This document shows, piece by piece, positions 1 to 60,404 of a stretch of 60,404 nucleotides of DNA (positions within the stretch are counted from its first letter, which is position 1; every line of letters begins with the position of its first letter). The stretch covers positions 5,947-66,350 of the forward strand of contig JAJVHZ010000041.1 of NCBI GenBank assembly GCA_022072255.1, given 5' to 3'. Source of the DNA: Gammaproteobacteria bacterium (GTDB lineage: Bacteria > Pseudomonadota > Gammaproteobacteria > JAJPIJ01). Made by a program: the position numbers and the translations under genes. Under the pieces are notes generated by a model. The model was not told the DNA's origin and did no database searches. It saw only the letters and a list, made by a program, of their open reading frames with translations.

Positions 1-1505
1 TCGCCGAGGAAGTAGTCGATGCCCCCGGGCAATCCCTCGACAAAGCCTTTCATCTGCACGGTCTCCAGCACACGCCAAACGCGCTGCCGGTCGATGTCTT
101 CGGGAGCCTCGCCGAAGGCGATGTTGGCGGCCACGGAATCCTCGATCAGGAGGATGTGCTGGGCCACGTAACCCAGGTTCTTCTGCCAGGAACGGACGAG
201 CCGCGGCGTCTCCAGCTTCACCCCATCGACGCTGACGGCGCCCCCGGTCGGCTGGATCAGCCCCATGAAGATGGCCGTCAGCGTCGTCTTGCCGGCGCCG
301 GACATGCCGGTGATGCCGACGAACTCGTTGCGTCGGATGTCGAGACTGACGTTTCGCAGCGCCTGAGTGTGGCTCGACGGATAGGAGAACGAGATCCTCT
401 CCAGCCTGATCCTCTCGGTGAACGGCAGGCGCTCCGACTGCTCCTTCGGCACACCGACGACGGCGTGCTCGAATCCCTCGATCTCCCGCGCCACCGTTTC
501 CACGGAGTTCCTGCTGATATTGATCAATCGCAGCGCGCTCAGGATCTTGTTGAGCAGCGGCGCGGCGCGGAAGAGCGCGACGACCAGCAGACCAAGTGTC
601 GCCACGCCGAACGGCTCCTGACCGCTGACGAACAGGATGTAGCTCACCAGCGCGATGATCGTGATGATCGACGCGCTCTCGATCATCAACGGCGGCAGGG
701 TCGACAGGAAGTTGTAGTGCGCGTTGCGGATGAAGTTGCGTTCCTCGATGCGGGCGAACATGTCCAGAAAGAAGCGCTCCTTCGACATGATCTTGGTCTC
801 CTTGATCAGGCCGATAGCCTGCCGCAGCACGCTCTGCCGGGCTTTGAAGATGTCGTTCAGATCCCGGCCTATTCGCTCGAAGGTCTTGCGCGTCGTCGCG
901 TAGAGCAGCGCCGCGGCCAGGCAGACGCAAAGCAGGCTCGCGAACACCTTCAGCGGCAATGCGATCAGCAGCAACGCGCCGAGCGCCGCGAGTATCGTGC
1001 CGCTGACGATCAGGTTGATCATGCCGGCGATGAACTGATCGTAGACCAGGCCGGTCAGCGCGATGTTCAGTATCATCTCGGAGCTGGTCTTCTCGAGGAA
1101 CAGCCGGTAGTCCGAGAAGAGGTAGAGGCGCATCAACCGGGCGCTCAGACGCGTCTTCCAGCGTGCCAGCGTGCGCTGCTGCAGCCAGTTGAAGAACCCC
1201 ATGTAGACGTTCTTCATGACCATGATGCCGGCGATGATTGCCGCCATGATGACGAAGAAGCGATGGGTCCCGCCAGGCTCCACGGTACCGAACAGCCTGG
1301 CGAAGAACGGATGGCTGGCCAGGCTCTCCGGACTCAGGGCAATGATGAGCAGCGGATAGACGAGGCCGACGCCGACCAGCTCGATGACGCCGGCCACCAG
1401 GCCCAGCCCGAGGAACGCCGCCAGCTTCCATCGCCGGCTTCGCATTTCCCCGCCGATGAAGCGCCAGGCTGCCGGCGAGAGGCGTGTCCTGATCGGAACT
1501 GTCAC
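1..1505 (-). CDS. ABC-type glycan flippase, ATPase-permease (partial, C-terminus off the window)
   Basis: Half-size ABC exporter with the permease fused to the ATPase, resembling the PglK/MsbA group that flips lipid-linked glycans across the inner membrane. The GTG start overlaps the stop of the upstream amidotransferase as GTGA (1502-1505). The first ~330 codons are hydrophobic, with several membrane segments. The ATPase follows, with Walker A GMSGAGKTT near residue 400 and a Q-loop in YVAQHILLIED. The window ends before the LSGGQ signature and Walker B, so about 60-100 residues are missing. Its place at the end of a glycan operon without a Wzx gene suggests it exports the repeat unit or lipid-linked oligosaccharide; substrate is inferred from context only. 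A lipid A exporter is less likely given the neighbours. Confidence 0.85.
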   Translation of the reverse strand, partial: MTVPIRTRLSPAAWRFIGGEMRSRRWKLAAFLGLGLVAGVIELVGVGLVYPLLIIALSPESLASHPFFARLFGTVEPGGTHRFFVIMAAIIAGIMVMKNVYMGFFNWLQQRTLARWKTRLSARLMRLYLFSDYRLFLEKTSSEMILNIALTGLVYDQFIAGMINLIVSGTILAALGALLLIALPLKVFASLLCVCLAAALLYATTRKTFERIGRDLNDIFKARQSVLRQAIGLIKETKIMSKERFFLDMFARIEERNFIRNAHYNFLSTLPPLMIESASIITIIALVSYILFVSGQEPFGVATLGLLVVALFRAAPLLNKILSALRLINISRNSVETVAREIEGFEHAVVGVPKEQSERLPFTERIRLERISFSYPSSHTQALRNVSLDIRRNEFVGITGMSGAGKTTLTAIFMGLIQPTGGAVSVDGVKLETPRLVRSWQKNLGYVAQHILLIEDSVAANIAFGEAPEDIDRQRVWRVLETVQMKGFVEGLPGGIDYFLG

Positions 1506-2848
1506 AATGCGGATACCGCCTTCTCGGTCGCGTCCAGTTCCGCGAACGAGGTCGCCCGCAGGAACCATTGCCGGCCGTCGTGCGCCCACAGATGCGGCGA
1601 ACGGAACCGATCGGTGAGCCGCTCGAAGTAGTCGCGAGCCATCATCGGCTGCTCGAACATCCTTGAGGCCTGCGGAAACTGCTGGGGCGGAAGTGAAAGG
1701 TAGTCGAAGTTGGCCTTCTCGAACCGCTCCGAATACTCGCCGTCGAATCGCCGGACCAACCGCAGGGCCTCCTCGCGCGTCAGTTCGCCGTTGCGGATCT
1801 CCTGCGCCGCATCGTAGGTGGCGCGGCCGATGCCGAACTTGATGAACGTGGTGTAGTAGTGCAGGTCGTCGATCTTGTCGTCGATCGAGCTGTACTTGCT
1901 GTAGGTGCCGGCAGTGCGTTCGGGCGCCGCCTGGAAGCCGCCGTGCTCGACGGCGTAGTAGTAGCACTCCTGCGGATGCCACGGCAGATAGTAGCCGAGG
2001 TAGTGTACGTCCACCTTCGCTTCGCGCAGGTCGCCCGGGTTGGGCGGCATGTACGGGAGCAGGTCGTGATCCGACAGGCCGAAGTGGTGCTTGAGGTCCG
2101 AGACGGCCGTGCCGGCAATGAAGATCTGCGATTGGTCGGGACTGGTGAAGTACTCCCAGTCCTTGGTCGCCTTGTTGTCGGCCGCGGCGGCGTTGCCGTA
2201 CTCGGTGGGATTCTCGCCGTAGAACACCAGCGGGATGCCCATCTGCGCCGCCATCTTCGGCGGAAAGTACATCTGTCCCATGATGAAAGGCTGGAACGGA
2301 TGGAACATCTGTTCGAGCGCGAGACGGGTCAGCAGCCGATGCACGCGCCCGTTCGGCGTGAACAGGTAATTGTCGAAGCCGGCGTGGATCCATGACTGGA
2401 AGTTACGCCATCCCCAGTCGGTGTAGATGTGTGGCGCCCAGGTCACCGTCAGAGGGTTCATCCCGTATTCGTACTTCAGCCTGTGTGCCGCGAAGAAGCT
2501 GTCCTTGCCGCCGGACCCTGGCACCAGGCAATCATGGCCGCCGTCGTGACGCCGGTACCGGTCGCAAAGCGCCCGCAGCTCCCGCTCGCGCGCGGTCCAG
2601 TCGATCTGCTGCTTGCGCTCCGCGATGCGGCAGGCCGAGCACACGCCCTCCTCGTCGAAGGCGACTGTCGGCTTCTTCGATTCGCGCGTGTGCTTGTACT
2701 CCTTGTCGGAGTTCGGCTTCTGGTTGCTGTAGGTACACCTCGCGCAGAAGAGGACTTCCCCCGGCAATCCGTAATAGCGATCCGGGTTCGCGGCGTTGGG
2801 CGAGTACTTGGACAGCTCGACTGGCTGCGGATACCTGATTATGTCCAT
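1502..2848 (-). CDS. N-acetyl sugar amidotransferase (WbpG/PseA/PtmG family)
   Basis: 448 aa. PP-loop ATP pyrophosphatase-type enzyme that converts an acetamido group on a sugar to an acetamidino group using ammonia. Visible motifs are an N-terminal CARCTYSNQKPN and a second Cys pair CSACR (together a likely zinc site), then the PP-loop SGGKDS near residue 112. WbpG (P. aeruginosa), PseA and PtmG (Campylobacter) share this layout. Ammonia is normally supplied by HisH/HisF-type partners, and such a pair lies at 12766-14171 in the same operon. The substrate could be the legionaminic acid (as for PtmG) or the WbpBDE sugar; sequence alone does not decide. The stop overlaps the flippase start. Confidence 0.88.
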   Translation of the reverse strand: MDIIRYPQPVELSKYSPNAANPDRYYGLPGEVLFCARCTYSNQKPNSDKEYKHTRESKKPTVAFDEEGVCSACRIAERKQQIDWTARERELRALCDRYRRHDGGHDCLVPGSGGKDSFFAAHRLKYEYGMNPLTVTWAPHIYTDWGWRNFQSWIHAGFDNYLFTPNGRVHRLLTRLALEQMFHPFQPFIMGQMYFPPKMAAQMGIPLVFYGENPTEYGNAAAADNKATKDWEYFTSPDQSQIFIAGTAVSDLKHHFGLSDHDLLPYMPPNPGDLREAKVDVHYLGYYLPWHPQECYYYAVEHGGFQAAPERTAGTYSKYSSIDDKIDDLHYYTTFIKFGIGRATYDAAQEIRNGELTREEALRLVRRFDGEYSERFEKANFDYLSLPPQQFPQASRMFEQPMMARDYFERLTDRFRSPHLWAHDGRQWFLRATSFAELDATEKAVSAL

Positions 2849-2873
2849 CTGAAGTCCCCCCGAGGGTACTCGA

Positions 2874-3695
2874 TTACCAGCAGGTCAGGCCGCCATCGAC
2901 GATGATGTTCTGACCGGTGACGTAAGACGAAGCGTCTGACGCGAGGAACAGCAGCGCGCCGTGCAACTCGCTCGCCTGTGCCATGCGTCCCAACGGCACG
3001 CGCGCGCTGTACAGCCTGTTGAAGGTGTCGTTCTGGCCGCTCTCGACGCCGCCGGGCGTCAGCACGTTCACGCGTATGCCGTGCCTTGCCCAATACGTCG
3101 CCAGGTACCGGGCCATCCCGATGACGGCAGCCTTCGTCGTCGCGTACACGGCCGGCGTGTTGATCGGCATCCCGAGATACTCGGAGCCCTCGTAGATGCG
3201 CTGGTCGGGACCGACGACCCCGTAGATCGAGGAGGTATGGATGATGCTGCCGCCCTGCCCCTGGCTGATCATCTGGCGTCCGACGGCCTGCGCGACGAGG
3301 AACATTCCGTCGACGTTGACGGCGCTGACCTTGCGCCAGGTCGCGAGATCGTAATCCTCGAACGGCGCGAAGAACGCGCGCAGATCGTCCGACTTCGAGG
3401 CGGCGTTGTTGTGCAGAATATGCACTCCGCCGAAACGGGTGACCACCGACCTGACCATCGCATCGCAGCCATCACGATCGGTGACGTCGCAGACCTGCGC
3501 GAGCAGGCGTTCGCGCGGGATGCCCGCCGCCGCGAGCTCTTCCGCGGCCTCCTCGACGGCCCGCTGCCCGACATCGACCACTGCCACGCTGGCGCCGTGC
3601 TCCGCCAGCACCTTGCAGAAGCCGCGCCCCAGGATACCGGCGCCGCCGGTGACGATCGCGGTCTTCCCGCCGAGATCGAACGATACCGGCGTCAT
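2874..3695 (-). CDS. SDR-family oxidoreductase (PtmA-like paralogue 2)
   Basis: 273 aa classical short-chain dehydrogenase/reductase. The NAD(P) site reads GGAGILGRG near residue 17, the NNAAS segment is near residue 95, and the catalytic YxxxK is Y-ATT-K (VYATTKAA). The C-terminus reads YVTGQNIIVDGG. It is closely similar in architecture to the SDR at 4597-5421, two genes upstream, and the two flank a Gfo/Idh enzyme, so a local duplication is plausible. PtmA of Campylobacter is an SDR of the GDP-legionaminate pathway; which of the two copies does that job is unknown. The start ATG overlaps the upstream stop as ATGA (3692-3695). Confidence 0.8.
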   Translation of the reverse strand: MTPVSFDLGGKTAIVTGGAGILGRGFCKVLAEHGASVAVVDVGQRAVEEAAEELAAAGIPRERLLAQVCDVTDRDGCDAMVRSVVTRFGGVHILHNNAASKSDDLRAFFAPFEDYDLATWRKVSAVNVDGMFLVAQAVGRQMISQGQGGSIIHTSSIYGVVGPDQRIYEGSEYLGMPINTPAVYATTKAAVIGMARYLATYWARHGIRVNVLTPGGVESGQNDTFNRLYSARVPLGRMAQASELHGALLFLASDASSYVTGQNIIVDGGLTCW

Positions 3696-4600
3696 GTCGC
3701 TATCTCCAGCGTCTCTCCCGGCCCCAGTGTGCGTGCGCCGGCGATCAGTCGCATCGTCCGAATGGTTTCATCGGGCGGGATCGGCGGACCGCCGGTGCGA
3801 ACCATCTCGATGAACTGCGCCAGCGTGCGCCGGAACGCCGAGAAATTGTCGTGCAGATCGACATGCGCTTGTCCCTGGTCTCCGAACAGACTGAGGTGGA
3901 AGGTCTTGGCAACGTTGCCGAGGCAATTGAGCAGGAACGGCAACGCGGCGCCGATGTGGAGCAGGAAGGCCTCGTGCGGCGCTTCCAGCCGGGTGACGCG
4001 TGTCACCGGTCCGAGTCCCAATCCCGCGACCGCGTCGAGCATGTGGATGCCATAGCGCTCCATGCCATTGAGCACCGTCGCCGATAACAGCCGCAGAGCG
4101 CCCAGCCGCCGCGGGTCGGCACGCATGTAGTCGAGTTCGCGCGCGTAACGCAGACCGGACGTGCTCATGAGGAGTCCCTGCCGCAGGTAGGTCGAGAAAC
4201 GCTCGAGCTCCGCCGGGGCAAGGGTCAGCGGCTTGTCGCAGAACACCGGCGTGCCACGCTCCAGGAATGGCATGGCCAGGCCGGCATGCGTCTCCCAGTC
4301 GTCGCGACCGATGACCAGCGCGTCGATCTGGCCGAGCATCTCGCCCGGATCGGCGGCACCATGCTCGATCCGGCATGCACGACAGAGTTTTTCGGTCGTC
4401 GCCGCATCCTGAGTCCATGCGTGAGTGACCTGCACGCCCGGGAATCCGAATTCCTCCGGTGCGCGCCGCTGCAGGTAGTCCAGGATGATCGGCCAGCCCG
4501 CGGCGCGGAATCCGTCGGCGTCGTAGCCGTTGACGATCGCCGAGAACGAGAACGGGTGCCCGTTGCCCTCGCTGAGTCCGACGATCCCGAGTCGAATCAC
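3692..4600 (-). CDS. Gfo/Idh/MocA-type oxidoreductase (PtmF-like position)
   Basis: 302 aa. N-terminal Rossmann segment RLGIVGLSEGNG, then the family's EKP-like signature, here CDKPLTLAP near residue 112. The GTG start overlaps the upstream SDR stop as GTGA (4597-4600), and the stop overlaps the next SDR start as ATGA. In Campylobacter, PtmF is an oxidoreductase of the GDP-GlcNAc/legionaminate pathway encoded beside PtmA, PtmB and PtmE. This gene sits in the equivalent place, so a PtmF-like role is inferred from position. The protein is shorter than most Gfo/Idh enzymes (about 330-350 aa). Confidence 0.72.
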   Translation of the reverse strand: MIRLGIVGLSEGNGHPFSFSAIVNGYDADGFRAAGWPIILDYLQRRAPEEFGFPGVQVTHAWTQDAATTEKLCRACRIEHGAADPGEMLGQIDALVIGRDDWETHAGLAMPFLERGTPVFCDKPLTLAPAELERFSTYLRQGLLMSTSGLRYARELDYMRADPRRLGALRLLSATVLNGMERYGIHMLDAVAGLGLGPVTRVTRLEAPHEAFLLHIGAALPFLLNCLGNVAKTFHLSLFGDQGQAHVDLHDNFSAFRRTLAQFIEMVRTGGPPIPPDETIRTMRLIAGARTLGPGETLEIAT

Positions 4601-5421
4601 CAGACCCCCCAGCCGCCGTCGACGCAGATGTTCTGCCCGGTCATGTAGGCGCTGGCGTCGGAGCACAGCAGCGCTGCCGCGCCCTTGAGATCGTGCGGCT
4701 GGCCGATACGATTGAGCGGATTCTTGGCCGCCAGCCGGTCGATGAAGTCCGGATTGGCCTTCTGCGTCGACTCGAACGGAAACGGCCCCGGACTGATGCA
4801 GTTGGCACGGATGCGATACGGCGAGAGGAAGCTCGCGAGGTACCTGGTCAGCTGGATGATGCCCGCCTTCGCCGCGCCGTAGCTCGGCGGGTTGGCGAAG
4901 CGCTCGCTGTCGTACATGCGATAGTCGGGAGCGACGTGCCCGTACATCGACGAGATGTTCAGGATCGCTCCGCCCTTCTCGCGCATCAGCGGAAACGCCG
5001 CCTTGATCGTCCGGAAGACGCCGTTCAGGCACACCTCGATGTCGCGGTTCCAGTCCTCGTCGGAGATCGATTCGAAGGTGTTTTTGCGGCCGGACCAGCC
5101 ACTGTTCACCAGTATGTCCAGCGATCCGCCGCAGTGCGCTCCGGCCTGCCCGAAAAGGGCGCGAATAGATGTCGGGTCGGTGATGTCGACGGCCATTCCC
5201 GTCGCCCGGGCTTGCGGAAAGCGCTTCATCACGCGCTGCGCGAAGTCCTCGCACTTGACCGCATCGCGGCTGGCGATGATCAGCGACGCCCCCAGCTCGG
5301 CGAGCGCGAAGGTGATCTCTCCGCCCAGGAGGCCCGAGCCGCCGACCACGACGGCGGAACGCCCCTTGAGCGAGAACAGGTCGGAAAGACTAGCGGCTTG
5401 ATCCGGATTCGAGTATGGCAT
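4597..5421 (-). CDS. SDR-family oxidoreductase (PtmA-like)
   Basis: 274 aa classical SDR with the cofactor motif GGSGLLGGE near residue 27, NSGWSG in place of the usual NNAG, and the active-site YGAAK (Y-x-x-x-K) near residue 182. It ends with YMTGQNICVDGGW. It follows LegF with a 32-base overlap (5390-5421) and is coupled to the next gene through GTGA. PtmA of Campylobacter jejuni, an SDR encoded beside PtmB/LegF, is the closest named analogue in pathway context. A role in making GDP-GlcNAc precursor or modifying legionaminate is inferred rather than shown. Confidence 0.8.
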   Translation of the reverse strand: MPYSNPDQAASLSDLFSLKGRSAVVVGGSGLLGGEITFALAELGASLIIASRDAVKCEDFAQRVMKRFPQARATGMAVDITDPTSIRALFGQAGAHCGGSLDILVNSGWSGRKNTFESISDEDWNRDIEVCLNGVFRTIKAAFPLMREKGGAILNISSMYGHVAPDYRMYDSERFANPPSYGAAKAGIIQLTRYLASFLSPYRIRANCISPGPFPFESTQKANPDFIDRLAAKNPLNRIGQPHDLKGAAALLCSDASAYMTGQNICVDGGWGVW

Positions 5422-6094
5422 TGGCTATCACAAAGTCCCGTTCGTCATCGATATCGATGACCTCGTCTGAGGAAACAACCTCGGCCCCCATGCGGCCGAA
5501 AAGGATGCTGGGCCCTTCCGCCGGCAGCCGGTCGCCCCGGAACGCGTATACCGCCCCGTTCAACTGGTAGGCCGGCGTGAGCTGCTGCCGTGGGCGCCAC
5601 GGCACCGCCCCCTCGATGAACGGGCGCGGTATGCCGTTCTCCAGCCGCCATGTGCGCTCGGGATTGATCGAGGCCGGGCTGAACGTCGCGATCGAATCGA
5701 GCTGCCCGTCGGCGAGGCGGCGTATGCAACCGGAGACCATCCGCGCCGTGCGGAACGGCGACGTCGCCTCCAGCAGCACCATGATGGCGGCTGGATGGCC
5801 GGTGGCCCGCAGTGTGGACTGCAGATGGCGCACCGTGTCGATCACCAGGGACGCATCGCCGGCGAGCTCGCGCGGCCGATCGTGTATCTCCGCCCCACAC
5901 TCGCGCGCGACGCCGGCGATCTCGGCGTCGTCCGTGGAGACGAACACCCGATCGATCTCCGGCGTGCTCAATGCCGTCCCGATCGCCCACGCTAGCAGCG
6001 GCCGGCCGCCGAGCAGGCGCAGGTTCTTGCGGGGCACCGTCTTGCTGCCCCCCCGTGCCGGGATCAGTGCGACGACCGAGAGCGATCCGATCAA
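5390..6094 (-). CDS. legF: CMP-nonulosonic acid cytidylyltransferase (LegF/PtmB, NeuA family)
   Basis: 234 aa. Activates a nonulosonic acid with CTP to give the CMP-sugar donor. The N-terminal nucleotide-binding motif LIPARGGSKTVPRKN is characteristic of the NeuA/PseF/LegF group. TSPF and a C-terminal IDIDDERDF segment also fit, and the length is normal. The only in-frame start at the junction is TTG, overlapping the PtmE stop as TTGA (6091-6094). Position next to LegI and PtmE points to CMP-legionaminate rather than CMP-Neu5Ac or CMP-Pse; the exact substrate is inferred. Confidence 0.88.
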   Translation of the reverse strand: MIGSLSVVALIPARGGSKTVPRKNLRLLGGRPLLAWAIGTALSTPEIDRVFVSTDDAEIAGVARECGAEIHDRPRELAGDASLVIDTVRHLQSTLRATGHPAAIMVLLEATSPFRTARMVSGCIRRLADGQLDSIATFSPASINPERTWRLENGIPRPFIEGAVPWRPRQQLTPAYQLNGAVYAFRGDRLPAEGPSILFGRMGAEVVSSDEVIDIDDERDFVIANAILESGSSR

Positions 6095-7146
6095 AACTTG
6101 TCCTCGATCGCGAAAACCTTCTGTGCCCAGGTGAGATCCTCCTTGTGGCCGATGTCGATCCACTCCTCGGTGATCTGGAAGGTGTTGGTCCTGCAACCGT
6201 TCTCGATCAAGGTCGCGAAAAGCTGCGGCATGTCGAAGTACTGACCCCTGGGGATGAATTCCAGAGCGCGCGGATTGAGCACGTTGATGCCGGCACTGAT
6301 GAGGTGCCGGAACGTCGGCTTCTCCTCGAGATCGATGATCGAGCTGCCGTTGACGTTGACGCAGCCATAGGGCACCGTATAGAAATATTCCCGCACACCC
6401 ATCGTCGCGACGACCTGCTCTTCCTCGAAGTAATTCACCATCGTGGCGAAGTCCGCCTTCGTGATGATGTCGCCGTTCATCACGACGACGGCGTCCCGCT
6501 GCGGTTCGAGCAGCGACAGCGCACCGGCGGTGCCGAGGGGAGCCGTCTCGCGTACGTAGCGGATATCCACACCCAGACGCTCGCCATTGCCGAAGTACTC
6601 CTCGATCATGTGGCCGAGGTAGTTGATCGAGATGTAGAAGCGGCTGAACCCGTGTCCCGCGAGCTGCTCGATCTGGCGCTCGAGAACGGGCTTCTCGCCC
6701 ACCTTCAGCAGCGGCTTGGGCGTCTTCTCGGTCAGGGGCATCAACCTCTGCCCGCGCCCGCCGGCCATGAGCACCACGGCGGCGGACTGGGGTCTGACGT
6801 CCTCGACCTCGTCGAGCAGGATCAGGTCGACGATGTGCATGTCTTCGTCGACGCACGGAAGATGGCGAATGATCGCCGTGCGCATGTACTCCCTTAGGGC
6901 CCGCCGGTTATCCGAGCGGCGGGCGACCTTGGGATGCCGGTTCATGATCGATTCGACCGTGCCGTCGAGGTCGGCCGACTGCAGCACGGCGCGCCGGATG
7001 TCACCGTCGGTGACGGTGCCGAGCAGCCGCCCGGACTCGTCGCAGACCAGGACGATCTTTACCGGATTTTCCTGAATAATCTTCGCCGCCTGCCGGATCC
7101 TGGCCGTCGGCGGGACGGTGATCGCGTTGAGGATCTGCTGTTTCAC
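6091..7146 (-). CDS. ptmE: Glucosamine-1-phosphate guanylyltransferase with CBS pair (PtmE)
   Basis: 351 aa from the GTG at 7146. Two CBS domains (residues ~10-120, with LGTVTDGDIRR typical of this family) are fused to a sugar nucleotidyltransferase domain starting VVLMAGGRGQRLMPLTEKTPKPLL. This architecture matches PtmE, which makes the GDP-linked glucosamine precursor for the GDP route to legionaminic acid. An upstream ATG at 7224 would overlap legI by 44 bases and adds residues with no family similarity, so I prefer GTG, which starts at VKQQILNAI as in PtmE proteins. There is a 34-base gap to legI. Confidence 0.87.
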   Translation of the reverse strand: MKQQILNAITVPPTARIRQAAKIIQENPVKIVLVCDESGRLLGTVTDGDIRRAVLQSADLDGTVESIMNRHPKVARRSDNRRALREYMRTAIIRHLPCVDEDMHIVDLILLDEVEDVRPQSAAVVLMAGGRGQRLMPLTEKTPKPLLKVGEKPVLERQIEQLAGHGFSRFYISINYLGHMIEEYFGNGERLGVDIRYVRETAPLGTAGALSLLEPQRDAVVVMNGDIITKADFATMVNYFEEEQVVATMGVREYFYTVPYGCVNVNGSSIIDLEEKPTFRHLISAGINVLNPRALEFIPRGQYFDMPQLFATLIENGCRTNTFQITEEWIDIGHKEDLTWAQKVFAIEDKF

Positions 7147-7180
7147 GCTGGTCCAGTGGCTGTCTGTCTGGTCATGGCCA

Positions 7181-8269
7181 TCACGGATCGATCTGCTCGT
7201 CCTGGCCGTAATCGCGGCCGGCACGGCGTCCCGACACGTAGTCCCAGTACGCCATCGGCGACACGCCGGTCCCCGGGCGTTTGATCGTGAGGTTCGATGC
7301 AGTGTAGGCGTCGCCTTTTCGGATTGGAACCGCCGCCACGAGGCTGCCCCGCGCCGGAATGCGGTTGGCGATCTCCTGCACCGCGGGCTCCTTGACGCCC
7401 GTACCCATGGCCGCTTCGACCTCGCGGATCTCGCGGATCATCCGCGCCAGTTCGTGCGCTTCCAGCGACGCGGCGTGATCGGGTCCCGGCAGGCTGCGCG
7501 ACATCGTGAAATGTTTCTCGACGATCGCCGCCCCGGCCGCCACGGCGGCGACGGTCACGTGCCAGCCCTCGGTGTGATCGGACAGGCCGACCTGCAGGCC
7601 TGTCTGTTGTCCCATCGCCAGCATCGCGCGCAGATTGGTCCCGGCAGCCGGTGCCGGATACTGGGTTACGCACTGCAGAAGCGCTACTCGCGAATGCAGC
7701 GGGCGGCAAAACCCCGGGCGCCGGCCGAGTTCGGCGATGGCGGCCCGCGACTTCGGATTGCCCACGGGGTGCTCCTCTCCCCACGCCAGCACGGCGAGGC
7801 TTTCCATGACCTCTGCGTGCGTGCACATCCCGGTGGACAGGATCACCGGCAGCCCGGTTCGAATGGCCGCCAGCAGCAACGGGCCGTTGACCGCTTCGCC
7901 GGAGGGGATCTTCACCCGTCGTATGCCGATGTCGCCGACCAGGAAGTCGAGACTCTCCAGATCAAATGCGGTAGACATGAATTCGATGCCGCGCCGATCG
8001 CACTGGTCGCGCAGCACGCGATGCGAATCCGCGTCCAGCTCCAGCGCCTTGAGCATCTCGTACTGGCTGGCGTTCGAGCCGGTATTGCGCTGCTGATAAG
8101 CGGCCCGCGGCGCCGACTTCTCGACCAGCCTGTCGGCCCTGAAGGTCTGGAACTTGACGGCATCGGCGCCGGCTTCGACCGCCGCATCGACGAGTTCGCC
8201 CGCCAGCGACAGCGAACCGTTGTGGTTCACCCCGGCCTCGGCTATGACGAAGGCTCGGGGCGCGGTCAA
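7181..8269 (-). CDS. legI: Legionaminic acid synthase-like NeuB family enzyme (LegI)
   Basis: 362 aa. Condenses a 6-deoxy-2,4-diacetamido hexose with phosphoenolpyruvate to form the nine-carbon acid. The NeuB barrel opens with FVIAEAGVNHNG and DAVKFQTF. KIPSGEAVNGPLL, TGMCTHAEV, SDHTEG and VEKHFT follow, all standard NeuB motifs, and a C-terminal SAF/antifreeze-like domain covers the last ~65 residues. The TTG start overlaps the legG stop as TTGA (8266-8269). Neighbours LegG, LegC, LegB and PtmE favour legionaminate over sialic or pseudaminic acid. Confidence 0.9.
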   Translation of the reverse strand: MTAPRAFVIAEAGVNHNGSLSLAGELVDAAVEAGADAVKFQTFRADRLVEKSAPRAAYQQRNTGSNASQYEMLKALELDADSHRVLRDQCDRRGIEFMSTAFDLESLDFLVGDIGIRRVKIPSGEAVNGPLLLAAIRTGLPVILSTGMCTHAEVMESLAVLAWGEEHPVGNPKSRAAIAELGRRPGFCRPLHSRVALLQCVTQYPAPAAGTNLRAMLAMGQQTGLQVGLSDHTEGWHVTVAAVAAGAAIVEKHFTMSRSLPGPDHAASLEAHELARMIREIREVEAAMGTGVKEPAVQEIANRIPARGSLVAAVPIRKGDAYTASNLTIKRPGTGVSPMAYWDYVSGRRAGRDYGQDEQIDP

Positions 8270-9471
8270 TCCATCCTCCCGGCCGCCGGCAAATCGAACG
8301 ACACATCGTAGAATCCCTTCGGTCCCTTGAGTTCGGCAGGATCGACGCTCTCGAGGACATCGACGATATGCCTGCTTACATCCAGGCCGGCGCTCGCATA
8401 GGGATTCTCGCGCCGGGACGCGAGCTGCCGAAAGGCCGGTGAGAGCGCCCGGTCGATGGCGTCGCGAATGGCGTTCGCGTTGGCCGCACAGTCGAGCACC
8501 GATGGTGCACGTTGCCGCCCCGCCTGGCGCTGACCGATGTTGACCGTCGGTTTGCCCATCGACGGGGCCTCGATCAATCCGCTCGAGGAGTTGCCGAGCA
8601 CCAGATCGCAGTGACGCATCGCGTTCAGATAGCCGCGCTGCCCCAGCGAGGTATTGAAGAACAGCCGCCCCGAAAAACGCTGCTCGAGATCGCGCAGTCG
8701 CGCATCGATCGCCCGTCCGCCGGGATCCGCGTTACTGCCGGTAGCGATGACGGTGGCCTCGGGCAGGAAGTCGAGCGCCGAGGCGATGGCATCGACGGTC
8801 GCGACAGGATCCTCGTCGCACGCCGTCGCCGGATGGTAGGTCATCAGTATCGCCGGCCGGCCGAGCCTGCGGCCGATGCGACACTCCAAGTCCTCGGGGC
8901 CGTCGGGCTCGAGCCGGGCGATGTTCTCCAGGCCGACCGCGCCGACGTTGTGGACCCGCTGCGGCTGCTCGCCCAGCTGGACCACACGGCGCCGATGCTG
9001 CTCTGAGCTGACGAAGTGCAGGCTCGCGAGCTTGGTCACCGCGTGCCGGAAGCCCTCGTCGAGCGACCCCCGCGTCACCTCGCCGCCATGTATGTGCGCA
9101 ATTGGCACGCGGCCGACATAGGCCGCCTGCGCGGCGGCGAGCACCTCGTAACGGTCGCCTAGCACGACCACCAGGTCCGGCGCGAGCGCGCGCAGGGCAT
9201 TGGCCATTCCGATCGTGCCGAGGCCGATGGCACAGGCGGTGCCCCAGTTCGTATCGCTGTCGACCAGCATGTCGACCTCGGCATCGACATTGAAGCCGTC
9301 GCCGCGTATCACCTCGACCGTGCGCCCGAATGCCGGCGACAGGTGCGCGCCGGTTGCCACGATCTGCAGCCGCGAGCGTTCGCTGTCGAGCACGCGTCTC
9401 ATCGTCCAGTAGAGCAGGCCGTATTCCGCCCGGGTCCCGGTCACGAAGAGCAGCCGTCGCCTGTCGGTCAT
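8266..9471 (-). CDS. legG: Hydrolysing NDP-sugar 2-epimerase (LegG/NeuC family)
   Basis: 401 aa. Removes the nucleotide and inverts C2 of the bacillosamine-type sugar, giving the 2,4-diacetamido-6-deoxymannose used by LegI. Motifs are VTGTRAEYGLL at the N-terminus, VVLGDRYEVLAAA, HIHGGEVTRGSLDEGFRHAVTKLA and GNSSSGLIEAPSMGKPTVNIG, all standard for NeuC/LegG. The ATG overlaps the legC stop as ATGA (9468-9471), and the stop overlaps the legI TTG start. Length agrees with the family (370-400 aa). Confidence 0.9.
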   Translation of the reverse strand: MTDRRRLLFVTGTRAEYGLLYWTMRRVLDSERSRLQIVATGAHLSPAFGRTVEVIRGDGFNVDAEVDMLVDSDTNWGTACAIGLGTIGMANALRALAPDLVVVLGDRYEVLAAAQAAYVGRVPIAHIHGGEVTRGSLDEGFRHAVTKLASLHFVSSEQHRRRVVQLGEQPQRVHNVGAVGLENIARLEPDGPEDLECRIGRRLGRPAILMTYHPATACDEDPVATVDAIASALDFLPEATVIATGSNADPGGRAIDARLRDLEQRFSGRLFFNTSLGQRGYLNAMRHCDLVLGNSSSGLIEAPSMGKPTVNIGQRQAGRQRAPSVLDCAANANAIRDAIDRALSPAFRQLASRRENPYASAGLDVSRHIVDVLESVDPAELKGPKGFYDVSFDLPAAGRMD

Positions 9472-10661
9472 TGCAGGTACTCGCTCAGCCGCGCGCTGCT
9501 CGGCAGGCAGATGATCCGCCGGGCCAGATCCTCGGCGACCGGCAACGCATCGCGCGGGTGCCCCGCATGGATCGCGAGCTGGTGCATCGGAGTCCAGCAC
9601 GGTCGGCACCGGTATCCGGCCGCGTGCAGGGACCCGAGCGCCTCCTCGAGCAGCGCGCCGTCCGCATCCCGTGCCTTGACCGCGTTGAGCCAGAAGTTGC
9701 TGCGGCATCCAGGCGGTTCGTCGATGAAATCCCAGCAGGCGTCATGCGCGAATGCATCCCTGTAGGCGAGCGCGAGGCTGCGCTTGCGCCGCAGGAAGTC
9801 CTCGAGTCTCTCCAGTTGCGCCAGGCCGAGCGCCGCATTGAGGTTCGGAAGCCGGTAGTTGAAGCCGACCTCGTCGTGATCGAAACGCCAGGGGTGCGGC
9901 CGCTTGGCCGTGGTCGTCACGTGTCGCAGGCGACCGGCCAGTGCGACGTCATCGGTGACGATCGCCCCACCGCCGCCAGTAGTGACAATCTTGTTGCCGT
10001 TGAAGCTCAGCGCCGCCGCCACGCCCATGCGCATCACGGGACAGAAGTCCGACATCGAGCCGAGCGCCTCGGTGGCGTCCTCGATGATCGGCAGGCCGAA
10101 CTCTGCCGCCACGTCGCATAGTTCACGCGGTCTGCCGACATGGCCGAAGACGTGTACCGGCATGATCGCCGCGATGCGGCGCCCGGTCCGGCGGTTGCGC
10201 AGGGCGCCGTCCCTGCTTGCTCCAATCTCGCGGAGGTAGGAGCGAAGGCGCCCGCTGTCCAGGCCAAGATGATCCGGATGACTGTCGACGAAGTGCGGCA
10301 CGGCGCCGGCATGGACGATCGCGTTCGCCGTGGCGACGAAGGTCAGCGACGGACACAGGACCTCGTCGCCATTGCCGATCCCGAGCGTGTGCAGGATCAC
10401 CTGCAGGGCCGCGGTGCCGCTGACGACGGCCACGGCCTCGCGCGTCCCGCAGGCCCGGGCAAGTGCCTGCTCGAAGATGCCCACGTGACGCCCGGCGTAG
10501 GAGACGAAGCCCTCCGCCATGGCTTCGTTGACCAGCCCCCGTTCGCGCTCCGTGAGTTCCGGTTCGTGCAGCTGATACGGCCCGCGGCCCGGCGGCAGAA
10601 GGCCCTGAAGGATCTTCACGATCTCCGAGGCGGCGGCCGATGCCTGGGCGATCGCGTTCAC
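9468..10661 (-). CDS. legC: PLP-dependent sugar 4-aminotransferase (LegC, DegT/DnrJ/EryC1 family)
   Basis: 397 aa from a GTG that overlaps the legB stop as GTGA (10658-10661). It converts the 4-keto-6-deoxy product of LegB to the 4-amino sugar. The PLP lysine sits in SFNGNKIVTTGGGG near residue 223, with VVSGTAALQ and DATEALGS as cofactor-binding segments. The N-terminal extension before the EPELTERE motif is typical of LegC proteins. The adjacency LegB-LegC-LegG-LegI matches the known pathway order. The acetyltransferase step (LegH) expected next is not encoded in the window. Confidence 0.9.
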   Translation of the reverse strand: MNAIAQASAAASEIVKILQGLLPPGRGPYQLHEPELTERERGLVNEAMAEGFVSYAGRHVGIFEQALARACGTREAVAVVSGTAALQVILHTLGIGNGDEVLCPSLTFVATANAIVHAGAVPHFVDSHPDHLGLDSGRLRSYLREIGASRDGALRNRRTGRRIAAIMPVHVFGHVGRPRELCDVAAEFGLPIIEDATEALGSMSDFCPVMRMGVAAALSFNGNKIVTTGGGGAIVTDDVALAGRLRHVTTTAKRPHPWRFDHDEVGFNYRLPNLNAALGLAQLERLEDFLRRKRSLALAYRDAFAHDACWDFIDEPPGCRSNFWLNAVKARDADGALLEEALGSLHAAGYRCRPCWTPMHQLAIHAGHPRDALPVAEDLARRIICLPSSARLSEYLQ

Positions 10662-11653
10662 AGCGTGTATCCGCCCACGCGGTATCGGGCCAGGTTCTCG
10701 GCATTGCGGAACCACTCGATCGTCTCGGTGAGGCCGCGCCGAAAACCCTCGTGACCCCCGTATTGTGGCGACCACCCGAGGACGCGCCGGGCCTTCTCGT
10801 TCGCCGCGAACAGGCGTTCTACCTCGCTCGCCTCGGGCCGCCTGCGCTGTTCCTTCTGTTCGATCTCGACCTCCACGCCGAGGATCTCCGCGATCAGCGC
10901 CGCCGTGTCGCCAACGGAGATCTCGAACGCGCTGCCGATGTTGATCACCTCGCCGATTGCCGCGTCGCTGCGCAGGACCGCAAGCATGCCCCGGGTGGTG
11001 TCCTTGACGTAGTTGAAGTCGCGAGTCGGATGGATCGCGCCCAGCTCGATGCGCCGCTTGCCGGCCACCATCTGCGTGATGATCGTGGGGATCACCGCGC
11101 GGGTCGACTGCCTCGGCCCGTAGGTATTGAACGGACGGGCGACCGCAACCGGAGTTCCGAACGATCGCCAGTACGACAGCATCAACTGGTCGGCGGCGAT
11201 CTTGGTCGCCGCGTACGGGGACTGCGCGGAGAGCGGATGCTCCTCGGTGATGGGTACGAACTGCGCGGTTCCGTAGACCTCGCTGGTCGACACGTGGACG
11301 ACCCTGGCCTTGCCGAGATCCCGGGCAGCCTGCGCGACGTTGATGGCGCCGAGGGCATTGGTCTGCAGGTAGCTCTCCGGCGCGACGTAGGAAAAGGGTA
11401 TCGCGATCAATGCCGCCAGGTTCATGACCGCGTCGCATCCGGCAACCGCTCCGCGCACGAAATGCGGATCGCGGATGTCGCCGGCGACGACCTCGATCCG
11501 ACGGCGCGCTGCGGCATCGATATGGTCGAGCCAGCCGTGAGTATCGAAGCTGTTGTAGAGCACCATGGCCCGCACGTCGTAGCCCTCGGCGACGAGCAGT
11601 TCGGTCAGGTGCGAACCGATGAATCCGTCCGCTCCTGTAACCAGCACTTTCAC
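10658..11653 (-). CDS. legB: NDP-GlcNAc 4,6-dehydratase (LegB, extended SDR)
   Basis: 331 aa from GTG at 11653, preceded by GGGGAG about 11 bases upstream. Rossmann motif VTGADGFIGSHL at the N-terminus, STSEVYGT, and the catalytic YAATK near residue 153. Conserved RPFNTYGPRQS follows. This is the LegB type of inverting-free 4,6-dehydratase acting on the GDP- or UDP-linked GlcNAc. Given PtmE in the same operon, GDP-GlcNAc is the likelier substrate. The C-terminal segment AFEISVGD matches LegB proteins. It forms a coupled block with legC. Confidence 0.88.
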   Translation of the reverse strand: MKVLVTGADGFIGSHLTELLVAEGYDVRAMVLYNSFDTHGWLDHIDAAARRRIEVVAGDIRDPHFVRGAVAGCDAVMNLAALIAIPFSYVAPESYLQTNALGAINVAQAARDLGKARVVHVSTSEVYGTAQFVPITEEHPLSAQSPYAATKIAADQLMLSYWRSFGTPVAVARPFNTYGPRQSTRAVIPTIITQMVAGKRRIELGAIHPTRDFNYVKDTTRGMLAVLRSDAAIGEVINIGSAFEISVGDTAALIAEILGVEVEIEQKEQRRRPEASEVERLFAANEKARRVLGWSPQYGGHEGFRRGLTETIEWFRNAENLARYRVGGYTL

Positions 11654-11684
11654 GTTCGAAGATCTCCCCGGGTTCTGCCGGCAA

Positions 11685-12725
11685 TCACGCCCACGGGAAC
11701 CGGCGCGCCGCGGCGTCAGCAAGCGACTCCACCGCGACCGTTCCGCCGCCGTTCTCCGCCGATACGTAGCACGCCGCGAGCGCCGCGATGACGCACCGAC
11801 CATCGGCGCCGGACGGGTATCCCGAGTCTGCCGCAAGCGCCTCGTACACGGCGCGCGTCGGCCTGACGTTGTCGGCCTGCGGGAAGCGGATGGCCCGGCG
11901 ATCCCAGGGCATGCCGTATCGCGTCATCGGCTGTCCCCGGTGCTCGGGCCTGCGCGCGGTGACGATAGCCTCGCCCTCGAGCTCGTCCACGAACACATGG
12001 CCGAACTCGCCGGCATACATGGTCGTCATGCCGTGGCCCTGGTCGGCGCCGATCACCATCATCAGCCGCTGTTTGCTCGCCGAAACAATGCGGAACTCGC
12101 CCGCCTGGTCGAAGAACTGCGGGCCGCGCGGGTTCTGGAACGCAGCGCCGTTGAACCACCCGGCGGCCTGCGCCGGCGCGCTGCCGGTCAGGAAGGCGAA
12201 CGCCTCGATGTAATGCGATCCGTTCATCGCCAGGCCGAAGCAGCCGGCGACGACGGTCATGCTGGCCAGTCTTCCGATCGCGCCATCCGCCAGCACGTCC
12301 CTGACGAGCAGATATTGATCCATGAACCGCATCTGGTGATTCACGGCAAGACGCGTCCCGGACTTCTCGCAGGCGCGGATCATCGCATCGCAATCCGCGA
12401 CCGACGTCGCCAGCGGCTTTTCGCACAGTATGTTCCGCGCGCCGTGCTCCGCCGCCAGCGTCACCAGCGCGCGGTGACTGTCGGCGGTGGTCGCGATCGC
12501 CACGACGTCGGCGCCGCGGATGGCTTCGGGAATCTCCTCCGGGCGCGACACGTGGCAGCCCTCGGCAACGCCGAACTCCTCACCGACGCGCGCACACGCC
12601 TCGGCATTCACGTCGCACACCGCGCGCAGCGACACCCCCATTTCCTTGAGCGCCAGCGCGTGGGAGCGCCCCATTCGCCCCGCACCGATCAATACCGCCG
12701 ACTTCCATCCGTGATTCGATTGCAC
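11685..12725 (-). CDS. Gfo/Idh/MocA-family oxidoreductase of unknown substrate
   Basis: 346 aa. Rossmann motif LIGAGRMGRSHALAL at residue ~12, then CEKPLATS near residue 98 (the family EKP signature) and HQMRFMDQY. The catalytic-region His lies in GSHYIEAF. It sits between HisH and LegB, with gaps of 40 and 31 bases, so it belongs to the same transcription unit. It is distinct from the WbpB-like enzyme at 16009-17073 and from the PtmF-like enzyme at 3692-4600. No characterised legionaminate or WbpBDE pathway has an enzyme in this slot that I can name. An extra tailoring oxidation or epimerisation is a guess. Confidence 0.75.
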   Translation of the reverse strand: MQSNHGWKSAVLIGAGRMGRSHALALKEMGVSLRAVCDVNAEACARVGEEFGVAEGCHVSRPEEIPEAIRGADVVAIATTADSHRALVTLAAEHGARNILCEKPLATSVADCDAMIRACEKSGTRLAVNHQMRFMDQYLLVRDVLADGAIGRLASMTVVAGCFGLAMNGSHYIEAFAFLTGSAPAQAAGWFNGAAFQNPRGPQFFDQAGEFRIVSASKQRLMMVIGADQGHGMTTMYAGEFGHVFVDELEGEAIVTARRPEHRGQPMTRYGMPWDRRAIRFPQADNVRPTRAVYEALAADSGYPSGADGRCVIAALAACYVSAENGGGTVAVESLADAAARRFPWA

Positions 12726-12765
12726 CCGGCTGCCCCCTTTTCGAAATCGATGCCGCGGCCGACGC

Positions 12766-13413
12766 TCAGTCGGCCGACATGTTCAGAAAATTGTCGAAGA
12801 TCCTGAGTCCCACCGGACCGCTCTTTTCCGGATGGAACTGCACGCCGTACAGACGGCCGCGATTGATGGCCGCGCAGATCGTCCGTCCGTCATAGTCGCA
12901 GACGGCGATCGTGTTCTCGGGGCCTTCAGGAACCGCCGCGTAGGAGTGCACGAAGTAGCAGGTGCTTCCGGGCGTTATCCCTTCGAAGATCGTGCCTGCC
13001 CACGGCGTTGCCACCGGGAAGATGGCGCTCCAGCCGACGTGCGGGATCTTGTGCGGCGTGCCGTCGGCGCCGGTCGCCGGCACCGCCTGCACCCGTCCGG
13101 CAATCCGCGCCAGCCCGGCATGCTCGCCGAACTCCTCGCCGACGTCGAGCAGCATCTGCATTCCGACACAGATCCCGAGTACGGGGCGTCCGGAGTCGAT
13201 GACCTTCAGGACCGGGTCGAGCAGACCGTGCGACCGGAGGGCGCCGACACAGCTGCCGAAAGCACCGACTCCCGGCAGTATCAGGTGTCGCGCCGCTTCG
13301 ATGCGCGCGGCCCCGGAGCTCAGCACCGGTTCCGCGCCGCAATGACTGACCGCGCGCGCTACGCTTCTGAGATTCCCGACGCCGTAGTCGACGATGATTG
13401 CATCCCGGCTCAT
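12766..13413 (-). CDS. hisH: HisH-type glutamine amidotransferase (glycan-locus copy)
   Basis: 215 aa class I glutamine amidotransferase. It starts IIVDYGVGNLRSV, with the nucleophile Cys in LGICVGMQMLL near residue 83 and the His/Glu pair in VQFHPEKSG near residue 193. It releases ammonia from glutamine for the HisF partner. The ATG overlaps the HisF stop as ATGA (13410-13413). In O-antigen and flagellin glycan loci, HisH/HisF copies feed ammonia to WbpG/PseA-type amidotransferases, and one is present at 1502-2848. No other histidine biosynthesis gene is nearby, so histidine synthesis is unlikely to be the main job. Confidence 0.88.
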   Translation of the reverse strand: MSRDAIIVDYGVGNLRSVARAVSHCGAEPVLSSGAARIEAARHLILPGVGAFGSCVGALRSHGLLDPVLKVIDSGRPVLGICVGMQMLLDVGEEFGEHAGLARIAGRVQAVPATGADGTPHKIPHVGWSAIFPVATPWAGTIFEGITPGSTCYFVHSYAAVPEGPENTIAVCDYDGRTICAAINRGRLYGVQFHPEKSGPVGLRIFDNFLNMSAD

Positions 13414-14171
13414 ATCGATCTCACCGGGATGCCGGCGCCGGCCGCCCGCTCGCGGAGTTCCGCGAGCGGCATCCGGTCGTAATGAAGCACGTCGGCCATG
13501 GCGACCGCATCGGCATGCCCCTCGCGCACGACCTCGATGAGGTGTTCGCCCGCCCCCATGCCGCCGCTGGCGATCACCGGAATGCTGACGGCGTCGGCGA
13601 CCGCGCGCGTCAATGCGACATCGAAGCCCTTGCGCGTTCCCTCGCGGTCCACGGACGTCAGCAACACCTCGCCGGCCCCCAGGTCGGCCGCCCGCCGCAC
13701 CCACTCCACGACATCGAGCCCGGTGTGCTCGCGGCCATTGTCGGTATAGGCCTCCCAGCGCGAGGGGCCACTCTGCTTGGCCTCGACCGAGAGCACGCAG
13801 CACTGCGATCCGAATCGCGTGGCAATCTCCTCGATGAACTGCGGACGCTTCACCGCCGCGGTGTTGATCGCGACCTTGTCGGCGCCGCACCGCATCATCG
13901 TCTCGACATCCTGCAGCGTACGCACGCCGCCGCCCGCCGTGATCGGAATGAACACGCTCTCGGTCGTGTCGCGGAGAATGTCGCTGAGGTTGTTGCGCTG
14001 ATAGAGCGTCGCGACGATATCCATATAGATGATCTCGTCGATGCCCGCCTGATAGTACCGCCTGGCGAACTCGGCAGGGTTGCCAATCTTGCGCAGTCCC
14101 TCGAGGTGGATGCCCTTGATGAGGTTGGGCGCCTTGATGTCGAGGCGCGCCATCAGCCGCAGACTAGGCAT
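13410..14171 (-). CDS. hisF: HisF-like cyclase subunit (glycan-locus copy)
   Basis: 253 aa from the ATG at 14171, chosen because GGAGG lies about 9 bases upstream and a HisF-like sequence begins there (RLMARLDIK). A longer frame reaches 14228 but adds unrelated residues. The (beta/alpha)8 phosphate loops are visible as ITAGGGV and VIASGGMG. The position corresponding to the first catalytic Asp is kept (LDIK), while the second reads Glu (LSVEAKQ), as I recall for glycan-cluster HisF homologues. It is coupled to HisH. The role proposed is ammonia channelling to the N-acetyl sugar amidotransferase. Confidence 0.87.
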   Translation of the reverse strand: MPSLRLMARLDIKAPNLIKGIHLEGLRKIGNPAEFARRYYQAGIDEIIYMDIVATLYQRNNLSDILRDTTESVFIPITAGGGVRTLQDVETMMRCGADKVAINTAAVKRPQFIEEIATRFGSQCCVLSVEAKQSGPSRWEAYTDNGREHTGLDVVEWVRRAADLGAGEVLLTSVDREGTRKGFDVALTRAVADAVSIPVIASGGMGAGEHLIEVVREGHADAVAMADVLHYDRMPLAELRERAAGAGIPVRSI

Positions 14172-14270
14172 CTCCAGCCTGCCTCCACGGTCCGCAGCCC
14201 GTGCCGGTCGTTCCTGCCCGGGGAGCATCCCGGCCGGCGCACCGGATCCGCGGCATCCGATCGCCCATCG

Positions 14271-15395
14271 TTACGCCGAAGCCGCCTCGCGGCGTGTATG
14301 AACGGCCTGGCGCAGGGTTTCGACTATGAGATCCTGCGTCGGCGTATCGAGATTGGGATGCATCGGCAGGCTGAGCACCCTGCCGGCGGCCCGCTCCGCG
14401 ACCGGAAAGCTGCCCGGTCCCAATCCGAGGAACGCGAACGCCGGCTGCTGATGCAACGGCATCGGATAATGCACTGCGGTCGGAACCCCGCGCGAGTTCA
14501 GGTGCTGCGCAACCTCGCCGCGATCTTCGACCTGCACCGTGTATTGCGCATACACGCTCGTGTTCCTCGGCACCACGGTCGGCGTGACGACCGACGGGCA
14601 CCGCTCGGAGATGCACTGCGTGTACCGCTCACCAATACGCTGGCGCGCCACGACCTCATCCGGGAAGATCTCGAACTTGGCCAGCAGGACCGCGGCCTGC
14701 AGAGTGTCCATGCGAGCGTTGATGCCGATTCGCGGATGATGGTACCGGCGATCCTGCCCGTGCACGCGAATCTCCCGCATCGCCGTCGCGAGTGCGTCGT
14801 CATCGGTGAACACGGCGCCACCGTCGCCGTAGCAGCCGAGCGGCTTCGACGGGAAGAAACTCGTGCAGCCGATGGTCGACAGACCGCATGAGCGCCGGCC
14901 CCGGTAGGTCGCGCCGAAGCTCTGCGCGCCATCCTCGATGACCGCCAGACCGTGTGCAGCGGCGATCGCGTTGATTGCGTCGAAGTCGGCGCATTGTCCA
15001 TACACGCTGACGGGCATGATCGCCCTGGTTCGCGGCGTGATCGCGCGTTCGATCAGCACCGGATCGAGGTTGAGCGTCTCGGCGTCGATGTCGACGAAGA
15101 CCGGCTTCGCTCCGAGCAGCGCAATCATCTCCCCCGTGGCGATGAACGTGTACGGGGTCGTGATCACCTCGTCGCCCGGCCGTATGCCCAGCGCCATCAT
15201 GGCGATGAGCAAAGCGTCCGTTCCACTCGAGACTGCCAGGCAATGGCTGGCTCCAACGTACGCCGACAGCTTCCCCTCCAGTTCCCTGATCTCCGGCCCC
15301 ATGATGTAGCAGCCGTGATCGAGCACGGCCTGGATGCGCTGCATGATCGGCGCGCGAAGCTGCGCATACTGCGCCTTGAGATCTATGAATTCCAT
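14271..15395 (-). CDS. wbpE: PLP-dependent 3-keto sugar aminotransferase (WbpE/WlbC-like)
   Basis: 374 aa DegT/DnrJ/EryC1 enzyme. It starts MEFIDLKAQYAQLR, with GGGAG upstream of ATG. SSGTDALLIAMMALG, EDGAQSFGA and the PLP lysine in TSFFPSKPLGCYGDGG (near residue 184) are characteristic of WbpE/WlbC. The enzyme aminates the 3-keto UDP-GlcNAc uronic acid made by the WbpB-type dehydrogenase. WbpB, WbpD and WbpE homologues are consecutive here (17073 down to 14271), which supports the assignment. The 99-base gap to hisF shows no terminator. Confidence 0.86.
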   Translation of the reverse strand: MEFIDLKAQYAQLRAPIMQRIQAVLDHGCYIMGPEIRELEGKLSAYVGASHCLAVSSGTDALLIAMMALGIRPGDEVITTPYTFIATGEMIALLGAKPVFVDIDAETLNLDPVLIERAITPRTRAIMPVSVYGQCADFDAINAIAAAHGLAVIEDGAQSFGATYRGRRSCGLSTIGCTSFFPSKPLGCYGDGGAVFTDDDALATAMREIRVHGQDRRYHHPRIGINARMDTLQAAVLLAKFEIFPDEVVARQRIGERYTQCISERCPSVVTPTVVPRNTSVYAQYTVQVEDRGEVAQHLNSRGVPTAVHYPMPLHQQPAFAFLGLGPGSFPVAERAAGRVLSLPMHPNLDTPTQDLIVETLRQAVHTRREAASA

Positions 15396-15420
15396 ATGAC
15401 TCCCGCTCACGAGCTCCGAT

Positions 15421-15999
15421 TCACTCGACCCAGAAGCACTTCCCGGCCTGCAACCGGTAGCGCTCCCCGGTGCGCTCGCAACGAGCTTCGCTCGCGCCGC
15501 CGGCGGGAAACGCCAGCCGCTCGCCGGCGCGGCTGACCCATCCCCGCTGGCGCGCCGGCACGCCAAACACCAGCGCATGGTCCGGTACGTCGTGGCGAAC
15601 GAGCGCACCGGCGCCGACGAACGCGTACTGTCCGATGCGAACGCCGCAGACTATGGTGCAGTTGGCCCCGAGCGTGGCCCCCCGCCTGACCAGCGTGTCG
15701 CGATACTCGTCCTTGCGGGAGACGAACGCGCGCGGATTGATGACGTTGGTGAAGACCATGCTGGGGCCGCAGAACACGTCGTCCTCGAGGGTGACGTTGT
15801 CGTAGACCGAGACGCCATTCTGGATCCGGACGTTGTTGCCGATCACGACACGGTTGCCGATATATACGTTCTGTCCGAGCACGCATCCCTCGCCGACGCG
15901 GGCGCCGGCGCACACGTGCACCCAGTGCCAGATACGCGTTCCTGCACCGATGCTGGCGCCGTCGTCAATGACAGCGCTGGGGTGTGCCGTGTAGGTCAT
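15421..15999 (-). CDS. wbpD: Left-handed beta-helix N-acetyltransferase (WbpD/WlbB-like)
   Basis: 192 aa. Hexapeptide repeats ([36 protein letters not shown] and others) run over residues ~8-150, then a ~35-residue tail containing two cysteines. [17 protein letters not shown] is typical of WbpD/WlbB, which acetylate the 3-amino group of UDP-GlcNAc3NA. It lies between the WbpB and WbpE homologues, 9 bases after wbpB. Because LegH is missing from the window, this enzyme could in principle also serve the legionaminate intermediate, but nothing in the sequence shows that. Confidence 0.86.
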
Positions 16000-16008
16000 G
16001 CTCGTCGA

Positions 16009-17073
16009 TCAGTGATCCAGAGGCAGGCAGACGCGCCGTCCGTCACGGGCGGAAAGGTACGCGGCAATCAGTATCTCGAGCGATCGAAGGCCCTCGCGGC
16101 CGTCCGTCTCGGCCTCCGCCTCGCCTCTCAGGACCTTCAGCACGTTGTCGTAATAGAGTGGATGTCCGAAACCGTACACGGAGGTCGTCAGGTAGCTGGC
16201 GTCCTTGACCCTCGCGTCGTCCTCATCCGCCTCCGCAAACTCCCAGTGCTGGATCTCGTTGACGGCGACACCGCCGACGCGAACGGTGCCCTTCTCGCCG
16301 ATGATGGTGATCGAGCCCTCGAGATTGCGCGGGTAGGTCAGCATGGTCACGGCGACCGTGCCGAGCGTACCGGTACGCCACTTCACGTTCATCACGCCGG
16401 TGTCCTCTACCTGGATGTTGCGCGCCAGCGTCGCGGTGTAGGCATGGACGCTCTCGACCGGCCCGATCAGCCAGTCGAGCAGGTCGATGTAGTGGCTGGC
16501 CTGGTTCATGAAGGCGCCGCCATCGAACTCCCAGGTGCCGCGCCACCTGGCGCTGTCATAGTATTCCTGAGGTCGAGACCAGAACACATTGACCGTAACC
16601 ATGTAGATCCGGCCGAAGCGCTTGCGCTCGACGGCGCGCTTCAGCAACTGCAGCGTTGCGTTGCGCCGATTCTGCTTGACCACGAACAGCCGGACGCCGG
16701 CCTGATCGCAGGCGTCGACCATCCGCTGGCCATCGTGCCAATGGGTCGCCATCGGCTTCTCGGTCATGACATTGAAACCGGCCTCGGCGGCCTGGATCGT
16801 CTGCCGGGGATGGAGTCCGCTCGGCGTGGCCAGCACGACGACGTCGGCATCGACCTTGGCAAGCATGTCCTCGTATCGCGAGAACGGTCTTGCGCCGGTG
16901 AGCTTCTCGGCGTTCCCGAGCGCGACGGGATCGATGTCGCATACCCCCGCCAGTTCGGCGCCGGCCTCGTGCTGGCGCATCGCCTCGAAGTGATTGCGCG
17001 CGATTCGTCCGCAGCCGGCGAGGGCGAATCGGATCCTTCTGTCCGTGATAGGCGGCTTGAACTGATTCAACAT
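16009..17073 (-). CDS. wbpB: UDP-GlcNAc-uronate 3-dehydrogenase (WbpB/WlbA-like, Gfo/Idh family)
   Basis: 354 aa. N-terminal RFALAGCGRIARNHFEAM, then TEKPMATHW (EKP signature near residue 105) and GGAFMNQASHYIDLL carrying the catalytic His. WbpB/WlbA oxidises C3 of UDP-GlcNAcA with NAD; WbpA-type dehydrogenase, encoded at 22915-24201, would make that substrate. It is the first gene after the ops leader, with a strong GGAAGGGG ribosome site about 8 bases before ATG. It is followed closely by wbpD and wbpE. Confidence 0.87.
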   Translation of the reverse strand: MLNQFKPPITDRRIRFALAGCGRIARNHFEAMRQHEAGAELAGVCDIDPVALGNAEKLTGARPFSRYEDMLAKVDADVVVLATPSGLHPRQTIQAAEAGFNVMTEKPMATHWHDGQRMVDACDQAGVRLFVVKQNRRNATLQLLKRAVERKRFGRIYMVTVNVFWSRPQEYYDSARWRGTWEFDGGAFMNQASHYIDLLDWLIGPVESVHAYTATLARNIQVEDTGVMNVKWRTGTLGTVAVTMLTYPRNLEGSITIIGEKGTVRVGGVAVNEIQHWEFAEADEDDARVKDASYLTTSVYGFGHPLYYDNVLKVLRGEAEAETDGREGLRSLEILIAAYLSARDGRRVCLPLDH

Positions 17074-17117
17074 CGTTGTCCCCTTCCAGCCCCGTGGCTC
17101 CGGCGCCGACCGGCAGG

Positions 17118-17129
17118 CACGCTACCGCC
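17118..17129 (-). promoter_or_regulatory. ops element (RfaH recruitment site)
   Basis: On the minus strand the sequence is GGCGGTAGCGTG, which matches all 12 positions of the end of the enterobacterial JUMPStart/ops consensus as I know it. It is immediately preceded by a near-copy, CGCGGTAG (17130-17137), making a tandem of two 8-base units. It lies 45 bases upstream of the wbpB ATG, inside the leader of the long glycan operon. An RfaH homologue is encoded 2.4 kb upstream (19492-19992). RfaH would load on RNA polymerase here and suppress termination across the 17-kb operon. Confidence 0.8.
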
Positions 17130-17262
17130 CTACCGCGTCGGACACGACCCAGTATCACCGTCTATGCAGGTTCGCACGTCCACCGGCCGCGCCAACCGCC
17201 ATTCCTCTTCGGGCGATGGCAGGTACCGGGCGCACCCGGGCGACGCCAATCTCCCCCTTCCG

Positions 17263-17280
17263 GCGAGCCTCCGGGCTCGC
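17263..17280 (-). terminator. Hairpin directly after the regulator stop codon
   Basis: Perfect 7-bp stem (GCGAGCC / GGCTCGC) with a 4-base loop, starting at the base after the regulator's TAG stop. No U-tract follows on the minus strand (CGGAAGGGGG), so it is not a classical intrinsic terminator. It lies between the regulator and the ops element, so it may be a pause, an mRNA-stabilising hairpin or a weak termination point. Confidence 0.4.
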
Positions 17281-17931
17281 CTACCTCTGCCTGGCCTGGC
17301 TCCTGGCCCGCGGCCCCGCGGCGCCGAGAGTCTGTGCCCGACCGAGAACATCCGGTACGCGTATGCGACCCGGCCCCAGCCGGGCGGTGATATCGCGATA
17401 CAGCTCGCCCGACTCGTCGAGGGCGGTCAGGATGCAACTGTCGAACGCAACGACGTTCGAGAACTCCCGCCATACCGGCTGGCCGACGAAACGGGCGCGT
17501 TCGCTCGACGGGTCGTAGGTTCCCACGACTTCGAGTCCTTCCTCCTCCGCACGCAGCGACGCGATCTCCGCGAGTTCCGATACACCGCACAACAGGATGA
17601 GGCCGTGGCCGTCGGCGCGACAGGCACGCAGGGCGGCCGCGCACGACTCGGAAGCGCGCCGGTAGAAATCGAAGGAAATCGACAGGTACTTCGCGGTGAG
17701 GCGGCTTTTTTCCGAAAAGCCCTTGGGAGTCAGATAGTAGAGATAGCGGTTCGCCGGCGCCTGCTTGATCTTCACGAGGCCCTTGCGTATGCACCGCTTC
17801 AAATACAGATTGGTGAGTCCTAAGGCGACATCCAGACGCTCAGCGAGGTGCCGCTGCGACACATCACTGCGAGAATCGATGGTCTCGAGAATCTCGAGCG
17901 TGACTGCGTCCTCGCGGTCCTGCGTGTTCAT
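17281..17931 (-). CDS. Winged-helix (MarR/EPS-type) regulator with Rossmann-like C-terminal domain
   Basis: 216 aa. Residues ~8-95 form a winged helix resembling the EPS-associated MarR-type regulators (SQRHLAERLDVALGLTNLYLKRCIRKGLVKI, then a YYLTPKGF wing). Residues ~108-200 look like a small Rossmann-type fold (GHGLILLCGVSELAEIASL, then GLEVVGTYDPS and FVGQPV), recalling the nucleotide-sugar-binding N-domain of PglD-like proteins. A ligand-sensing role is inferred. The start ATG at 17931 lies inside a perfect palindrome (17924-17942) just after a strong promoter, so the mRNA is probably leaderless and autoregulated. It heads the glycan operon; an ops leader follows. A longer in-frame start upstream would run into manC and is rejected. 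Confidence 0.78.
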   Translation of the reverse strand: MNTQDREDAVTLEILETIDSRSDVSQRHLAERLDVALGLTNLYLKRCIRKGLVKIKQAPANRYLYYLTPKGFSEKSRLTAKYLSISFDFYRRASESCAAALRACRADGHGLILLCGVSELAEIASLRAEEEGLEVVGTYDPSSERARFVGQPVWREFSNVVAFDSCILTALDESGELYRDITARLGPGRIRVPDVLGRAQTLGAAGPRARSQARQR

Positions 17932-17942
17932 TAAATGAACAC
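17924..17942. promoter_or_regulatory. Operator-like perfect palindrome over the regulator start codon
   Basis: GTGTTCATTAAATGAACAC is a perfect 9-bp inverted repeat around one central A. It spans the predicted transcription start and the ATG of the winged-helix regulator, and touches the last two bases of the -10 box. A dimeric regulator bound here would block its own promoter. The palindrome size suits a winged-helix dimer. Confidence 0.72.
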
Positions 17943-17969
17943 TATAGGATCCCGTACATGCAGCGTCAA
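17941..17969 (-). promoter_or_regulatory. Sigma70 promoter of the regulator/glycan operon
   Basis: Minus strand: -35 TTGACG (17969-17964), 17-base spacer, -10 TATAGT (17946-17941). Five of six positions match the consensus in each box. It sits in the 50-base gap between manC and the regulator. The expected start of transcription, near 17934, is only about 3 bases before the ATG at 17931, which predicts a leaderless transcript. Confidence 0.75.
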
Positions 17970-17981
17970 GCAGGTATCGGA

Positions 17982-19424
17982 TCAGTTCCGATTGTAGGCG
18001 TCCTCGAACCGCACGATGTCGTCCTCGCCCAGGTAGGGTCCGGACTGGACCTCGATCAACTCCAGCGGGATCGTCCCCGGATTCTCCAGACGATGGCGCA
18101 CTCCCACCGGTATGTAGGTGGACTGATTCTCGGTAAGCAGAAAAATCTCTTCCCCGCGCGTCACGCGCGCCGTGCCGCGCACGACTATCCAGTGCTCGGC
18201 GCGATGGTGATGCATCTGCAGCGAGAGCTTGCCCTCCGGATTCACGACAATTCGCTTTACCTGAAACCGTTCGCCCGCATCCACACCCTCGTAACTCCCC
18301 CACGGCCGGTATACGCGTCGGTGGGAAAGACGCTCCGTCCGGCCTTGCTGCCTCAGCCACTCCACCACGTTCCTGACCTCCTGTGCCCTGTTCCTGGGCG
18401 CGACGAGCACCGCGTCGGCCGTTTCAATCGCCACGAGATCGGTGCATCCCAGGACCGCCACGAGCCGATGCTCCGATATGACCATGCAATCGCGCGAATC
18501 GATGGCACACACGTCGCCGATGCACACGTTGCCGGCGGAATCGCGCGCGGAAATCTCCCACAGGCTGGACCATGCCCCGACGTCGGACCATCCGGCGGCC
18601 AGCGGCACCACGACTGCCTTCATGGTCGCATCCTTGGCCACTTTCTCCATGACGGCATAGTCGACGGAATCCCCTGGACACGCGAGGAATGCCGCCTCGT
18701 CCGGGCGAAGGAAACCGCCATCGAGTCGTGCCGTCGCGTTCGCCCTGACGCAGGCGTCGTGGATATCCCTTCGATAGCGGCCTATCGCGGACATCCATGT
18801 CGACACGCTCATCATGAAAATGCCGCTGTTCCACAGGTACGTGCCCGACTCCACGTATCTTCGGGCGGTCTCCGGGTCTGGTTTCTCCACGAAACCGTCA
18901 ATCGGCAGCGAGACTCCATCGGCGTCCACGTTCGGGCCGGCGCTGATATACCCGTAGCCCGTCTCGGGCCTGTCAGGAATCACGCCGAAGGTCACGAGCG
19001 CTCCGTCTCGCGCCTGCCCCAACCCGACATGCACCGCGCGCGCGAAGGCGGCCGAGTCGCGTATCACATGATCGGCGGGCATCATGAGCATCGTCGGATC
19101 GGCGCCGCCATTGCCGCAGACCAGCGCCGCGATCGTGAGGGCCGGCGCGGTGCTGCGTCCCGCCGGTTCGAGGATGATCCCGCCAGGCACCATCCCAAGC
19201 TGTCTGGCCTGTTCGGCAACCAGGAAGCGGTGCTCCTCGTTGCAGACGATCAGCGGCGGATCCACCGCCGCGGATCCGGAGAGTCCGTCGAGCCGGCGCA
19301 TCGTCTGCTGCAGCAGCGTCTCCTCGCTGCCCAATTTCAGGAACTGCTTGGGATAGTGTTCTCTCGATAAGGGCCAGAGCCGCGTTCCGCCTCCGCCGGC
19401 CAGAATTACTGGTGTAATTGTCAT
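17982..19424 (-). CDS. manC: Mannose-1-phosphate guanylyltransferase / mannose-6-phosphate isomerase
   Basis: 480 aa bifunctional type II enzyme (AlgA/WbpW/ManC) that makes GDP-mannose from fructose-6-phosphate via Man6P and Man1P. The N-terminal domain has ILAGGGGTRLWPLSREHYPKQF and FVEKPDPETA. The C-terminal cupin isomerase domain has QMHHHRAEHWIVVRGTARV near residue 400. Full length. It is preceded by GGGG about 8 bases before the ATG and lies 67 bases after the RfaH gene, so the two are probably co-transcribed. GDP-mannose may feed mannose, rhamnose or fucose donors; the legionaminate GDP-sugar comes from PtmE instead. Confidence 0.92.
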   Translation of the reverse strand: MTITPVILAGGGGTRLWPLSREHYPKQFLKLGSEETLLQQTMRRLDGLSGSAAVDPPLIVCNEEHRFLVAEQARQLGMVPGGIILEPAGRSTAPALTIAALVCGNGGADPTMLMMPADHVIRDSAAFARAVHVGLGQARDGALVTFGVIPDRPETGYGYISAGPNVDADGVSLPIDGFVEKPDPETARRYVESGTYLWNSGIFMMSVSTWMSAIGRYRRDIHDACVRANATARLDGGFLRPDEAAFLACPGDSVDYAVMEKVAKDATMKAVVVPLAAGWSDVGAWSSLWEISARDSAGNVCIGDVCAIDSRDCMVISEHRLVAVLGCTDLVAIETADAVLVAPRNRAQEVRNVVEWLRQQGRTERLSHRRVYRPWGSYEGVDAGERFQVKRIVVNPEGKLSLQMHHHRAEHWIVVRGTARVTRGEEIFLLTENQSTYIPVGVRHRLENPGTIPLELIEVQSGPYLGEDDIVRFEDAYNRN

Positions 19425-19491
19425 GGTATTCGCCCCACGTCGGTCACGTCTGCCCAGCAGCCCGCCTTTGCCGCTGCACGCTCATGTCTGA

Positions 19492-19992
19492 TCACTCCAG
19501 GCGTGCAATGTCGTCGGATCGCACATTTACGGCGACCACACGGCCCGCGATCTTCAGGAGCAATACCACCCGCTCTTTCGCGGTTTGCGCCTTGAATACC
19601 GCCTCGTAGCCCGCCATCGCCCCGCCCACTATCATCACGGTCTCTCCAGCCACGAATCTGCCCTGGTCGGACTCGTGGATGCCATTCTCGCCCGCTTGCG
19701 CCTTCAACGCGCCGACAAAAGCGTCCGGCACCCGGGCCGGAACATCACCGAAAACCACCAGTCTCGACACTCCGATCGTCGAGCGAATCGGCTTCCAGTT
19801 GTCAGATTCCTGATCGAGGTGGATGAACAGGTACCGCGGGAACATGGGAGCAACACACCAACGTGCACCTGGATGCCCCTGGCGCCGTTGCCGCAGCATG
19901 GGCAGATAGACCCCGTAGCCCTGTCGCTCGAGATTCCTCGCGGCGAGCGCCTCCTGGCGTGGCTTGCAGTAGATGAGAAACCACTCGCGCAA
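19492..19992 (-). CDS. rfaH: RfaH-type transcription antiterminator (NusG paralogue)
   Basis: 166 aa. The N-terminal NGN domain begins REWFLIYCKPRQEALAARNLERQGYGVYLPM and continues PMFPRYLFIHLD. The C-terminal KOW-type domain reads VAGETVMIVGGAMAGYEAVFKAQ. This fits RfaH rather than NusG (shorter, encoded inside a polysaccharide locus). The start is TTG, with GAGG about 6 bases upstream; no ATG is available. It acts with the ops element at 17118-17129 to let RNA polymerase read through the long operon. It is divergent from the polymerase/ligase gene. Confidence 0.88.
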   Translation of the reverse strand: MREWFLIYCKPRQEALAARNLERQGYGVYLPMLRQRRQGHPGARWCVAPMFPRYLFIHLDQESDNWKPIRSTIGVSRLVVFGDVPARVPDAFVGALKAQAGENGIHESDQGRFVAGETVMIVGGAMAGYEAVFKAQTAKERVVLLLKIAGRVVAVNVRSDDIARLE

Positions 19993-20016
19993 TCGAGCCT
20001 CGGATTTCTATGTCTT

Positions 20017-20025
20017 TGATATACT
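20017..20025 (+). promoter_or_regulatory. Extended -10 promoter for the O-antigen polymerase/ligase gene
   Basis: TGATATACT is a TGn extended -10 followed by TATACT (5/6). No good -35 is seen at 17 bases. Transcription would begin near 20032, leaving a leader of about 57 bases before the TTG start at 20089. It lies in the 96-base divergent gap with rfaH. Confidence 0.5.
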
Positions 20026-20088
20026 GCCGACCTCGCCGGACACCGGCCAGCGCGTCGGGATTGATTGACGGTCTCGGAAGGATAGCGA

Positions 20089-21306
20089 TTGGTCAGGTAT
20101 TCGCAACAACTGTTCTTCGAGTATGGCTGGGCGCTTCCAGCCGCGCTTCCCCTGGCGCAGATCGTCGGCCGCGCCGCCTTCACCATGCTCGGCATCGTTT
20201 ACCTCGTCTGGGCTGCCACGGCCCTGTTCGGCCGCAGGTACTCGTTCGACAGGCGCATGATGAGCGCCTACCTTTTGCTGGTGCTGGCGTACATCCTGGC
20301 CGTCCCGTTTGCCACGGATCCGCTACGCCTGCTCGAGGACTACCTCATCTTCCTCGTCTTCAGCCTCGTCCCCCTGTTCACGCTGGCGTCTCTCGCCTGC
20401 GTCGAGAACGGCCAACGTCGTCTTGTCGGCGTATTCGCCTGGGTGGCGGCCCTGGCCGTCGTCCTCCTGTACGCTCAGCTCGCCCATGGGTTGTCGCAGC
20501 CGATGTTCATACCCGAGCACTTCATGCGCGAGGACAATCTCCCGTTTCTGGCACCGTTCCTCATCTACGGGCTACGACGCCGGTACGGGGGTCCGAAAGG
20601 CTGGTGGGTTGCCGGGGCCGCCGCCGCGATCATGCTGGCTTACGTGTTGATGTCGCATGGACGCGCCGCGCTGGTCGGACTGATCGTCGGTATGGCAGCG
20701 TACGCATACTTCGTGCTGGCGCAGCCGCTGCGACGGATCTCTCTGGCCGCCGTTGTGCTGCTTTGCATCGCCGTATTCGCGCGTGGCGAAGAGTTCATTG
20801 AACGGCTGCGTCATGCAACAACGATGGAGGACCGCATAGACACTCTCAGCAGCACGCGCACCGCAATGTGGCGAAACGCGCTGGCCAATCCGCCTGAGAA
20901 CATCTGGATCGGAGTCGGCATCGGCAATGCCAGCTCCAGCAGCAAGGTCTTCTCGGTAATCGTCGACAAGAAGGAGCAGCGGGCGTCGAAGCATCTGCAC
21001 AATTTTCTGCTCGACTGCTGGTACGAAACGGGCGTCATCGGCCTCGGTGCATTGCTGTTGTGGCTGGGCACTCTGCTGCATCGAGCCATCAGCAACTGGC
21101 GACACAGCCTGGACGATCAGAAGGCTCGCCTCGGTGTCCTGTTGTCCGCCTCCTTCGCGGTCATTGCCAACGCCCTGTTCAGCTATTCGTACCTGTCCAA
21201 GCAGTTCGTGATTTATCTGTCGCTGTTCCTGCTCCTCGCGGCGATGGCCACGCCTCGGACGTGGACGGCAACCGCAGGCCCGAGAGTCGTTCCCGGCGCC
21301 GAGTGA
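20089..21306 (+). CDS. O-antigen polymerase/ligase family membrane protein (Wzy/WaaL)
   Basis: 405 aa with about ten hydrophobic segments. The conserved region near residues 300-320 reads SKHLHNFLLDCWYETGVIGLG, the H-N...ETG pattern of the Wzy_C/O-antigen ligase family (PF04932). The enzyme either polymerises repeat units or ligates the finished glycan to lipid A-core at the periplasmic face; the two are not separable by eye. TTG at 20089 is chosen because a stop codon lies six bases upstream in frame and GGAAGG is 8 bases before it. It is the only glycan gene on the plus strand of the locus and has its own promoter candidate. Confidence 0.8.
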   Translation: MVRYSQQLFFEYGWALPAALPLAQIVGRAAFTMLGIVYLVWAATALFGRRYSFDRRMMSAYLLLVLAYILAVPFATDPLRLLEDYLIFLVFSLVPLFTLASLACVENGQRRLVGVFAWVAALAVVLLYAQLAHGLSQPMFIPEHFMREDNLPFLAPFLIYGLRRRYGGPKGWWVAGAAAAIMLAYVLMSHGRAALVGLIVGMAAYAYFVLAQPLRRISLAAVVLLCIAVFARGEEFIERLRHATTMEDRIDTLSSTRTAMWRNALANPPENIWIGVGIGNASSSSKVFSVIVDKKEQRASKHLHNFLLDCWYETGVIGLGALLLWLGTLLHRAISNWRHSLDDQKARLGVLLSASFAVIANALFSYSYLSKQFVIYLSLFLLLAAMATPRTWTATAGPRVVPGAE

Positions 21307-21355
21307 CCATTCGCGCCCTCACTGTCATGACCGTGAATGGCGTGGCGGCCAGGGC

Positions 21356-22660
21356 TCATCGCCCGACACAGTAGTATTCAAGACCCGCGGCGCGCATGGC
21401 GCCGGGCTCATAGACGTTGCGCAGATCGCAGAAGACGTTGCCGTTCATCGCGGACTTCATCCGGCCGAGATCGAGGCCGCGATAGACGTTCCACTCCGTC
21501 AACAGCACTACCGCGTCGGCGTCCGCGAACGTCTCGTAGATGTCAGCGCAGTAAGTCACCCCCGCTGGCAGCAGCTTCTTCGCCTCCTCCATGCCGTGCG
21601 GGTCGTGCGCCCGGATCGTCGCGCCCTTCTCCATCAAGGGCGGCAGGATCGACAGGGAGGGCGCATCGCGCATGTCGTCGGTCTCCGGCTTGAACGTCAA
21701 CCCCAGCACGGCGATGGTCTTGCCAGCCTCGCTGCCGCCCAGTGCATCGCGGATCTTCTTCACCATGCGCGCCTTCTGCGCCGCGTTCACCTCGATCACC
21801 GCCTCGACGATGCGGCTGGACACGCCATGTTCCTGGGCGATGCGCACCAGCGCCTGCGTGTCCTTCGGGAAGCAAGAGCCGCCGTAACCCGGGCCGGCGT
21901 GCAGGAACTTGCGGCCGATGCGGCCATCGAGACCCATGCCCTTGGCCACCGCGTGCACGTCGGCGCCCACGACCTCGCACAGCATCGAGATCTCGTTGAT
22001 GAAGCTGATCTTGGTGGCGAGAAAGGCGTTGCTCGCGTACTTGATGAGCTCGGCGCTCTCGATATTGGTCTTGAGGATCGGCGCCTCGATGAGGTTGAGC
22101 GGGCGATAGAGCTCCCTCAGCAGCGCCTCGGCGCGTTCGCTCTCGACGCCTATCACGACCCGATCGGGGCGCAGGAAGTCCGAGATGGCGGCGCCCTCGC
22201 GCAGAAACTCGGGATTGGAGGCCACGTCGAAATCCGCCCGGGGATTGGCCTCGCGGACGATGCGCGCGACATTGCGCGCGGTACCGACAGGCACCGTGGA
22301 TTTGTCGACGATCACGGTGTAGCCCTTCAGGGCCGCGGCGATCTGGCGGGCCGCCTCGTAGACATAGGTCAGATCGGCGTATCCTTCGCCGCGGCGGCTC
22401 GGCGTGCCCACCGCGATGAATACGATGTCCGCGTCGCCCACCGCGTTCGCCAGGTCGGTGCCGAAGTGCAACCGCCCTTCGCTCACGTTCTTCTCGACGA
22501 GCGCACCGAGTCCGGGTTCGTAAATGGGGATCCGGCCCGCCCTGAGCCGATCTATCCTGCCCTGGTCCACGTCCACGCAGGTGACGGTGGCGCCAAACTC
22601 CGAAAAGCATGCCCCGGAGACCAGACCGACATAACCGGCCCCGATCATCACGACATTCAT
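21356..22660 (-). CDS. ugd: UDP-glucose 6-dehydrogenase
   Basis: 434 aa. NAD-dependent oxidation of UDP-glucose to UDP-glucuronate. N-terminal VVMIGAGYVGLVSGACFSEFG; active-site Cys in GPGYGGSCFPKDTQAL near residue 260; NPEFLREG and GLTFKPETDD are also present. Length is normal. The product can be used by the 4-epimerase at 24198-25211 to give UDP-galacturonate. It is the last gene of a minus-strand group (epimerase, WbpA, Ugd), though a 254-base gap with a hairpin and repeats separates it from wbpA. Confidence 0.95.
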   Translation of the reverse strand: MNVVMIGAGYVGLVSGACFSEFGATVTCVDVDQGRIDRLRAGRIPIYEPGLGALVEKNVSEGRLHFGTDLANAVGDADIVFIAVGTPSRRGEGYADLTYVYEAARQIAAALKGYTVIVDKSTVPVGTARNVARIVREANPRADFDVASNPEFLREGAAISDFLRPDRVVIGVESERAEALLRELYRPLNLIEAPILKTNIESAELIKYASNAFLATKISFINEISMLCEVVGADVHAVAKGMGLDGRIGRKFLHAGPGYGGSCFPKDTQALVRIAQEHGVSSRIVEAVIEVNAAQKARMVKKIRDALGGSEAGKTIAVLGLTFKPETDDMRDAPSLSILPPLMEKGATIRAHDPHGMEEAKKLLPAGVTYCADIYETFADADAVVLLTEWNVYRGLDLGRMKSAMNGNVFCDLRNVYEPGAMRAAGLEYYCVGR

Positions 22661-22670
22661 ACCCTGGACT

Positions 22671-22700
22671 CGTAATTGGTGATTCGTTAGTGGTGATTCG
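22671..22700. repeat. Short degenerate heptamer repeats upstream of ugd
   Basis: Two copies of a GGTGATTCG-type unit (CGTAATTGGTGATTCG, then TTAGTGGTGATTCG) lie just upstream of the ugd ATG. They are the inverse complement of part of the array at 22841-22902: a 15-base segment, AATCACCAATTACGA, is shared in inverted orientation. The rest of the 22661-22914 gap holds only the hairpin and the second array. Confidence 0.6.
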
Positions 22701-22816
22701 ATATGCCGCGCAAGACGACGCGGGCTCTTCCCGCAGCCGGATTATACGTTGATTCGAGAACTGCCATGCCCGCAAGTCCGTGTGCGTCTTCATGCCTGAC
22801 ACTCCCTGTCTCGAGC

Positions 22817-22840
22817 CGCGGGGGCCGCCTGGCCCCCGCG
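22817..22840 (-). terminator. Strong GC hairpin between wbpA and ugd
   Basis: Perfect 10-bp stem (CGCGGGGGCC / GGCCCCCGCG) with a 4-base loop, 75 bases downstream of the wbpA stop. No U-tract follows, so it is a candidate for factor-assisted termination or mRNA 3'-end protection rather than a classical terminator. Confidence 0.45.
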
Positions 22841-22902
22841 TCACCAATCACCAATCACCAATTACGAATCTCGAATCACGAATCTCGAATCTCGAATAAC
22901 CA
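22841..22902. repeat. Array of ACCAATC / CGAATC heptamer-like repeats
   Basis: About three copies of CACCAAT followed by five copies of a TCGAAT/ACGAAT unit lie in non-coding DNA directly downstream of wbpA. A related stretch occurs at 49226-49257 upstream of hom. Function unknown; the pattern resembles degenerate intergenic repeats rather than a CRISPR, because units are 6-8 bases without unique spacers. Confidence 0.6.
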
Positions 22903-22914
22903 ACTGCACCACCG

Positions 22915-24201
22915 TCACAGCCGCCAGAGCGAGATCCCCGCCGGCACCCGCGCGCGCGGCAGGCGGCCCTTGACGTCCGCCACCACGCCCTTGCCGCCCT
23001 TCAGCAGCGACTTGACGAGCAGCCAGCCCTCGTCGACGAAGTCCTGGTGAGCCACGGCGAATACCACCGCGTCGGCTGGCTTGAGCCTGTTGCGCGGCAC
23101 GACCTGGATGCCGTACTCCTCGACGGCCTCCTCCGGCTCCACCATGGGATCGTGCACCTGCACGTTGATGGAGTAGTCCTTCAACTCCTTGACGATGTCG
23201 ACGACGCGGGTGTTGCGCAGGTCGGGTACGTTCTCCTTGAACGTGAGGCCCAGCACGGTCACGGTGCTGCCCTTGATGCCCTTGCCCTGGTGTATGAGTT
23301 CCTTGACCACCTCGCTGGCCACGTACTGCCCCATGTCGTCGTTGATGCGGCGCCCCGACAGAATGACCTGCGGGATGTAACCCATGATGGCCGCCTTGTG
23401 CGTCAGGTAATACGGATCGACGCCGATGCAGTGGCCGCCGACCAGGCCCGGTTCGAACTTCAGGAAGTTCCATTTGGTGCCGGCGGCCTCGAGCACGTCG
23501 CGGGTGTCGATGCCCATCTTGCGGAAGATGAGCGCCAGCTCGTTCATCAGCGCGATGTTGAGATCGCGCTGCGTGTTCTCGATGACCTTGGCCGCCTCGG
23601 CCGCCTTGATGGACGGGGCCTTGTGCACGCCGGCCGTCACCACCGAGCCGTAAACGGCTGCGACGATCTCCAGTATGGTGGGATTCTGCCCCGACACCAC
23701 CTTGGTGATGGTCTTGAAGGTGTGGACCTTGTCGCCCGGGTTGATGCGCTCCGGGGAGTAGCCGACGAAGAAGTCCTTGCCGCACTTCAGGCCCGACTCG
23801 CGCTCCAGCACCGGCACGCAGTCCTCCTCGGTCGCGCCCGGATATACGGTGGACTCGAATACCACGATGTCACCCTTCTTGAGGATACGGCCGACCGTCT
23901 CGGAGGCCTTGATGACGGGCGTGAGGTCCGGCCGTTTGGCGTCGTCGACGGGCGTGGGCACGGCGACGATGTGGAAATCCGCCTGCTTCAGATCTCCGGG
24001 CTCGCAGGTGTAGTGAACGTCCGCGGCCTTCAGGTCCCGGCTGCTCACCTCGCCAGTGTGGTCGACGCCCTCCTTCAGTTCGGCGATGCGCCTGGCGTTG
24101 ATGTCGAATCCGATGACACGCTCGTTCTTGCCGAACTCCACCGCCACCGGCAGTCCGACGTATCCCAGACCGACGACCGAGACCTTCCGCTTGTGACTCA
24201 T
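22915..24201 (-). CDS. wbpA: UDP-N-acetylhexosamine 6-dehydrogenase (WbpA/TviB-like)
   Basis: 428 aa. Oxidises C6 of UDP-GlcNAc (or UDP-GalNAc) to the uronic acid. [16 protein letters not shown] at the N-terminus, [10 protein letters not shown]-like [11 protein letters not shown], and catalytic Cys in [18 protein letters not shown] near residue 260. These mark the WbpA/WbpO/TviB branch and distinguish it from Ugd. It supplies UDP-GlcNAcA for WbpB-WbpD-WbpE. The ATG overlaps the epimerase stop as ATGA (24198-24201). Confidence 0.88.
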
Positions 24202-25211
24202 GCTTTCACCTTGTAGTAGTCCAGATACCATTTCACGAAATTGGCGATGCCGGTCTCGACGGTGGTCTGCGGCCGGTAGCCGACATCGGCGGCCAGGTCC
24301 TTCACGTCGGCGTAGGTGTCGGGCACGTCGCCCGGCTGCAGCGGCAGCATGTTCTTCTCCGCCTTGCGGCCCAGGCATCCCTCCAGCACCTCGATGAAAT
24401 GCATGAGGTGGACGGGATTGTTGGCGCCGATGTTGTAGACCCGATACGGGGCGCGGCTGGTGCCGGGATCCGGGGCGTCGCTGTTCCAAGCGGTATTGGG
24501 CCGGGCCACGTGATCGAGAGTGCGGATGACGCCCTCGATGATGTCGTCGACATAGGTGAAATCGCGGCGGTGGTTGCCGAAGTTGAAGACGTCGATGGCT
24601 TTCCCCGCGAGGATGTTCTTGGTGAACATGAACAGCGACATGTCCGGGCGCCCCCATGGCCCGTAGACGGTGAAGAAGCGCAGCCCCGTCGTCGGCATGT
24701 TGTAGAGATGGCTGTAGGTGTGCGCCATCAGCTCGTTGGCCTTCTTCGTCGCCGCGTACAGCGAGACCGGATGATCGATATTGTCGTGCACCGAGAACGG
24801 CATGCGGGTGTTGGCGCCGTAGACCGAACTCGAAGAGGCATACACGAGGTGTTCGATGCCGTTGTGGCGGCAGCCCTCGAGGATGTTGACGAAGCCGACC
24901 AGGTTCGCGTCGACGTAGGCGTGCGGATTGGTGAGCGAATACCGCACCCCGGCCTGCGCGGCGAGATGCACCACGCGCTGCGGCCTTTCGTTCTTGAACA
25001 ACTCCGCCATTGCCGGCCTATCGGCCACGTCGAGCTTGTGGGAACTGAAGCCCTTCTGGCCGGTGAGTCGCGCCAGCCGCGCCTCCTTCAGCGTGACGTC
25101 GTAATAATCGTTGAGATTGTCCACACCCACCACCTCGTCGCCGCGGGCGAGCAGGCGCAGGCTGAGTGCCGAACCGATGAATCCGGCTGCGCCGGTGACG
25201 AGTATCTTCAT
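24198..25211 (-). CDS. UDP-glucuronate 4-epimerase-like NAD-dependent epimerase
   Basis: 337 aa extended [47 protein letters not shown] is the signature start of the CapI/LspL/GAE group; the N-L-N-D-Y-Y segment is diagnostic. Catalytic SSSSVYG and YAATKKANE follow. It likely interconverts UDP-GlcA and UDP-GalA, though action on the N-acetylated uronic acid is possible because wbpA is its partner in a coupled pair. A candidate -10 (25270-25275) lies upstream. Confidence 0.85.
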
Positions 25212-25269
25212 GATCTGGGATTGGCTGTGCTGGGGAGTCTTGGATGTTTGGACTGCAACGCAGGCAAGG

Positions 25270-25275
25270 ATTGTA
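25270..25275 (-). promoter_or_regulatory. -10 candidate for the epimerase-wbpA unit
   Basis: TACAAT on the minus strand (5/6 to consensus), about 58 bases upstream of the epimerase ATG. No convincing -35 is seen at 16-18 bases. This lies in the 130-base divergent gap with the HIT gene. Confidence 0.35.
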
Positions 25276-25341
25276 CCCGCATTCGGTTGCGGTTATGGTG
25301 CGCCGCGTTCGCCCTGTGAATTCAGTCACCTCCACGCCGCC

Positions 25342-25821
25342 ATGCCCGTGACCAATCAGCACGTCGAAACCGCGATCCACCGTTACGTCGCCCAGGCCCG
25401 CGCCGGCCGCCTCCCGCGCGCCATCGGACGCATGCGGTCGGGCTGGGCCGTCATGGGCGACCCGCAGATCCTGCCGGGCTACTGCCTGTTGTATCCGGAC
25501 CCTGTCGTCGCCGACCTGCATGCCCTGCAGGGGGAGGACCGGGCACAGTTCCTGGCGGACATGGGCGCCATGGGAGAAGCATTGATGACCGTCACGCGCG
25601 CCCGCCGGATCAACTACGAGATGCTCGGCAACATCGAGCCGGCCCTGCACGCCCACGTGATCCCGCGTTACGAGGACGAGGCGGAGCCCGCGCGCCGACA
25701 ACCGGTGTGGCTCCACGACTGGGCCGCCGCGCCGGCTTTTGATCCGGCGCGCGATGCCACGCTCCTGGAGACGCTGCGCGCGGCCCTGGCCGGGCTCGGC
25801 GCACTGGTCTCCCAACCGTAG
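25342..25821 (+). CDS. HIT-family hydrolase-like protein
   Basis: 159 aa. The histidine triad region reads NYEMLGNIEPALHAHVIPRY, with two of the three triad histidines (103 and 105) in place and the first replaced by Ala. DPQILPGYCLLYP resembles the nucleotide-binding strand of Ap4A-hydrolase-type HIT proteins. Members cleave or transfer nucleotide phosphoesters; the substrate here is unknown. The ATG starts shortly after the divergent gap; ribosome-site evidence is weak. The preceding and following genes give no functional hint. Confidence 0.7.
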   Translation: MPVTNQHVETAIHRYVAQARAGRLPRAIGRMRSGWAVMGDPQILPGYCLLYPDPVVADLHALQGEDRAQFLADMGAMGEALMTVTRARRINYEMLGNIEPALHAHVIPRYEDEAEPARRQPVWLHDWAAAPAFDPARDATLLETLRAALAGLGALVSQP

Positions 25822-25862
25822 TCGGACGGCGGCGACAAACCCTGAATGGCCGGCCGTCGAAT

Positions 25863-25871
25863 TGGTATCAT
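25863..25871 (+). promoter_or_regulatory. Extended -10 promoter candidate for the lipoprotein gene
   Basis: TGGTATCAT: TGn extension followed by TATCAT (5/6). It is about 73 bases upstream of the lipoprotein ATG. No clear -35. Confidence 0.4.
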
Positions 25872-25943
25872 TCCTCCCGGCAAACGACTCGACGGGCGGC
25901 GGCAGGAAGCCGCACCCCGCAGACATCCACTGGAGAGAAGAAT

Positions 25944-27071
25944 ATGGCCCCCATTTCGCGCATCGTATTCACGCTAGCCCTGCTCCTCGCGCTGAGCGCC
26001 TGCGGCCGCAAGGGCGGCGAGACGGAGAACGCCGCGGATGCCGCGCCTCCCCAGCCCGAGGTCCTGATGCCCGAAGCCGCCGTCGCCCCCGTGCCGCCGC
26101 CCGGCAGCGACGCCTCGATCGCGGTGCCGATGCCGCCCCCGGCCGACCCGCTGCTGACGGTGGCGCAGAACAAGGCGGCCGCCGTCGATGCCGGGCTGTC
26201 GGGCTATACGCTGCGCAGCCAGCCGCAGGTCTTCGGAGACGTCCGCAGCGACATCTCGATCTATTCCTCCGGCAGCCAGGTGGTGCTTGTCGAGGAGAAG
26301 CTCACGACCACGGACAACAGCATCTCCACGAACCGCTATTACTTCGACAACGGCAAGCTTTTCCTCTTCCAGGACGACGGGCGCTGGCTGGAGCTGAACC
26401 CGCCGAATCCCCTGGTGACCAAGAACGTGCGCCGTAACATGGCGTTCACCCCGACGGGCAAGCTCATCACCGCTTCGAAGACGATAGACGGCTCGCCAGC
26501 CGTAGTCGGCGAATACGAGGCGGTGGCCGTGCTGGCGCGCGCGCAGCAGCTGCTCGGTCCGCTGCCGACGGCGGCCGCCATGGCGGCGCAACAGACCGCG
26601 GCTCCCGCGGCCGCTGCGCCCACTGCCGAGGCGACGGCCACACCGGAGACCGCCGCCAGCCCCGGAGCGGTCGCCGCTGCGCCAGGTCCCGCGGAACCGC
26701 CCGTGGCCAGCCCGAAGCCGTTGGAGCCCAAGCCGGCCGTCGCCACGGCCGCGCCGCAGGAGGCGGCCGGGGAGGCGGAGCGCATCCCGGTGGGCGGCAA
26801 CAAGCCCAGCACCCAGGTCAAGGGCGCGGTGCCCGCGAAGGGCACGCAAGACTACGTCGTCCGTGCCAAGGGCGGCCAGTTGCTCACCCTCAGTTTCGAG
26901 GGCTCGCCGAACACCGTCTTCGCGGTCTACAGCAGCCGCGGCGAGATCGTCTCGGAACTCACCAACTGGTCGAGCAAGCTGCCACGAGACGGCGATTACA
27001 CGATCAAGATTGGGAAGGCCGCCGGCGCCGGCGGCGGCGCCGACTTCGTCCTGAACGTAAAGCTCGAATGA
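25944..27071 (+). CDS. Putative outer-membrane or periplasmic lipoprotein with Ala/Pro-rich linker
   Basis: 375 aa. The signal peptide ends in a lipobox LSAC with the lipidated Cys at position 20. A globular part (residues ~70-195) follows, containing VFGDVRSDISIYSSGSQVVLVEEKLTTTDNS-like sequence of no family I can name. A low-complexity Ala/Pro/Thr/Glu linker spans ~200-285. The C-terminal ~90 residues (VKGAVPAKGTQDYVVRAKGGQLLTL to the end) resemble the beta-sandwich of g-type lysozyme inhibitors and pre-peptidase C-terminal domains. A cell-envelope role is inferred. Next gene starts 13 bases later. Confidence 0.65.
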   Translation: MAPISRIVFTLALLLALSACGRKGGETENAADAAPPQPEVLMPEAAVAPVPPPGSDASIAVPMPPPADPLLTVAQNKAAAVDAGLSGYTLRSQPQVFGDVRSDISIYSSGSQVVLVEEKLTTTDNSISTNRYYFDNGKLFLFQDDGRWLELNPPNPLVTKNVRRNMAFTPTGKLITASKTIDGSPAVVGEYEAVAVLARAQQLLGPLPTAAAMAAQQTAAPAAAAPTAEATATPETAASPGAVAAAPGPAEPPVASPKPLEPKPAVATAAPQEAAGEAERIPVGGNKPSTQVKGAVPAKGTQDYVVRAKGGQLLTLSFEGSPNTVFAVYSSRGEIVSELTNWSSKLPRDGDYTIKIGKAAGAGGGADFVLNVKLE

Positions 27072-27084
27072 TCGCGCCGCCGGG

Positions 27085-27729
27085 ATGAACACCCGCGTGC
27101 GCAAGCGAGTCGGCATCCTCATCTTCCCCGACGTGGAGGTGCTCGATTTCACGGGCCCGTTCGAGGTCTTCACCCTGGTGCGGTTCAACGAGGAGCGCCG
27201 GTGGGAGGAGCCCTCGCCGTTCGAGGTCCTGCTGGTCGCGGAGACCGGTGCGGAGATCCGGGCGAGCGGCGGCATGCGCGTGGCGCCCGACTGCACCATC
27301 GACGACTGCCCGCGGCTGGACGTGCTCGTGATACCCGGCGGCTGGGGCACTCGCCGCGAGATCGACAACGATCGCCTGATCGCATGGATTGCCGAGCGCG
27401 GCCGGCAGGTGGAGACGCTCTCCTCGGTGTGTACCGGCTCGCTGCTGCTCGGCAAGGCGCGCCTGCTGGACGGCAAACCCGCGACGACACATTACAAGGC
27501 GCTGCAGTGGCTGCGCGAGTCGTTCCCGAGCGTGGAGGTGCACGGCGAGGAGAACGTCGTGGAGACCGACAACGGGCGGGTCCTCACCTCCGCCGGGATC
27601 TCCGCCGGCATCGACATGGCGCTCATGGTGGTGGCGCGGCATTTCGGCGAGCCGATCGCGCGCGCCACGGCGAGGTTCATGGAGTACCGGTATCCCGAGG
27701 ACAACCGCCGTCACATCGAGGCGGGCTGA
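27085..27729 (+). CDS. DJ-1/PfpI-superfamily protein (GATase1-like, AraC-regulator sensor type)
   Basis: 214 aa. KRVGILIFPDVEVLDFTGPFEVF is the characteristic start of the isonitrile hydratase/AraC-sensor subgroup. The nucleophile elbow Cys lies at 116 in LSSVCTGSLLLG, and TTHYKAL supplies the usual His region. There is no DNA-binding domain, so it is a stand-alone enzyme rather than an AraC regulator. The substrate is unknown. It is 13 bases after the lipoprotein gene and may be co-transcribed. Confidence 0.78.
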   Translation: MNTRVRKRVGILIFPDVEVLDFTGPFEVFTLVRFNEERRWEEPSPFEVLLVAETGAEIRASGGMRVAPDCTIDDCPRLDVLVIPGGWGTRREIDNDRLIAWIAERGRQVETLSSVCTGSLLLGKARLLDGKPATTHYKALQWLRESFPSVEVHGEENVVETDNGRVLTSAGISAGIDMALMVVARHFGEPIARATARFMEYRYPEDNRRHIEAG

Positions 27730-27842
27730 ACCTCACCCCCCGCCGACATGCCCGGCCGCAGGGTGAGACAGATGCGCGCCCGGACGCCGGGGGCGAGACC
27801 TCCGCCACAGCCCACGCTCCGCTCCGACGGCGAGTGCGCGGC

Positions 27843-28238
27843 TCAACGGTGCTTCAGCAGGTCGCGTATCTCGGTCAGCAGCGCGACGTCGGCCGGCGGC
27901 GCGGGCGGCGGCGCAGCCTCCTCCTGTCGCTTCAGGGCGTTGATGGCCTTGACCAGCATGAACACCGCGAACGCGACGATCACGAAGTCCAGGCAGGTCT
28001 GAATGAACTCCCCCCAGTTCAGCGTCACGGCCGGCACATCGCCGACCGCATCCTTCAGTACCAGTTTCAGATCGCTGAAGTTCACGCCGCCAAGGATCAG
28101 CCCGATCGGCGGCATGACCACGTCATCGACGATCGACGAGACGATCTTCCCGAACGCCGCGCCGGTGATGATGCCCACCGCCATGTCCACCGCGTTCCCC
28201 TTTACCGCGAACTCTCTGAACTCCTGCAGCATTCCCAT
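27843..28238 (-). CDS. mscL: Large-conductance mechanosensitive channel
   Basis: 131 aa. It starts [35 protein letters not shown]; the FAVKGN and AVGIIIG-type first membrane segment are diagnostic for MscL. The second segment ([18 protein letters not shown]) and the C-terminal helix ([10 protein letters not shown]) are present. It opens under hypo-osmotic stress to release solutes. The start at 28238 is chosen because GGAGG lies 8 bases upstream; an in-frame ATG further up lacks this. A Pro-rich spacer (APPPAPPA) precedes the C-terminal helix. Confidence 0.95.
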
Positions 28239-28415
28239 CGGTGTACCTCCGGTCATGGTGGTCATCGGTTCAGCCCCGGCGCCGCTACCGGCGACGTTCG
28301 TTTCCGCGTTTTCCGGTCCGCGGAAAGCCTTTTCCTTTCGGGACGCGGCGCGGTGGCGCACCGCGCTGTTCACGCGCAAGCAGCAGTCGGTACCAGATGG
28401 CCCCGAGGCGCGCCC

Positions 28416-28444
28416 AGAATAGCACTGCCATGGCACGATGACAG
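28416..28444 (-). promoter_or_regulatory. Promoter candidate for mscL
   Basis: Minus strand: CTGTCA (4/6), 17-base spacer ending TGC, then TATTCT, giving a TGn extended -10. Transcription would start near 28409 and give a leader of about 170 bases. Confidence 0.4.
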
Positions 28445-28478
28445 CCCCGCACGGGTTACCGCCGCACGGGTGCCGCGC

Positions 28479-28484
28479 TATGAT
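28479..28484 (+). promoter_or_regulatory. -10 candidate for the macrodomain gene
   Basis: TATGAT (5/6) with a weak -35 (TTACCG) 17 bases upstream; 39 bases before the ATG at 28524. Confidence 0.3.
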
Positions 28485-28523
28485 GCGTGAGGAAGACGAT
28501 AGACCCTGATCACGTTCGATGGC

Positions 28524-29051
28524 ATGACAAACCCCTTGCGTGAGCGCGTCCAGGTTCTCGCCGCCGACATCACCAAGCTGCGCGTGGAGGCGATCATCAA
28601 CGCCGCCAACAACTCCCTGCTCGGCGGCGGCGGCGTGGACGGGGCCATACACCGTGCCGCGGGCGCGGCCCTGCTGGAGGAGTGCAGAACGCTGGGAGGC
28701 TGCGACACCGGCGCGGCCAAGCTCACGCGCGGCTACAAGTTGCCCGCGACGTACGTGATTCACACCGTCGGTCCCGTCTGGGAGGGCGGCACGCACGGGG
28801 AACCGGAGTTGCTGGCAGCGTGCTATCGCAATTGCTACGAGCTCGCCCGTGAGCACCGCATCCGGACGCTCGCGTTCCCGGCCATCAGCTGCGGCGTCTA
28901 CGGCTACCCGGTGCGACACGCGGCGCGCATCGCCGTTGCGGAAACCCTGCGCGCACTGACGGCGATCGAGACCATCGACGAGGTGACCTTCGCGTGCTTC
29001 GGGGAGGAGGTCTTCTGGGCCTACGAACGCGCACTCGGCGCCGCTATCTGA
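28524..29051 (+). CDS. Macrodomain protein, O-acetyl-ADP-ribose deacetylase (YmdB-like)
   Basis: 175 aa, a single macrodomain. [25 protein letters not shown] is the ADP-ribose binding signature, and [25 protein letters not shown] and [12 protein letters not shown] complete the family pattern. The YmdB/MacroD class hydrolyses O-acetyl-ADP-ribose and removes mono-ADP-ribose from acidic residues. Length and motifs are canonical. The gene stands alone, with a possible -10 at 28479. No sirtuin or ADP-ribosyltransferase lies nearby, so it is not part of a visible toxin-antitoxin pair. Confidence 0.92.
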
Positions 29052-29160
29052 CCTGCGAGGACGCCGAGGACCTCCGGGAGCAACTTTATGATTGCGGGCG
29101 GCGCCCGGCCATGGTGGACAACCGATGCACGGCACATCGCGCGAAGAGGAGCACGGGCAG

Positions 29161-29505
29161 ATGGAGCAGACGACGGCGGCATATGGCTGGGCCTGCCTGG
29201 CAGGCTCCATCGCCTTCGAGGTGGTGGGATCGGTGGCGCTGAAGGCGGCCGAGGGATTCACCAGGCTGTGGCCGACAGTGACCGTGCTCGTTGCCTTCAG
29301 CCTGTCCTTCTGGCTGTTTTCCCTTGCGCTCAGGGCCCTGCCGCTCGGAATCGCCTACGCGGTCTGGTCGGGCACCGCGACCGCGATGATCGCGGTCGTC
29401 GGCGTCGTATGGCTGAAGGATCCGCTGACCGCGCTGAAAGTGGTCAGCATCATCTTGATTGTCGCCGGCATCATCGGACTGAACATCTCGCAGGGGAAGG
29501 CCTGA
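29161..29505 (+). CDS. SMR-family multidrug/guanidinium-type exporter subunit
   Basis: 114 aa with four membrane segments. The conserved membrane Glu is in [17 protein letters not shown] (about residue 20), and [26 protein letters not shown] is the usual third/fourth segment. It works as an antiparallel dimer that exchanges protons for cationic drugs or guanidinium. The start is the ATG at 29161, with GAGGAG about 9 bases upstream; an upstream in-frame ATG adds only polar residues. A single SMR gene indicates a homodimer, unlike paired SMR systems. Confidence 0.88.
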
Positions 29506-29524
29506 TGCTCGCGCCGAGGGCGGC

Positions 29525-30385
29525 GTGCCCGACCGGACCATGCACGACATCATCGCCGTAGTATTCGATTTCGACGACACGCTGGCGCCCGACAGCACCT
29601 CGGGCTGGCTGCGGCGCGCCGGCCTGGATACCGGACCGTTCTGGAAGCAGGAGGTCGGCGAGCTGCTGGCGCAGGACTGGGACCCCGTGCCCGCTTACCT
29701 TTACAGGATGATCGAGCAGTCGCGCCGCGGCGCGATGCCGCCGTTGACGCGCGCGGACCTCATGGCCTGGGGCCGGGAGCTGCCCCTGCATCCGGGCGTG
29801 GAGACGCTGTTCGACCGGCTGCGCCGCTGCGTCAAGGAGGTCGACCCGCGGGTATCGGTGGAGTTCTACCTCGTCAGCAGCGGCATCGGTGACGTCCTGC
29901 GACACACGCGCGTCGCCCACGAGTTCACCGACATCTGGGCATCGGAATTCCACTACGACGAGCAGGGCGTGGCGCAGTTCACGCGGCGCATCGTCAGTTT
30001 CACGGACAAGACGCGCTACCTGTTCCACATCCAGAAGGGTCTCATCGGCAGGACCTCGCGCGGGCGACCGTTCGACGTCAATCGCAGGCTGACTCCGGAT
30101 CGCCTGCGCATACCGATGAGTCATTTCATCTTCGTGGGCGACGGCATGACCGACATACCCTGCTTCTCGCTGGTCACCAAGGAGAAGGGTGTCGCGGTTG
30201 CCGTGTACGACGAACATCAGACGGAAAAATGGGGCGGCGCCTACCGGTTCGTTGCCGAGGATCGGGTCAAGTCGCTGTACTCGGCCAACTACTCGGAGCA
30301 CTCGGACCTGTCGCGTTTTCTCGTGATGGCGTTGCGGCACATGGCGGAAGGGATCGTCCTGCGCGCCCGTGCCTACCAGGCCTGA
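29525..30385 (+). CDS. HAD-superfamily phosphatase
   Basis: 286 aa. The nucleophile motif is FDFDDTLAPDST near the N-terminus, motif II Ser lies in YLVSSGIGD, and motif III/IV is FVGDGMTDIPCF. The layout (large cap, dual Asp after the nucleophile) fits a phosphatase. No close functional name can be given. GTG at 29525 has GAGGG six bases upstream; the ATG at 29540 is an alternative start that keeps all motifs. It is 19 bases after the SMR gene, suggesting one transcript. Confidence 0.75.
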   Translation: MPDRTMHDIIAVVFDFDDTLAPDSTSGWLRRAGLDTGPFWKQEVGELLAQDWDPVPAYLYRMIEQSRRGAMPPLTRADLMAWGRELPLHPGVETLFDRLRRCVKEVDPRVSVEFYLVSSGIGDVLRHTRVAHEFTDIWASEFHYDEQGVAQFTRRIVSFTDKTRYLFHIQKGLIGRTSRGRPFDVNRRLTPDRLRIPMSHFIFVGDGMTDIPCFSLVTKEKGVAVAVYDEHQTEKWGGAYRFVAEDRVKSLYSANYSEHSDLSRFLVMALRHMAEGIVLRARAYQA

Positions 30386-30484
30386 GCGCTCTGCCAGCGG
30401 CTCCTGCCGCGCCGTCCCGACGGGCGCGGATCCCCGCGTCCTCGCCGTCGTCCCGCGGTCAACCGCTCACGCGTCGATGGGTAG

Positions 30485-31978
30485 TCACCATCGCAGACGG
30501 TGGTTCAGCAGCAGGTCCAGCGTGTACCTGACACCGAATCCGTTGTAGTGCGTCGGCACGTGGGCGAGGCCGTCACGATTGCTCGCCGAGGAGAGGTCGA
30601 GATGGATCCAGGGGATCCCTTCGCCGACGAAACGGGACAGGAAACGGGCCGCGAGGATATGGTCCGCCGGCGCCTCCTCGGCGCACTGCTTCGTGTCGGC
30701 GATGGTGCTCTCCAGCGCCTTGTCGTAGTCCTTGTCCAGGGGGAACGGCCAGACGCGCTCGCCGCTCAGCCGCCCGTTCTCGATGAGCGGCAGCCACCAC
30801 TCGGGGCGATTGGTGAAGATGCCGCTGTACGACTTGCCGATCGCCTGCACGCAGCTGCCGGTAAGCGTCGCGTAGTCGATGATGAGCCCCGGGCGGGCTC
30901 GCGAGCAAAGCGCCAGCGTATCGGCGAGCACCATACGCCCCTCCGCATCGGTATGGATCACCTCGATCGTGGTGCCGTTGCATGCGGTTACCACGTCGGT
31001 GGGCTTGTACGCATGCGGCCCGACATGGTTCATCGCCAGCGCCAGCCAGGCCTCCACCGGATACTCGACTTTCATCTCGGCCAGCGCCAGCAGCGTTCCG
31101 AGGGCAACGGCGCTGCCCTGCATGTCGCCTTGCATGCCGAGCATGTAGCGTGGCGGCTTCACGTTGACGCCCCCGGTATCGAAGCAAATCCCCTTGCCGA
31201 CCAGCGCGACCGCCGGACGGTTCTGACCGCGTGTCGGGGCGTAGCGCAGCCGAAGGATACCGGCGTCGGCGCTCGGGCTACCCTGCGCCACGGCGAGAAA
31301 GGCTCCGGCCTGCTTGCGCTTCAGCGCCGCGATGTCCAGGAAATCCATCTTCAGACGGTGATCTCGGGCGAGCTGCGCCACGCGCCTGCGGTAGGTGCCC
31401 GGCGTGAGCTCCGTGGGCGGCAGCGTGGCGAGATGGCGCGCGAGGCTGCTCCCGGCCAGCTCCGCATAGGTCCGCGCGTAGCGGTGCGACGGGGACGCGC
31501 CGAAAACGTGGATCCTCTTCAGGGGCCGCCTGCGGCGTGGCCTGCTGCGCAGGTCGGGCATCGGCGCGGCGGCCGCAAGGACCGCCGCGAGCACCGCCTC
31601 GCCCACACGCTCCGACATCTCCACGCCGAAGCCGTGGATCACGACACCGATCTCCTGCGGCTGCATCTCCGCATGTGCCGCCACCAGTTTTCTCGCCGAG
31701 GTCAGCAGCTCGAAGCTTTCGACGGCGCGCGACAGCGTCGCCAGCGCGACCTGTGCGCCACCACTGTTGGGCAGTTCGCAGGTGATCGGGGCGCCCGTCG
31801 CCGGCGCCTGCGGCCGCCGCCTGTACCGCTGGGCGAGGATTTCCCCGTAAGGCAGCCCGCGCCAGATGGCGGCCGCGGGTCGCTCGGGGACGATGACCAT
31901 CCACGCGGGAATCCGGTCGATCTGGCGAGTGTCGGGCAGGAACGATTTCAGTACGAGCGCAACGTCGTGGGTCGGCAT
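30485..31978 (-). CDS. M17 leucyl aminopeptidase family protein
   Basis: 497 aa. The C-terminal catalytic domain carries VGKGICFDTGGVNVKP (metal-binding Lys/Asp) near residue 265, MQGDMQGSA, and HTDAEGRMVLADTL, where the family usually has NTDAEGR; all metal ligands Lys, Asp, Asp, Glu appear kept. The N-terminal half is divergent from PepA, and DNA-binding functions of PepA cannot be assumed. Such M17 paralogues often coexist with true PepA. The ATG at 31978 is preferred; the open frame continues upstream with low-complexity residues. Confidence 0.85.
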   Translation of the reverse strand: MPTHDVALVLKSFLPDTRQIDRIPAWMVIVPERPAAAIWRGLPYGEILAQRYRRRPQAPATGAPITCELPNSGGAQVALATLSRAVESFELLTSARKLVAAHAEMQPQEIGVVIHGFGVEMSERVGEAVLAAVLAAAAPMPDLRSRPRRRRPLKRIHVFGASPSHRYARTYAELAGSSLARHLATLPPTELTPGTYRRRVAQLARDHRLKMDFLDIAALKRKQAGAFLAVAQGSPSADAGILRLRYAPTRGQNRPAVALVGKGICFDTGGVNVKPPRYMLGMQGDMQGSAVALGTLLALAEMKVEYPVEAWLALAMNHVGPHAYKPTDVVTACNGTTIEVIHTDAEGRMVLADTLALCSRARPGLIIDYATLTGSCVQAIGKSYSGIFTNRPEWWLPLIENGRLSGERVWPFPLDKDYDKALESTIADTKQCAEEAPADHILAARFLSRFVGEGIPWIHLDLSSASNRDGLAHVPTHYNGFGVRYTLDLLLNHRLRW

Positions 31979-32136
31979 TTTTCTCGAAGAGCACCATTGA
32001 AGCAGGGACGGAGCGATTCTAGGAGGCCGCGGCGCGCCGCCCAATACCGGCGCGCCGATTTTGCGGGCGAAGGCCGGACTTGACCGCCGGGGAGATCGCT
32101 CCGGCACGTGCACGATCGCCGCACGCGCCCGGGCGG

Positions 32137-32170
32137 GAAGGAAAAAAGAAGGGGCGCCTCGCGGCGCCCC
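32137..32170 (-). terminator. Intrinsic terminator after the chemoreceptor gene
   Basis: Minus strand: GGGGCGCC, 4-base loop GCGA, GGCGCCCC, then TTCTTTTTTCC. This perfect 8-bp stem and T-rich tail form a textbook Rho-independent terminator, 35 bases after the MCP stop codon. Confidence 0.9.
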
Positions 32171-32204
32171 TCACTCCTCAATCGCTACCGCCGGGTGCGT
32201 CGGC

Positions 32205-33488
32205 TCAGACGGCGTATCCCTTGAACATCGAGCAGTACTTCGCCAGTTCGGTCGCCGCCTGCGCCAGACGGTCGCTGGCGACACTGGTCTGCTTGGCCGC
32301 CTCCGCCGATTCGTCGGTGACGCGCGAGATGTTGACGATGTTGCGGTTGATCTCCTCGGCGACGGAGGACTGCTCCTCGGCCGCGGAGGCGATCTGCGCG
32401 TTCATCTGATCGATGACCCCGACGCGCGTGGTGATCGTATCCAGCGCGCCACCGGCCTGTGCGGCCTGCGACACGCACTGATTCACGCTCGAGCGACTGG
32501 CGTCCATCACCACCACCGCCTCCTTGGAGCGGCTCTGGAGCTGATCGATGATGGCCTCGATCTCGCGGGTCGACTCCTGCGTGCGGCTGGCGAGCGTGCG
32601 GACCTCGTCGGCAACCACGGCGAATCCCCGCCCCTGCTCGCCGGCACGGGCCGCCTCGATGGCAGCGTTGAGCGCCAGCAGGTTGGTCTGATCGGCGATC
32701 TCGCGTATGACCGCCAGGACCGAGCCGATGCTGGTGCTGTCCTGCTCCAGCTTGCGCATGACGTCGGTGGCGCGCTCGAACTCCACGCTCAGGTTGTTGA
32801 GCGCACCGATGGTGGTATTGACCACGCCATGGCCGCTCTTGGCGTCGTTGTCGGCGCTCCTGGCCGCTTCCGCCGCGTTGACCGCATTGCGGGCGACTTC
32901 CTGCACGGTGGCGGTCATCTCGTTCATGGCGGTGGCAACCTGCTCGGTCTCGCTCTGCTGGCGGCTCAGGCCGTTGGAGGTGTGATTCGCCAGGTTGATG
33001 ATGTCCTCCACCGCGGAGGCCACCTGCCGCTGCGTGTCGACCAGCTTTGCCACGAGGATCTGCGAGCTTTCGATCCAGACGTTCATCACCTTGCCGATCG
33101 CCCCGATCTCGTCCTTGCGGGACTCGTCGAGTCGCTTGGACAGATCGCCCTTGCCCTTCACGAGATCATCAGCCAGCTTCTTCGCCGACGCCGTGAACTG
33201 GGTGATGGGCGTGGTGACGGAGCGCGCGAGGAACCATCCGGTTGCCCCGGCGAGGACCGCCATCAGCGCCCCGAGCATGGCCGCGTTCGTGGCCACCGAC
33301 CTGACCAGGTGCGCACGGTAGCTGCTGAACGCAGCCTGCGTCTCGGCGCTGGCGTTGCCGGCGAGAAACGTTCGAGCGTCCGCGTCGGTGTGACGCGCCG
33401 CAGCCAGGCCGATCGCCACCGCTAGGATCGCCACCGGCAGCACCCCGAGAACCACTGAGCCCCACGTGAACTTCTGCTTCAGATTCAT
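32205..33488 (-). CDS. Methyl-accepting chemotaxis protein with minimal periplasmic loop
   Basis: 427 aa. First membrane helix at ~11-31, a periplasmic loop of only ~33 residues, second helix at ~65-87, HAMP at ~88-140, then a long coiled-coil signalling domain. The kinase-control tip [37 protein letters not shown] is canonical. There is no C-terminal CheR/CheB pentapeptide. The loop is too small for a normal ligand-binding domain, so the receptor may sense through partners, the membrane or HAMP. The ATG at 33488 (MNLKQKF) precedes the first helix directly; an upstream GTG would add 37 polar residues. A FliA-like promoter and a strong terminator frame it as a single-gene unit. Confidence 0.9.
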
Positions 33489-33627
33489 GATTCCGTCTCT
33501 CAATGTAAAGTTGGTGCCGACTGGCCACCCGACACTTTGCCCTTCGGTGTTACCCGGAAAATTCGCGGTCTCGACCTTCCCGTATGTCGGGCGTCCCACG
33601 GGAGAATCTCCGCCTCGACACCCCTTC

Positions 33628-33654
33628 TTATCGTGCGCAGGGGTGGAAACTTTA
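33628..33654 (-). promoter_or_regulatory. Sigma28 (FliA)-type promoter of the chemoreceptor gene
   Basis: Minus strand: TAAAGTTT (8/8 to the flagellar/chemotaxis -35 consensus), 11-base spacer, CACGATAA (6/8 to GCCGATAA). Start of transcription is expected near 33620, leaving a ~130-base leader before the ATG. The leader shows short inverted repeats but no riboswitch I recognise. The rest of the 33489-33820 gap has no other feature. Confidence 0.75.
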
Positions 33655-33820
33655 GGACGCGGGACCAGGCTCGCCCCCGCAACCGGGCTCCTGCACCGGC
33701 TCGATGCCCGCTGTCAGTGCACGGCGGGAGTTGGTATCGTGTGGCCTTCACGATGACTGCATCGGCCTTTATCGAGATCCGCCCCTGGAGCGGCCCCCTC
33801 CGCTCCGCCCCCTCCGCTCC

Positions 33821-34600
33821 ATGAGTTCGGAATCGACCTTGAGCCTCGCCTGCCGGGACATCGGCCAGGGCCCTGCCGTGATCATCCTCCACGGGTTGTT
33901 CGGCTCATCGCGCAACTGGCAAATCATCGCCCGCCGCCTCGCGGATCGCTGCCGCGTGGTGAGCGTCGATCTGCGCAATCACGGCGATTCGCCGCACGCC
34001 GCCGCCATGGGCTACCGCGCCATGGCCGCGGACGTGCATGCGCTCGCGGACAGGCTCGCGCTGCCGCAGCCGGTCCTGATCGGCCACAGCATGGGCGGCA
34101 AGGTCGCGATGACCGCCGCGCTCATGCAACCGGCGCGCTGGCGCATGCTGGCGGTGGTGGACATCGCGCCGGTGGAATACCCCATCCGCTACGCGGAACT
34201 CGTCGATGCCATGCAGGCGGTCGCCGCGTCGGCGCCGTCCACACGGGCGCAGGCCGACGAGATGCTCCGAGGCGCGGAGCCCGATCCGGCCGTAAGGAAC
34301 TTCCTGCTGCAGAACCTCGTTGCCCGCGACGGACGCTACGCCTGGCGCATCAACCTGCCGGCGATCCGCCAGGCACTGCCGGAGATCGCCGGCTTTCCGG
34401 ATATCGACGGCCGCTTTGACGGCCCTGTCCTGTTCGCGCGCGGCGAGCGCTCCCGCGCCATCGGTCCCGAGCACGAGCCGGTCATCCGCGCGCGCTTCCC
34501 GCGTGCGCGCATCGTCACCATCGCCGGCGCCGGTCACTGGCCGCACGCCGACTCCCCGGACGCCTTCCTCGACACCCTCGCGCCCTGGCTCGCGCGCTGA
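33821..34600 (+). CDS. Alpha/beta-hydrolase (YbfF-like esterase)
   Basis: 259 aa. The oxyanion-hole strand ILHGLFGSSRNW, the nucleophile elbow GHSMGGK (Ser near residue 95) and the C-terminal GAGHWPHADSP with the catalytic His are all present. The VDLRNHGDSPH segment is typical of YbfF-type acyl esterases. Physiological substrate unknown. The ATG lies after a GC-rich stretch with no obvious ribosome site. Divergent from the chemoreceptor gene. Confidence 0.85.
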   Translation: MSSESTLSLACRDIGQGPAVIILHGLFGSSRNWQIIARRLADRCRVVSVDLRNHGDSPHAAAMGYRAMAADVHALADRLALPQPVLIGHSMGGKVAMTAALMQPARWRMLAVVDIAPVEYPIRYAELVDAMQAVAASAPSTRAQADEMLRGAEPDPAVRNFLLQNLVARDGRYAWRINLPAIRQALPEIAGFPDIDGRFDGPVLFARGERSRAIGPEHEPVIRARFPRARIVTIAGAGHWPHADSPDAFLDTLAPWLAR

Positions 34601-34644
34601 CGCCGGAGCCGCCGGGATCGGACGCCGCGCGGCGCCTGCCAAGC

Positions 34645-34673
34645 TGGACGCGCCCGCGCCCCGGCGGCACAAT
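34645..34673 (+). promoter_or_regulatory. Weak sigma70 promoter candidate for argG
   Basis: TGGACG (4/6), 17-base spacer, CACAAT (4/6). It lies 37 bases before the argG ATG, with a ribosome site GGGAG near 34696. Confidence 0.35.
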
Positions 34674-34709
34674 GCGCGCCTTTAAGCGCGACTTTGGGAG
34701 CGAAGCAAC

Positions 34710-35930
34710 ATGGCAGCGAAGAACATCAGGAAGGTTGTGCTCGCGTACTCGGGCGGACTGGACACCTCGGTCATCCTGAAATGGCTGCAGGAAAATTATC
34801 AGTGCGAGATCGTGACCTTCACCGCCGACATCGGCCAGGGTGAGGAGCTCGAGCCGGCCCGCCGCAAGGCCCGGCTGATGGGCGTGAAGAAGATCTACAT
34901 CGAGGATCTCAAGGAGGAGTTCGTCCGCGACTTCGTCTTCCCGATGTTTCGCGCCAATACCATCTACGAAGGCGAGTACCTGCTCGGCACTTCGATCGCG
35001 CGCCCCCTCATCGCCAAGCGCCTGGTGGAGATCGCCAACGAGACCGGCGCCGACGCCATCTCGCACGGCGCCACGGGCAAGGGCAACGACCAGGTCCGCT
35101 TCGAGCTCGGCGCCTATGCGCTGCGTCCCGACATCAAGATCATCGCGCCGTGGCGCGAGTGGAATCTCACCTCGCGGGAGAAGCTGCTGGCCTACGCCAA
35201 CAGGCACAGGATCCCGGTCGAAATGAAGCGCGGCAAGAGGTCCCCCTACTCCATGGACGCCAATCTGCTGCACATCTCCTACGAGGGCGCAGTGCTGGAG
35301 AATCCGTGGAAGGAGGCCGAGCCGACGATGTGGCGCTGGACCGTGGCGCCGGAGCGGGCGCCGGCACGTCCGACCCATATCGAGATCACGTTTCACAGGG
35401 GCGATCCGGTGGCAATCAACGGACGCGAGATGAGTCCGGCGCGGCTGCTCGCCCGGCTCAACGAGCTCGGCGGCAGGAACGGCGTCGGCCGGCTGGACCT
35501 GGTGGAGAACCGCTACGTCGGCATGAAGTCGCGCGGCTGCTACGAGACTCCCGGCGGGACGATCCTGCTGAAGGCCCATCGCGCGGTGGAATCGCTGACC
35601 CTCGATCGCGAGGTCGCGCACCTGAAGGACGAGCTGATGCCGCGCTACGCCTCGCTCATCTACAACGGCTACTGGTTCAGCCCCGAGCGCCTCGCCCTGC
35701 AGGCCCTCATCGACCACACCCAGCGCAACGTCAGCGGCGTGGTGAGACTGAAGCTCTACAAGGGCAGCGTCAGCGTCGCGGGGCGCAAGTCGGAGCGCCA
35801 CAGCCTTTTCGATCCGACCATCGCCACCTTCGAGGAAGATGCCGGCGCCTACAACCAGGCCGACGCCACGGGCTTCATCCGCCTGAACGCGCTGCGCATG
35901 CGGATCGCCGCTCGCCGCCGGCGCCGCTAG
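34710..35930 (+). CDS. argG: Argininosuccinate synthase
   Basis: 406 aa. Joins citrulline and aspartate with ATP in arginine synthesis. The PP-loop is [14 protein letters not shown] at the N-terminus. [33 protein letters not shown] and [13 protein letters not shown] follow, all canonical. Length is normal for the short (type I) family. The C-terminus ends in an Arg-rich tail (AARRRRR) that looks dispensable. A hairpin 20 bases after the stop probably ends the transcript. No other arg gene is adjacent. Confidence 0.97.
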
Positions 35931-35950
35931 GCGCTAGTCGCCCTTCATGC

Positions 35951-35980
35951 CCGGACAGGGGGCACCGGCTCCCTGTCCGG
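35951..35980 (+). terminator. Terminator-like hairpin after argG
   Basis: Perfect 10-bp stem CCGGACAGGG / CCCTGTCCGG with a 10-base loop, then TGTCTCCCTC, a poor U-tract. It begins 20 bases after the argG stop. The following DNA to 36154 has no gene: a GC-rich segment, then an AT-rich stretch (about 36045-36140). Confidence 0.6.
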
Positions 35981-36154
35981 TGTCTCCCTCAGCCGGCGGT
36001 AGGCTGCCGGCCGCCGGCAAGTCGGCTGCCCTTCCTCAGCGTCAATTTTCTGACTCGGTATCCGTCCTAGGTCCTTATCGGATGGCCACCAGATCACTCG
36101 AAACCGAATAACTCATTTATTTTCAGAAAACTATGTACGCCAAGCCGGCTCGAC

Positions 36155-36170
36155 TGTGATTTTAGTCACA
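36155..36170 (+). promoter_or_regulatory. CRP/Vfr/Clp-type binding site upstream of the first GGDEF gene
   Basis: TGTGA, six bases (TTTTAG), TCACA: an exact match to the TGTGA-N6-TCACA core of CRP-family sites. It lies 102 bases before the ATG at 36272. The -10 for this gene is not clear; the AT-rich DNA just upstream could hold it, in which case the regulator would repress. Confidence 0.65.
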
Positions 36171-36271
36171 ACTGGCAGTGAACTTGCTTTCCCACTGCTG
36201 CAAGGCGGCGACACCGGCCCGGGACAGCACGTGGTCCGCGCCGGGACTGCCCCCGCAGTGGAGACCCGACC

Positions 36272-38068
36272 ATGAGTACACACGAGCGACCCTCGAATCC
36301 GCCGCTGCCCGCCCCATCGCCACGGGCGCCGGTGATCACCATGCCCGGCACGCCCACCGCCGAGGCCGTGGCCGGGGCACGCATGCTCCGCACCCTGCAG
36401 GCCCTCGCCGAGGCGGTGATCGCGACCGACGCCCTGGGCAATATCGAATACATGAATCCGTCCGCCGAGGTGTTGACCGGCATCGGCGTGGAGGACGCGC
36501 TCGGCAGGCCGGCCACGTCGGTTTTCCGCATCGCCGCCCTCGACGGAAATGCGGACCCGGACGATCCGATCGCCGCATGCATGAAGACCCGTCGGCCGGT
36601 CCTGGGCGAGACCGCCGTCGCGCTGGTGCGCGACGGCGGCCGTACCTGCAGCATCGAATACGCCTGCACACCGGCCGATGATGGCTGCGGCGGGGTCGGC
36701 GGACTGGTCTTGAGCTTCCGCGACGTCACCGACAGGCACGCGGTCGCGATGAGCATGAGCTGGGCCGCCAAGCACGATGCCCTGACCGGGCTCATCAACC
36801 GACAGGAACTGGAGCATCGGCTGCGCAAGCTGCTCGACCACGCCTCCATGACCGGCCACAGTCACGCCCTGTGTTACATAGACCTCGATCACTTCAAACG
36901 CATCAACGACGGATTCGGGCATGCGGCCGGCGACGAGTATCTGAAGGGGCTTACCGCGGCGCTGCGCGCCAAGATACGTGGCGCCGATACCATCGCGCGG
37001 CTCGGCGGCGACGAGTTCGCAGTGCTGCTGTACAGCTGCCCCATCCAGAAGGCACGGGTGATCGCCGAAGGCATCGCTGCGTGCGTGGCCGATTATCGGC
37101 TCGACTGGCAGGGCCAGCTCCTGGAATCCACGGCGAGCATGGGCGTGGTCGAGATCAACCGGCAGACGACCGATCTCACCGAGCTGCTCGCCTCCGCCGA
37201 CGTCGCCTGCTACGCGGCGAAGAACGAAGGCGGGAACCGGGTTCACACCTATCATGTCACCGATACGATGCTGTCGGACCGGCTGGGGGAGATCCATTGG
37301 CTGCGATGCATGCAGCATGCGATCCTCAAGAACAGGTTCCTGCTATACAGCCAGCCGATCGTCCCTGCCGCCGACACGCGCCTGCCGCACGGCAGCGAGC
37401 TGCTGCTCAGGCTGCAGGACGACAATGGCCGCGTGTTCACGCCCGCTCACTTCATGCCCTCGGCGCTGCGCTACCACGTGCTGCCGGATATCGATCGATG
37501 GCTGGCGAGGAAGGTCATCCGCGCAATCAGCCGCAAGGGCAACACGTTTCGCGGCAACGACTGGACCAGCATGAACGTCTCCGGGCAGTCGCTGCTCGAC
37601 GATAGATTCCTCGACACGCTGCTGGATCTCGTCAAGGAATATGCGCTGCCGGCCGAACGGCTGTGCTTCGAGATCGCGGAGATGGTCGTGATCGAGCATC
37701 CCGAACGGGCCCAGTACTTCGCCACCAAGGTAAAGGACGCCGGCTGCCAGATCGCCATCGACGACTGCGGCGCCGTGATCGGGTCGTTCTCGATGCTGCG
37801 GAAGATCCCCATGGACTATCTGAAGATCAGCGAAACCATCGTTCGCAGGATGGCGGCCAACCCGGTCGATCGCGAGATTACGGTGGCGCTCGCGCGCATC
37901 GCGAACCGCGTCGGGATACGCACCATCGGGGAATGCGTGGCCGACGTCGCCACCATGCTCGAGCTCCGAAGGATCGGCGTGGACTACGTGCAGGGCCACG
38001 TCTTCGCCGAACCCAAACCGGTCCGGCTGCAGCCCGGGCAGGCAACGCCCGTTACCCGGCTCTCGTGA
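36272..38068 (+). CDS. PAS-GGDEF-EAL protein, likely diguanylate cyclase with degenerate EAL
   Basis: 598 aa, cytosolic. PAS domain at ~35-155 (ALAEAVIATDALGNIEYMNPSAE). GGDEF domain at ~170-325 has an intact ARLGGDEF site and an RGAD inhibitory (RxxD) site five residues before it. In the EAL domain (~335-585) EAL reads ELL (GSELLLRL), DDFGTG reads DDCGAV and KID reads KIS, while MNVS, FEIAE and TIGEC keep some metal ligands. Synthesis of c-di-GMP is likely; hydrolysis is doubtful. It is paralogous to the next gene, 247 bases downstream, and a perfect CRP-type site lies upstream. Confidence 0.85.
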   Translation: MSTHERPSNPPLPAPSPRAPVITMPGTPTAEAVAGARMLRTLQALAEAVIATDALGNIEYMNPSAEVLTGIGVEDALGRPATSVFRIAALDGNADPDDPIAACMKTRRPVLGETAVALVRDGGRTCSIEYACTPADDGCGGVGGLVLSFRDVTDRHAVAMSMSWAAKHDALTGLINRQELEHRLRKLLDHASMTGHSHALCYIDLDHFKRINDGFGHAAGDEYLKGLTAALRAKIRGADTIARLGGDEFAVLLYSCPIQKARVIAEGIAACVADYRLDWQGQLLESTASMGVVEINRQTTDLTELLASADVACYAAKNEGGNRVHTYHVTDTMLSDRLGEIHWLRCMQHAILKNRFLLYSQPIVPAADTRLPHGSELLLRLQDDNGRVFTPAHFMPSALRYHVLPDIDRWLARKVIRAISRKGNTFRGNDWTSMNVSGQSLLDDRFLDTLLDLVKEYALPAERLCFEIAEMVVIEHPERAQYFATKVKDAGCQIAIDDCGAVIGSFSMLRKIPMDYLKISETIVRRMAANPVDREITVALARIANRVGIRTIGECVADVATMLELRRIGVDYVQGHVFAEPKPVRLQPGQATPVTRLS

Positions 38069-38127
38069 TGCATCACACAGTTCCCCTTGCGCTGGTGGCG
38101 CGGTTCGCAGCGGTAATGTGCGCGATT

Positions 38128-38165
38128 GCCGCGAAGCGCCGTCGGCGCGGCACTAGAATTTTCTA
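38128..38165 (+). other. Inverted repeat and AT-rich spot between the two GGDEF genes
   Basis: GCCGCG and CGCGGC (38128-38133, 38146-38151) can pair across a 12-base loop, followed by ACTAGAATTTTCT. It could be a weak terminator of the first gene, and TAGAAT (38154-38159) could be a -10 for the second. Nothing else is visible in the 247-base gap. Confidence 0.3.
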
Positions 38166-38315
38166 TGAGACACCCACCCGGTCGCGGGGGTATGTGCGAA
38201 GGCGCACGACGCGACGCACGTGCCGTCCCGTCCCGGGGGGAACAATTCAGGCCACCACCACGGCAGCGGTCCCGCCGGGCTGGAAGCCGCAAGCTCAACG
38301 AGAGAGGTAGTCGGT

Positions 38316-40700
38316 ATGTTCGATGCCATGACCGGGCGCCCGCTCGCTGCGGAAGACGTCCGTCTTTCCCTCGCCCGCGCCGCCAACCAGGATTCCAGCT
38401 CCGGCCTGCTCGGCCGTATCCTGCCTGCGAACACGCATAAGCGCCGGCTGGTGCTCTGGTCCGCCGTACACGGCGGCGCCGCCGCGCTCGGTGGCGCACT
38501 GCTCTGGCGGCAACTGCCGGATTACATCCTCATCCCGTGGCTGATGTTCATGCTGCTCACCTCCTCCCTGTTCCTGCTGCGCGGCATGTCGCGCGCGCGT
38601 ATAACAGGCGATGAGACCCACCTGTCGGCGCTGATGATCGTCATCGTCATGATGTTCGGTTTCGCCTGGATCGCCGGCACGCTGATGGCCGCGCCGCACC
38701 TCGCTGCCGGCGCGCGCCCCGTGATGCTGCTCGCACTCGCCTTGATCGCCGCCCTGACCACGCCGCTGCTGGGCGCCTCGGTCCTCGCCCCGCGCCTCAA
38801 CGCGCTGCTGCTCGCCATTCCGGGCGCCGTCGTCGCGATGATCACGCCCGATGCGGCGACCTTCGCCGCGGCCGTCTGCACTGCCTGGGTGGCATTCGTC
38901 AGCTGGGCGGTGACGACGTGGCCCGCGGCGTCCCGGCCGGAACTGCCGGGCGTCGCCCTCCCGTCCAATGCAGCGCCGGCGGCGGCCCACGCCGATGCCC
39001 CGGCCACCGATCTGTCGCGGCTCGCCATGGCAGCGCTTGCGGATGCCGTCGTGACCACCGACACCGACGGACACATCACCTCGGTCAACCCTGCCGCCGA
39101 GGCGATGACGGGCTGGCCGGCGCAGGAGGCGCTGGGGAAGTCCGTTGCCGACGTGATCGTCCTGCGTCCGGTGGACGACGGCCTGGAGCCGGTTCATCCG
39201 GTCGAGCGCGCCATGCGCACGGACCATACGGTCGTCTGCGACACCGCGACGATTCTGGTACGGCGCGACGCCTCCGAATGCAGCGTCGATTACCACTGCA
39301 CACCGCTGCGGGCGAATGGGCGCGCCGGGATCGTCCTCTCCATGCGCGACGTCAGCGAGACTCGCGACATGCACGACAAGCTGAGCTGGGCCGCCAGCCA
39401 CGATCCGCTCACCGGTCTCATCAATCGCCGGGAATTCGAGACGCGGCTCGCCGTGCTGCATGCCTCGGCCGAGAGCGAGGGCGCCCAGCACGCCCTCTGC
39501 TTCATCGATCTTGACCATTTCAAGTCGCTCAACGACTCCTGCGGCCATCTGGCGGGCGACGACTTTCTGCGCGGACTTGCGGAGGCGCTGCGCGGACGCG
39601 TCCGCGGCGCCGACACGGTCGCGCGACTTGGCGGCGATGAATTCGCCGTCCTGCTGCACAGCTGTCCCATCGAGATGGCCGAGCGCATCGCGGAAAACCT
39701 GCGCCGCACCGTTTGCGATTACTGCGCCACCTGGAAGGAACACACCCCAACGCTCGGCGCCAGCATCGGCGTGGTGGCCATCAATCGCGGCAGTGGCAGT
39801 CTGTCCGACATCCTGGCGGTGGCGGACCTTGCCTGCTACAACGCCAAGAGCGAGGGGCGCAATCGTGTCAGCGTCTTCCGCAGCAACGAGGATCTGCTGT
39901 CGCGCTGGCAGGGAGAGACTCGCTGGCTGCAGAGCATCCATTCCGCGCTGGAGGAGAACCGCTTCGAGCTGTACTGGCAGCCGCTGCTGGCGCTGGCGGG
40001 CGAAGGCGGCGCAGGGGCGTGCGAGATTTCCCTGTGCATGCGCGACGGCGACAACGCGCGGCACACCGCCGATGATTTCCTGCCCACGGCCCAGCGCTAC
40101 CACCTGACGCCGGCGATCGATTTCTGGACGCTGAGCAAGGTGACGCAGGAGCTGCGGGCCCGGCATCCGGTGCTTTCCGGCCTGGACACGATCTGCATTT
40201 CCCTGTCGCCGCAATCGGTGATCGACGATCGCTTCGAGCAGGAACTGACGCAATTGCTGTCCGATCCGCAGGTCCCGGCGTCGAAACTGTGCCTGCAGAT
40301 CAACGAGAGCTCGTTCTCCTCGCACCCGGCGCGACTGCGGCAGCTCGCCGCGCAGCTCCGAGCCCGCGGGTGCCGGGTGGCGCTGACGGACTGCGGTTCA
40401 GGCGACGGCTCGCTGTCGCAACTGCGGAAGATCGACGTCGATTTTCTCCGCATACCCGCGGAGTTCACCCGCGATCTCGTCGATCGGCCTCTTGACCGCG
40501 AGCTCGTGCTTGCACTGCACCGGATAGCCCGGGGGATGGGGGCGCGGACCATTGCCGATCACATCGAGGCCACGGCGGTCCTGGAGGCATTGCGCGACAT
40601 GGGCATCGACTACGCGCAGGGCGGCGCTGCGGGCTCGGCCGCACCGCTCGTATTGCAGCGTACCCCGACCGTCACTCCGACCAAGACACAGGTCGCCTGA
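38316..40700 (+). CDS. Membrane PAS-GGDEF protein with strongly degenerate EAL domain
   Basis: 794 aa from ATG 38316, preceded by AGAGAGG 8 bases upstream; a longer frame from 38220 is possible but lacks a ribosome site. Six or so membrane helices occupy ~35-205 and form the input region. PAS (~230-350) and GGDEF (~365-520) follow, with RLGGDEF and RGAD sites intact. The EAL domain has lost key residues: EAL reads EIS, the Asn strand reads ISLS, the metal Glu is Gln (LQINES), DD reads TD and the Lys is Arg (LRIP). It should make but not degrade c-di-GMP; the EAL part may be a binding or regulatory module. It is a tandem paralogue of 36272-38068 with an added membrane sensor. Confidence 0.85.
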   Translation: MFDAMTGRPLAAEDVRLSLARAANQDSSSGLLGRILPANTHKRRLVLWSAVHGGAAALGGALLWRQLPDYILIPWLMFMLLTSSLFLLRGMSRARITGDETHLSALMIVIVMMFGFAWIAGTLMAAPHLAAGARPVMLLALALIAALTTPLLGASVLAPRLNALLLAIPGAVVAMITPDAATFAAAVCTAWVAFVSWAVTTWPAASRPELPGVALPSNAAPAAAHADAPATDLSRLAMAALADAVVTTDTDGHITSVNPAAEAMTGWPAQEALGKSVADVIVLRPVDDGLEPVHPVERAMRTDHTVVCDTATILVRRDASECSVDYHCTPLRANGRAGIVLSMRDVSETRDMHDKLSWAASHDPLTGLINRREFETRLAVLHASAESEGAQHALCFIDLDHFKSLNDSCGHLAGDDFLRGLAEALRGRVRGADTVARLGGDEFAVLLHSCPIEMAERIAENLRRTVCDYCATWKEHTPTLGASIGVVAINRGSGSLSDILAVADLACYNAKSEGRNRVSVFRSNEDLLSRWQGETRWLQSIHSALEENRFELYWQPLLALAGEGGAGACEISLCMRDGDNARHTADDFLPTAQRYHLTPAIDFWTLSKVTQELRARHPVLSGLDTICISLSPQSVIDDRFEQELTQLLSDPQVPASKLCLQINESSFSSHPARLRQLAAQLRARGCRVALTDCGSGDGSLSQLRKIDVDFLRIPAEFTRDLVDRPLDRELVLALHRIARGMGARTIADHIEATAVLEALRDMGIDYAQGGAAGSAAPLVLQRTPTVTPTKTQVA

Positions 40701-40813
40701 GCCGGCCGGCGAGACACGGCACTTGTGGGGCAGCCGGCAGACAACGGCTCTGGCTGATTGGCAGCGAGTTGGATGCGCGGCTCCGGTAGCGGGTGACCCG
40801 CGCCTGCCGCGGA

Positions 40814-42331
40814 TCAGCCCCGCGGCCGCATGTGCGGGAAGAGTATCACGTCGCGGATGCTGGGCGCGTCGGTGAGCAGCATGACGAGCCGATCGATGCC
40901 GACACCCTCCCCGGCGGTCGGCGGCATGCCGTGCTCCAGCGCGCGCACGTAATCCTCGTCGTAATGCATGGCCTCCTCGTCGCCTGCATCCTTCTCTGCC
41001 ACCTGCATGCGGAAACGCTCGGCCTGGTCCTCGGCGTCGTTCAGCTCGGAGAAGCCGTTGGCGATCTCGCGCCCGCCGACGAATAACTCGAACCTGTCGG
41101 TGAGAAAGGGGTCGGTGTCGTTGCGGCGGGCCAGCGGTGAGACCTCGGCCGGATAGGCCGTGATGAACGTCGGGTCCTTCAGTCGCGATTCCACGGTCTT
41201 CTCGAAGATCTCGGTCTGCACCTTGCCGAGTCCGTAGCTCGGCCTCAGCGGTATTCCGAGGCCGCGCGCCACCGCGGCCGCGCTCGCCATCGTATCGAGC
41301 GCGTCGGGCGCCAGCTCGGGATTGAAGCGCAGCACCGACTCCTTCATCGTGTAGCGCGCGAACGGCCTGCCGAAGTCGTAGGTCTCGCCCTGGTAGCCGA
41401 CCGTCGTCGTGCCGAGCACGCACTGCGTCAATCCCCTGAGCATCTCCTCGGTAAGGTTCATGAGATCGTGGTAGTCGGCGTAGGCCTCGTAGAATTCCAG
41501 CATGGTGAACTCGGGATTGTGGCGGGTGGAAAGCCCCTCGTTGCGAAAATTTCGATTGATCTCGAAGACCTTTTCGAAACCGCCGACCACCAGGCGCTTC
41601 AGATACAGTTCCGGCGCAATGCGCATGTACATCTCCATGTCGAGCGCGTTGTGCCGCGTGACGAACGGCCGTGCCGTCGCCCCGCCCGGGATCGCCTGCA
41701 TCATCGGCGTCTCCACCTCCAGGAATCCGCGCGCGGTCAGGAACTGGCGGATGTAGGTCACCGTGTCGGAACGCACCTTGAATGTCCGGCGCGTGACCTC
41801 GTTCATGATGAGGTCGAGGTAGCGCTGCCGATATCGTGTCTCGGTGTCGGCCAGTCCGTGCCACTTGTCGGGCAGCGGACGCAGGGCCTTGGTCAGGAGC
41901 CGGATCTCCTCGACCTGCACGGACAGTTCGCCGGTCCTGGTCCGGAACAGCACGCCCTCGGCGCCGACGATGTCGCCGATGTCCCACTGCTTGAAGGCGT
42001 CGTAGCCCGCCTCGCCCACCGCGTCACGGGTGACGTACAGCTGCAGCCTTCCGGACATGTCCTGCACGTGACAGAAGCTTGCCCTGCCCATGATGCGGCG
42101 GGTCATCATGCGCCCGGCAATGCGCACCCGCACAGGGGAGGCCTCCAGCGCGGCGGCGTCCTTTTCGCCGTATTCGGCATGCAGCTCGCCGGCCACGACG
42201 TTGCGGCGGAAGTCGTTCGGAAAGGCGATTCCGAGCTCGCGCATCGCCGCCAGTTTGACGCGCCGCTCGGCGACCAGCCGCTCTTCGTCCTGCTCGGGGG
42301 GAGTACCGTTGCGGTCGTCGTTCCTGCTCAT
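40814..42331 (-). CDS. lysS: Lysyl-tRNA synthetase (class II)
   Basis: 505 aa. N-terminal OB-fold ([23 protein letters not shown]). Class II motif 1 near [21 protein letters not shown], motif 2 [29 protein letters not shown] and motif 3 [14 protein letters not shown] are all intact. It lies 10 bases after prfB, the usual prfB-lysS operon. No anomaly. Confidence 0.97.
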
Positions 42332-42341
42332 GGTCCGCGTC

Positions 42342-43440
42342 CTACAGGCCGCTTTTCAGGCTGGCTTCGAGAAACCTGTCGATGTCGCCGTCGAGCACCG
42401 CCTGGGTGTTGCCGATCTCGATCTCGGTGCGCAGATCCTTGATGCGCGACTGGTCGAGCACGTAGGAACGGATCTGATGTCCCCATCCGATGTCGGTCTT
42501 GCTGTCCTCCACTGCCTGCTTCGCGGCGTTTCGCTTCTGCGCCTCCAGCTCGTAGAGCTTGGCCTTCAGCATCTTCATGGCCTGCGCGCGGTTCTTGTGC
42601 TGCGAACGCTCGTTCTGGCAGGCGACCACAATCCCCGACGGTACGTGCGTGATACGGATGGCGGAATCGGTCTTGTTCACGTGCTGCCCGCCGGCGCCGC
42701 TGGAGCGATAGGTGTCCACCTTCAGATCCGCCGGATTGACCTCGATGTCGATGTCGTCATCGACTTCCGGCGACACCCACACGGCGGCGAAGGAGGTGTG
42801 CCGGCGATTGCCGGAGTCGAATGGCGACTTGCGCACCAGGCGGTGCACGCCGGTTTCAGTGCGCAGCCAGCCGTAGGCGTACTCACCCTCGACCCTCACC
42901 GTCGCGCTCTTGATGCCGGCCACCTCGCCCGCCGAGGCCTCCAGCAGTTCGGTCCTGAAACCGCGCCGATCCGCCCACTTCAGATACATGCGCAGCAACA
43001 TCTCCGCCCAGTCCTGCGCCTCCGTCCCGCCCGAACCGGCATTGATGTCGAGGAACGCGCCGTGGGCGTCCATCTCGCCGGCGAACATGCGGCTGAACTC
43101 CAGCCCCTCGAGACGGGATTCCAGCCCCTGCAGATCCCTGCAGACGGTGTCGAAGGTCGCCGTGTCCCCCTCGGCGGCGGCGAGCTCCGCGAGTTCCTTC
43201 GCCTCATCGAGGCCGCGCACGATGACGTCGACCGAATCCACCACCTTCTCCAGCGCGGCGCGCTCGCGTCCCAGCGCCTGCGCCTCCTCCGGCTTGTTCC
43301 ACACCGCCGGATTCTCCAGCTCGCGCCTTACCTCGATCAGCCGCTCACGCCTGGCATCGTAGTCAAAGGTACCCCCTGAGCTCGTCGAGGCGGCCGTACA
43401 TCTCCCGAACCTGGTTAAGAACCGGATTGATCTCAATCAT
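42342..43440 (-). CDS. prfB: Peptide chain release factor 2 with programmed +1 frameshift
   Basis: 365 aa when read as two parts: zero frame 43440-43366 (25 codons, [20 protein letters not shown] onward), then +1 after skipping base 43365, continuing 43364-42342. The shift site on the minus strand is AGGGGG, TAC, CTT, TGA, C, the classical RF2 autoregulatory signal. The in-frame UGA is the codon RF2 itself recognises. The downstream part carries [17 protein letters not shown] (the GGQ loop for peptidyl-tRNA hydrolysis) and the SPF anticodon-like motif in RKSPFDSG. Annotation from a single frame would give a wrong N-terminus. It is co-directional with lysS. Confidence 0.95.
43362..43377 (-). 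promoter_or_regulatory. RF2 programmed frameshift site
   Basis: Minus strand AGGGGGTACCTTTGAC: an internal Shine-Dalgarno-like AGGGGG, then CTT at the slip position and TGAC. When RF2 is scarce the ribosome slips +1 and makes full-length RF2. Confidence 0.95.
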
Positions 43441-43465
43441 CGTTGGCAATGCTCTATAACGAACA

Positions 43466-43497
43466 GGGGCGCCGTGCCCGACACGGGCCGGCGCCCC
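43466..43497 (-). other. Long hairpin in the prfB leader
   Basis: GGGGCGCCG-T-GCCCG, loop ACA, CGGGC-CGGCGCCCC: 14 paired bases with one bulged T. On the minus strand it ends 26 bases before the prfB ATG and is followed by TGTTCGTTATAG, only a weak U-rich tail. It could terminate read-through from the response-regulator gene or structure the prfB leader. Confidence 0.55.
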
Positions 43498-43643
43498 GCA
43501 TGTGTATTCCCGCCTGGCATTCGGACCGCCGCCTCCGCGGCCGGCGCAGCGTGTCCGTTCGATCGGAGATGGTACTACACGGAGAATCGGCTGTGGAGCG
43601 AGGTGGGCGCGGCCGGCTGACGAGCCCGATGCGGTCCCGGCTT

Positions 43644-43667
43644 GCCGGCGCGCCTCGTCGCGCCGGC
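43644..43667 (-). terminator. Hairpin after the response-regulator GGDEF-EAL gene
   Basis: Perfect 9-bp stem GCCGGCGCG / CGCGCCGGC with a 6-base loop, 11 bases after the stop at 43679. No U-tract, so classified as terminator-like. The remainder of the 43441-43678 gap holds the prfB leader hairpin and a weak promoter-like TCCACA-N17-TACCAT on the minus strand. Confidence 0.45.
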
Positions 43668-43678
43668 GACGCGGCCTC

Positions 43679-45442
43679 TCAGACGGCCGCTTGGCCGCCG
43701 TCGATGACAGTCAGCACCGGCCCCGCGGCCAGCCTGCCGCGCTCGCGTTCCAGGTAGCCGGTCATATGCATGGTGCTGATCGGCGCGCTGAAGAGATAGC
43801 CCTGGGCCTCGTCGCAGCGATTCTCCCGCAGGAAGCGCACCTGCTCGTGAGTCTCCACGCCCTCGGCGATCACGGTGCGCCGCAGGTTGTGAGCCAGACC
43901 GATGATGGCCCGCGTGATGACCGCATCATCCTGGTCGTAGGGGATGTCGCTGACGAAAGAGCGATCGATCTTCAGCGTATCGATGGGGAAGCGCTTCAGG
44001 TAATTGAGCGAGGAGTAGCCGGTGCCGAAATCGTCGATGGCGATGCTCACGCCCAACTCCTTCAGGCGCTGCAGCGTGGCCACGGTGGCGTCGGTGTCCT
44101 CCATCAGCACGCTCTCCGTGATCTCCACCTCGAGGCAACTGCCGTCGAGGCCGGACTGCCGCAGCGCGTCGGCGACCATCGTCGCGACATCGCACTGTCG
44201 AAACTGCCGGGCGCAGATGTTCACCGCCAGGCGCGGGACCGGCAGGCCGCTGTCCAGCCAGACCCGGGCCTGTGCCAGGGCCTTACGCAGCACCCACTCG
44301 CCGATCGGGATGATCAGGCCGGAGTCCTCGGCGACGGGTATGAATTGCCCTGGACTGACGATGCCCGCGTCCGGCCGCAGCCAGCGCACCAGCGCCTCCA
44401 CACCCTGAAGCCGGCCCGACTGCAGGCTCACCTTGGGCTGGTAATGCAGCAGGAACTCGCCGCGTTCGATCGCCTGGCGCAGGCCGGACTCGATCCTGAT
44501 GCGCTCGACGGCGCGCTCGTTCATGCCCGCGGTGAAGAACTGGTAGCCGTTGCGGCCGTTGGCCTTGACCTGGTACATGGCCGCGTCGGCATTCTTCAGC
44601 AGGCCGTCGACGTTGTCGTCGTCGTGCGGGAACAGCGTTATCCCGATGCTCGGCGTCACGTACACGTCCTGGCCCTCCAGTACGAAGGGCTGCGCCATGA
44701 CATCGAGTATCTTGCGGGCGACGATCCGGGGTTCCTCGGCACTGCCGAGATTCTCGAGGATGATGGTGAACTCGTCTCCACCCAGGCGCGCGATGGTGTC
44801 GCTGTCGCGCACGCACCGCGCCAGCCGCTCCGCCGCCAGGCTGAGCAGCCGGTCGCCCGCCTGGTGACCGAGGGTATCGTTGACGGCCTTGAACCGATCG
44901 AGGTCCAGGACCATCAGTGCCACGCAGTTCTGACGGCGGGTGGCGTTCGCCAGTGCGTACTCCAGACGGTTGTGGAACAACGTGCGATTGGCCAGCCCGG
45001 TGAGGCTGTCGTAATGCGCGAGCCGCTGCAGGTTGATCTCCGCGCGCTTGCGCTCGATGGCCTGCCGCAGGGCACGGGCGACGCCGTGGCCGTCGGCCTT
45101 GCCCTTGATGAGGTACTCCTGCGCCCCCGATTGCAGCAGCTCCAGTATCGCCCGTTCCTCGTCGACGCCGCTGAACACGACCACCGGGATCTCCTTGCGC
45201 ACGGCGACGAGCCGCTTGACGGTACGCACGCCCTTGGAGTCGGGAAGGTTCAGATCGGTGAGTACGACGTCGTAGCCGTCGCCGTTCAGGGCGATGAGCC
45301 CGGCCTTCAGGTCACGCACGTGGTGCAGGACGAGGCGCTCGCCCTCCGAGGCCGACAGGCGCCCGCGCACCAGTTGCGCGGCATCGTCATCGTCCTCGAT
45401 GAATAGGACGCGGATCGGTCTGGTGGCATCGGTAGCGCTCAT
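43679..45442 (-). CDS. Response regulator-GGDEF-EAL protein (bifunctional c-di-GMP enzyme)
   Basis: 587 aa. Receiver domain at ~10-125 with FIEDDDDA acidic pocket, phospho-acceptor Asp in VVLTDLNLPDSKG and the conserved Lys in YLIKGKA. GGDEF domain has ARLGGDEF and an RDSD inhibitory site. The EAL domain is complete: EALVRW, VNICARQF, EITES, DDFGTGYSSLNYLK, KIDRSF and AEGVET. Both synthesis and hydrolysis are possible. No histidine kinase is encoded beside it. The ATG at 45442 has GGGGG just upstream. It lies where recJ would often be found between the COG4255 gene and prfB. Confidence 0.9.
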   Translation of the reverse strand: MSATDATRPIRVLFIEDDDDAAQLVRGRLSASEGERLVLHHVRDLKAGLIALNGDGYDVVLTDLNLPDSKGVRTVKRLVAVRKEIPVVVFSGVDEERAILELLQSGAQEYLIKGKADGHGVARALRQAIERKRAEINLQRLAHYDSLTGLANRTLFHNRLEYALANATRRQNCVALMVLDLDRFKAVNDTLGHQAGDRLLSLAAERLARCVRDSDTIARLGGDEFTIILENLGSAEEPRIVARKILDVMAQPFVLEGQDVYVTPSIGITLFPHDDDNVDGLLKNADAAMYQVKANGRNGYQFFTAGMNERAVERIRIESGLRQAIERGEFLLHYQPKVSLQSGRLQGVEALVRWLRPDAGIVSPGQFIPVAEDSGLIIPIGEWVLRKALAQARVWLDSGLPVPRLAVNICARQFRQCDVATMVADALRQSGLDGSCLEVEITESVLMEDTDATVATLQRLKELGVSIAIDDFGTGYSSLNYLKRFPIDTLKIDRSFVSDIPYDQDDAVITRAIIGLAHNLRRTVIAEGVETHEQVRFLRENRCDEAQGYLFSAPISTMHMTGYLERERGRLAAGPVLTVIDGGQAAV

Positions 45443-45546
45443 GTCCCCCACATCCCGGCAACACCCCATGGCTGGCGCGAATGGGCTCAACGGGGGTAAC
45501 GGCCGGGAGGGGGCGAACTTGAGGTACGCCGGCCGGCCGCGCGCGG

Positions 45547-46596
45547 TCACGCAGGGGGCGCGGGTCGCGGCAATCGCCGCCGCCAGAATCGCCAGAGGTC
45601 ACCGCGTCGCAACGTGTACGAGGCATGGGGGAGATGAACAGCGACGGCCGCCAGCGACCCGCTCCGCAACCCGGCCAGCAGCGGTGCAAGACAGGCTGAA
45701 TCAAGCACCTGCATTGATCCCTGCTGCGCACCGTGGCCGTCCCGTTCAGGGGCATCGAGGCCGGCGGCCGGCACGTACAGCCAGCGGCCCGTGGCCGGCG
45801 GATGCAGTGGCGGCGCTTCCATGCAGGGCAGGCGCCCCGCCGCGGCCAGGCCGGCGGCGACCGGGATGTCGGTGACCACCGTGGTCCAGGCCGCATCGGG
45901 CCGCGGCAAGGCACCGCTGCCCCAGAACCACACGCTGTTCACCGCCGGTTCGCCGCGCGCCTCGCGGGCGGCGTTCACCGGGCTGCGATGCAGCACCATC
46001 TGCACGTCGTTGGCGAGTCGCTGCCAGCTCCGCGCCTCGGCGCCGCGCGGGAGGAACGGGTCGATGTGATGGCCGCGGACGGCCCGGGGGGCCACGGTCT
46101 TGATCGCGGGCGGTGCGCCCACGCTCAGGTACCAGCGTCCCGGATCGCGCCCGACGAGCAGGCGGATACCCTCCACGGCGAGCGCAGCATTGATCTCCCC
46201 GGTCAGGCGCACGGCCTCCTCCATGGTCAGTTCGAACGCGGCTGCGTCGAAGAGCAGCAGCTTGCCCATGTCCGGTCGCAGGTGCACGGGGTCGGCGCGC
46301 AGCCACGTGCCCCCGGCCGAAACGTTCGGGAGATCGAACAGCGCGGTGGCCGCGGCGACGGGGAGGTCGGCGTCCTTCGCGGCAGCGATGCCGAACAGCC
46401 CGAACAGGGCGCCGTGGAAATCCACGGGTGCCGCGCGGCGATCCTCGCTGCCGCGCATGAAGACGAGTCGCAGCGCCGGCGCCGCCCCGAGCGCCTCGTG
46501 ATACGAGCGATCCGGCGACGCAGGCTCGAACAGCGCGGGCGCCAGTACGTGCGCCTCGGCGGGGAGTTCTGACGGCTTGGCTGCGACCGACGGCAT
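45547..46596 (-). CDS. COG4255/RpfE-like conserved protein
   Basis: 349 aa, no membrane segment. The conserved stretch LANDVQMVLHRSPVNAAREARGEPAVNSVWFWGSGALP identifies the family named RpfE in Xanthomonas and sometimes labelled phosphoglycerate mutase-like. Its function is not established to my knowledge. The N-terminal half is Ala-rich, with WLRADPVHLRPDMGKLLLFD as a second conserved block. It follows thrC at 135 bases with a hairpin between. The start ATG has no good ribosome site, so the true start could differ slightly. Confidence 0.72.
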   Translation of the reverse strand: MPSVAAKPSELPAEAHVLAPALFEPASPDRSYHEALGAAPALRLVFMRGSEDRRAAPVDFHGALFGLFGIAAAKDADLPVAAATALFDLPNVSAGGTWLRADPVHLRPDMGKLLLFDAAAFELTMEEAVRLTGEINAALAVEGIRLLVGRDPGRWYLSVGAPPAIKTVAPRAVRGHHIDPFLPRGAEARSWQRLANDVQMVLHRSPVNAAREARGEPAVNSVWFWGSGALPRPDAAWTTVVTDIPVAAGLAAAGRLPCMEAPPLHPPATGRWLYVPAAGLDAPERDGHGAQQGSMQVLDSACLAPLLAGLRSGSLAAVAVHLPHASYTLRRGDLWRFWRRRLPRPAPPA

Positions 46597-46684
46597 CGGG
46601 GAGACGGTGCCAAATCAGGGGCGGGCTGTCCACGCCCGCACGCGTGCTCAGGCCGACCGGGGACCCCTCCTCACCTGCAGGGCC

Positions 46685-46703
46685 GGGCGCCGCGGCGGCG
46701 CCC
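46685..46703 (-). terminator. Hairpin downstream of thrC
   Basis: Perfect 8-bp stem GGGCGCCG / CGGCGCCC with a 3-base loop, 28 bases after the thrC stop on the minus strand, without a U-tract. Confidence 0.4.
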
Positions 46704-46731
46704 CGGGCGAGGCATCGCGATCACCGGGCGA

Positions 46732-47874
46732 TCACTGCATGTGGGCGAGGATTGCGCGCTTGACCGCCTCGAGGTCCGCCTCCACCTGCACCAGGGGCGC
46801 GGTGCTCTGCTTGATGGCCGTGTCCGGATCCTTCAGACCATGTCCCGTGAGCGTGCATACGATCGTGCTGCCGTCCGGTATCTTTCCCGACTTGACGTCG
46901 CGCAGCGCGCCGGCCAGCGAGGCTGCCGATGCGGGTTCGCAGAACACGCCCTCGCGCTCCGCGAGCAGCTTCTGCGCCGCGAGAATCTCCGCATCGCTGC
47001 ATTCGTCGAACCAGCCACCGGATTCCCGCTGCACCGTCCACGCCGAATCCCAGCTCTGCGGATGGCCGATCCGTATTGCGGTGGCGACGGTCTCCGGATT
47101 GTCGACCATGTGGCCGCGCAGGAACGGCGCGCTGCCAGCCGCCTGGTAGCCCACCATCTTCGGACGGTTGCCGACGATCGCGCCGCCGGCGTACCGGCAG
47201 TGGCCGCTGCAGTACGCGCACGCCGCGGTCACGTGGTCGCCGGAGGCCGAGGAGTACTCGCAGTAGCCGATCCAGTGCGCCGTGATGTTGCCGGCGTTGC
47301 CGACCGGCAGGCAGTGGTAGTCCGGCGCGCGGCCGAGCTCCTCCACGATCTCGAAGGCGGCGGTCTTCTGCCCCTGCAGCCGGAACGGATTGATCGAGTT
47401 GACGATCGTCACCGGCGCATGCTGCGCGACCTGCTTGACCAGCTCCATGCCGGCATCGAAGTTGCCCTTGATCTGCAGCACCACCGAGCCGTGCATCATC
47501 GCCTGGGCGAGCTTGCCCATCGCGATCTTGCCCTCCGGTATCAGCACGAACGCGGTGATGCCCGCGCGTGCCGCGTACGCCGCCGCCGATGCCGAGGTAT
47601 TGCCCGTGGAGGCGCAGATGATCGCGCGTGCGCCTGCCTCCACGGCCTTGGTCACTGCCATGGTCATGCCGCGATCCTTGAAGGAACCGGTCGGGTTCAG
47701 TCCCTCGAACTTGACGTAGATGTCGACATCCCTGCGCAGGTCGCGCGGGATGTTGTTCAGCCGGATGAGTGGCGTGTTGCCCTCCCCGAGGCTGATGACG
47801 CGCGTATCGTCGTGCACCGGCAGACGGTCACGGTAACGTTCGATGAGGCCCGTGTAGCGTGCGTTGATCAGCAT
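46732..47874 (-). CDS. thrC: Threonine synthase with Cys-rich insertion
   Basis: 380 aa PLP enzyme converting O-phosphohomoserine to threonine. The PLP lysine is in NPTGSFKDRGMTMAV near residue 66; ASTGNTSASAAAYAARAG and PVGNAGNITAHWIGY bind the cofactor. Usual length for this short type is ~350-360. After GYCEYSS there is an insertion of roughly 20 residues containing CAYCSGHC (C-x2-C-x3-C) before the family sequence resumes at NRPKMVGYQAAG. Another Cys (GYC) precedes it. A metal or redox role is speculative. It is 37 bases downstream of hom in the alaC-hom-thrC unit. Confidence 0.93.
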   Translation of the reverse strand: MLINARYTGLIERYRDRLPVHDDTRVISLGEGNTPLIRLNNIPRDLRRDVDIYVKFEGLNPTGSFKDRGMTMAVTKAVEAGARAIICASTGNTSASAAAYAARAGITAFVLIPEGKIAMGKLAQAMMHGSVVLQIKGNFDAGMELVKQVAQHAPVTIVNSINPFRLQGQKTAAFEIVEELGRAPDYHCLPVGNAGNITAHWIGYCEYSSASGDHVTAACAYCSGHCRYAGGAIVGNRPKMVGYQAAGSAPFLRGHMVDNPETVATAIRIGHPQSWDSAWTVQRESGGWFDECSDAEILAAQKLLAEREGVFCEPASAASLAGALRDVKSGKIPDGSTIVCTLTGHGLKDPDTAIKQSTAPLVQVEADLEAVKRAILAHMQ

Positions 47875-47911
47875 CTTCCTGTCACCCGGTCTCCTGCATG
47901 GCGGCCGCGGG

Positions 47912-49222
47912 CTACGCGAGCGTCTCGAGCCGCAGGCGCGTCACCTTGCCCTTGACCGACTGCAGCGCCTCGATCTTCGCCAGGGCGTCGTTGACGGCCT
48001 GCTCGCGCACGCATTGCGTCAGCAGGATGATGGGCAGGTGCTGTTCGCCCTCGGCGGGTTCGCGCTGGCGTATGGCCTCGATGCTGATTCCGGAATCCGC
48101 GAGGATGCGGGTGATGTCGGCCAGCACACCCGGCTTGTCCAGCGCCGTGATGCGCAGGTAATAGGCCGTGACGACGCGTTCCATCGGCAGGATGGAGACG
48201 TTGGACATGGCGTCCGGCTGGAAAGCGAGGTGCGGCACCCGGTGCTGCGGATCGGCGGTCAGGGCGCGGGCGACGTCGACGAGATCGGCAACCACCGCGG
48301 AGGCCGTCGGTTCGGCGCCGGCACCGGCGCCGTAGAACAGCAGGGGGCCGACCGCGTCGCCGCGGACGAGCACGGCATTCATGACGCCGTCGACGTTGGC
48401 GATGAGGCGCCGCTCGGGTATCAGTGTGGGGTGCACGCGCAACTCGATGCCCTCCTCGCTGCGGCGCGCGATCCCCAGGAGCTTGACGCGATAGCCGAGC
48501 GCCTCGGCGTTGACGACGTCCTCGCGCGCGACACCGGTAATACCTTCGACGTGCACCTTGTCGAACTGCAGCGGGATCCCGAAGGCGATGGAGGCGAGGA
48601 TCGTGAGCTTGTGCGCGGCGTCGATACCCTCGATGTCGAAGGTGGGGTCGGCCTCGGCGTAGCCCCTGGCCTGCGCGTCCCTGAGCGCCTCGGCGAATTC
48701 GCGGCCGTGATTGCGCATCTCGGTGAGGATGAAGTTGCAGGTACCGTTGATGATACCCGCGAGCCACTGCACGCGGTTGGCCGCCAGCGACTCGCGCAGG
48801 GCCTTGATGATCGGAATGCCGCCGGCGACGGCCGCCTCGAAGGCCACCATCACGCCCTGCTCGCGGGCGCGCGTGAAGATCTCGTTGCCATGGGTCGCGA
48901 TCAGCGCCTTGTTGGCCGTCACGACGTGCTTGCCGTTGCCTATCGCCCTGAGCACGAGGTCCCTGGCCACGGTGTTGCCGCCGATGAGCTCGACCACCAC
49001 GTCCACGTCCGGATCACCGACTATCGCGAGCGCGTCCTCGATGAGCCTGGCCTTGCCGCCGGTTACCGCCTCGGCGCGCGCTCGGTCCTTGTCCGCCACC
49101 ACGGTGATATGGATCGGCCGGCCGGCGCGGCGCGTGATCTCCTCCTGGTTGCGCGCCAGCACCGCGAAGGTGCCGCCGCCTACCGTGCCTATCCCCATCA
49201 ACCCCACTCGTATCGGTTTCAT
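47912..49222 (-). CDS. hom: Homoserine dehydrogenase with ACT domain
   Basis: 436 aa. NAD(P) motif GLMGIGTVGGGTFAVL at the N-terminus, VTANKALIATHG, the catalytic region INGTCNFILTEM and DIEGIDAAHKLTILASIAFG. The C-terminal ~80 residues (YYLRITALDKPGVLADITRIL) are an ACT domain that normally mediates threonine feedback inhibition. Full length. Degenerate repeats fill much of the 92-base gap upstream. Confidence 0.96.
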   Translation of the reverse strand: MKPIRVGLMGIGTVGGGTFAVLARNQEEITRRAGRPIHITVVADKDRARAEAVTGGKARLIEDALAIVGDPDVDVVVELIGGNTVARDLVLRAIGNGKHVVTANKALIATHGNEIFTRAREQGVMVAFEAAVAGGIPIIKALRESLAANRVQWLAGIINGTCNFILTEMRNHGREFAEALRDAQARGYAEADPTFDIEGIDAAHKLTILASIAFGIPLQFDKVHVEGITGVAREDVVNAEALGYRVKLLGIARRSEEGIELRVHPTLIPERRLIANVDGVMNAVLVRGDAVGPLLFYGAGAGAEPTASAVVADLVDVARALTADPQHRVPHLAFQPDAMSNVSILPMERVVTAYYLRITALDKPGVLADITRILADSGISIEAIRQREPAEGEQHLPIILLTQCVREQAVNDALAKIEALQSVKGKVTRLRLETLA

Positions 49223-49225
49223 ATT

Positions 49226-49257
49226 CTGGTGATTCGTGACTGGTAATCGGTGATCCG
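49226..49257. repeat. Degenerate GGTGATTCG-type repeats upstream of hom
   Basis: CTGGTGATTCGTGACTGGTAATCGGTGATCCG contains three to four copies of a (T)GGT(G/A)AT(T/C)CG unit, directly upstream of the hom ATG. It belongs to the same degenerate family as 22671-22700 and 22841-22902. Confidence 0.55.
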
Positions 49258-49314
49258 TCCGCCCCCACCCCGCGGCCAGGCCGATCGGCTGCCGCGCCCC
49301 CTCCCGGCCGGCGG

Positions 49315-50514
49315 TCAGGACGCGCCAACCATGCCGTCGGCCCTCAGCATCTCCTTGATGCCGCGCACGGCCTGGCGCGTGCGGTGCTCGTTCTCGATGA
49401 GCCCGAAGCGCACGTGGCCATCGCCGTATTCGCCGAAACCCACGCCCGGGGACACCGCCACCCGCGCGTCCGCCAGCATCTTCTTGCAGAATTCGAGCGA
49501 ACCCATCTTCCGGTACGGCTCCGGGATCGGCGCCCACACGAACATCGTCGCCTTGGGCTTCTCCACCGGCCAGCCGGCGGCGGTCAGACCCTCGCACAGC
49601 ACGTCGCGGCGGCGGCGATACATGTCGCAGATCTCCTTCACGCAGTCCTGCGGTCCCTCCAGCGCCGCGATGCCGGCCACCTGCACCGGTGTGAACACCC
49701 CGTAGTCGAGATAGGACTTCATGCGCGCCAGCGCCTTCACCAGCACGGGGTTCCCGACCATGAAGCCGACGCGCCAGCCGGGCATGTTGTAGCTCTTCGA
49801 GAGGGTGAAGAACTCCACCGCGACGTCCTTGGCGCCGGGCACCTGCAGGATCGAGGGCGCGACGTAGCCGTCGAACACCAGATCGGCATAGGCGAGATCC
49901 TGCACGACCCAGATGCCGTGCTCCCTGGCAGTGTCGACGACCTTCTCGAAGAACGTCAGATCCACGCACTCGGTGGTGGGATTGCTCGGATAGTTGAGCA
50001 GCAGCACCTTCGGCTTCGGCCAGGAGTCGCGGATGGCCTTCTCGAGCTCGGCGAAGAAATCGATGCCGGTGCCGCAGGGCACGTGACGGATGTCCGCGCC
50101 GGCGATCACGAAGCCGTAGGGATGAATGGGATAGGCGGGATTCGGCACCAGCACGGCGTCACCACGATCGACGATCGCCATCGCCAGGTGCGCAAGGCCC
50201 TCCTTGGACCCGATGGTGACGATCGCCTCGCTCTCCGGGTCGAGATAGATCTCGTAACGGCTCTTGTACCAGTCGCAGATCGCCTTGCGCAGGCGCGGGA
50301 TGCCGCGCGAGACGGAGTAGCGGTGGGTGTCGCCGCGCTGGGCGACCTCGATCAGCTTCTCGACGATGTGCCTGGGCGTGGGCTGGTCCGGATTGCCCAT
50401 GCCGAAATCGATGATGTCCTCGCCACGGCGGCGGGCGGCCATCTTCAACTCCTGCACGGTGTTGAAGACGTACGGAGGCAGACGTTCAATTCTGGAGAAC
50501 TGTGTGTTGCTCAT
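49315..50514 (-). CDS. alaC: Aspartate/alanine-type aminotransferase (AlaC-like)
   Basis: 399 aa fold-type I PLP aminotransferase. [13 protein letters not shown] at the N-terminus, [16 protein letters not shown], the PLP lysine in [21 protein letters not shown] near residue 237, and the C-terminal Arg in HVRFGLIEN. These match the AlaC/MfnC-like glutamate-pyruvate transaminases found beside hom-thrC in many proteobacteria. It is the first gene of the unit and has a promoter with perfect -35. The start ATG was placed at MSNTQFSRI. Confidence 0.88.
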
Positions 50515-50623
50515 TGCGGTCCAAGGGAGAGATTTATGTTGTGCCGCTGGCCCCTGTTCCCCCCGGGAACCCGAGCCGGCGGTATGCCGTTGAAAACCTG
50601 CGTGCCAGACCCAAAGGTTTGAG

Positions 50624-50652
50624 AAGGTACAGAGCACGTACAGTTGTGTCAA
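50624..50652 (-). promoter_or_regulatory. Promoter of the alaC-hom-thrC unit
   Basis: Minus strand: TTGACA (6/6), 17-base spacer, TACCTT (3/6). Transcription would start near 50617, leaving a ~103-base leader that holds a GTTCCC-GGG-GGGAAC hairpin. Confidence 0.5.
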
Positions 50653-50688
50653 ACTCCGACCGGTAGCCACGCTCACGAACGCCGAAAG

Positions 50689-52134
50689 ATGTCCGACAGC
50701 CTCGCCCTTGCCCGCCAGCAGACCCTTGCCGCCGCCGCCCTGGAGGATCGCCACCTCGAACAGGTGCTCAACAATCTGCTCGATGCCCGCCTCGACTATG
50801 CCGACCTGTATTTCGAGCACAGCCGGTCCGAGGGCTGGACGCTGGAGGACGGGATCGTCAAGGAAGGCTCGCACAGCATCGGCGAGGGCGTGGGTGTGCG
50901 CGCGGTCGCAGGCGAGAAGACCGGGTTCGCCTACGCCGACGAGATCGCCATGCCGGCGTTGCAGGACGCCGCCGGGGCCGCGCGCGCGATCGCCGGCCGC
51001 GGCGGCAATGGCGGCGGGCTCGTCTGGCAACGGCCCGCGGGCAGGCTGTTGTACAGGCCGCTGGACCCGGTCGAGACGCTGGCGGCCGAGGAGAAGGTGC
51101 GGCTGCTGCAGGAGATCGATACCTACGCCCGCGCCCTCGATCCGCGCGTCACACAGGTCATCGTCAGCCTCACCGGGCAGCGCAAGTCGGTGCTGGTGGC
51201 CGCCAGCGACGGCACGCTGGCGGGCGACGTGCGCCCGCTCGTGCGTCTGAACGTCACGGTCATCGTGGAGGAGAGCGGGCGGCGGGAGACCGGAACCTAC
51301 GGCGGCGGGGGACGTTACGGCTACGAATGGCTCACGGCCGAAGACCGCATCCGGCACTTCGCGCGCGAGGCCGTGCGCCAGGCCGTGCTCAACCTGGACG
51401 CGGGGCCCGCGCCCGCCGGCGAGATGACGGTGGTGCTGGGTCCGGGCTGGCCAGGGATCCTCCTGCACGAGGCAATCGGCCACGGCCTGGAGGGTGATTT
51501 CAACCGCAAGCGCACCTCGGCCTTTGCCGGTCGCATCGGTGAGCGCGTGGCCGCGGCCGGGGTCACCGTCGTGGACGATGGCACGCTCCCCGGCCGCCGC
51601 GGTTCGCTCAATGTCGATGACGAGGGCACGCCCACCCGGTGCACGGTCCTCATCGAGGACGGCATCCTGCGCGGCTATATGCAGGACAAGCAAAACGCGC
51701 GGCTGATGAGGCTGCCACCGACCGGCAACGGCCGCCGGCAGTCCTATGCCCACCGCCCCATGCCGCGGATGACCAACACCTACATGCTGCCCGGACCGCA
51801 CGACCCGCAGGAGATCATCGCCACCGTCGATCGCGGCCTGTATGCCGTCAATTTCGGGGGCGGCCAGGTCGACATCACCAACGGCAAGTTCGTGTTCTCC
51901 GCCGCCGAGGCCTATCTGATCGAGAAGGGCAGGGTGACCCGCCCCGTCAAGGGGGCCACCCTCATCGGCAACGGCCCCGACGTGCTCACCCGCGTCAGCA
52001 TGATCGGCAACGATCTGCAGCTCGATGCCGGCGTGGGCACCTGCGGCAAGAACGGCCAGTCCGTACCCGTGTGCGTCGGGCAGCCGACCCTGCGCATCGA
52101 CAATCTGACCGTCGGCGGCACGAGCTCCCGATAA
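50689..52134 (+). CDS. tldD: Metalloprotease subunit TldD
   Basis: 481 aa, the standard TldD length. The zinc motif is [20 protein letters not shown] near residue 260 (HExxxH). GGGRYGYEW and [22 protein letters not shown] are conserved TldD segments. TldD pairs with TldE/PmbA in a heterodimer that degrades unfolded peptides and matures microcins; TldE is not in the window. ATG at 50689 chosen (AAAG upstream; [10 protein letters not shown] matches the family start). In enterobacteria tldD follows yhdP; here it is upstream of rng-yhdP with glcD between. Confidence 0.95.
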
Positions 52135-52201
52135 CGCCAGAGGCGGGCGCCGGCGCGGCCGGCGCAGCTCCGCGCCCGGCGCGGGAGGCTCGTGCGCTGC
52201 C

Positions 52202-53692
52202 TCAGAAGCGCGGCAGGTCCGGATGCGGCAGCGCGCCGCCGTGGACGTGCATGCCCCCGAGCTCGGCGCAGCGCGCCAGGGTGGGAACCCCCTTGCCGGG
52301 ATTCAGCAGGCCGTAGGAATCGAACACCCGCTTGACGGCATGGAAGTGCTGCAGCTCCGCCGCGCCGAACTGCACGCACATCTGATCGAGCTTCTCCACC
52401 CCCACGCCGTGCTCGCCGGTCACCGTGCCACCGACCCTGACACACAACTCGAGGATCTCGCCGCCAAATCTCTCTGCCTTGGCGAGCTCGCCGGGCCTGT
52501 TCGCGTCATACATGATGAGCGGGTGCAGGTTGCCGTCCCCGGCGTGAAACACGTTGGCCACCGGCAGACCGTATACCTGCGACAGATCGGCGATGCGGCG
52601 CAGGACCTGCGCCAGTCGATGCCGCGGGATGGTGCCGTCCATGCAGTAGTAATCGGGCGCCAGCCGGCCGACGGCCGGGAACGCCGCCTTGCGGCCGGCC
52701 CACAACTGCCGGCATTCGGCCTCGTCGGCCGCCACGCGGATGGCCATGGCGCGGTGCTCCTGCAGCACCTCGCGCACGCGCTCCAGCTGCGCGGAGACCT
52801 CAGCGGGTATGCCATCGAGCTCGCAGATGAGGATCGCCTCGGCATCGGTGGGATAGCCGGCGTGCACGAAGTCCTCGGCGGCGACGATCGCCAGCCTGTC
52901 CATCATCTCCAGGCCCGCGGGCAGGATGCCGGCGGCGATGATGCCGGCCACGGCGTTGCCGGCGTCCTCGACGCTCGCGAACGCCGCCAGGACCACCTGC
53001 GCCGATGTCGGGACCGGAAGCAGCCGCACGGTGACCTCCATGATGATCGCGAGCATCCCCTCCGAGCCGTTCATCAGCGCCAGCAGGTCATAGCCGGGCG
53101 CATCGAGCGCCTGGGAACCGATGTCCAGCCACTCGCCCTCGATGGTCAATGCCCGGACCCGCAGCACGTTGTGCACGGTGAGGCCGTATTTCAGGCAGTG
53201 CACGCCGCCGGAGTTCTCCGCGACGTTGCCGCCGATGCTGCAGGCGACCTGCGAGGAGGGATCGGGCGCGTAGTAAAGGCCGTGCGCCGCGGCCGACTCG
53301 CTGATGGCGAGATTGCGCACGCCCGGCTCGACGACCGCCGTGCGGCCGAAGGGATCGAGATCGAGGATGCGGTTGAATCGCGCCAGGCTGAGCAACACGC
53401 CGTTGCGATGGGGCAACGCGCCGCCGGAGAGGCTCGTTCCGGCGCCGCGCGCGACCACCGGCACGCGCCGGCCATGGCAGAGTCGGAGCACGGCCTGCAC
53501 CTGATCCGCGCTGTCCGGCATGACCACCACGCGCGGAAGCTGCCGGTAGGCGGAAAGGCCGTCGCACTCGTACGGGCGCATCGACTCTTCCTCGGCGATG
53601 ACCGCCCCCGCGGGCAGCACCGCCCGCAGCGCCGATATGAGATCGGTGTCGATCCCGCCCTGGCCGCGCCGTCTGCCCCGCATCGTCGCCAC
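52202..53692 (-). CDS. glcD: FAD-linked oxidase, glycolate oxidase subunit GlcD-like
   Basis: 496 aa. FAD-binding domain (PCMH) at ~45-225 with [15 protein letters not shown] and [20 protein letters not shown], and a C-terminal domain with [19 protein letters not shown] and [14 protein letters not shown]. These are the usual GlcD/D-lactate dehydrogenase motifs. GlcE and GlcF partners are not present in the window, so it may act alone or with distant partners. GTG at 53692 is used, though an ATG nine bases in (53683) is possible; neither has a clear ribosome site. A small ORF ends 11 bases upstream. Confidence 0.87.
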
Positions 53693-53703
53693 TTGCCCGG
53701 CCC

Positions 53704-53859
53704 TCAGCGCGACGCCCCGAGCTTCGCTCGCGTCCGCGCCGCCTCCGGGGCAAAGCCCTTCGGCACGACGGCGAAGACCGGGGCCGCGATCAGCGGCTTC
53801 AGTTCCGCCGCCTCGCCGATGGCGGGCGCAATCGCTATGGCATCATCGGCCCCGGACAT
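53704..53859 (-). CDS. Possible small protein (51 aa) upstream of glcD
   Basis: A 51-codon frame starting MSGADDAIAIAP and ending TRAKLGASR, with AAGGGG about 7 bases before the ATG, a better ribosome site than that of glcD. It is 11 bases upstream of the glcD start and in the same direction, so the two may be coupled. Composition is Ala-rich and I recognise no family. It could be a genuine small protein or chance in GC-rich DNA. The rest of the 53693-54008 gap holds the rng promoter candidate only. Confidence 0.4.
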   Translation of the reverse strand: MSGADDAIAIAPAIGEAAELKPLIAAPVFAVVPKGFAPEAARTRAKLGASR

Positions 53860-53897
53860 CGCTAAGCCCCTTCATCAGGTTCGTGCTTCAACTGTAT

Positions 53898-53903
53898 TAC
53901 AAT
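53898..53903 (+). promoter_or_regulatory. -10 candidate for rng-yhdP
   Basis: TACAAT (5/6) on the plus strand, 105 bases before the rng ATG, with no good -35. Confidence 0.35.
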
Positions 53904-54008
53904 CGGGCAAATCCGGACGGGACTTCGGAAACAGTCTGAAGCCGCACAAGACGTCTCCGCCGGGAGCCCCGCGGCCGCAGCCCACCCAACAGCGAGCATA
54001 CACCAGAC

Positions 54009-55520
54009 ATGGCCGAGGAGATTCTCATCAACGTGACGCCGCAGGAGACGCGGGTGGCGTTCATCGAGAACGGTGTGCTGCAGGAGGTCATCGTCGAACG
54101 CAACCGGCGCCGCGGCCTGGTCGGAAACATCTACCTCGGCAAGATCTCCCGGGTGCTGCCCGGCATGGGGGCGGCCTTCGTGGAGATCGGTCTGCAGCGG
54201 ACCGCCTTCCTGCACATCTCCGACATCCTCACCGTGGAGCAGCCGTCCGCCAACGGCAGCGCATCGATCACCATCGACCAGATCCTGCGAGAGGGCCAGG
54301 AGATCCTGGTGCAGGTGGCCAAGGATCCGCTGGGCACCAAGGGGGCGAGGCTCACCACGCAGATCTGCATCCCCTCGCGCTACCTGGTCTTCATGCCTCA
54401 CAGCCAGACGATCGGCATCTCGCAACGGATCGAGAACGAGCAGGAGCGGACCCGGCTGCGCGAGATCCTCACCCGCCGCGGCGCGGGACTGGCGGGCGAG
54501 AACGGCAACGGGGTCATCAACGCCGACGCCGCGCAGTCCTCCCCGGGCGGGTTCATCGTGCGCACGGCCGCGGAAGGCATCGAGGAGGAGAGCATCGCCA
54601 CGGACATGGAGTTCCTGCAGCGGCTGTGGCAGTCGATCCAGTCCCACATCTCGCAGGCCACGGCGCCGGCGCTGGTGCACGACGATCTGCCGCTGCTGCT
54701 GCGCACCGTGCGCGATCTCGCGGCCCGCGAGGTCGAGGTGATCCGCGTGGACTCGCGCGAGAACTACATGCGCCTGAAGGACTTCGCGCAGGAGTTCATT
54801 CCCGATCTGGGCGGGCGGATCGAACACTATCCTGGCGAGCGGCCGATCTTTGACCTTTACTCGGTGGAGGACGAGATCCAGCGCGCACTGGAACGACGGG
54901 TGGAGCTGAAGTCCGGCGGTCACCTGATCTTCGACCAGACCGAGGCGATGACCACCGTCGACGTGAACACCGGCGCCTTCGTCGGCCACCGCAATCTAGA
55001 GGAAACGATCTTCAAGACCAACCTCGAGGCGGCCCAGGCGATCGCCCGCCAGCTGCGGCTGCGCAACCTGGGAGGGATCGTCATCGTCGACTTCATCGAC
55101 ATGGCCGACCCCGATCACCAGCGCCAGGTGCTGCGCGCGCTCGAACGCAGCCTGGAACGCGACCATTCCAAGGTGGTGGTCAGCGAGATCACCTCGCTCG
55201 GGCTGGTACAGATCACCCGCAAACGTACGCGCGAGAGCCTCGAGCACGTGCTGTGCGAGCCCTGCCCGACCTGCCAGGGACGCGGGTCGATCAAGACCGC
55301 GGAGACCGTGTGCTACGAGATCTTCCGCGAGATACTGCGCGAGGTCCGCCAGTTCGAGACGCAGAAACTCCTGGTGGTGGCCGCGCGCGAGGTCGTGGAC
55401 CGCCTCACGGACGAGGATTCGCAGGCGGTGGCGGAACTTGAAGAGTTCATCAGCCGCCCCATCCAGTTCCAGGTCGAGCCGATGTACTCGCCGGAACAAT
55501 TCGACGTGGTGCTACTCTGA
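54009..55520 (+). CDS. rng: Ribonuclease G
   Basis: 503 aa. S1 domain at ~38-120 (GNIYLGKISRVLPGMGAAFVEIGLQRTAFLH). The 5'-sensor/RNase H-like and DNase I-like parts include VDVNTGAFVGHRN and IVIVDFIDM, with Asp residues for metal. The zinc-link CEPCPTCQGRG near residue 416 fits RNase E/G. The short length and lack of the C-terminal scaffold identify RNase G rather than E. It processes rRNA and mRNA 5' ends. It is 9 bases before yhdP, the usual order. Confidence 0.96.
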   Translation: MAEEILINVTPQETRVAFIENGVLQEVIVERNRRRGLVGNIYLGKISRVLPGMGAAFVEIGLQRTAFLHISDILTVEQPSANGSASITIDQILREGQEILVQVAKDPLGTKGARLTTQICIPSRYLVFMPHSQTIGISQRIENEQERTRLREILTRRGAGLAGENGNGVINADAAQSSPGGFIVRTAAEGIEEESIATDMEFLQRLWQSIQSHISQATAPALVHDDLPLLLRTVRDLAAREVEVIRVDSRENYMRLKDFAQEFIPDLGGRIEHYPGERPIFDLYSVEDEIQRALERRVELKSGGHLIFDQTEAMTTVDVNTGAFVGHRNLEETIFKTNLEAAQAIARQLRLRNLGGIVIVDFIDMADPDHQRQVLRALERSLERDHSKVVVSEITSLGLVQITRKRTRESLEHVLCEPCPTCQGRGSIKTAETVCYEIFREILREVRQFETQKLLVVAAREVVDRLTDEDSQAVAELEEFISRPIQFQVEPMYSPEQFDVVLL

Positions 55521-55529
55521 TTCTGCCTG

Positions 55530-58500
55530 ATGGTCAAGCGCCTCACCCTCAAGTTCCTGAACGTGCTGTGGAAGACCACGGCGGTGCTGGTCGTGGGCGT
55601 GGCCGTGATGGTGAGCGTGGTCAGGCTGATGCTGCCGGGGATCGATCGCTATCGCGAGCCGATCACGCAGTGGGTCAGCAGGCAGATCGCGCAGCCGGTG
55701 GAGTTCGACGCGATCACCGCCAACTGGCGGGGCTGGACGCCGGTCATCGAGCTGAGCAACGTGCGCCTGACGGGCGCGGACGGCGGGACATCCGTCACCC
55801 GCTTCGCCAAGGCGCGCTTCGCCCTGGATCCCATCCGATCCCTGAAGCGGCGCGAGATCGTTCCCGGGCAGCTCGTGGTCAGCGGCATGCAGATCTCGCT
55901 CGCGCGCAGCGAGGGTGGCAGCATCCGGCTCGAGGGCGTCGGCGAGGGCGAGGCCGCCGTTTCGAGCCTCAGGAAGAATGCACTGGCCTACTGGCTGCAG
56001 ACCCAGCGGCAGCTGACCATCGAGGAGGCGGCCATCACCTGGAACGACGATCGCCTGCTGAAACCCCTCATCTTCTCGAACGTCTCGCTGGACATACGCA
56101 GCGACGGGCAGCGCCGCCAGTTCAACGGCCGCGCCCGACTCCCCGACTCCGAGAGCGAATTCGAGTTCCGCCTCGACGCCGACGGCGACCTGCTCACCAG
56201 CACGTGGTCGGGCACGATGTACCTGGAGGGCCATGGCATCGATCCGCAGTCGCTGCTCGAGTACAAGCGCTGGCTGGGCCTGGAGGTGGTCGGGGGACGG
56301 CTCGATTTCCGATTCTGGAGCGACTGGAAAAATGCCCGGGTAACCCGCGTCAGCGGCGTCTTCTCGGCCGGCGGGTCGGAGGTCGGCGCACGCGGGCATC
56401 GCATCCTGTTGCAGCAGATGCGCGGCAACGTCGACGCCCTGCGCACCGAGGCGGGGCAATGGCTGCTGCGGGTCGATTCGCTGCAGGTCGGGACCGCCAA
56501 CGGCTCCTGGCCCGACAACCGGATCGTCATGCAGCTGAAACGCGCGCGGGCGCCCGCCACCACCCCGGAGATGCAGATCAACGTCGCCTACCTGAAGCTC
56601 GACGACCTCGTCCCGGTGGCCAGCAGTATCACCGCGCTGCCGCCGCAGGTGCGCGACGCGCTGACATCGATGGGCCCGCACGGAGCGGTGCGTGATCTGC
56701 GCGTGCGATACACGCCAACGGCGGCGCCCGGGGAGCAGACCGCGCTCAGCGCGGAGTTCGAGGACCTCGGCATCCGCGGCGCGGACCTCCGACCGGGGCT
56801 CGACGGCCTGCGCGGTTCCATCGCCGTGGCCGCCGACAGCGGCACCTTGACGCTCGATTGCGATCGCGTGACGGTCTCCGCGCCGAAGCTCTACGACCAG
56901 CCGATCATCCTGACGCGACTCGATGGCAGGCTTGGCCTGAGCCGCACCGGCGATGGCTGGCGGCTCAGCACCGATGGCCTCGGCATCGCCAACGCCGACT
57001 TCGACCTGACCGCGTTCGGGAACATCGCCGCACGCGCGGGTGCCGCACCGAACGCGCAGCTGTTCGCGCGCATCGATCACCTCAGCGCCCGGCGCATCAA
57101 GGACTACCTGCCCACGGTCGGCCTGACGCCGAAGGTCCGCGACTGGTTCGGTCACGCGTTTCCCTCGGGACGCGTCGACGGCGGTGGCATCGTCGTGCGC
57201 GGCCCGCTCGATCAATTCCCGTTCGACGGCAGGAACGGGCGCTTCGAGGCGCGCCTGCACGTCGTGGACGCGGAACTGCTGTTCCGTCCCAAATGGCCGG
57301 TCATCACCAGGCTCAGCGGCGACGTGGTGTTCGCCGGACGCAGCATGACGGTGCTCGTGCCGCAGGCCGAGACCATCGGCGCGGAGCTGACCGAGACCAC
57401 GGCGCGCATTCCGGACCTGTTCGCAAAGGAGAAACTGCTGCTCATCGATGGCACCGCCAGGGGTCCAACCGCCGTCGGCCGCAAATACCTGCTGGAATCT
57501 CCGCTCAAGGACAAGGTACCCGACGTGCCCGACCTGCTGACCGACGCCGGCCGGATCGATCTTGCGCTCAGCCTGCGCATACCCCTGCGGCCGGTGCCCA
57601 ACGAGATCAAGGGCACGGTCAGGTTGCACGACGCGGTGGTGCGCTCCCGGCAACTGAACGGCGAGATCAAGTCGGTCAGCGGCACGCTCACCTTCACCCA
57701 GAAGGGCTTCGAAGCCACCGGACTGCAGGGCTTCTACGCCGACAGGCCGGTGGAGCTGAGCATCACGGGGACCTCGGAGAAGGGGCGAGTGGACGCACAG
57801 TTCACCCTCGGCGGACGCGGCGACACAGCCTATCTCGCCGACCGCCTGAGGGCGTTCACACCGGGCATCGCCGGCTGGCTCGAACGGCACAAGGCACTCG
57901 AACACGCCGTCGGGGAGACCGACTGGCAGGTGACCGCACAGCTGAGCAGGGCCGCGGGCGGGGCGGCGCGGGTCACCGACCTCCGCGTCACTTCCACGCT
58001 CGCCGGCATGCAGCTGGCTCTGCCCTCGCCGCTTGGCAAGGACCGCGCCGAATCACGGCCGCTGGCCATACACGTCGACCTGGCGCAGCCGACCAGCCGC
58101 GGCATCGATTTCAGTCTCGGCAACGAATTGCACGGTGCGCTGCTGCTCACCGAGGACGTGGAAGGCGACACCAGCCTGAAGCGCGCCGCGCTGCGTTTTG
58201 GAAATTCCCCGGCGAGCCTGCCCTCCGACGACACGCTCTCCATCACCGGCACGACCTCCGAGCTGTCGATCAACGACTGGCTGGATGCGCTCTACGAACG
58301 CATGTCGCTGGGCGGAGCCGTCGGCAACTCCTCGGCGCCGCCGATACCGATCTGGATAGACCTGAGCGCCGGGCGCCTGCAGGCGCTCGGGCGCAACTTC
58401 GAGCACGTGCGGGTGCGCGGCGACAGCGGCCGCACGCACTGGAAGCTGCACGTCGTCGGCGATCAGATCGAAGGCGACGTCATCATTCCGCATTACCTCA

Positions 58501-59456
58501 GGCAGATGCCCAGCAAGGCGCACCTGCGCAAGCTGCACGTCCCGCCGCGCGCGGTCGCGAGCGTCACGCCGGTGGACGTAAACCCCGGCCGCATGCCCCC
58601 CTTCAGCATCACGATCGACGATTTCGCCTACCAGACGGTCAGCCTCGGCCGCGGCGAGCTGCGCACCTCGCCGGTCGCCAATGGCCTGAAGATCGAGACG
58701 CTGACGTTCGAGTCGCCGGCATCGAAGATCAGCGCCGAGGGCGAGTGGATTTACGCCGACGAGGTACACACCTCGCGGTTCAGCATCGATGTGAATGCCG
58801 CCGATCTCGGCAAACTTCTCGGACAGTTCGGCTACGGCGTCACCGCGGTCGAGGGCGGCAAGACGGCCATCGACATCAACGCCTCCTGGGCCGGTAGTCC
58901 GGCCGACTTCACGCTCGAGCGGCTGCATGGATCGATGACCATGAACATCGAGGACGGCCGCTTCCTCGACGTCGACAACCCGGCGGTCGGACGTCTGTTC
59001 GGACTGTTGAGCATACAGGCGCTGCCGAAACGGCTGATGCTCGATTTCAACGACCTGTTCGCCAAGGGCATGAGTTTCGACAGGATCAGCGGCAATTTCG
59101 AGTTCGACGGCGGCAATGCCTACACCAACAACCTGGTGATGAACGCCTCCTCGGCGCGCATCGAGGTGACGGGACGCACCGGGCTCGCGGGGCAGGACTA
59201 CGACCAGGTGGCCACCGTCACGCCGCAGATCTCCGACAGCCTCCCGGTGGCGAGCGCCATTTTCGGGCCGGTGGGCGCCACCGTGGGCGCGGCGATCTTC
59301 ATCGGCAAGCAACTGATCCCGGAGCTGCCGGGCCAGATCGACAAGCTGCTCGCCAAACAGTACACGATCACCGGGTCGTGGAAGGATCCGAAGGTCGAGC
59401 AGGTGCACGGCAACTCCGGCGAGAACGTCAGTCCGGCGCCCACCGCGGACGGCTGA
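55530..59456 (+). CDS. yhdP: YhdP family AsmA-like envelope protein
   Basis: 1308 aa. A single N-terminal membrane helix (WKTTAVLVVGVAVMVSVVRLMLP) anchors a long periplasmic beta-rich protein. The family (TIGR02099, AsmA-like/bridge-type proteins) moves phospholipids between inner and outer membrane. The C-terminal AsmA-like region contains FTLERLHGSMTMNIEDGRFLDVDNPAVGRLFGLLSIQALPKRL, highly typical of YhdP. Full length and co-transcribed with rng. The convergent gap to the next gene (87 bases) has no obvious terminator. Confidence 0.95.
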   Translation: MVKRLTLKFLNVLWKTTAVLVVGVAVMVSVVRLMLPGIDRYREPITQWVSRQIAQPVEFDAITANWRGWTPVIELSNVRLTGADGGTSVTRFAKARFALDPIRSLKRREIVPGQLVVSGMQISLARSEGGSIRLEGVGEGEAAVSSLRKNALAYWLQTQRQLTIEEAAITWNDDRLLKPLIFSNVSLDIRSDGQRRQFNGRARLPDSESEFEFRLDADGDLLTSTWSGTMYLEGHGIDPQSLLEYKRWLGLEVVGGRLDFRFWSDWKNARVTRVSGVFSAGGSEVGARGHRILLQQMRGNVDALRTEAGQWLLRVDSLQVGTANGSWPDNRIVMQLKRARAPATTPEMQINVAYLKLDDLVPVASSITALPPQVRDALTSMGPHGAVRDLRVRYTPTAAPGEQTALSAEFEDLGIRGADLRPGLDGLRGSIAVAADSGTLTLDCDRVTVSAPKLYDQPIILTRLDGRLGLSRTGDGWRLSTDGLGIANADFDLTAFGNIAARAGAAPNAQLFARIDHLSARRIKDYLPTVGLTPKVRDWFGHAFPSGRVDGGGIVVRGPLDQFPFDGRNGRFEARLHVVDAELLFRPKWPVITRLSGDVVFAGRSMTVLVPQAETIGAELTETTARIPDLFAKEKLLLIDGTARGPTAVGRKYLLESPLKDKVPDVPDLLTDAGRIDLALSLRIPLRPVPNEIKGTVRLHDAVVRSRQLNGEIKSVSGTLTFTQKGFEATGLQGFYADRPVELSITGTSEKGRVDAQFTLGGRGDTAYLADRLRAFTPGIAGWLERHKALEHAVGETDWQVTAQLSRAAGGAARVTDLRVTSTLAGMQLALPSPLGKDRAESRPLAIHVDLAQPTSRGIDFSLGNELHGALLLTEDVEGDTSLKRAALRFGNSPASLPSDDTLSITGTTSELSINDWLDALYERMSLGGAVGNSSAPPIPIWIDLSAGRLQALGRNFEHVRVRGDSGRTHWKLHVVGDQIEGDVIIPHYLRQMPSKAHLRKLHVPPRAVASVTPVDVNPGRMPPFSITIDDFAYQTVSLGRGELRTSPVANGLKIETLTFESPASKISAEGEWIYADEVHTSRFSIDVNAADLGKLLGQFGYGVTAVEGGKTAIDINASWAGSPADFTLERLHGSMTMNIEDGRFLDVDNPAVGRLFGLLSIQALPKRLMLDFNDLFAKGMSFDRISGNFEFDGGNAYTNNLVMNASSARIEVTGRTGLAGQDYDQVATVTPQISDSLPVASAIFGPVGATVGAAIFIGKQLIPELPGQIDKLLAKQYTITGSWKDPKVEQVHGNSGENVSPAPTADG

Positions 59457-59543
59457 CACCGGTCGCGGGATCCCCTCCGGCGGCTGCAGCCTCCACACGC
59501 GCGGCCCGTGCGCCCGGGACTTGCGCCCCGCCGGACGGCCGCG

Positions 59544-60404
59544 CTACGGCCCGAGGATGCTCACCTCCGCGCGGCGCGCCTCGGCAAGGTTTCCGCTGCC
59601 CGTGGCGTCCGCCGGCTGGCGCAGCATGATGCGTTCGCGCGCGATGCCGGCGGCCACGAGCGCGGCCCAGGTGGCCCCGGCCCGGTTCTTTGCCAGCGCG
59701 GCGTTGAGCTCCTGCGAGCCGCGCGGATCGTGGAATCCCTGTATCACCGCCCTGGCGTCGGGATGCTCGTCGAGATAGCGGATGATCGGCGCCAGCACCT
59801 CGCCGGCGTCGGCGGGAAGACCCCACTTCGCGGTGTCGAAGTAGAGCCTGGCGGCCGGCGGCACGTCCCCGGTGCCGGCTGTCGCGGCCGGCGCAACCGC
59901 CGGCGGGTAATAGACCTCGTGATGCGGCTCGGGGAAACGCGGCCCGGTCCACGCCGGCAGCGTGGAGGGCGCGGTGCGCACCTGCGCGTTGGGGTCTTCG
60001 ATCGTGTACGCCGGCGACGGCGCCGTCGATACTTCCGGTTCCTCGTCCGGCATCGCCGCGGCAGCCCGTGCCTCGGGCGGCATCTCTTCCTGCATCTCGG
60101 GCTGCGCCGCTTCCGGCGCCTCGGGCGGCACCTCTTCCGGCACACTCGGCGTCACCGCCTCCGGACCTGCGGCGACCGGCGCGGGCGGCGGCACGTAGAC
60201 CTTGTGCTCGTAGGCCGGCGGCTGCGGGCCTTCCCACGGTGGCAGCCGTACGGTGTCGGTTCGGACCTGAGCGTTGGGATCGCTGACCGTATACGGCGGC
60301 TCGGCGGCCGGGGATTCGGTCTCGGCAGTGGCGGGCGGCGCCTCGGTGACAGGGACTTCGGCTTCGACCGTGGCGGGCGGCGCTTCGGCGGCAGGCGCTT
60401 CGGC
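59544..60404 (-). CDS. OmpA-domain envelope protein with internal repeat (partial, N-terminus off the window)
   Basis: 286 codons visible; the frame stays open to the window edge. The C-terminal ~105 residues form an OmpA-like domain (LYFDTAKWGLPADAGEVLAPIIRYLDEHPD, then GFHDPRGSQELNAALAKNRAG and LAEARRAEVSI) that binds peptidoglycan. Upstream are two copies of a ~37-residue module with YT-x2-DPNAQVRT, LP-x-W-x-GP and VY-x-PP (about 60293-60185 and 60008-59898), spaced 95 residues apart and separated by Pro/Glu/Ala-rich linkers. The N-terminal signal or membrane part is not seen. Possibly related to OmpA domains attached to respiratory or envelope proteins; function unknown. Confidence 0.75.
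   Translation of the reverse strand, partial: AEAPAAEAPPATVEAEVPVTEAPPATAETESPAAEPPYTVSDPNAQVRTDTVRLPPWEGPQPPAYEHKVYVPPPAPVAAGPEAVTPSVPEEVPPEAPEAAQPEMQEEMPPEARAAAAMPDEEPEVSTAPSPAYTIEDPNAQVRTAPSTLPAWTGPRFPEPHHEVYYPPAVAPAATAGTGDVPPAARLYFDTAKWGLPADAGEVLAPIIRYLDEHPDARAVIQGFHDPRGSQELNAALAKNRAGATWAALVAAGIARERIMLRQPADATGSGNLAEARRAEVSILGP

Follow-up and report, generated by a model that had tools for sequence, protein, structure and literature searches.

The window analyzed here, a stretch of DNA of 60,404 nucleotides, contains on its minus strand a gene (17281..17931) encoding a regulator of 216 amino acids and lying within a glycan locus. Upstream of it on the same strand are found a gene for the NusG paralogue RfaH (19492..19992; 164.9 bits with TIGR01955, above the cut-off of 144.5) and manC, coding for a mannose-1-phosphate guanylyltransferase/isomerase (17982..19424; TIGR01479, 665 bits for a cut-off of 373). 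Only 50 bases separate the end of manC from the regulator ATG, so that read-through could transcribe the regulator too. On the other side, the 207 nt that separate the regulator from the glycan genes contain a perfect ops element (GGCGGTAGCGTG, 17118..17129, minus strand), located 151 nt past the regulator stop codon. A GC-rich hairpin without a T run (GGCGAGCCCGGAGGCTCGCC, 17262-17281, minus strand) is observed at this stop codon, before ops. The first gene after ops encodes a Gfo/Idh/MocA oxidoreductase (16009..17073, minus strand) and displays an ordinary GGAAGGGG ribosome site. Altogether, about 15 same-strand genes follow the regulator in the window, and they point to acetamidino- and nonulosonic-type sugars; besides Gfo/Idh, their products include a hexapeptide transferase, aminotransferases, HisF- and HisH-like proteins, NeuC and NeuB. 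The first-pass annotation had counted at least 17 further genes, more than the count obtained here, and had made the regulator the first gene of the locus. This last point has to be corrected for rfaH and manC, which precede it; what stands is that transcripts from the regulator promoter would run through ops into the glycan genes.

The promoter, the palindrome and the winged-helix ATG that had been described as superimposed within 46 bases are all present on the minus strand, where TTGACG-N17-TATAGT is immediately followed by GTTCATTTAATGAACAC (from 17969 to 17924). The -35 hexamer TTGACG (17964..17969) and the -10 hexamer TATAGT (17941..17946), both on the minus strand, are separated by a spacer of 17 and match the consensus at 10 of 12 positions. 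They constitute the sole sigma-70-like site between 16.5 and 20.0 kb, and the sole minus-strand one between 1 and 20 kb. The predicted operator is a perfect 19-bp palindrome (GTGTTCATTTAATGAACAC, 17924..17942) made of 9-base arms around one central base, with a conserved core GTTCA-N5-TGAAC at 17926-17940. Counting this one, the window has three odd palindromes whose arms are at least 9 bases long, and the 19-mer is single-copy in the 4.27-Mb genome with 3 mismatches allowed. The start codon of the regulator (17929..17931, minus strand) falls within the palindrome, its TG being provided by the right half-site TGAAC, and the -10 hexamer ends 9 nt before it. This ATG is the only in-frame start in the region considered (30 codons upstream or the aligned N-terminus), the next one being codon 24, within the helix-turn-helix. 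In a search for a Shine-Dalgarno sequence the best match to AGGAGG was 2/6. From the position of the -10 hexamer, the 5' end of the transcript is predicted at 17934-17931 on the minus strand, which would leave a leader of 0-3 nt.

Residues 7-91 of the regulator match the MarR_EPS family (TIGR04176) with 67 bits and an E-value of 1.3e-18, a score below the curated cut-off of 88 bits. The MarR_EPS model describes short, single-domain proteins (105 positions), and the regulator of 216 residues carries a second folded domain. A Pfam search of the regulator at E 0.001 returned HTH_24 only. We built an AlphaFold model with 42 orthologues (mean pLDDT 85), which displays a winged helix, a long helix (residues 69-106) and a Rossmann-like C-terminal domain (about 109-204). 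For this C-terminal domain, no Foldseek match was as good as E 0.001, and VIA-align returned many Rossmann/CoA-binding chains with modest scores (Z 8-10), among them succinyl-CoA synthetase alpha, WbaP, UDP-quinovosamine dehydrogenase and Rex, too even to pick a ligand. A search of solved structures with the regulator sequence gave nothing useful. The neighbourhood is that of a polysaccharide locus, as in the MarR_EPS family, with manC, NeuB, NeuC, a LegC-type aminotransferase and an O-antigen ligase near the regulator.

Homologues were collected from 369 genomes of the class, which yielded about 37 long and some 35 short regulator forms, to which 5 long forms from other classes and 4 loci from a named collection were added. 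The first-pass annotation had tied its proposal to the conservation of the palindrome at orthologous loci, and the core GTTCA-N5-TGAAC is indeed found upstream of 44 of the 45 long orthologues. Other spacers between the half-sites (N0-4, N6-12) were found in none of these 45. Of 13,312 combinations of half-site and spacer, the next best are shifted versions of this very site, and no unrelated one exceeds 4/45. The exact core is also present at 27 of the 30 short MarR_EPS-type homologues with usable upstream DNA; among the carriers of the operator are long homologues from another class (L071-L073). Its occurrence with both long and short forms indicates that the operator belongs to the whole regulator family, and such conservation excludes a chance palindrome. 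Coding constraint can be excluded as well, since the invariant left half-site lies outside the gene, upstream of it, and the operator persists even where it lies far from the start.

The genuine operator is mostly single in a genome and located at the regulator gene. Additional matches in the genomes of relatives lie nearly all within coding sequence, which disfavours a wider regulon. A second perfect operator, apparently intergenic, is nonetheless found 4.7 kb upstream of the regulator in one relative (L107, 8297-8313, on G166:C110); this match (G166:C110:8297), a possible second target, may be real, as may another apparently intergenic one (G237:C29:86290). Paired operators were also observed. 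In L003, L005, L016 and L018 two of them stand exactly 30 bp apart, at -39 and -9 relative to the start codon. This distance corresponds to about three helical turns and places the upstream operator over the -35 region, a geometry that suggests cooperative dimers. The long homologues L071-L073 have pairs 27-28 bp apart, one operator overlapping a TTGAC hexamer.

The fusion of operator and start codon is itself recurrent. In 31 of the 45 long loci, the start codon (ATG or GTG) takes its TG from the right half-site, TGAAC, whose AAC then forms codon 2. The distance from the -10 hexamer to the start codon is 9 nt in 28 of these 31 fused loci; the -35/-10 spacer is mostly 17, and a TTGAC-like hexamer is kept at -38..-34 from the start codon. 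None of the 31 possesses a Shine-Dalgarno sequence, the best match to AGGAGG reaching at most 4/6 anywhere, and in many of them the start codon within the operator is the sole in-frame start before an upstream stop. Apart from the -35, the -10 and the operator, their upstream DNA is unconserved. A search of the 369 genomes for the fused pattern, made independently of the protein, returned 36 places, of which 28 are at the regulator. Those of the remaining matches that were read lie within open reading frames (G013, G132, G183, G223, G345, G348 and G336:C8).

Exceptions to the fusion are informative. In five loci (L025, L027, L028, L030, L031) the regulator directly follows rfaH, its start codon does not overlap an operator, and the operator is found 580-753 nt upstream, about at the beginning of rfaH. 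The loss of the overlap where the operator precedes rfaH argues that the operator serves a transcription unit rather than the start codon itself. L004 and L019 retain the operator with its ATG or GTG out of frame, and the regulator gene begins further downstream, which shows that the overlap is not obligatory. In L004 (5980-6015) the operator ATG opens a five-codon frame (MNTNR) ending in a TGA that overlaps the ATGA where the gene really starts, and the arrangement in L019 is similar. In the protein tree, in which many forks are poorly supported, about 5 changes account for the fused state, which is scattered over the gammaproteobacterial clade. The exceptions thus indicate that the operator is the primary element, one that is commonly positioned so as to merge with the start codon.

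The surroundings of the regulator are conserved as well. Among the 32 gammaproteobacterial loci with enough flanking DNA, 26 carry a sense-strand ops (at most one mismatch allowed) 40-344 nt past the regulator stop codon; it is absent after the regulator in L111, L115, L119, L124 and L013. In most loci rfaH lies upstream of the regulator, and in several (L003, L108, L113 and others) it lies directly upstream, with the fused promoter between it and the rest. In L125, which is the L071 locus, rfaH comes after the regulator. Elements identical or similar to ops are also seen near short MarR_EPS-type genes (L058, L060, L064, L166, L169, L171, L174, L175, L177-L179, L183 and L185). The RfaH protein of E. 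coli is recruited to elongating polymerase at ops (PMC2871177). Judged from these genomic comparisons, RfaH, the predicted leaderless autorepressor, ops and the glycan operon are a conserved module.

We propose that this module is governed by an autoregulatory promoter, with a leaderless regulator mRNA, autorepression by a dimer and transcripts continuing to ops and RfaH, a scheme to which we attribute a probability of about 0.8. RNA polymerase bound at TTGACG/TATAGT would start 0-3 nt from the ATG and produce a leaderless mRNA, the translation of which would hold the level of the regulator low. A regulator dimer on GTTCA-N5-TGAAC would reach from the end of the -10, across both the start site and the ATG, into codon 2; once enough protein is present, initiation at its own promoter would be blocked. 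Transcripts escaping this block would extend past the regulator gene as far as ops, 151 nt further on. There the RfaH encoded in the locus would load and take polymerase to the end of the long glycan operon. Repression would be lifted by a signal to which the Rossmann-like C-terminal domain would respond. We infer from the arrangement the binding, the start site, the repression, the inducer and co-transcription through ops, as well as control by the regulator over the whole glycan locus.

The leaderless mRNA and the tight autorepression predicted by the first-pass annotation are strongly supported by comparison. The fixed distance of 9 nt between the -10 and the start, the absence of a Shine-Dalgarno sequence and the invariance of the half-sites outside the coding part all argue for a leaderless, autorepressed mRNA. 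Autorepression is further supported by a site that is usually unique in the genome and by the disappearance of the ATG overlap where the operator precedes rfaH. For an operator lying over a start site, repression is the reading that fits best, short of proof. Weighing against the scheme are the MarR_EPS score under the cut-off, the genes of L004 and L019 that start outside the operator, possible read-through from manC and the loci in which ops is absent. With this arrangement found again in many distant relatives, the self-limiting switch is very probably real rather than a coincidence.

On the other hand, one could assume that the palindrome is the regulator's own operator in a purely local circuit, the glycan genes being transcribed by read-through from rfaH-manC or from a promoter of another class. 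The two upstream genes on the same strand, the 50-base gap devoid of an obvious terminator and a regulon that appears tiny, given the coding location of nearly all extra matches, are in keeping with this idea, which we consider possible but rather doubtful. Indeed, ops requires a polymerase coming from upstream and stands directly after the regulator in most loci, no sigma-70-like site is present between the regulator and the glycan genes, and several relatives have the fused promoter between rfaH and the rest. That the palindrome acts as RNA, controlling translation through a hairpin which conceals the start codon, seems very unlikely to us. In RNA read through from upstream the start codon does pair, its mean unpaired probability being 0.20 as against 0.86 in the leaderless RNA (30 loci, about four of them read on the opposite strand because the pattern is palindromic). 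However, such pairing is automatic for any palindrome and hence is not evidence of selection. Moreover, a transcript begun at the fused promoter would lack the left half-site, the half-site letters are invariant without covariation, and in some loci the operator is 50-750 nt away from the gene. Finally, binding of another regulator, or a chance palindrome at an ordinary promoter, might be invoked because palindromes with such arms are not rare in the window. We give this almost no credit in view of the near invariance of the core in long and short loci, of a genuine site that is mostly single and at the regulator gene, and of an operator that accompanies the gene family everywhere, including in other classes.

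Returning to the autoregulatory promoter, a more speculative extension, which we put forward as improbable in its entirety, would combine promoter-specific translation of the regulator with gating of ops and RfaH by the dimer. In the read-through RNA from rfaH-manC, the palindrome would fold over an AUG without Shine-Dalgarno sequence, and only the leaderless RNA from the regulator's own promoter would be translated. The dimer footprint would then gate the number of polymerases that reach ops and load RfaH, and the Rossmann-like domain would sense a glycan precursor, giving feedback. Dozens of gammaproteobacterial genera would in that case share a two-step switch of initiation and antitermination.

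A parallel can be drawn with AcuR from Rhodobacter sphaeroides, whose acuR-acuI-dddL operon offers an experimentally working example, in a proteobacterium, of a leaderless autorepressor placed first (PMC3017554, for the parts of that report considered here). As in our locus, the repressor gene is promoter-proximal and without Shine-Dalgarno sequence, an inverted-repeat operator lies over the promoter and the arrangement is conserved in diverse bacteria. The acuR mRNA begins exactly at the AUG, whereas here such a 5' end is predicted from the -10 spacing alone. AcuR differs in belonging to the TetR family and in its operator, TAATAGAC-N6-GTCTATTA, which in those parts of the report is placed over the promoter with no start codon described inside; the system, as presented there, has neither RfaH nor ops. 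Regulated repressors made from leaderless mRNA, as predicted here, are also exemplified by lambda cI and Tn1721 tetR (as cited in the same parts of PMC3017554) and by cI and cro of PY54 (PMC4488713). Unlike our regulator, these are phage or transposon genes with other folds and operators and no tie to a glycan locus.

Closer relatives are the MarR_EPS proteins, which share with the regulator the winged helix (its residues 7-91), the operator GTTCA-N5-TGAAC, an exopolysaccharide-type locus and, in several cases, a nearby ops. They are distinguished from it by its length, its C-terminal Rossmann-like domain, its score under the family cut-off and the fusion of its start codon to the operator. 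The presence of RfaH in the locus and of a perfect ops before the glycan genes recalls the RfaH/ops and UpxY-type antiterminator systems (PMC7593976). In the same survey one RfaH cluster (CL4) is associated with an HTH regulator, so that the neighbourhood is partly known already; its main text does not mention MarR, a winged helix or an operator. Like Rex redox repressors, the regulator is predicted to have a winged helix followed by a Rossmann-like domain, with VIA-align Z of 7.7-8.7 to Rex chains, others scoring higher. Unlike Rex, it has no Rex DNA-binding or CoA_binding Pfam domain (at E 0.001), no GxGxxG motif and a different operator, and the resemblance may reflect a common fold only. 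In the open-access literature we found no description of an operator with the start codon inside it and with this placement conserved over many genera, and no study of a MarR_EPS operator. Leaderless repressor-first operons are already known; the start-codon-carrying operator and the family operator were not found described in that literature.

These data provide a widespread family of regulators of polysaccharide loci with a concrete operator that can be tested, GTTCA-N5-TGAAC, and link this family with RfaH and ops in a single module. They offer a natural case in which one short sequence would serve the sigma factor, the repressor and the ribosome together, and a conserved gene predicted to be leaderless in a class, the Gammaproteobacteria, in which this is uncommon. 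Such a switch would help explain how bacteria decide whether or not to make a surface glycan.
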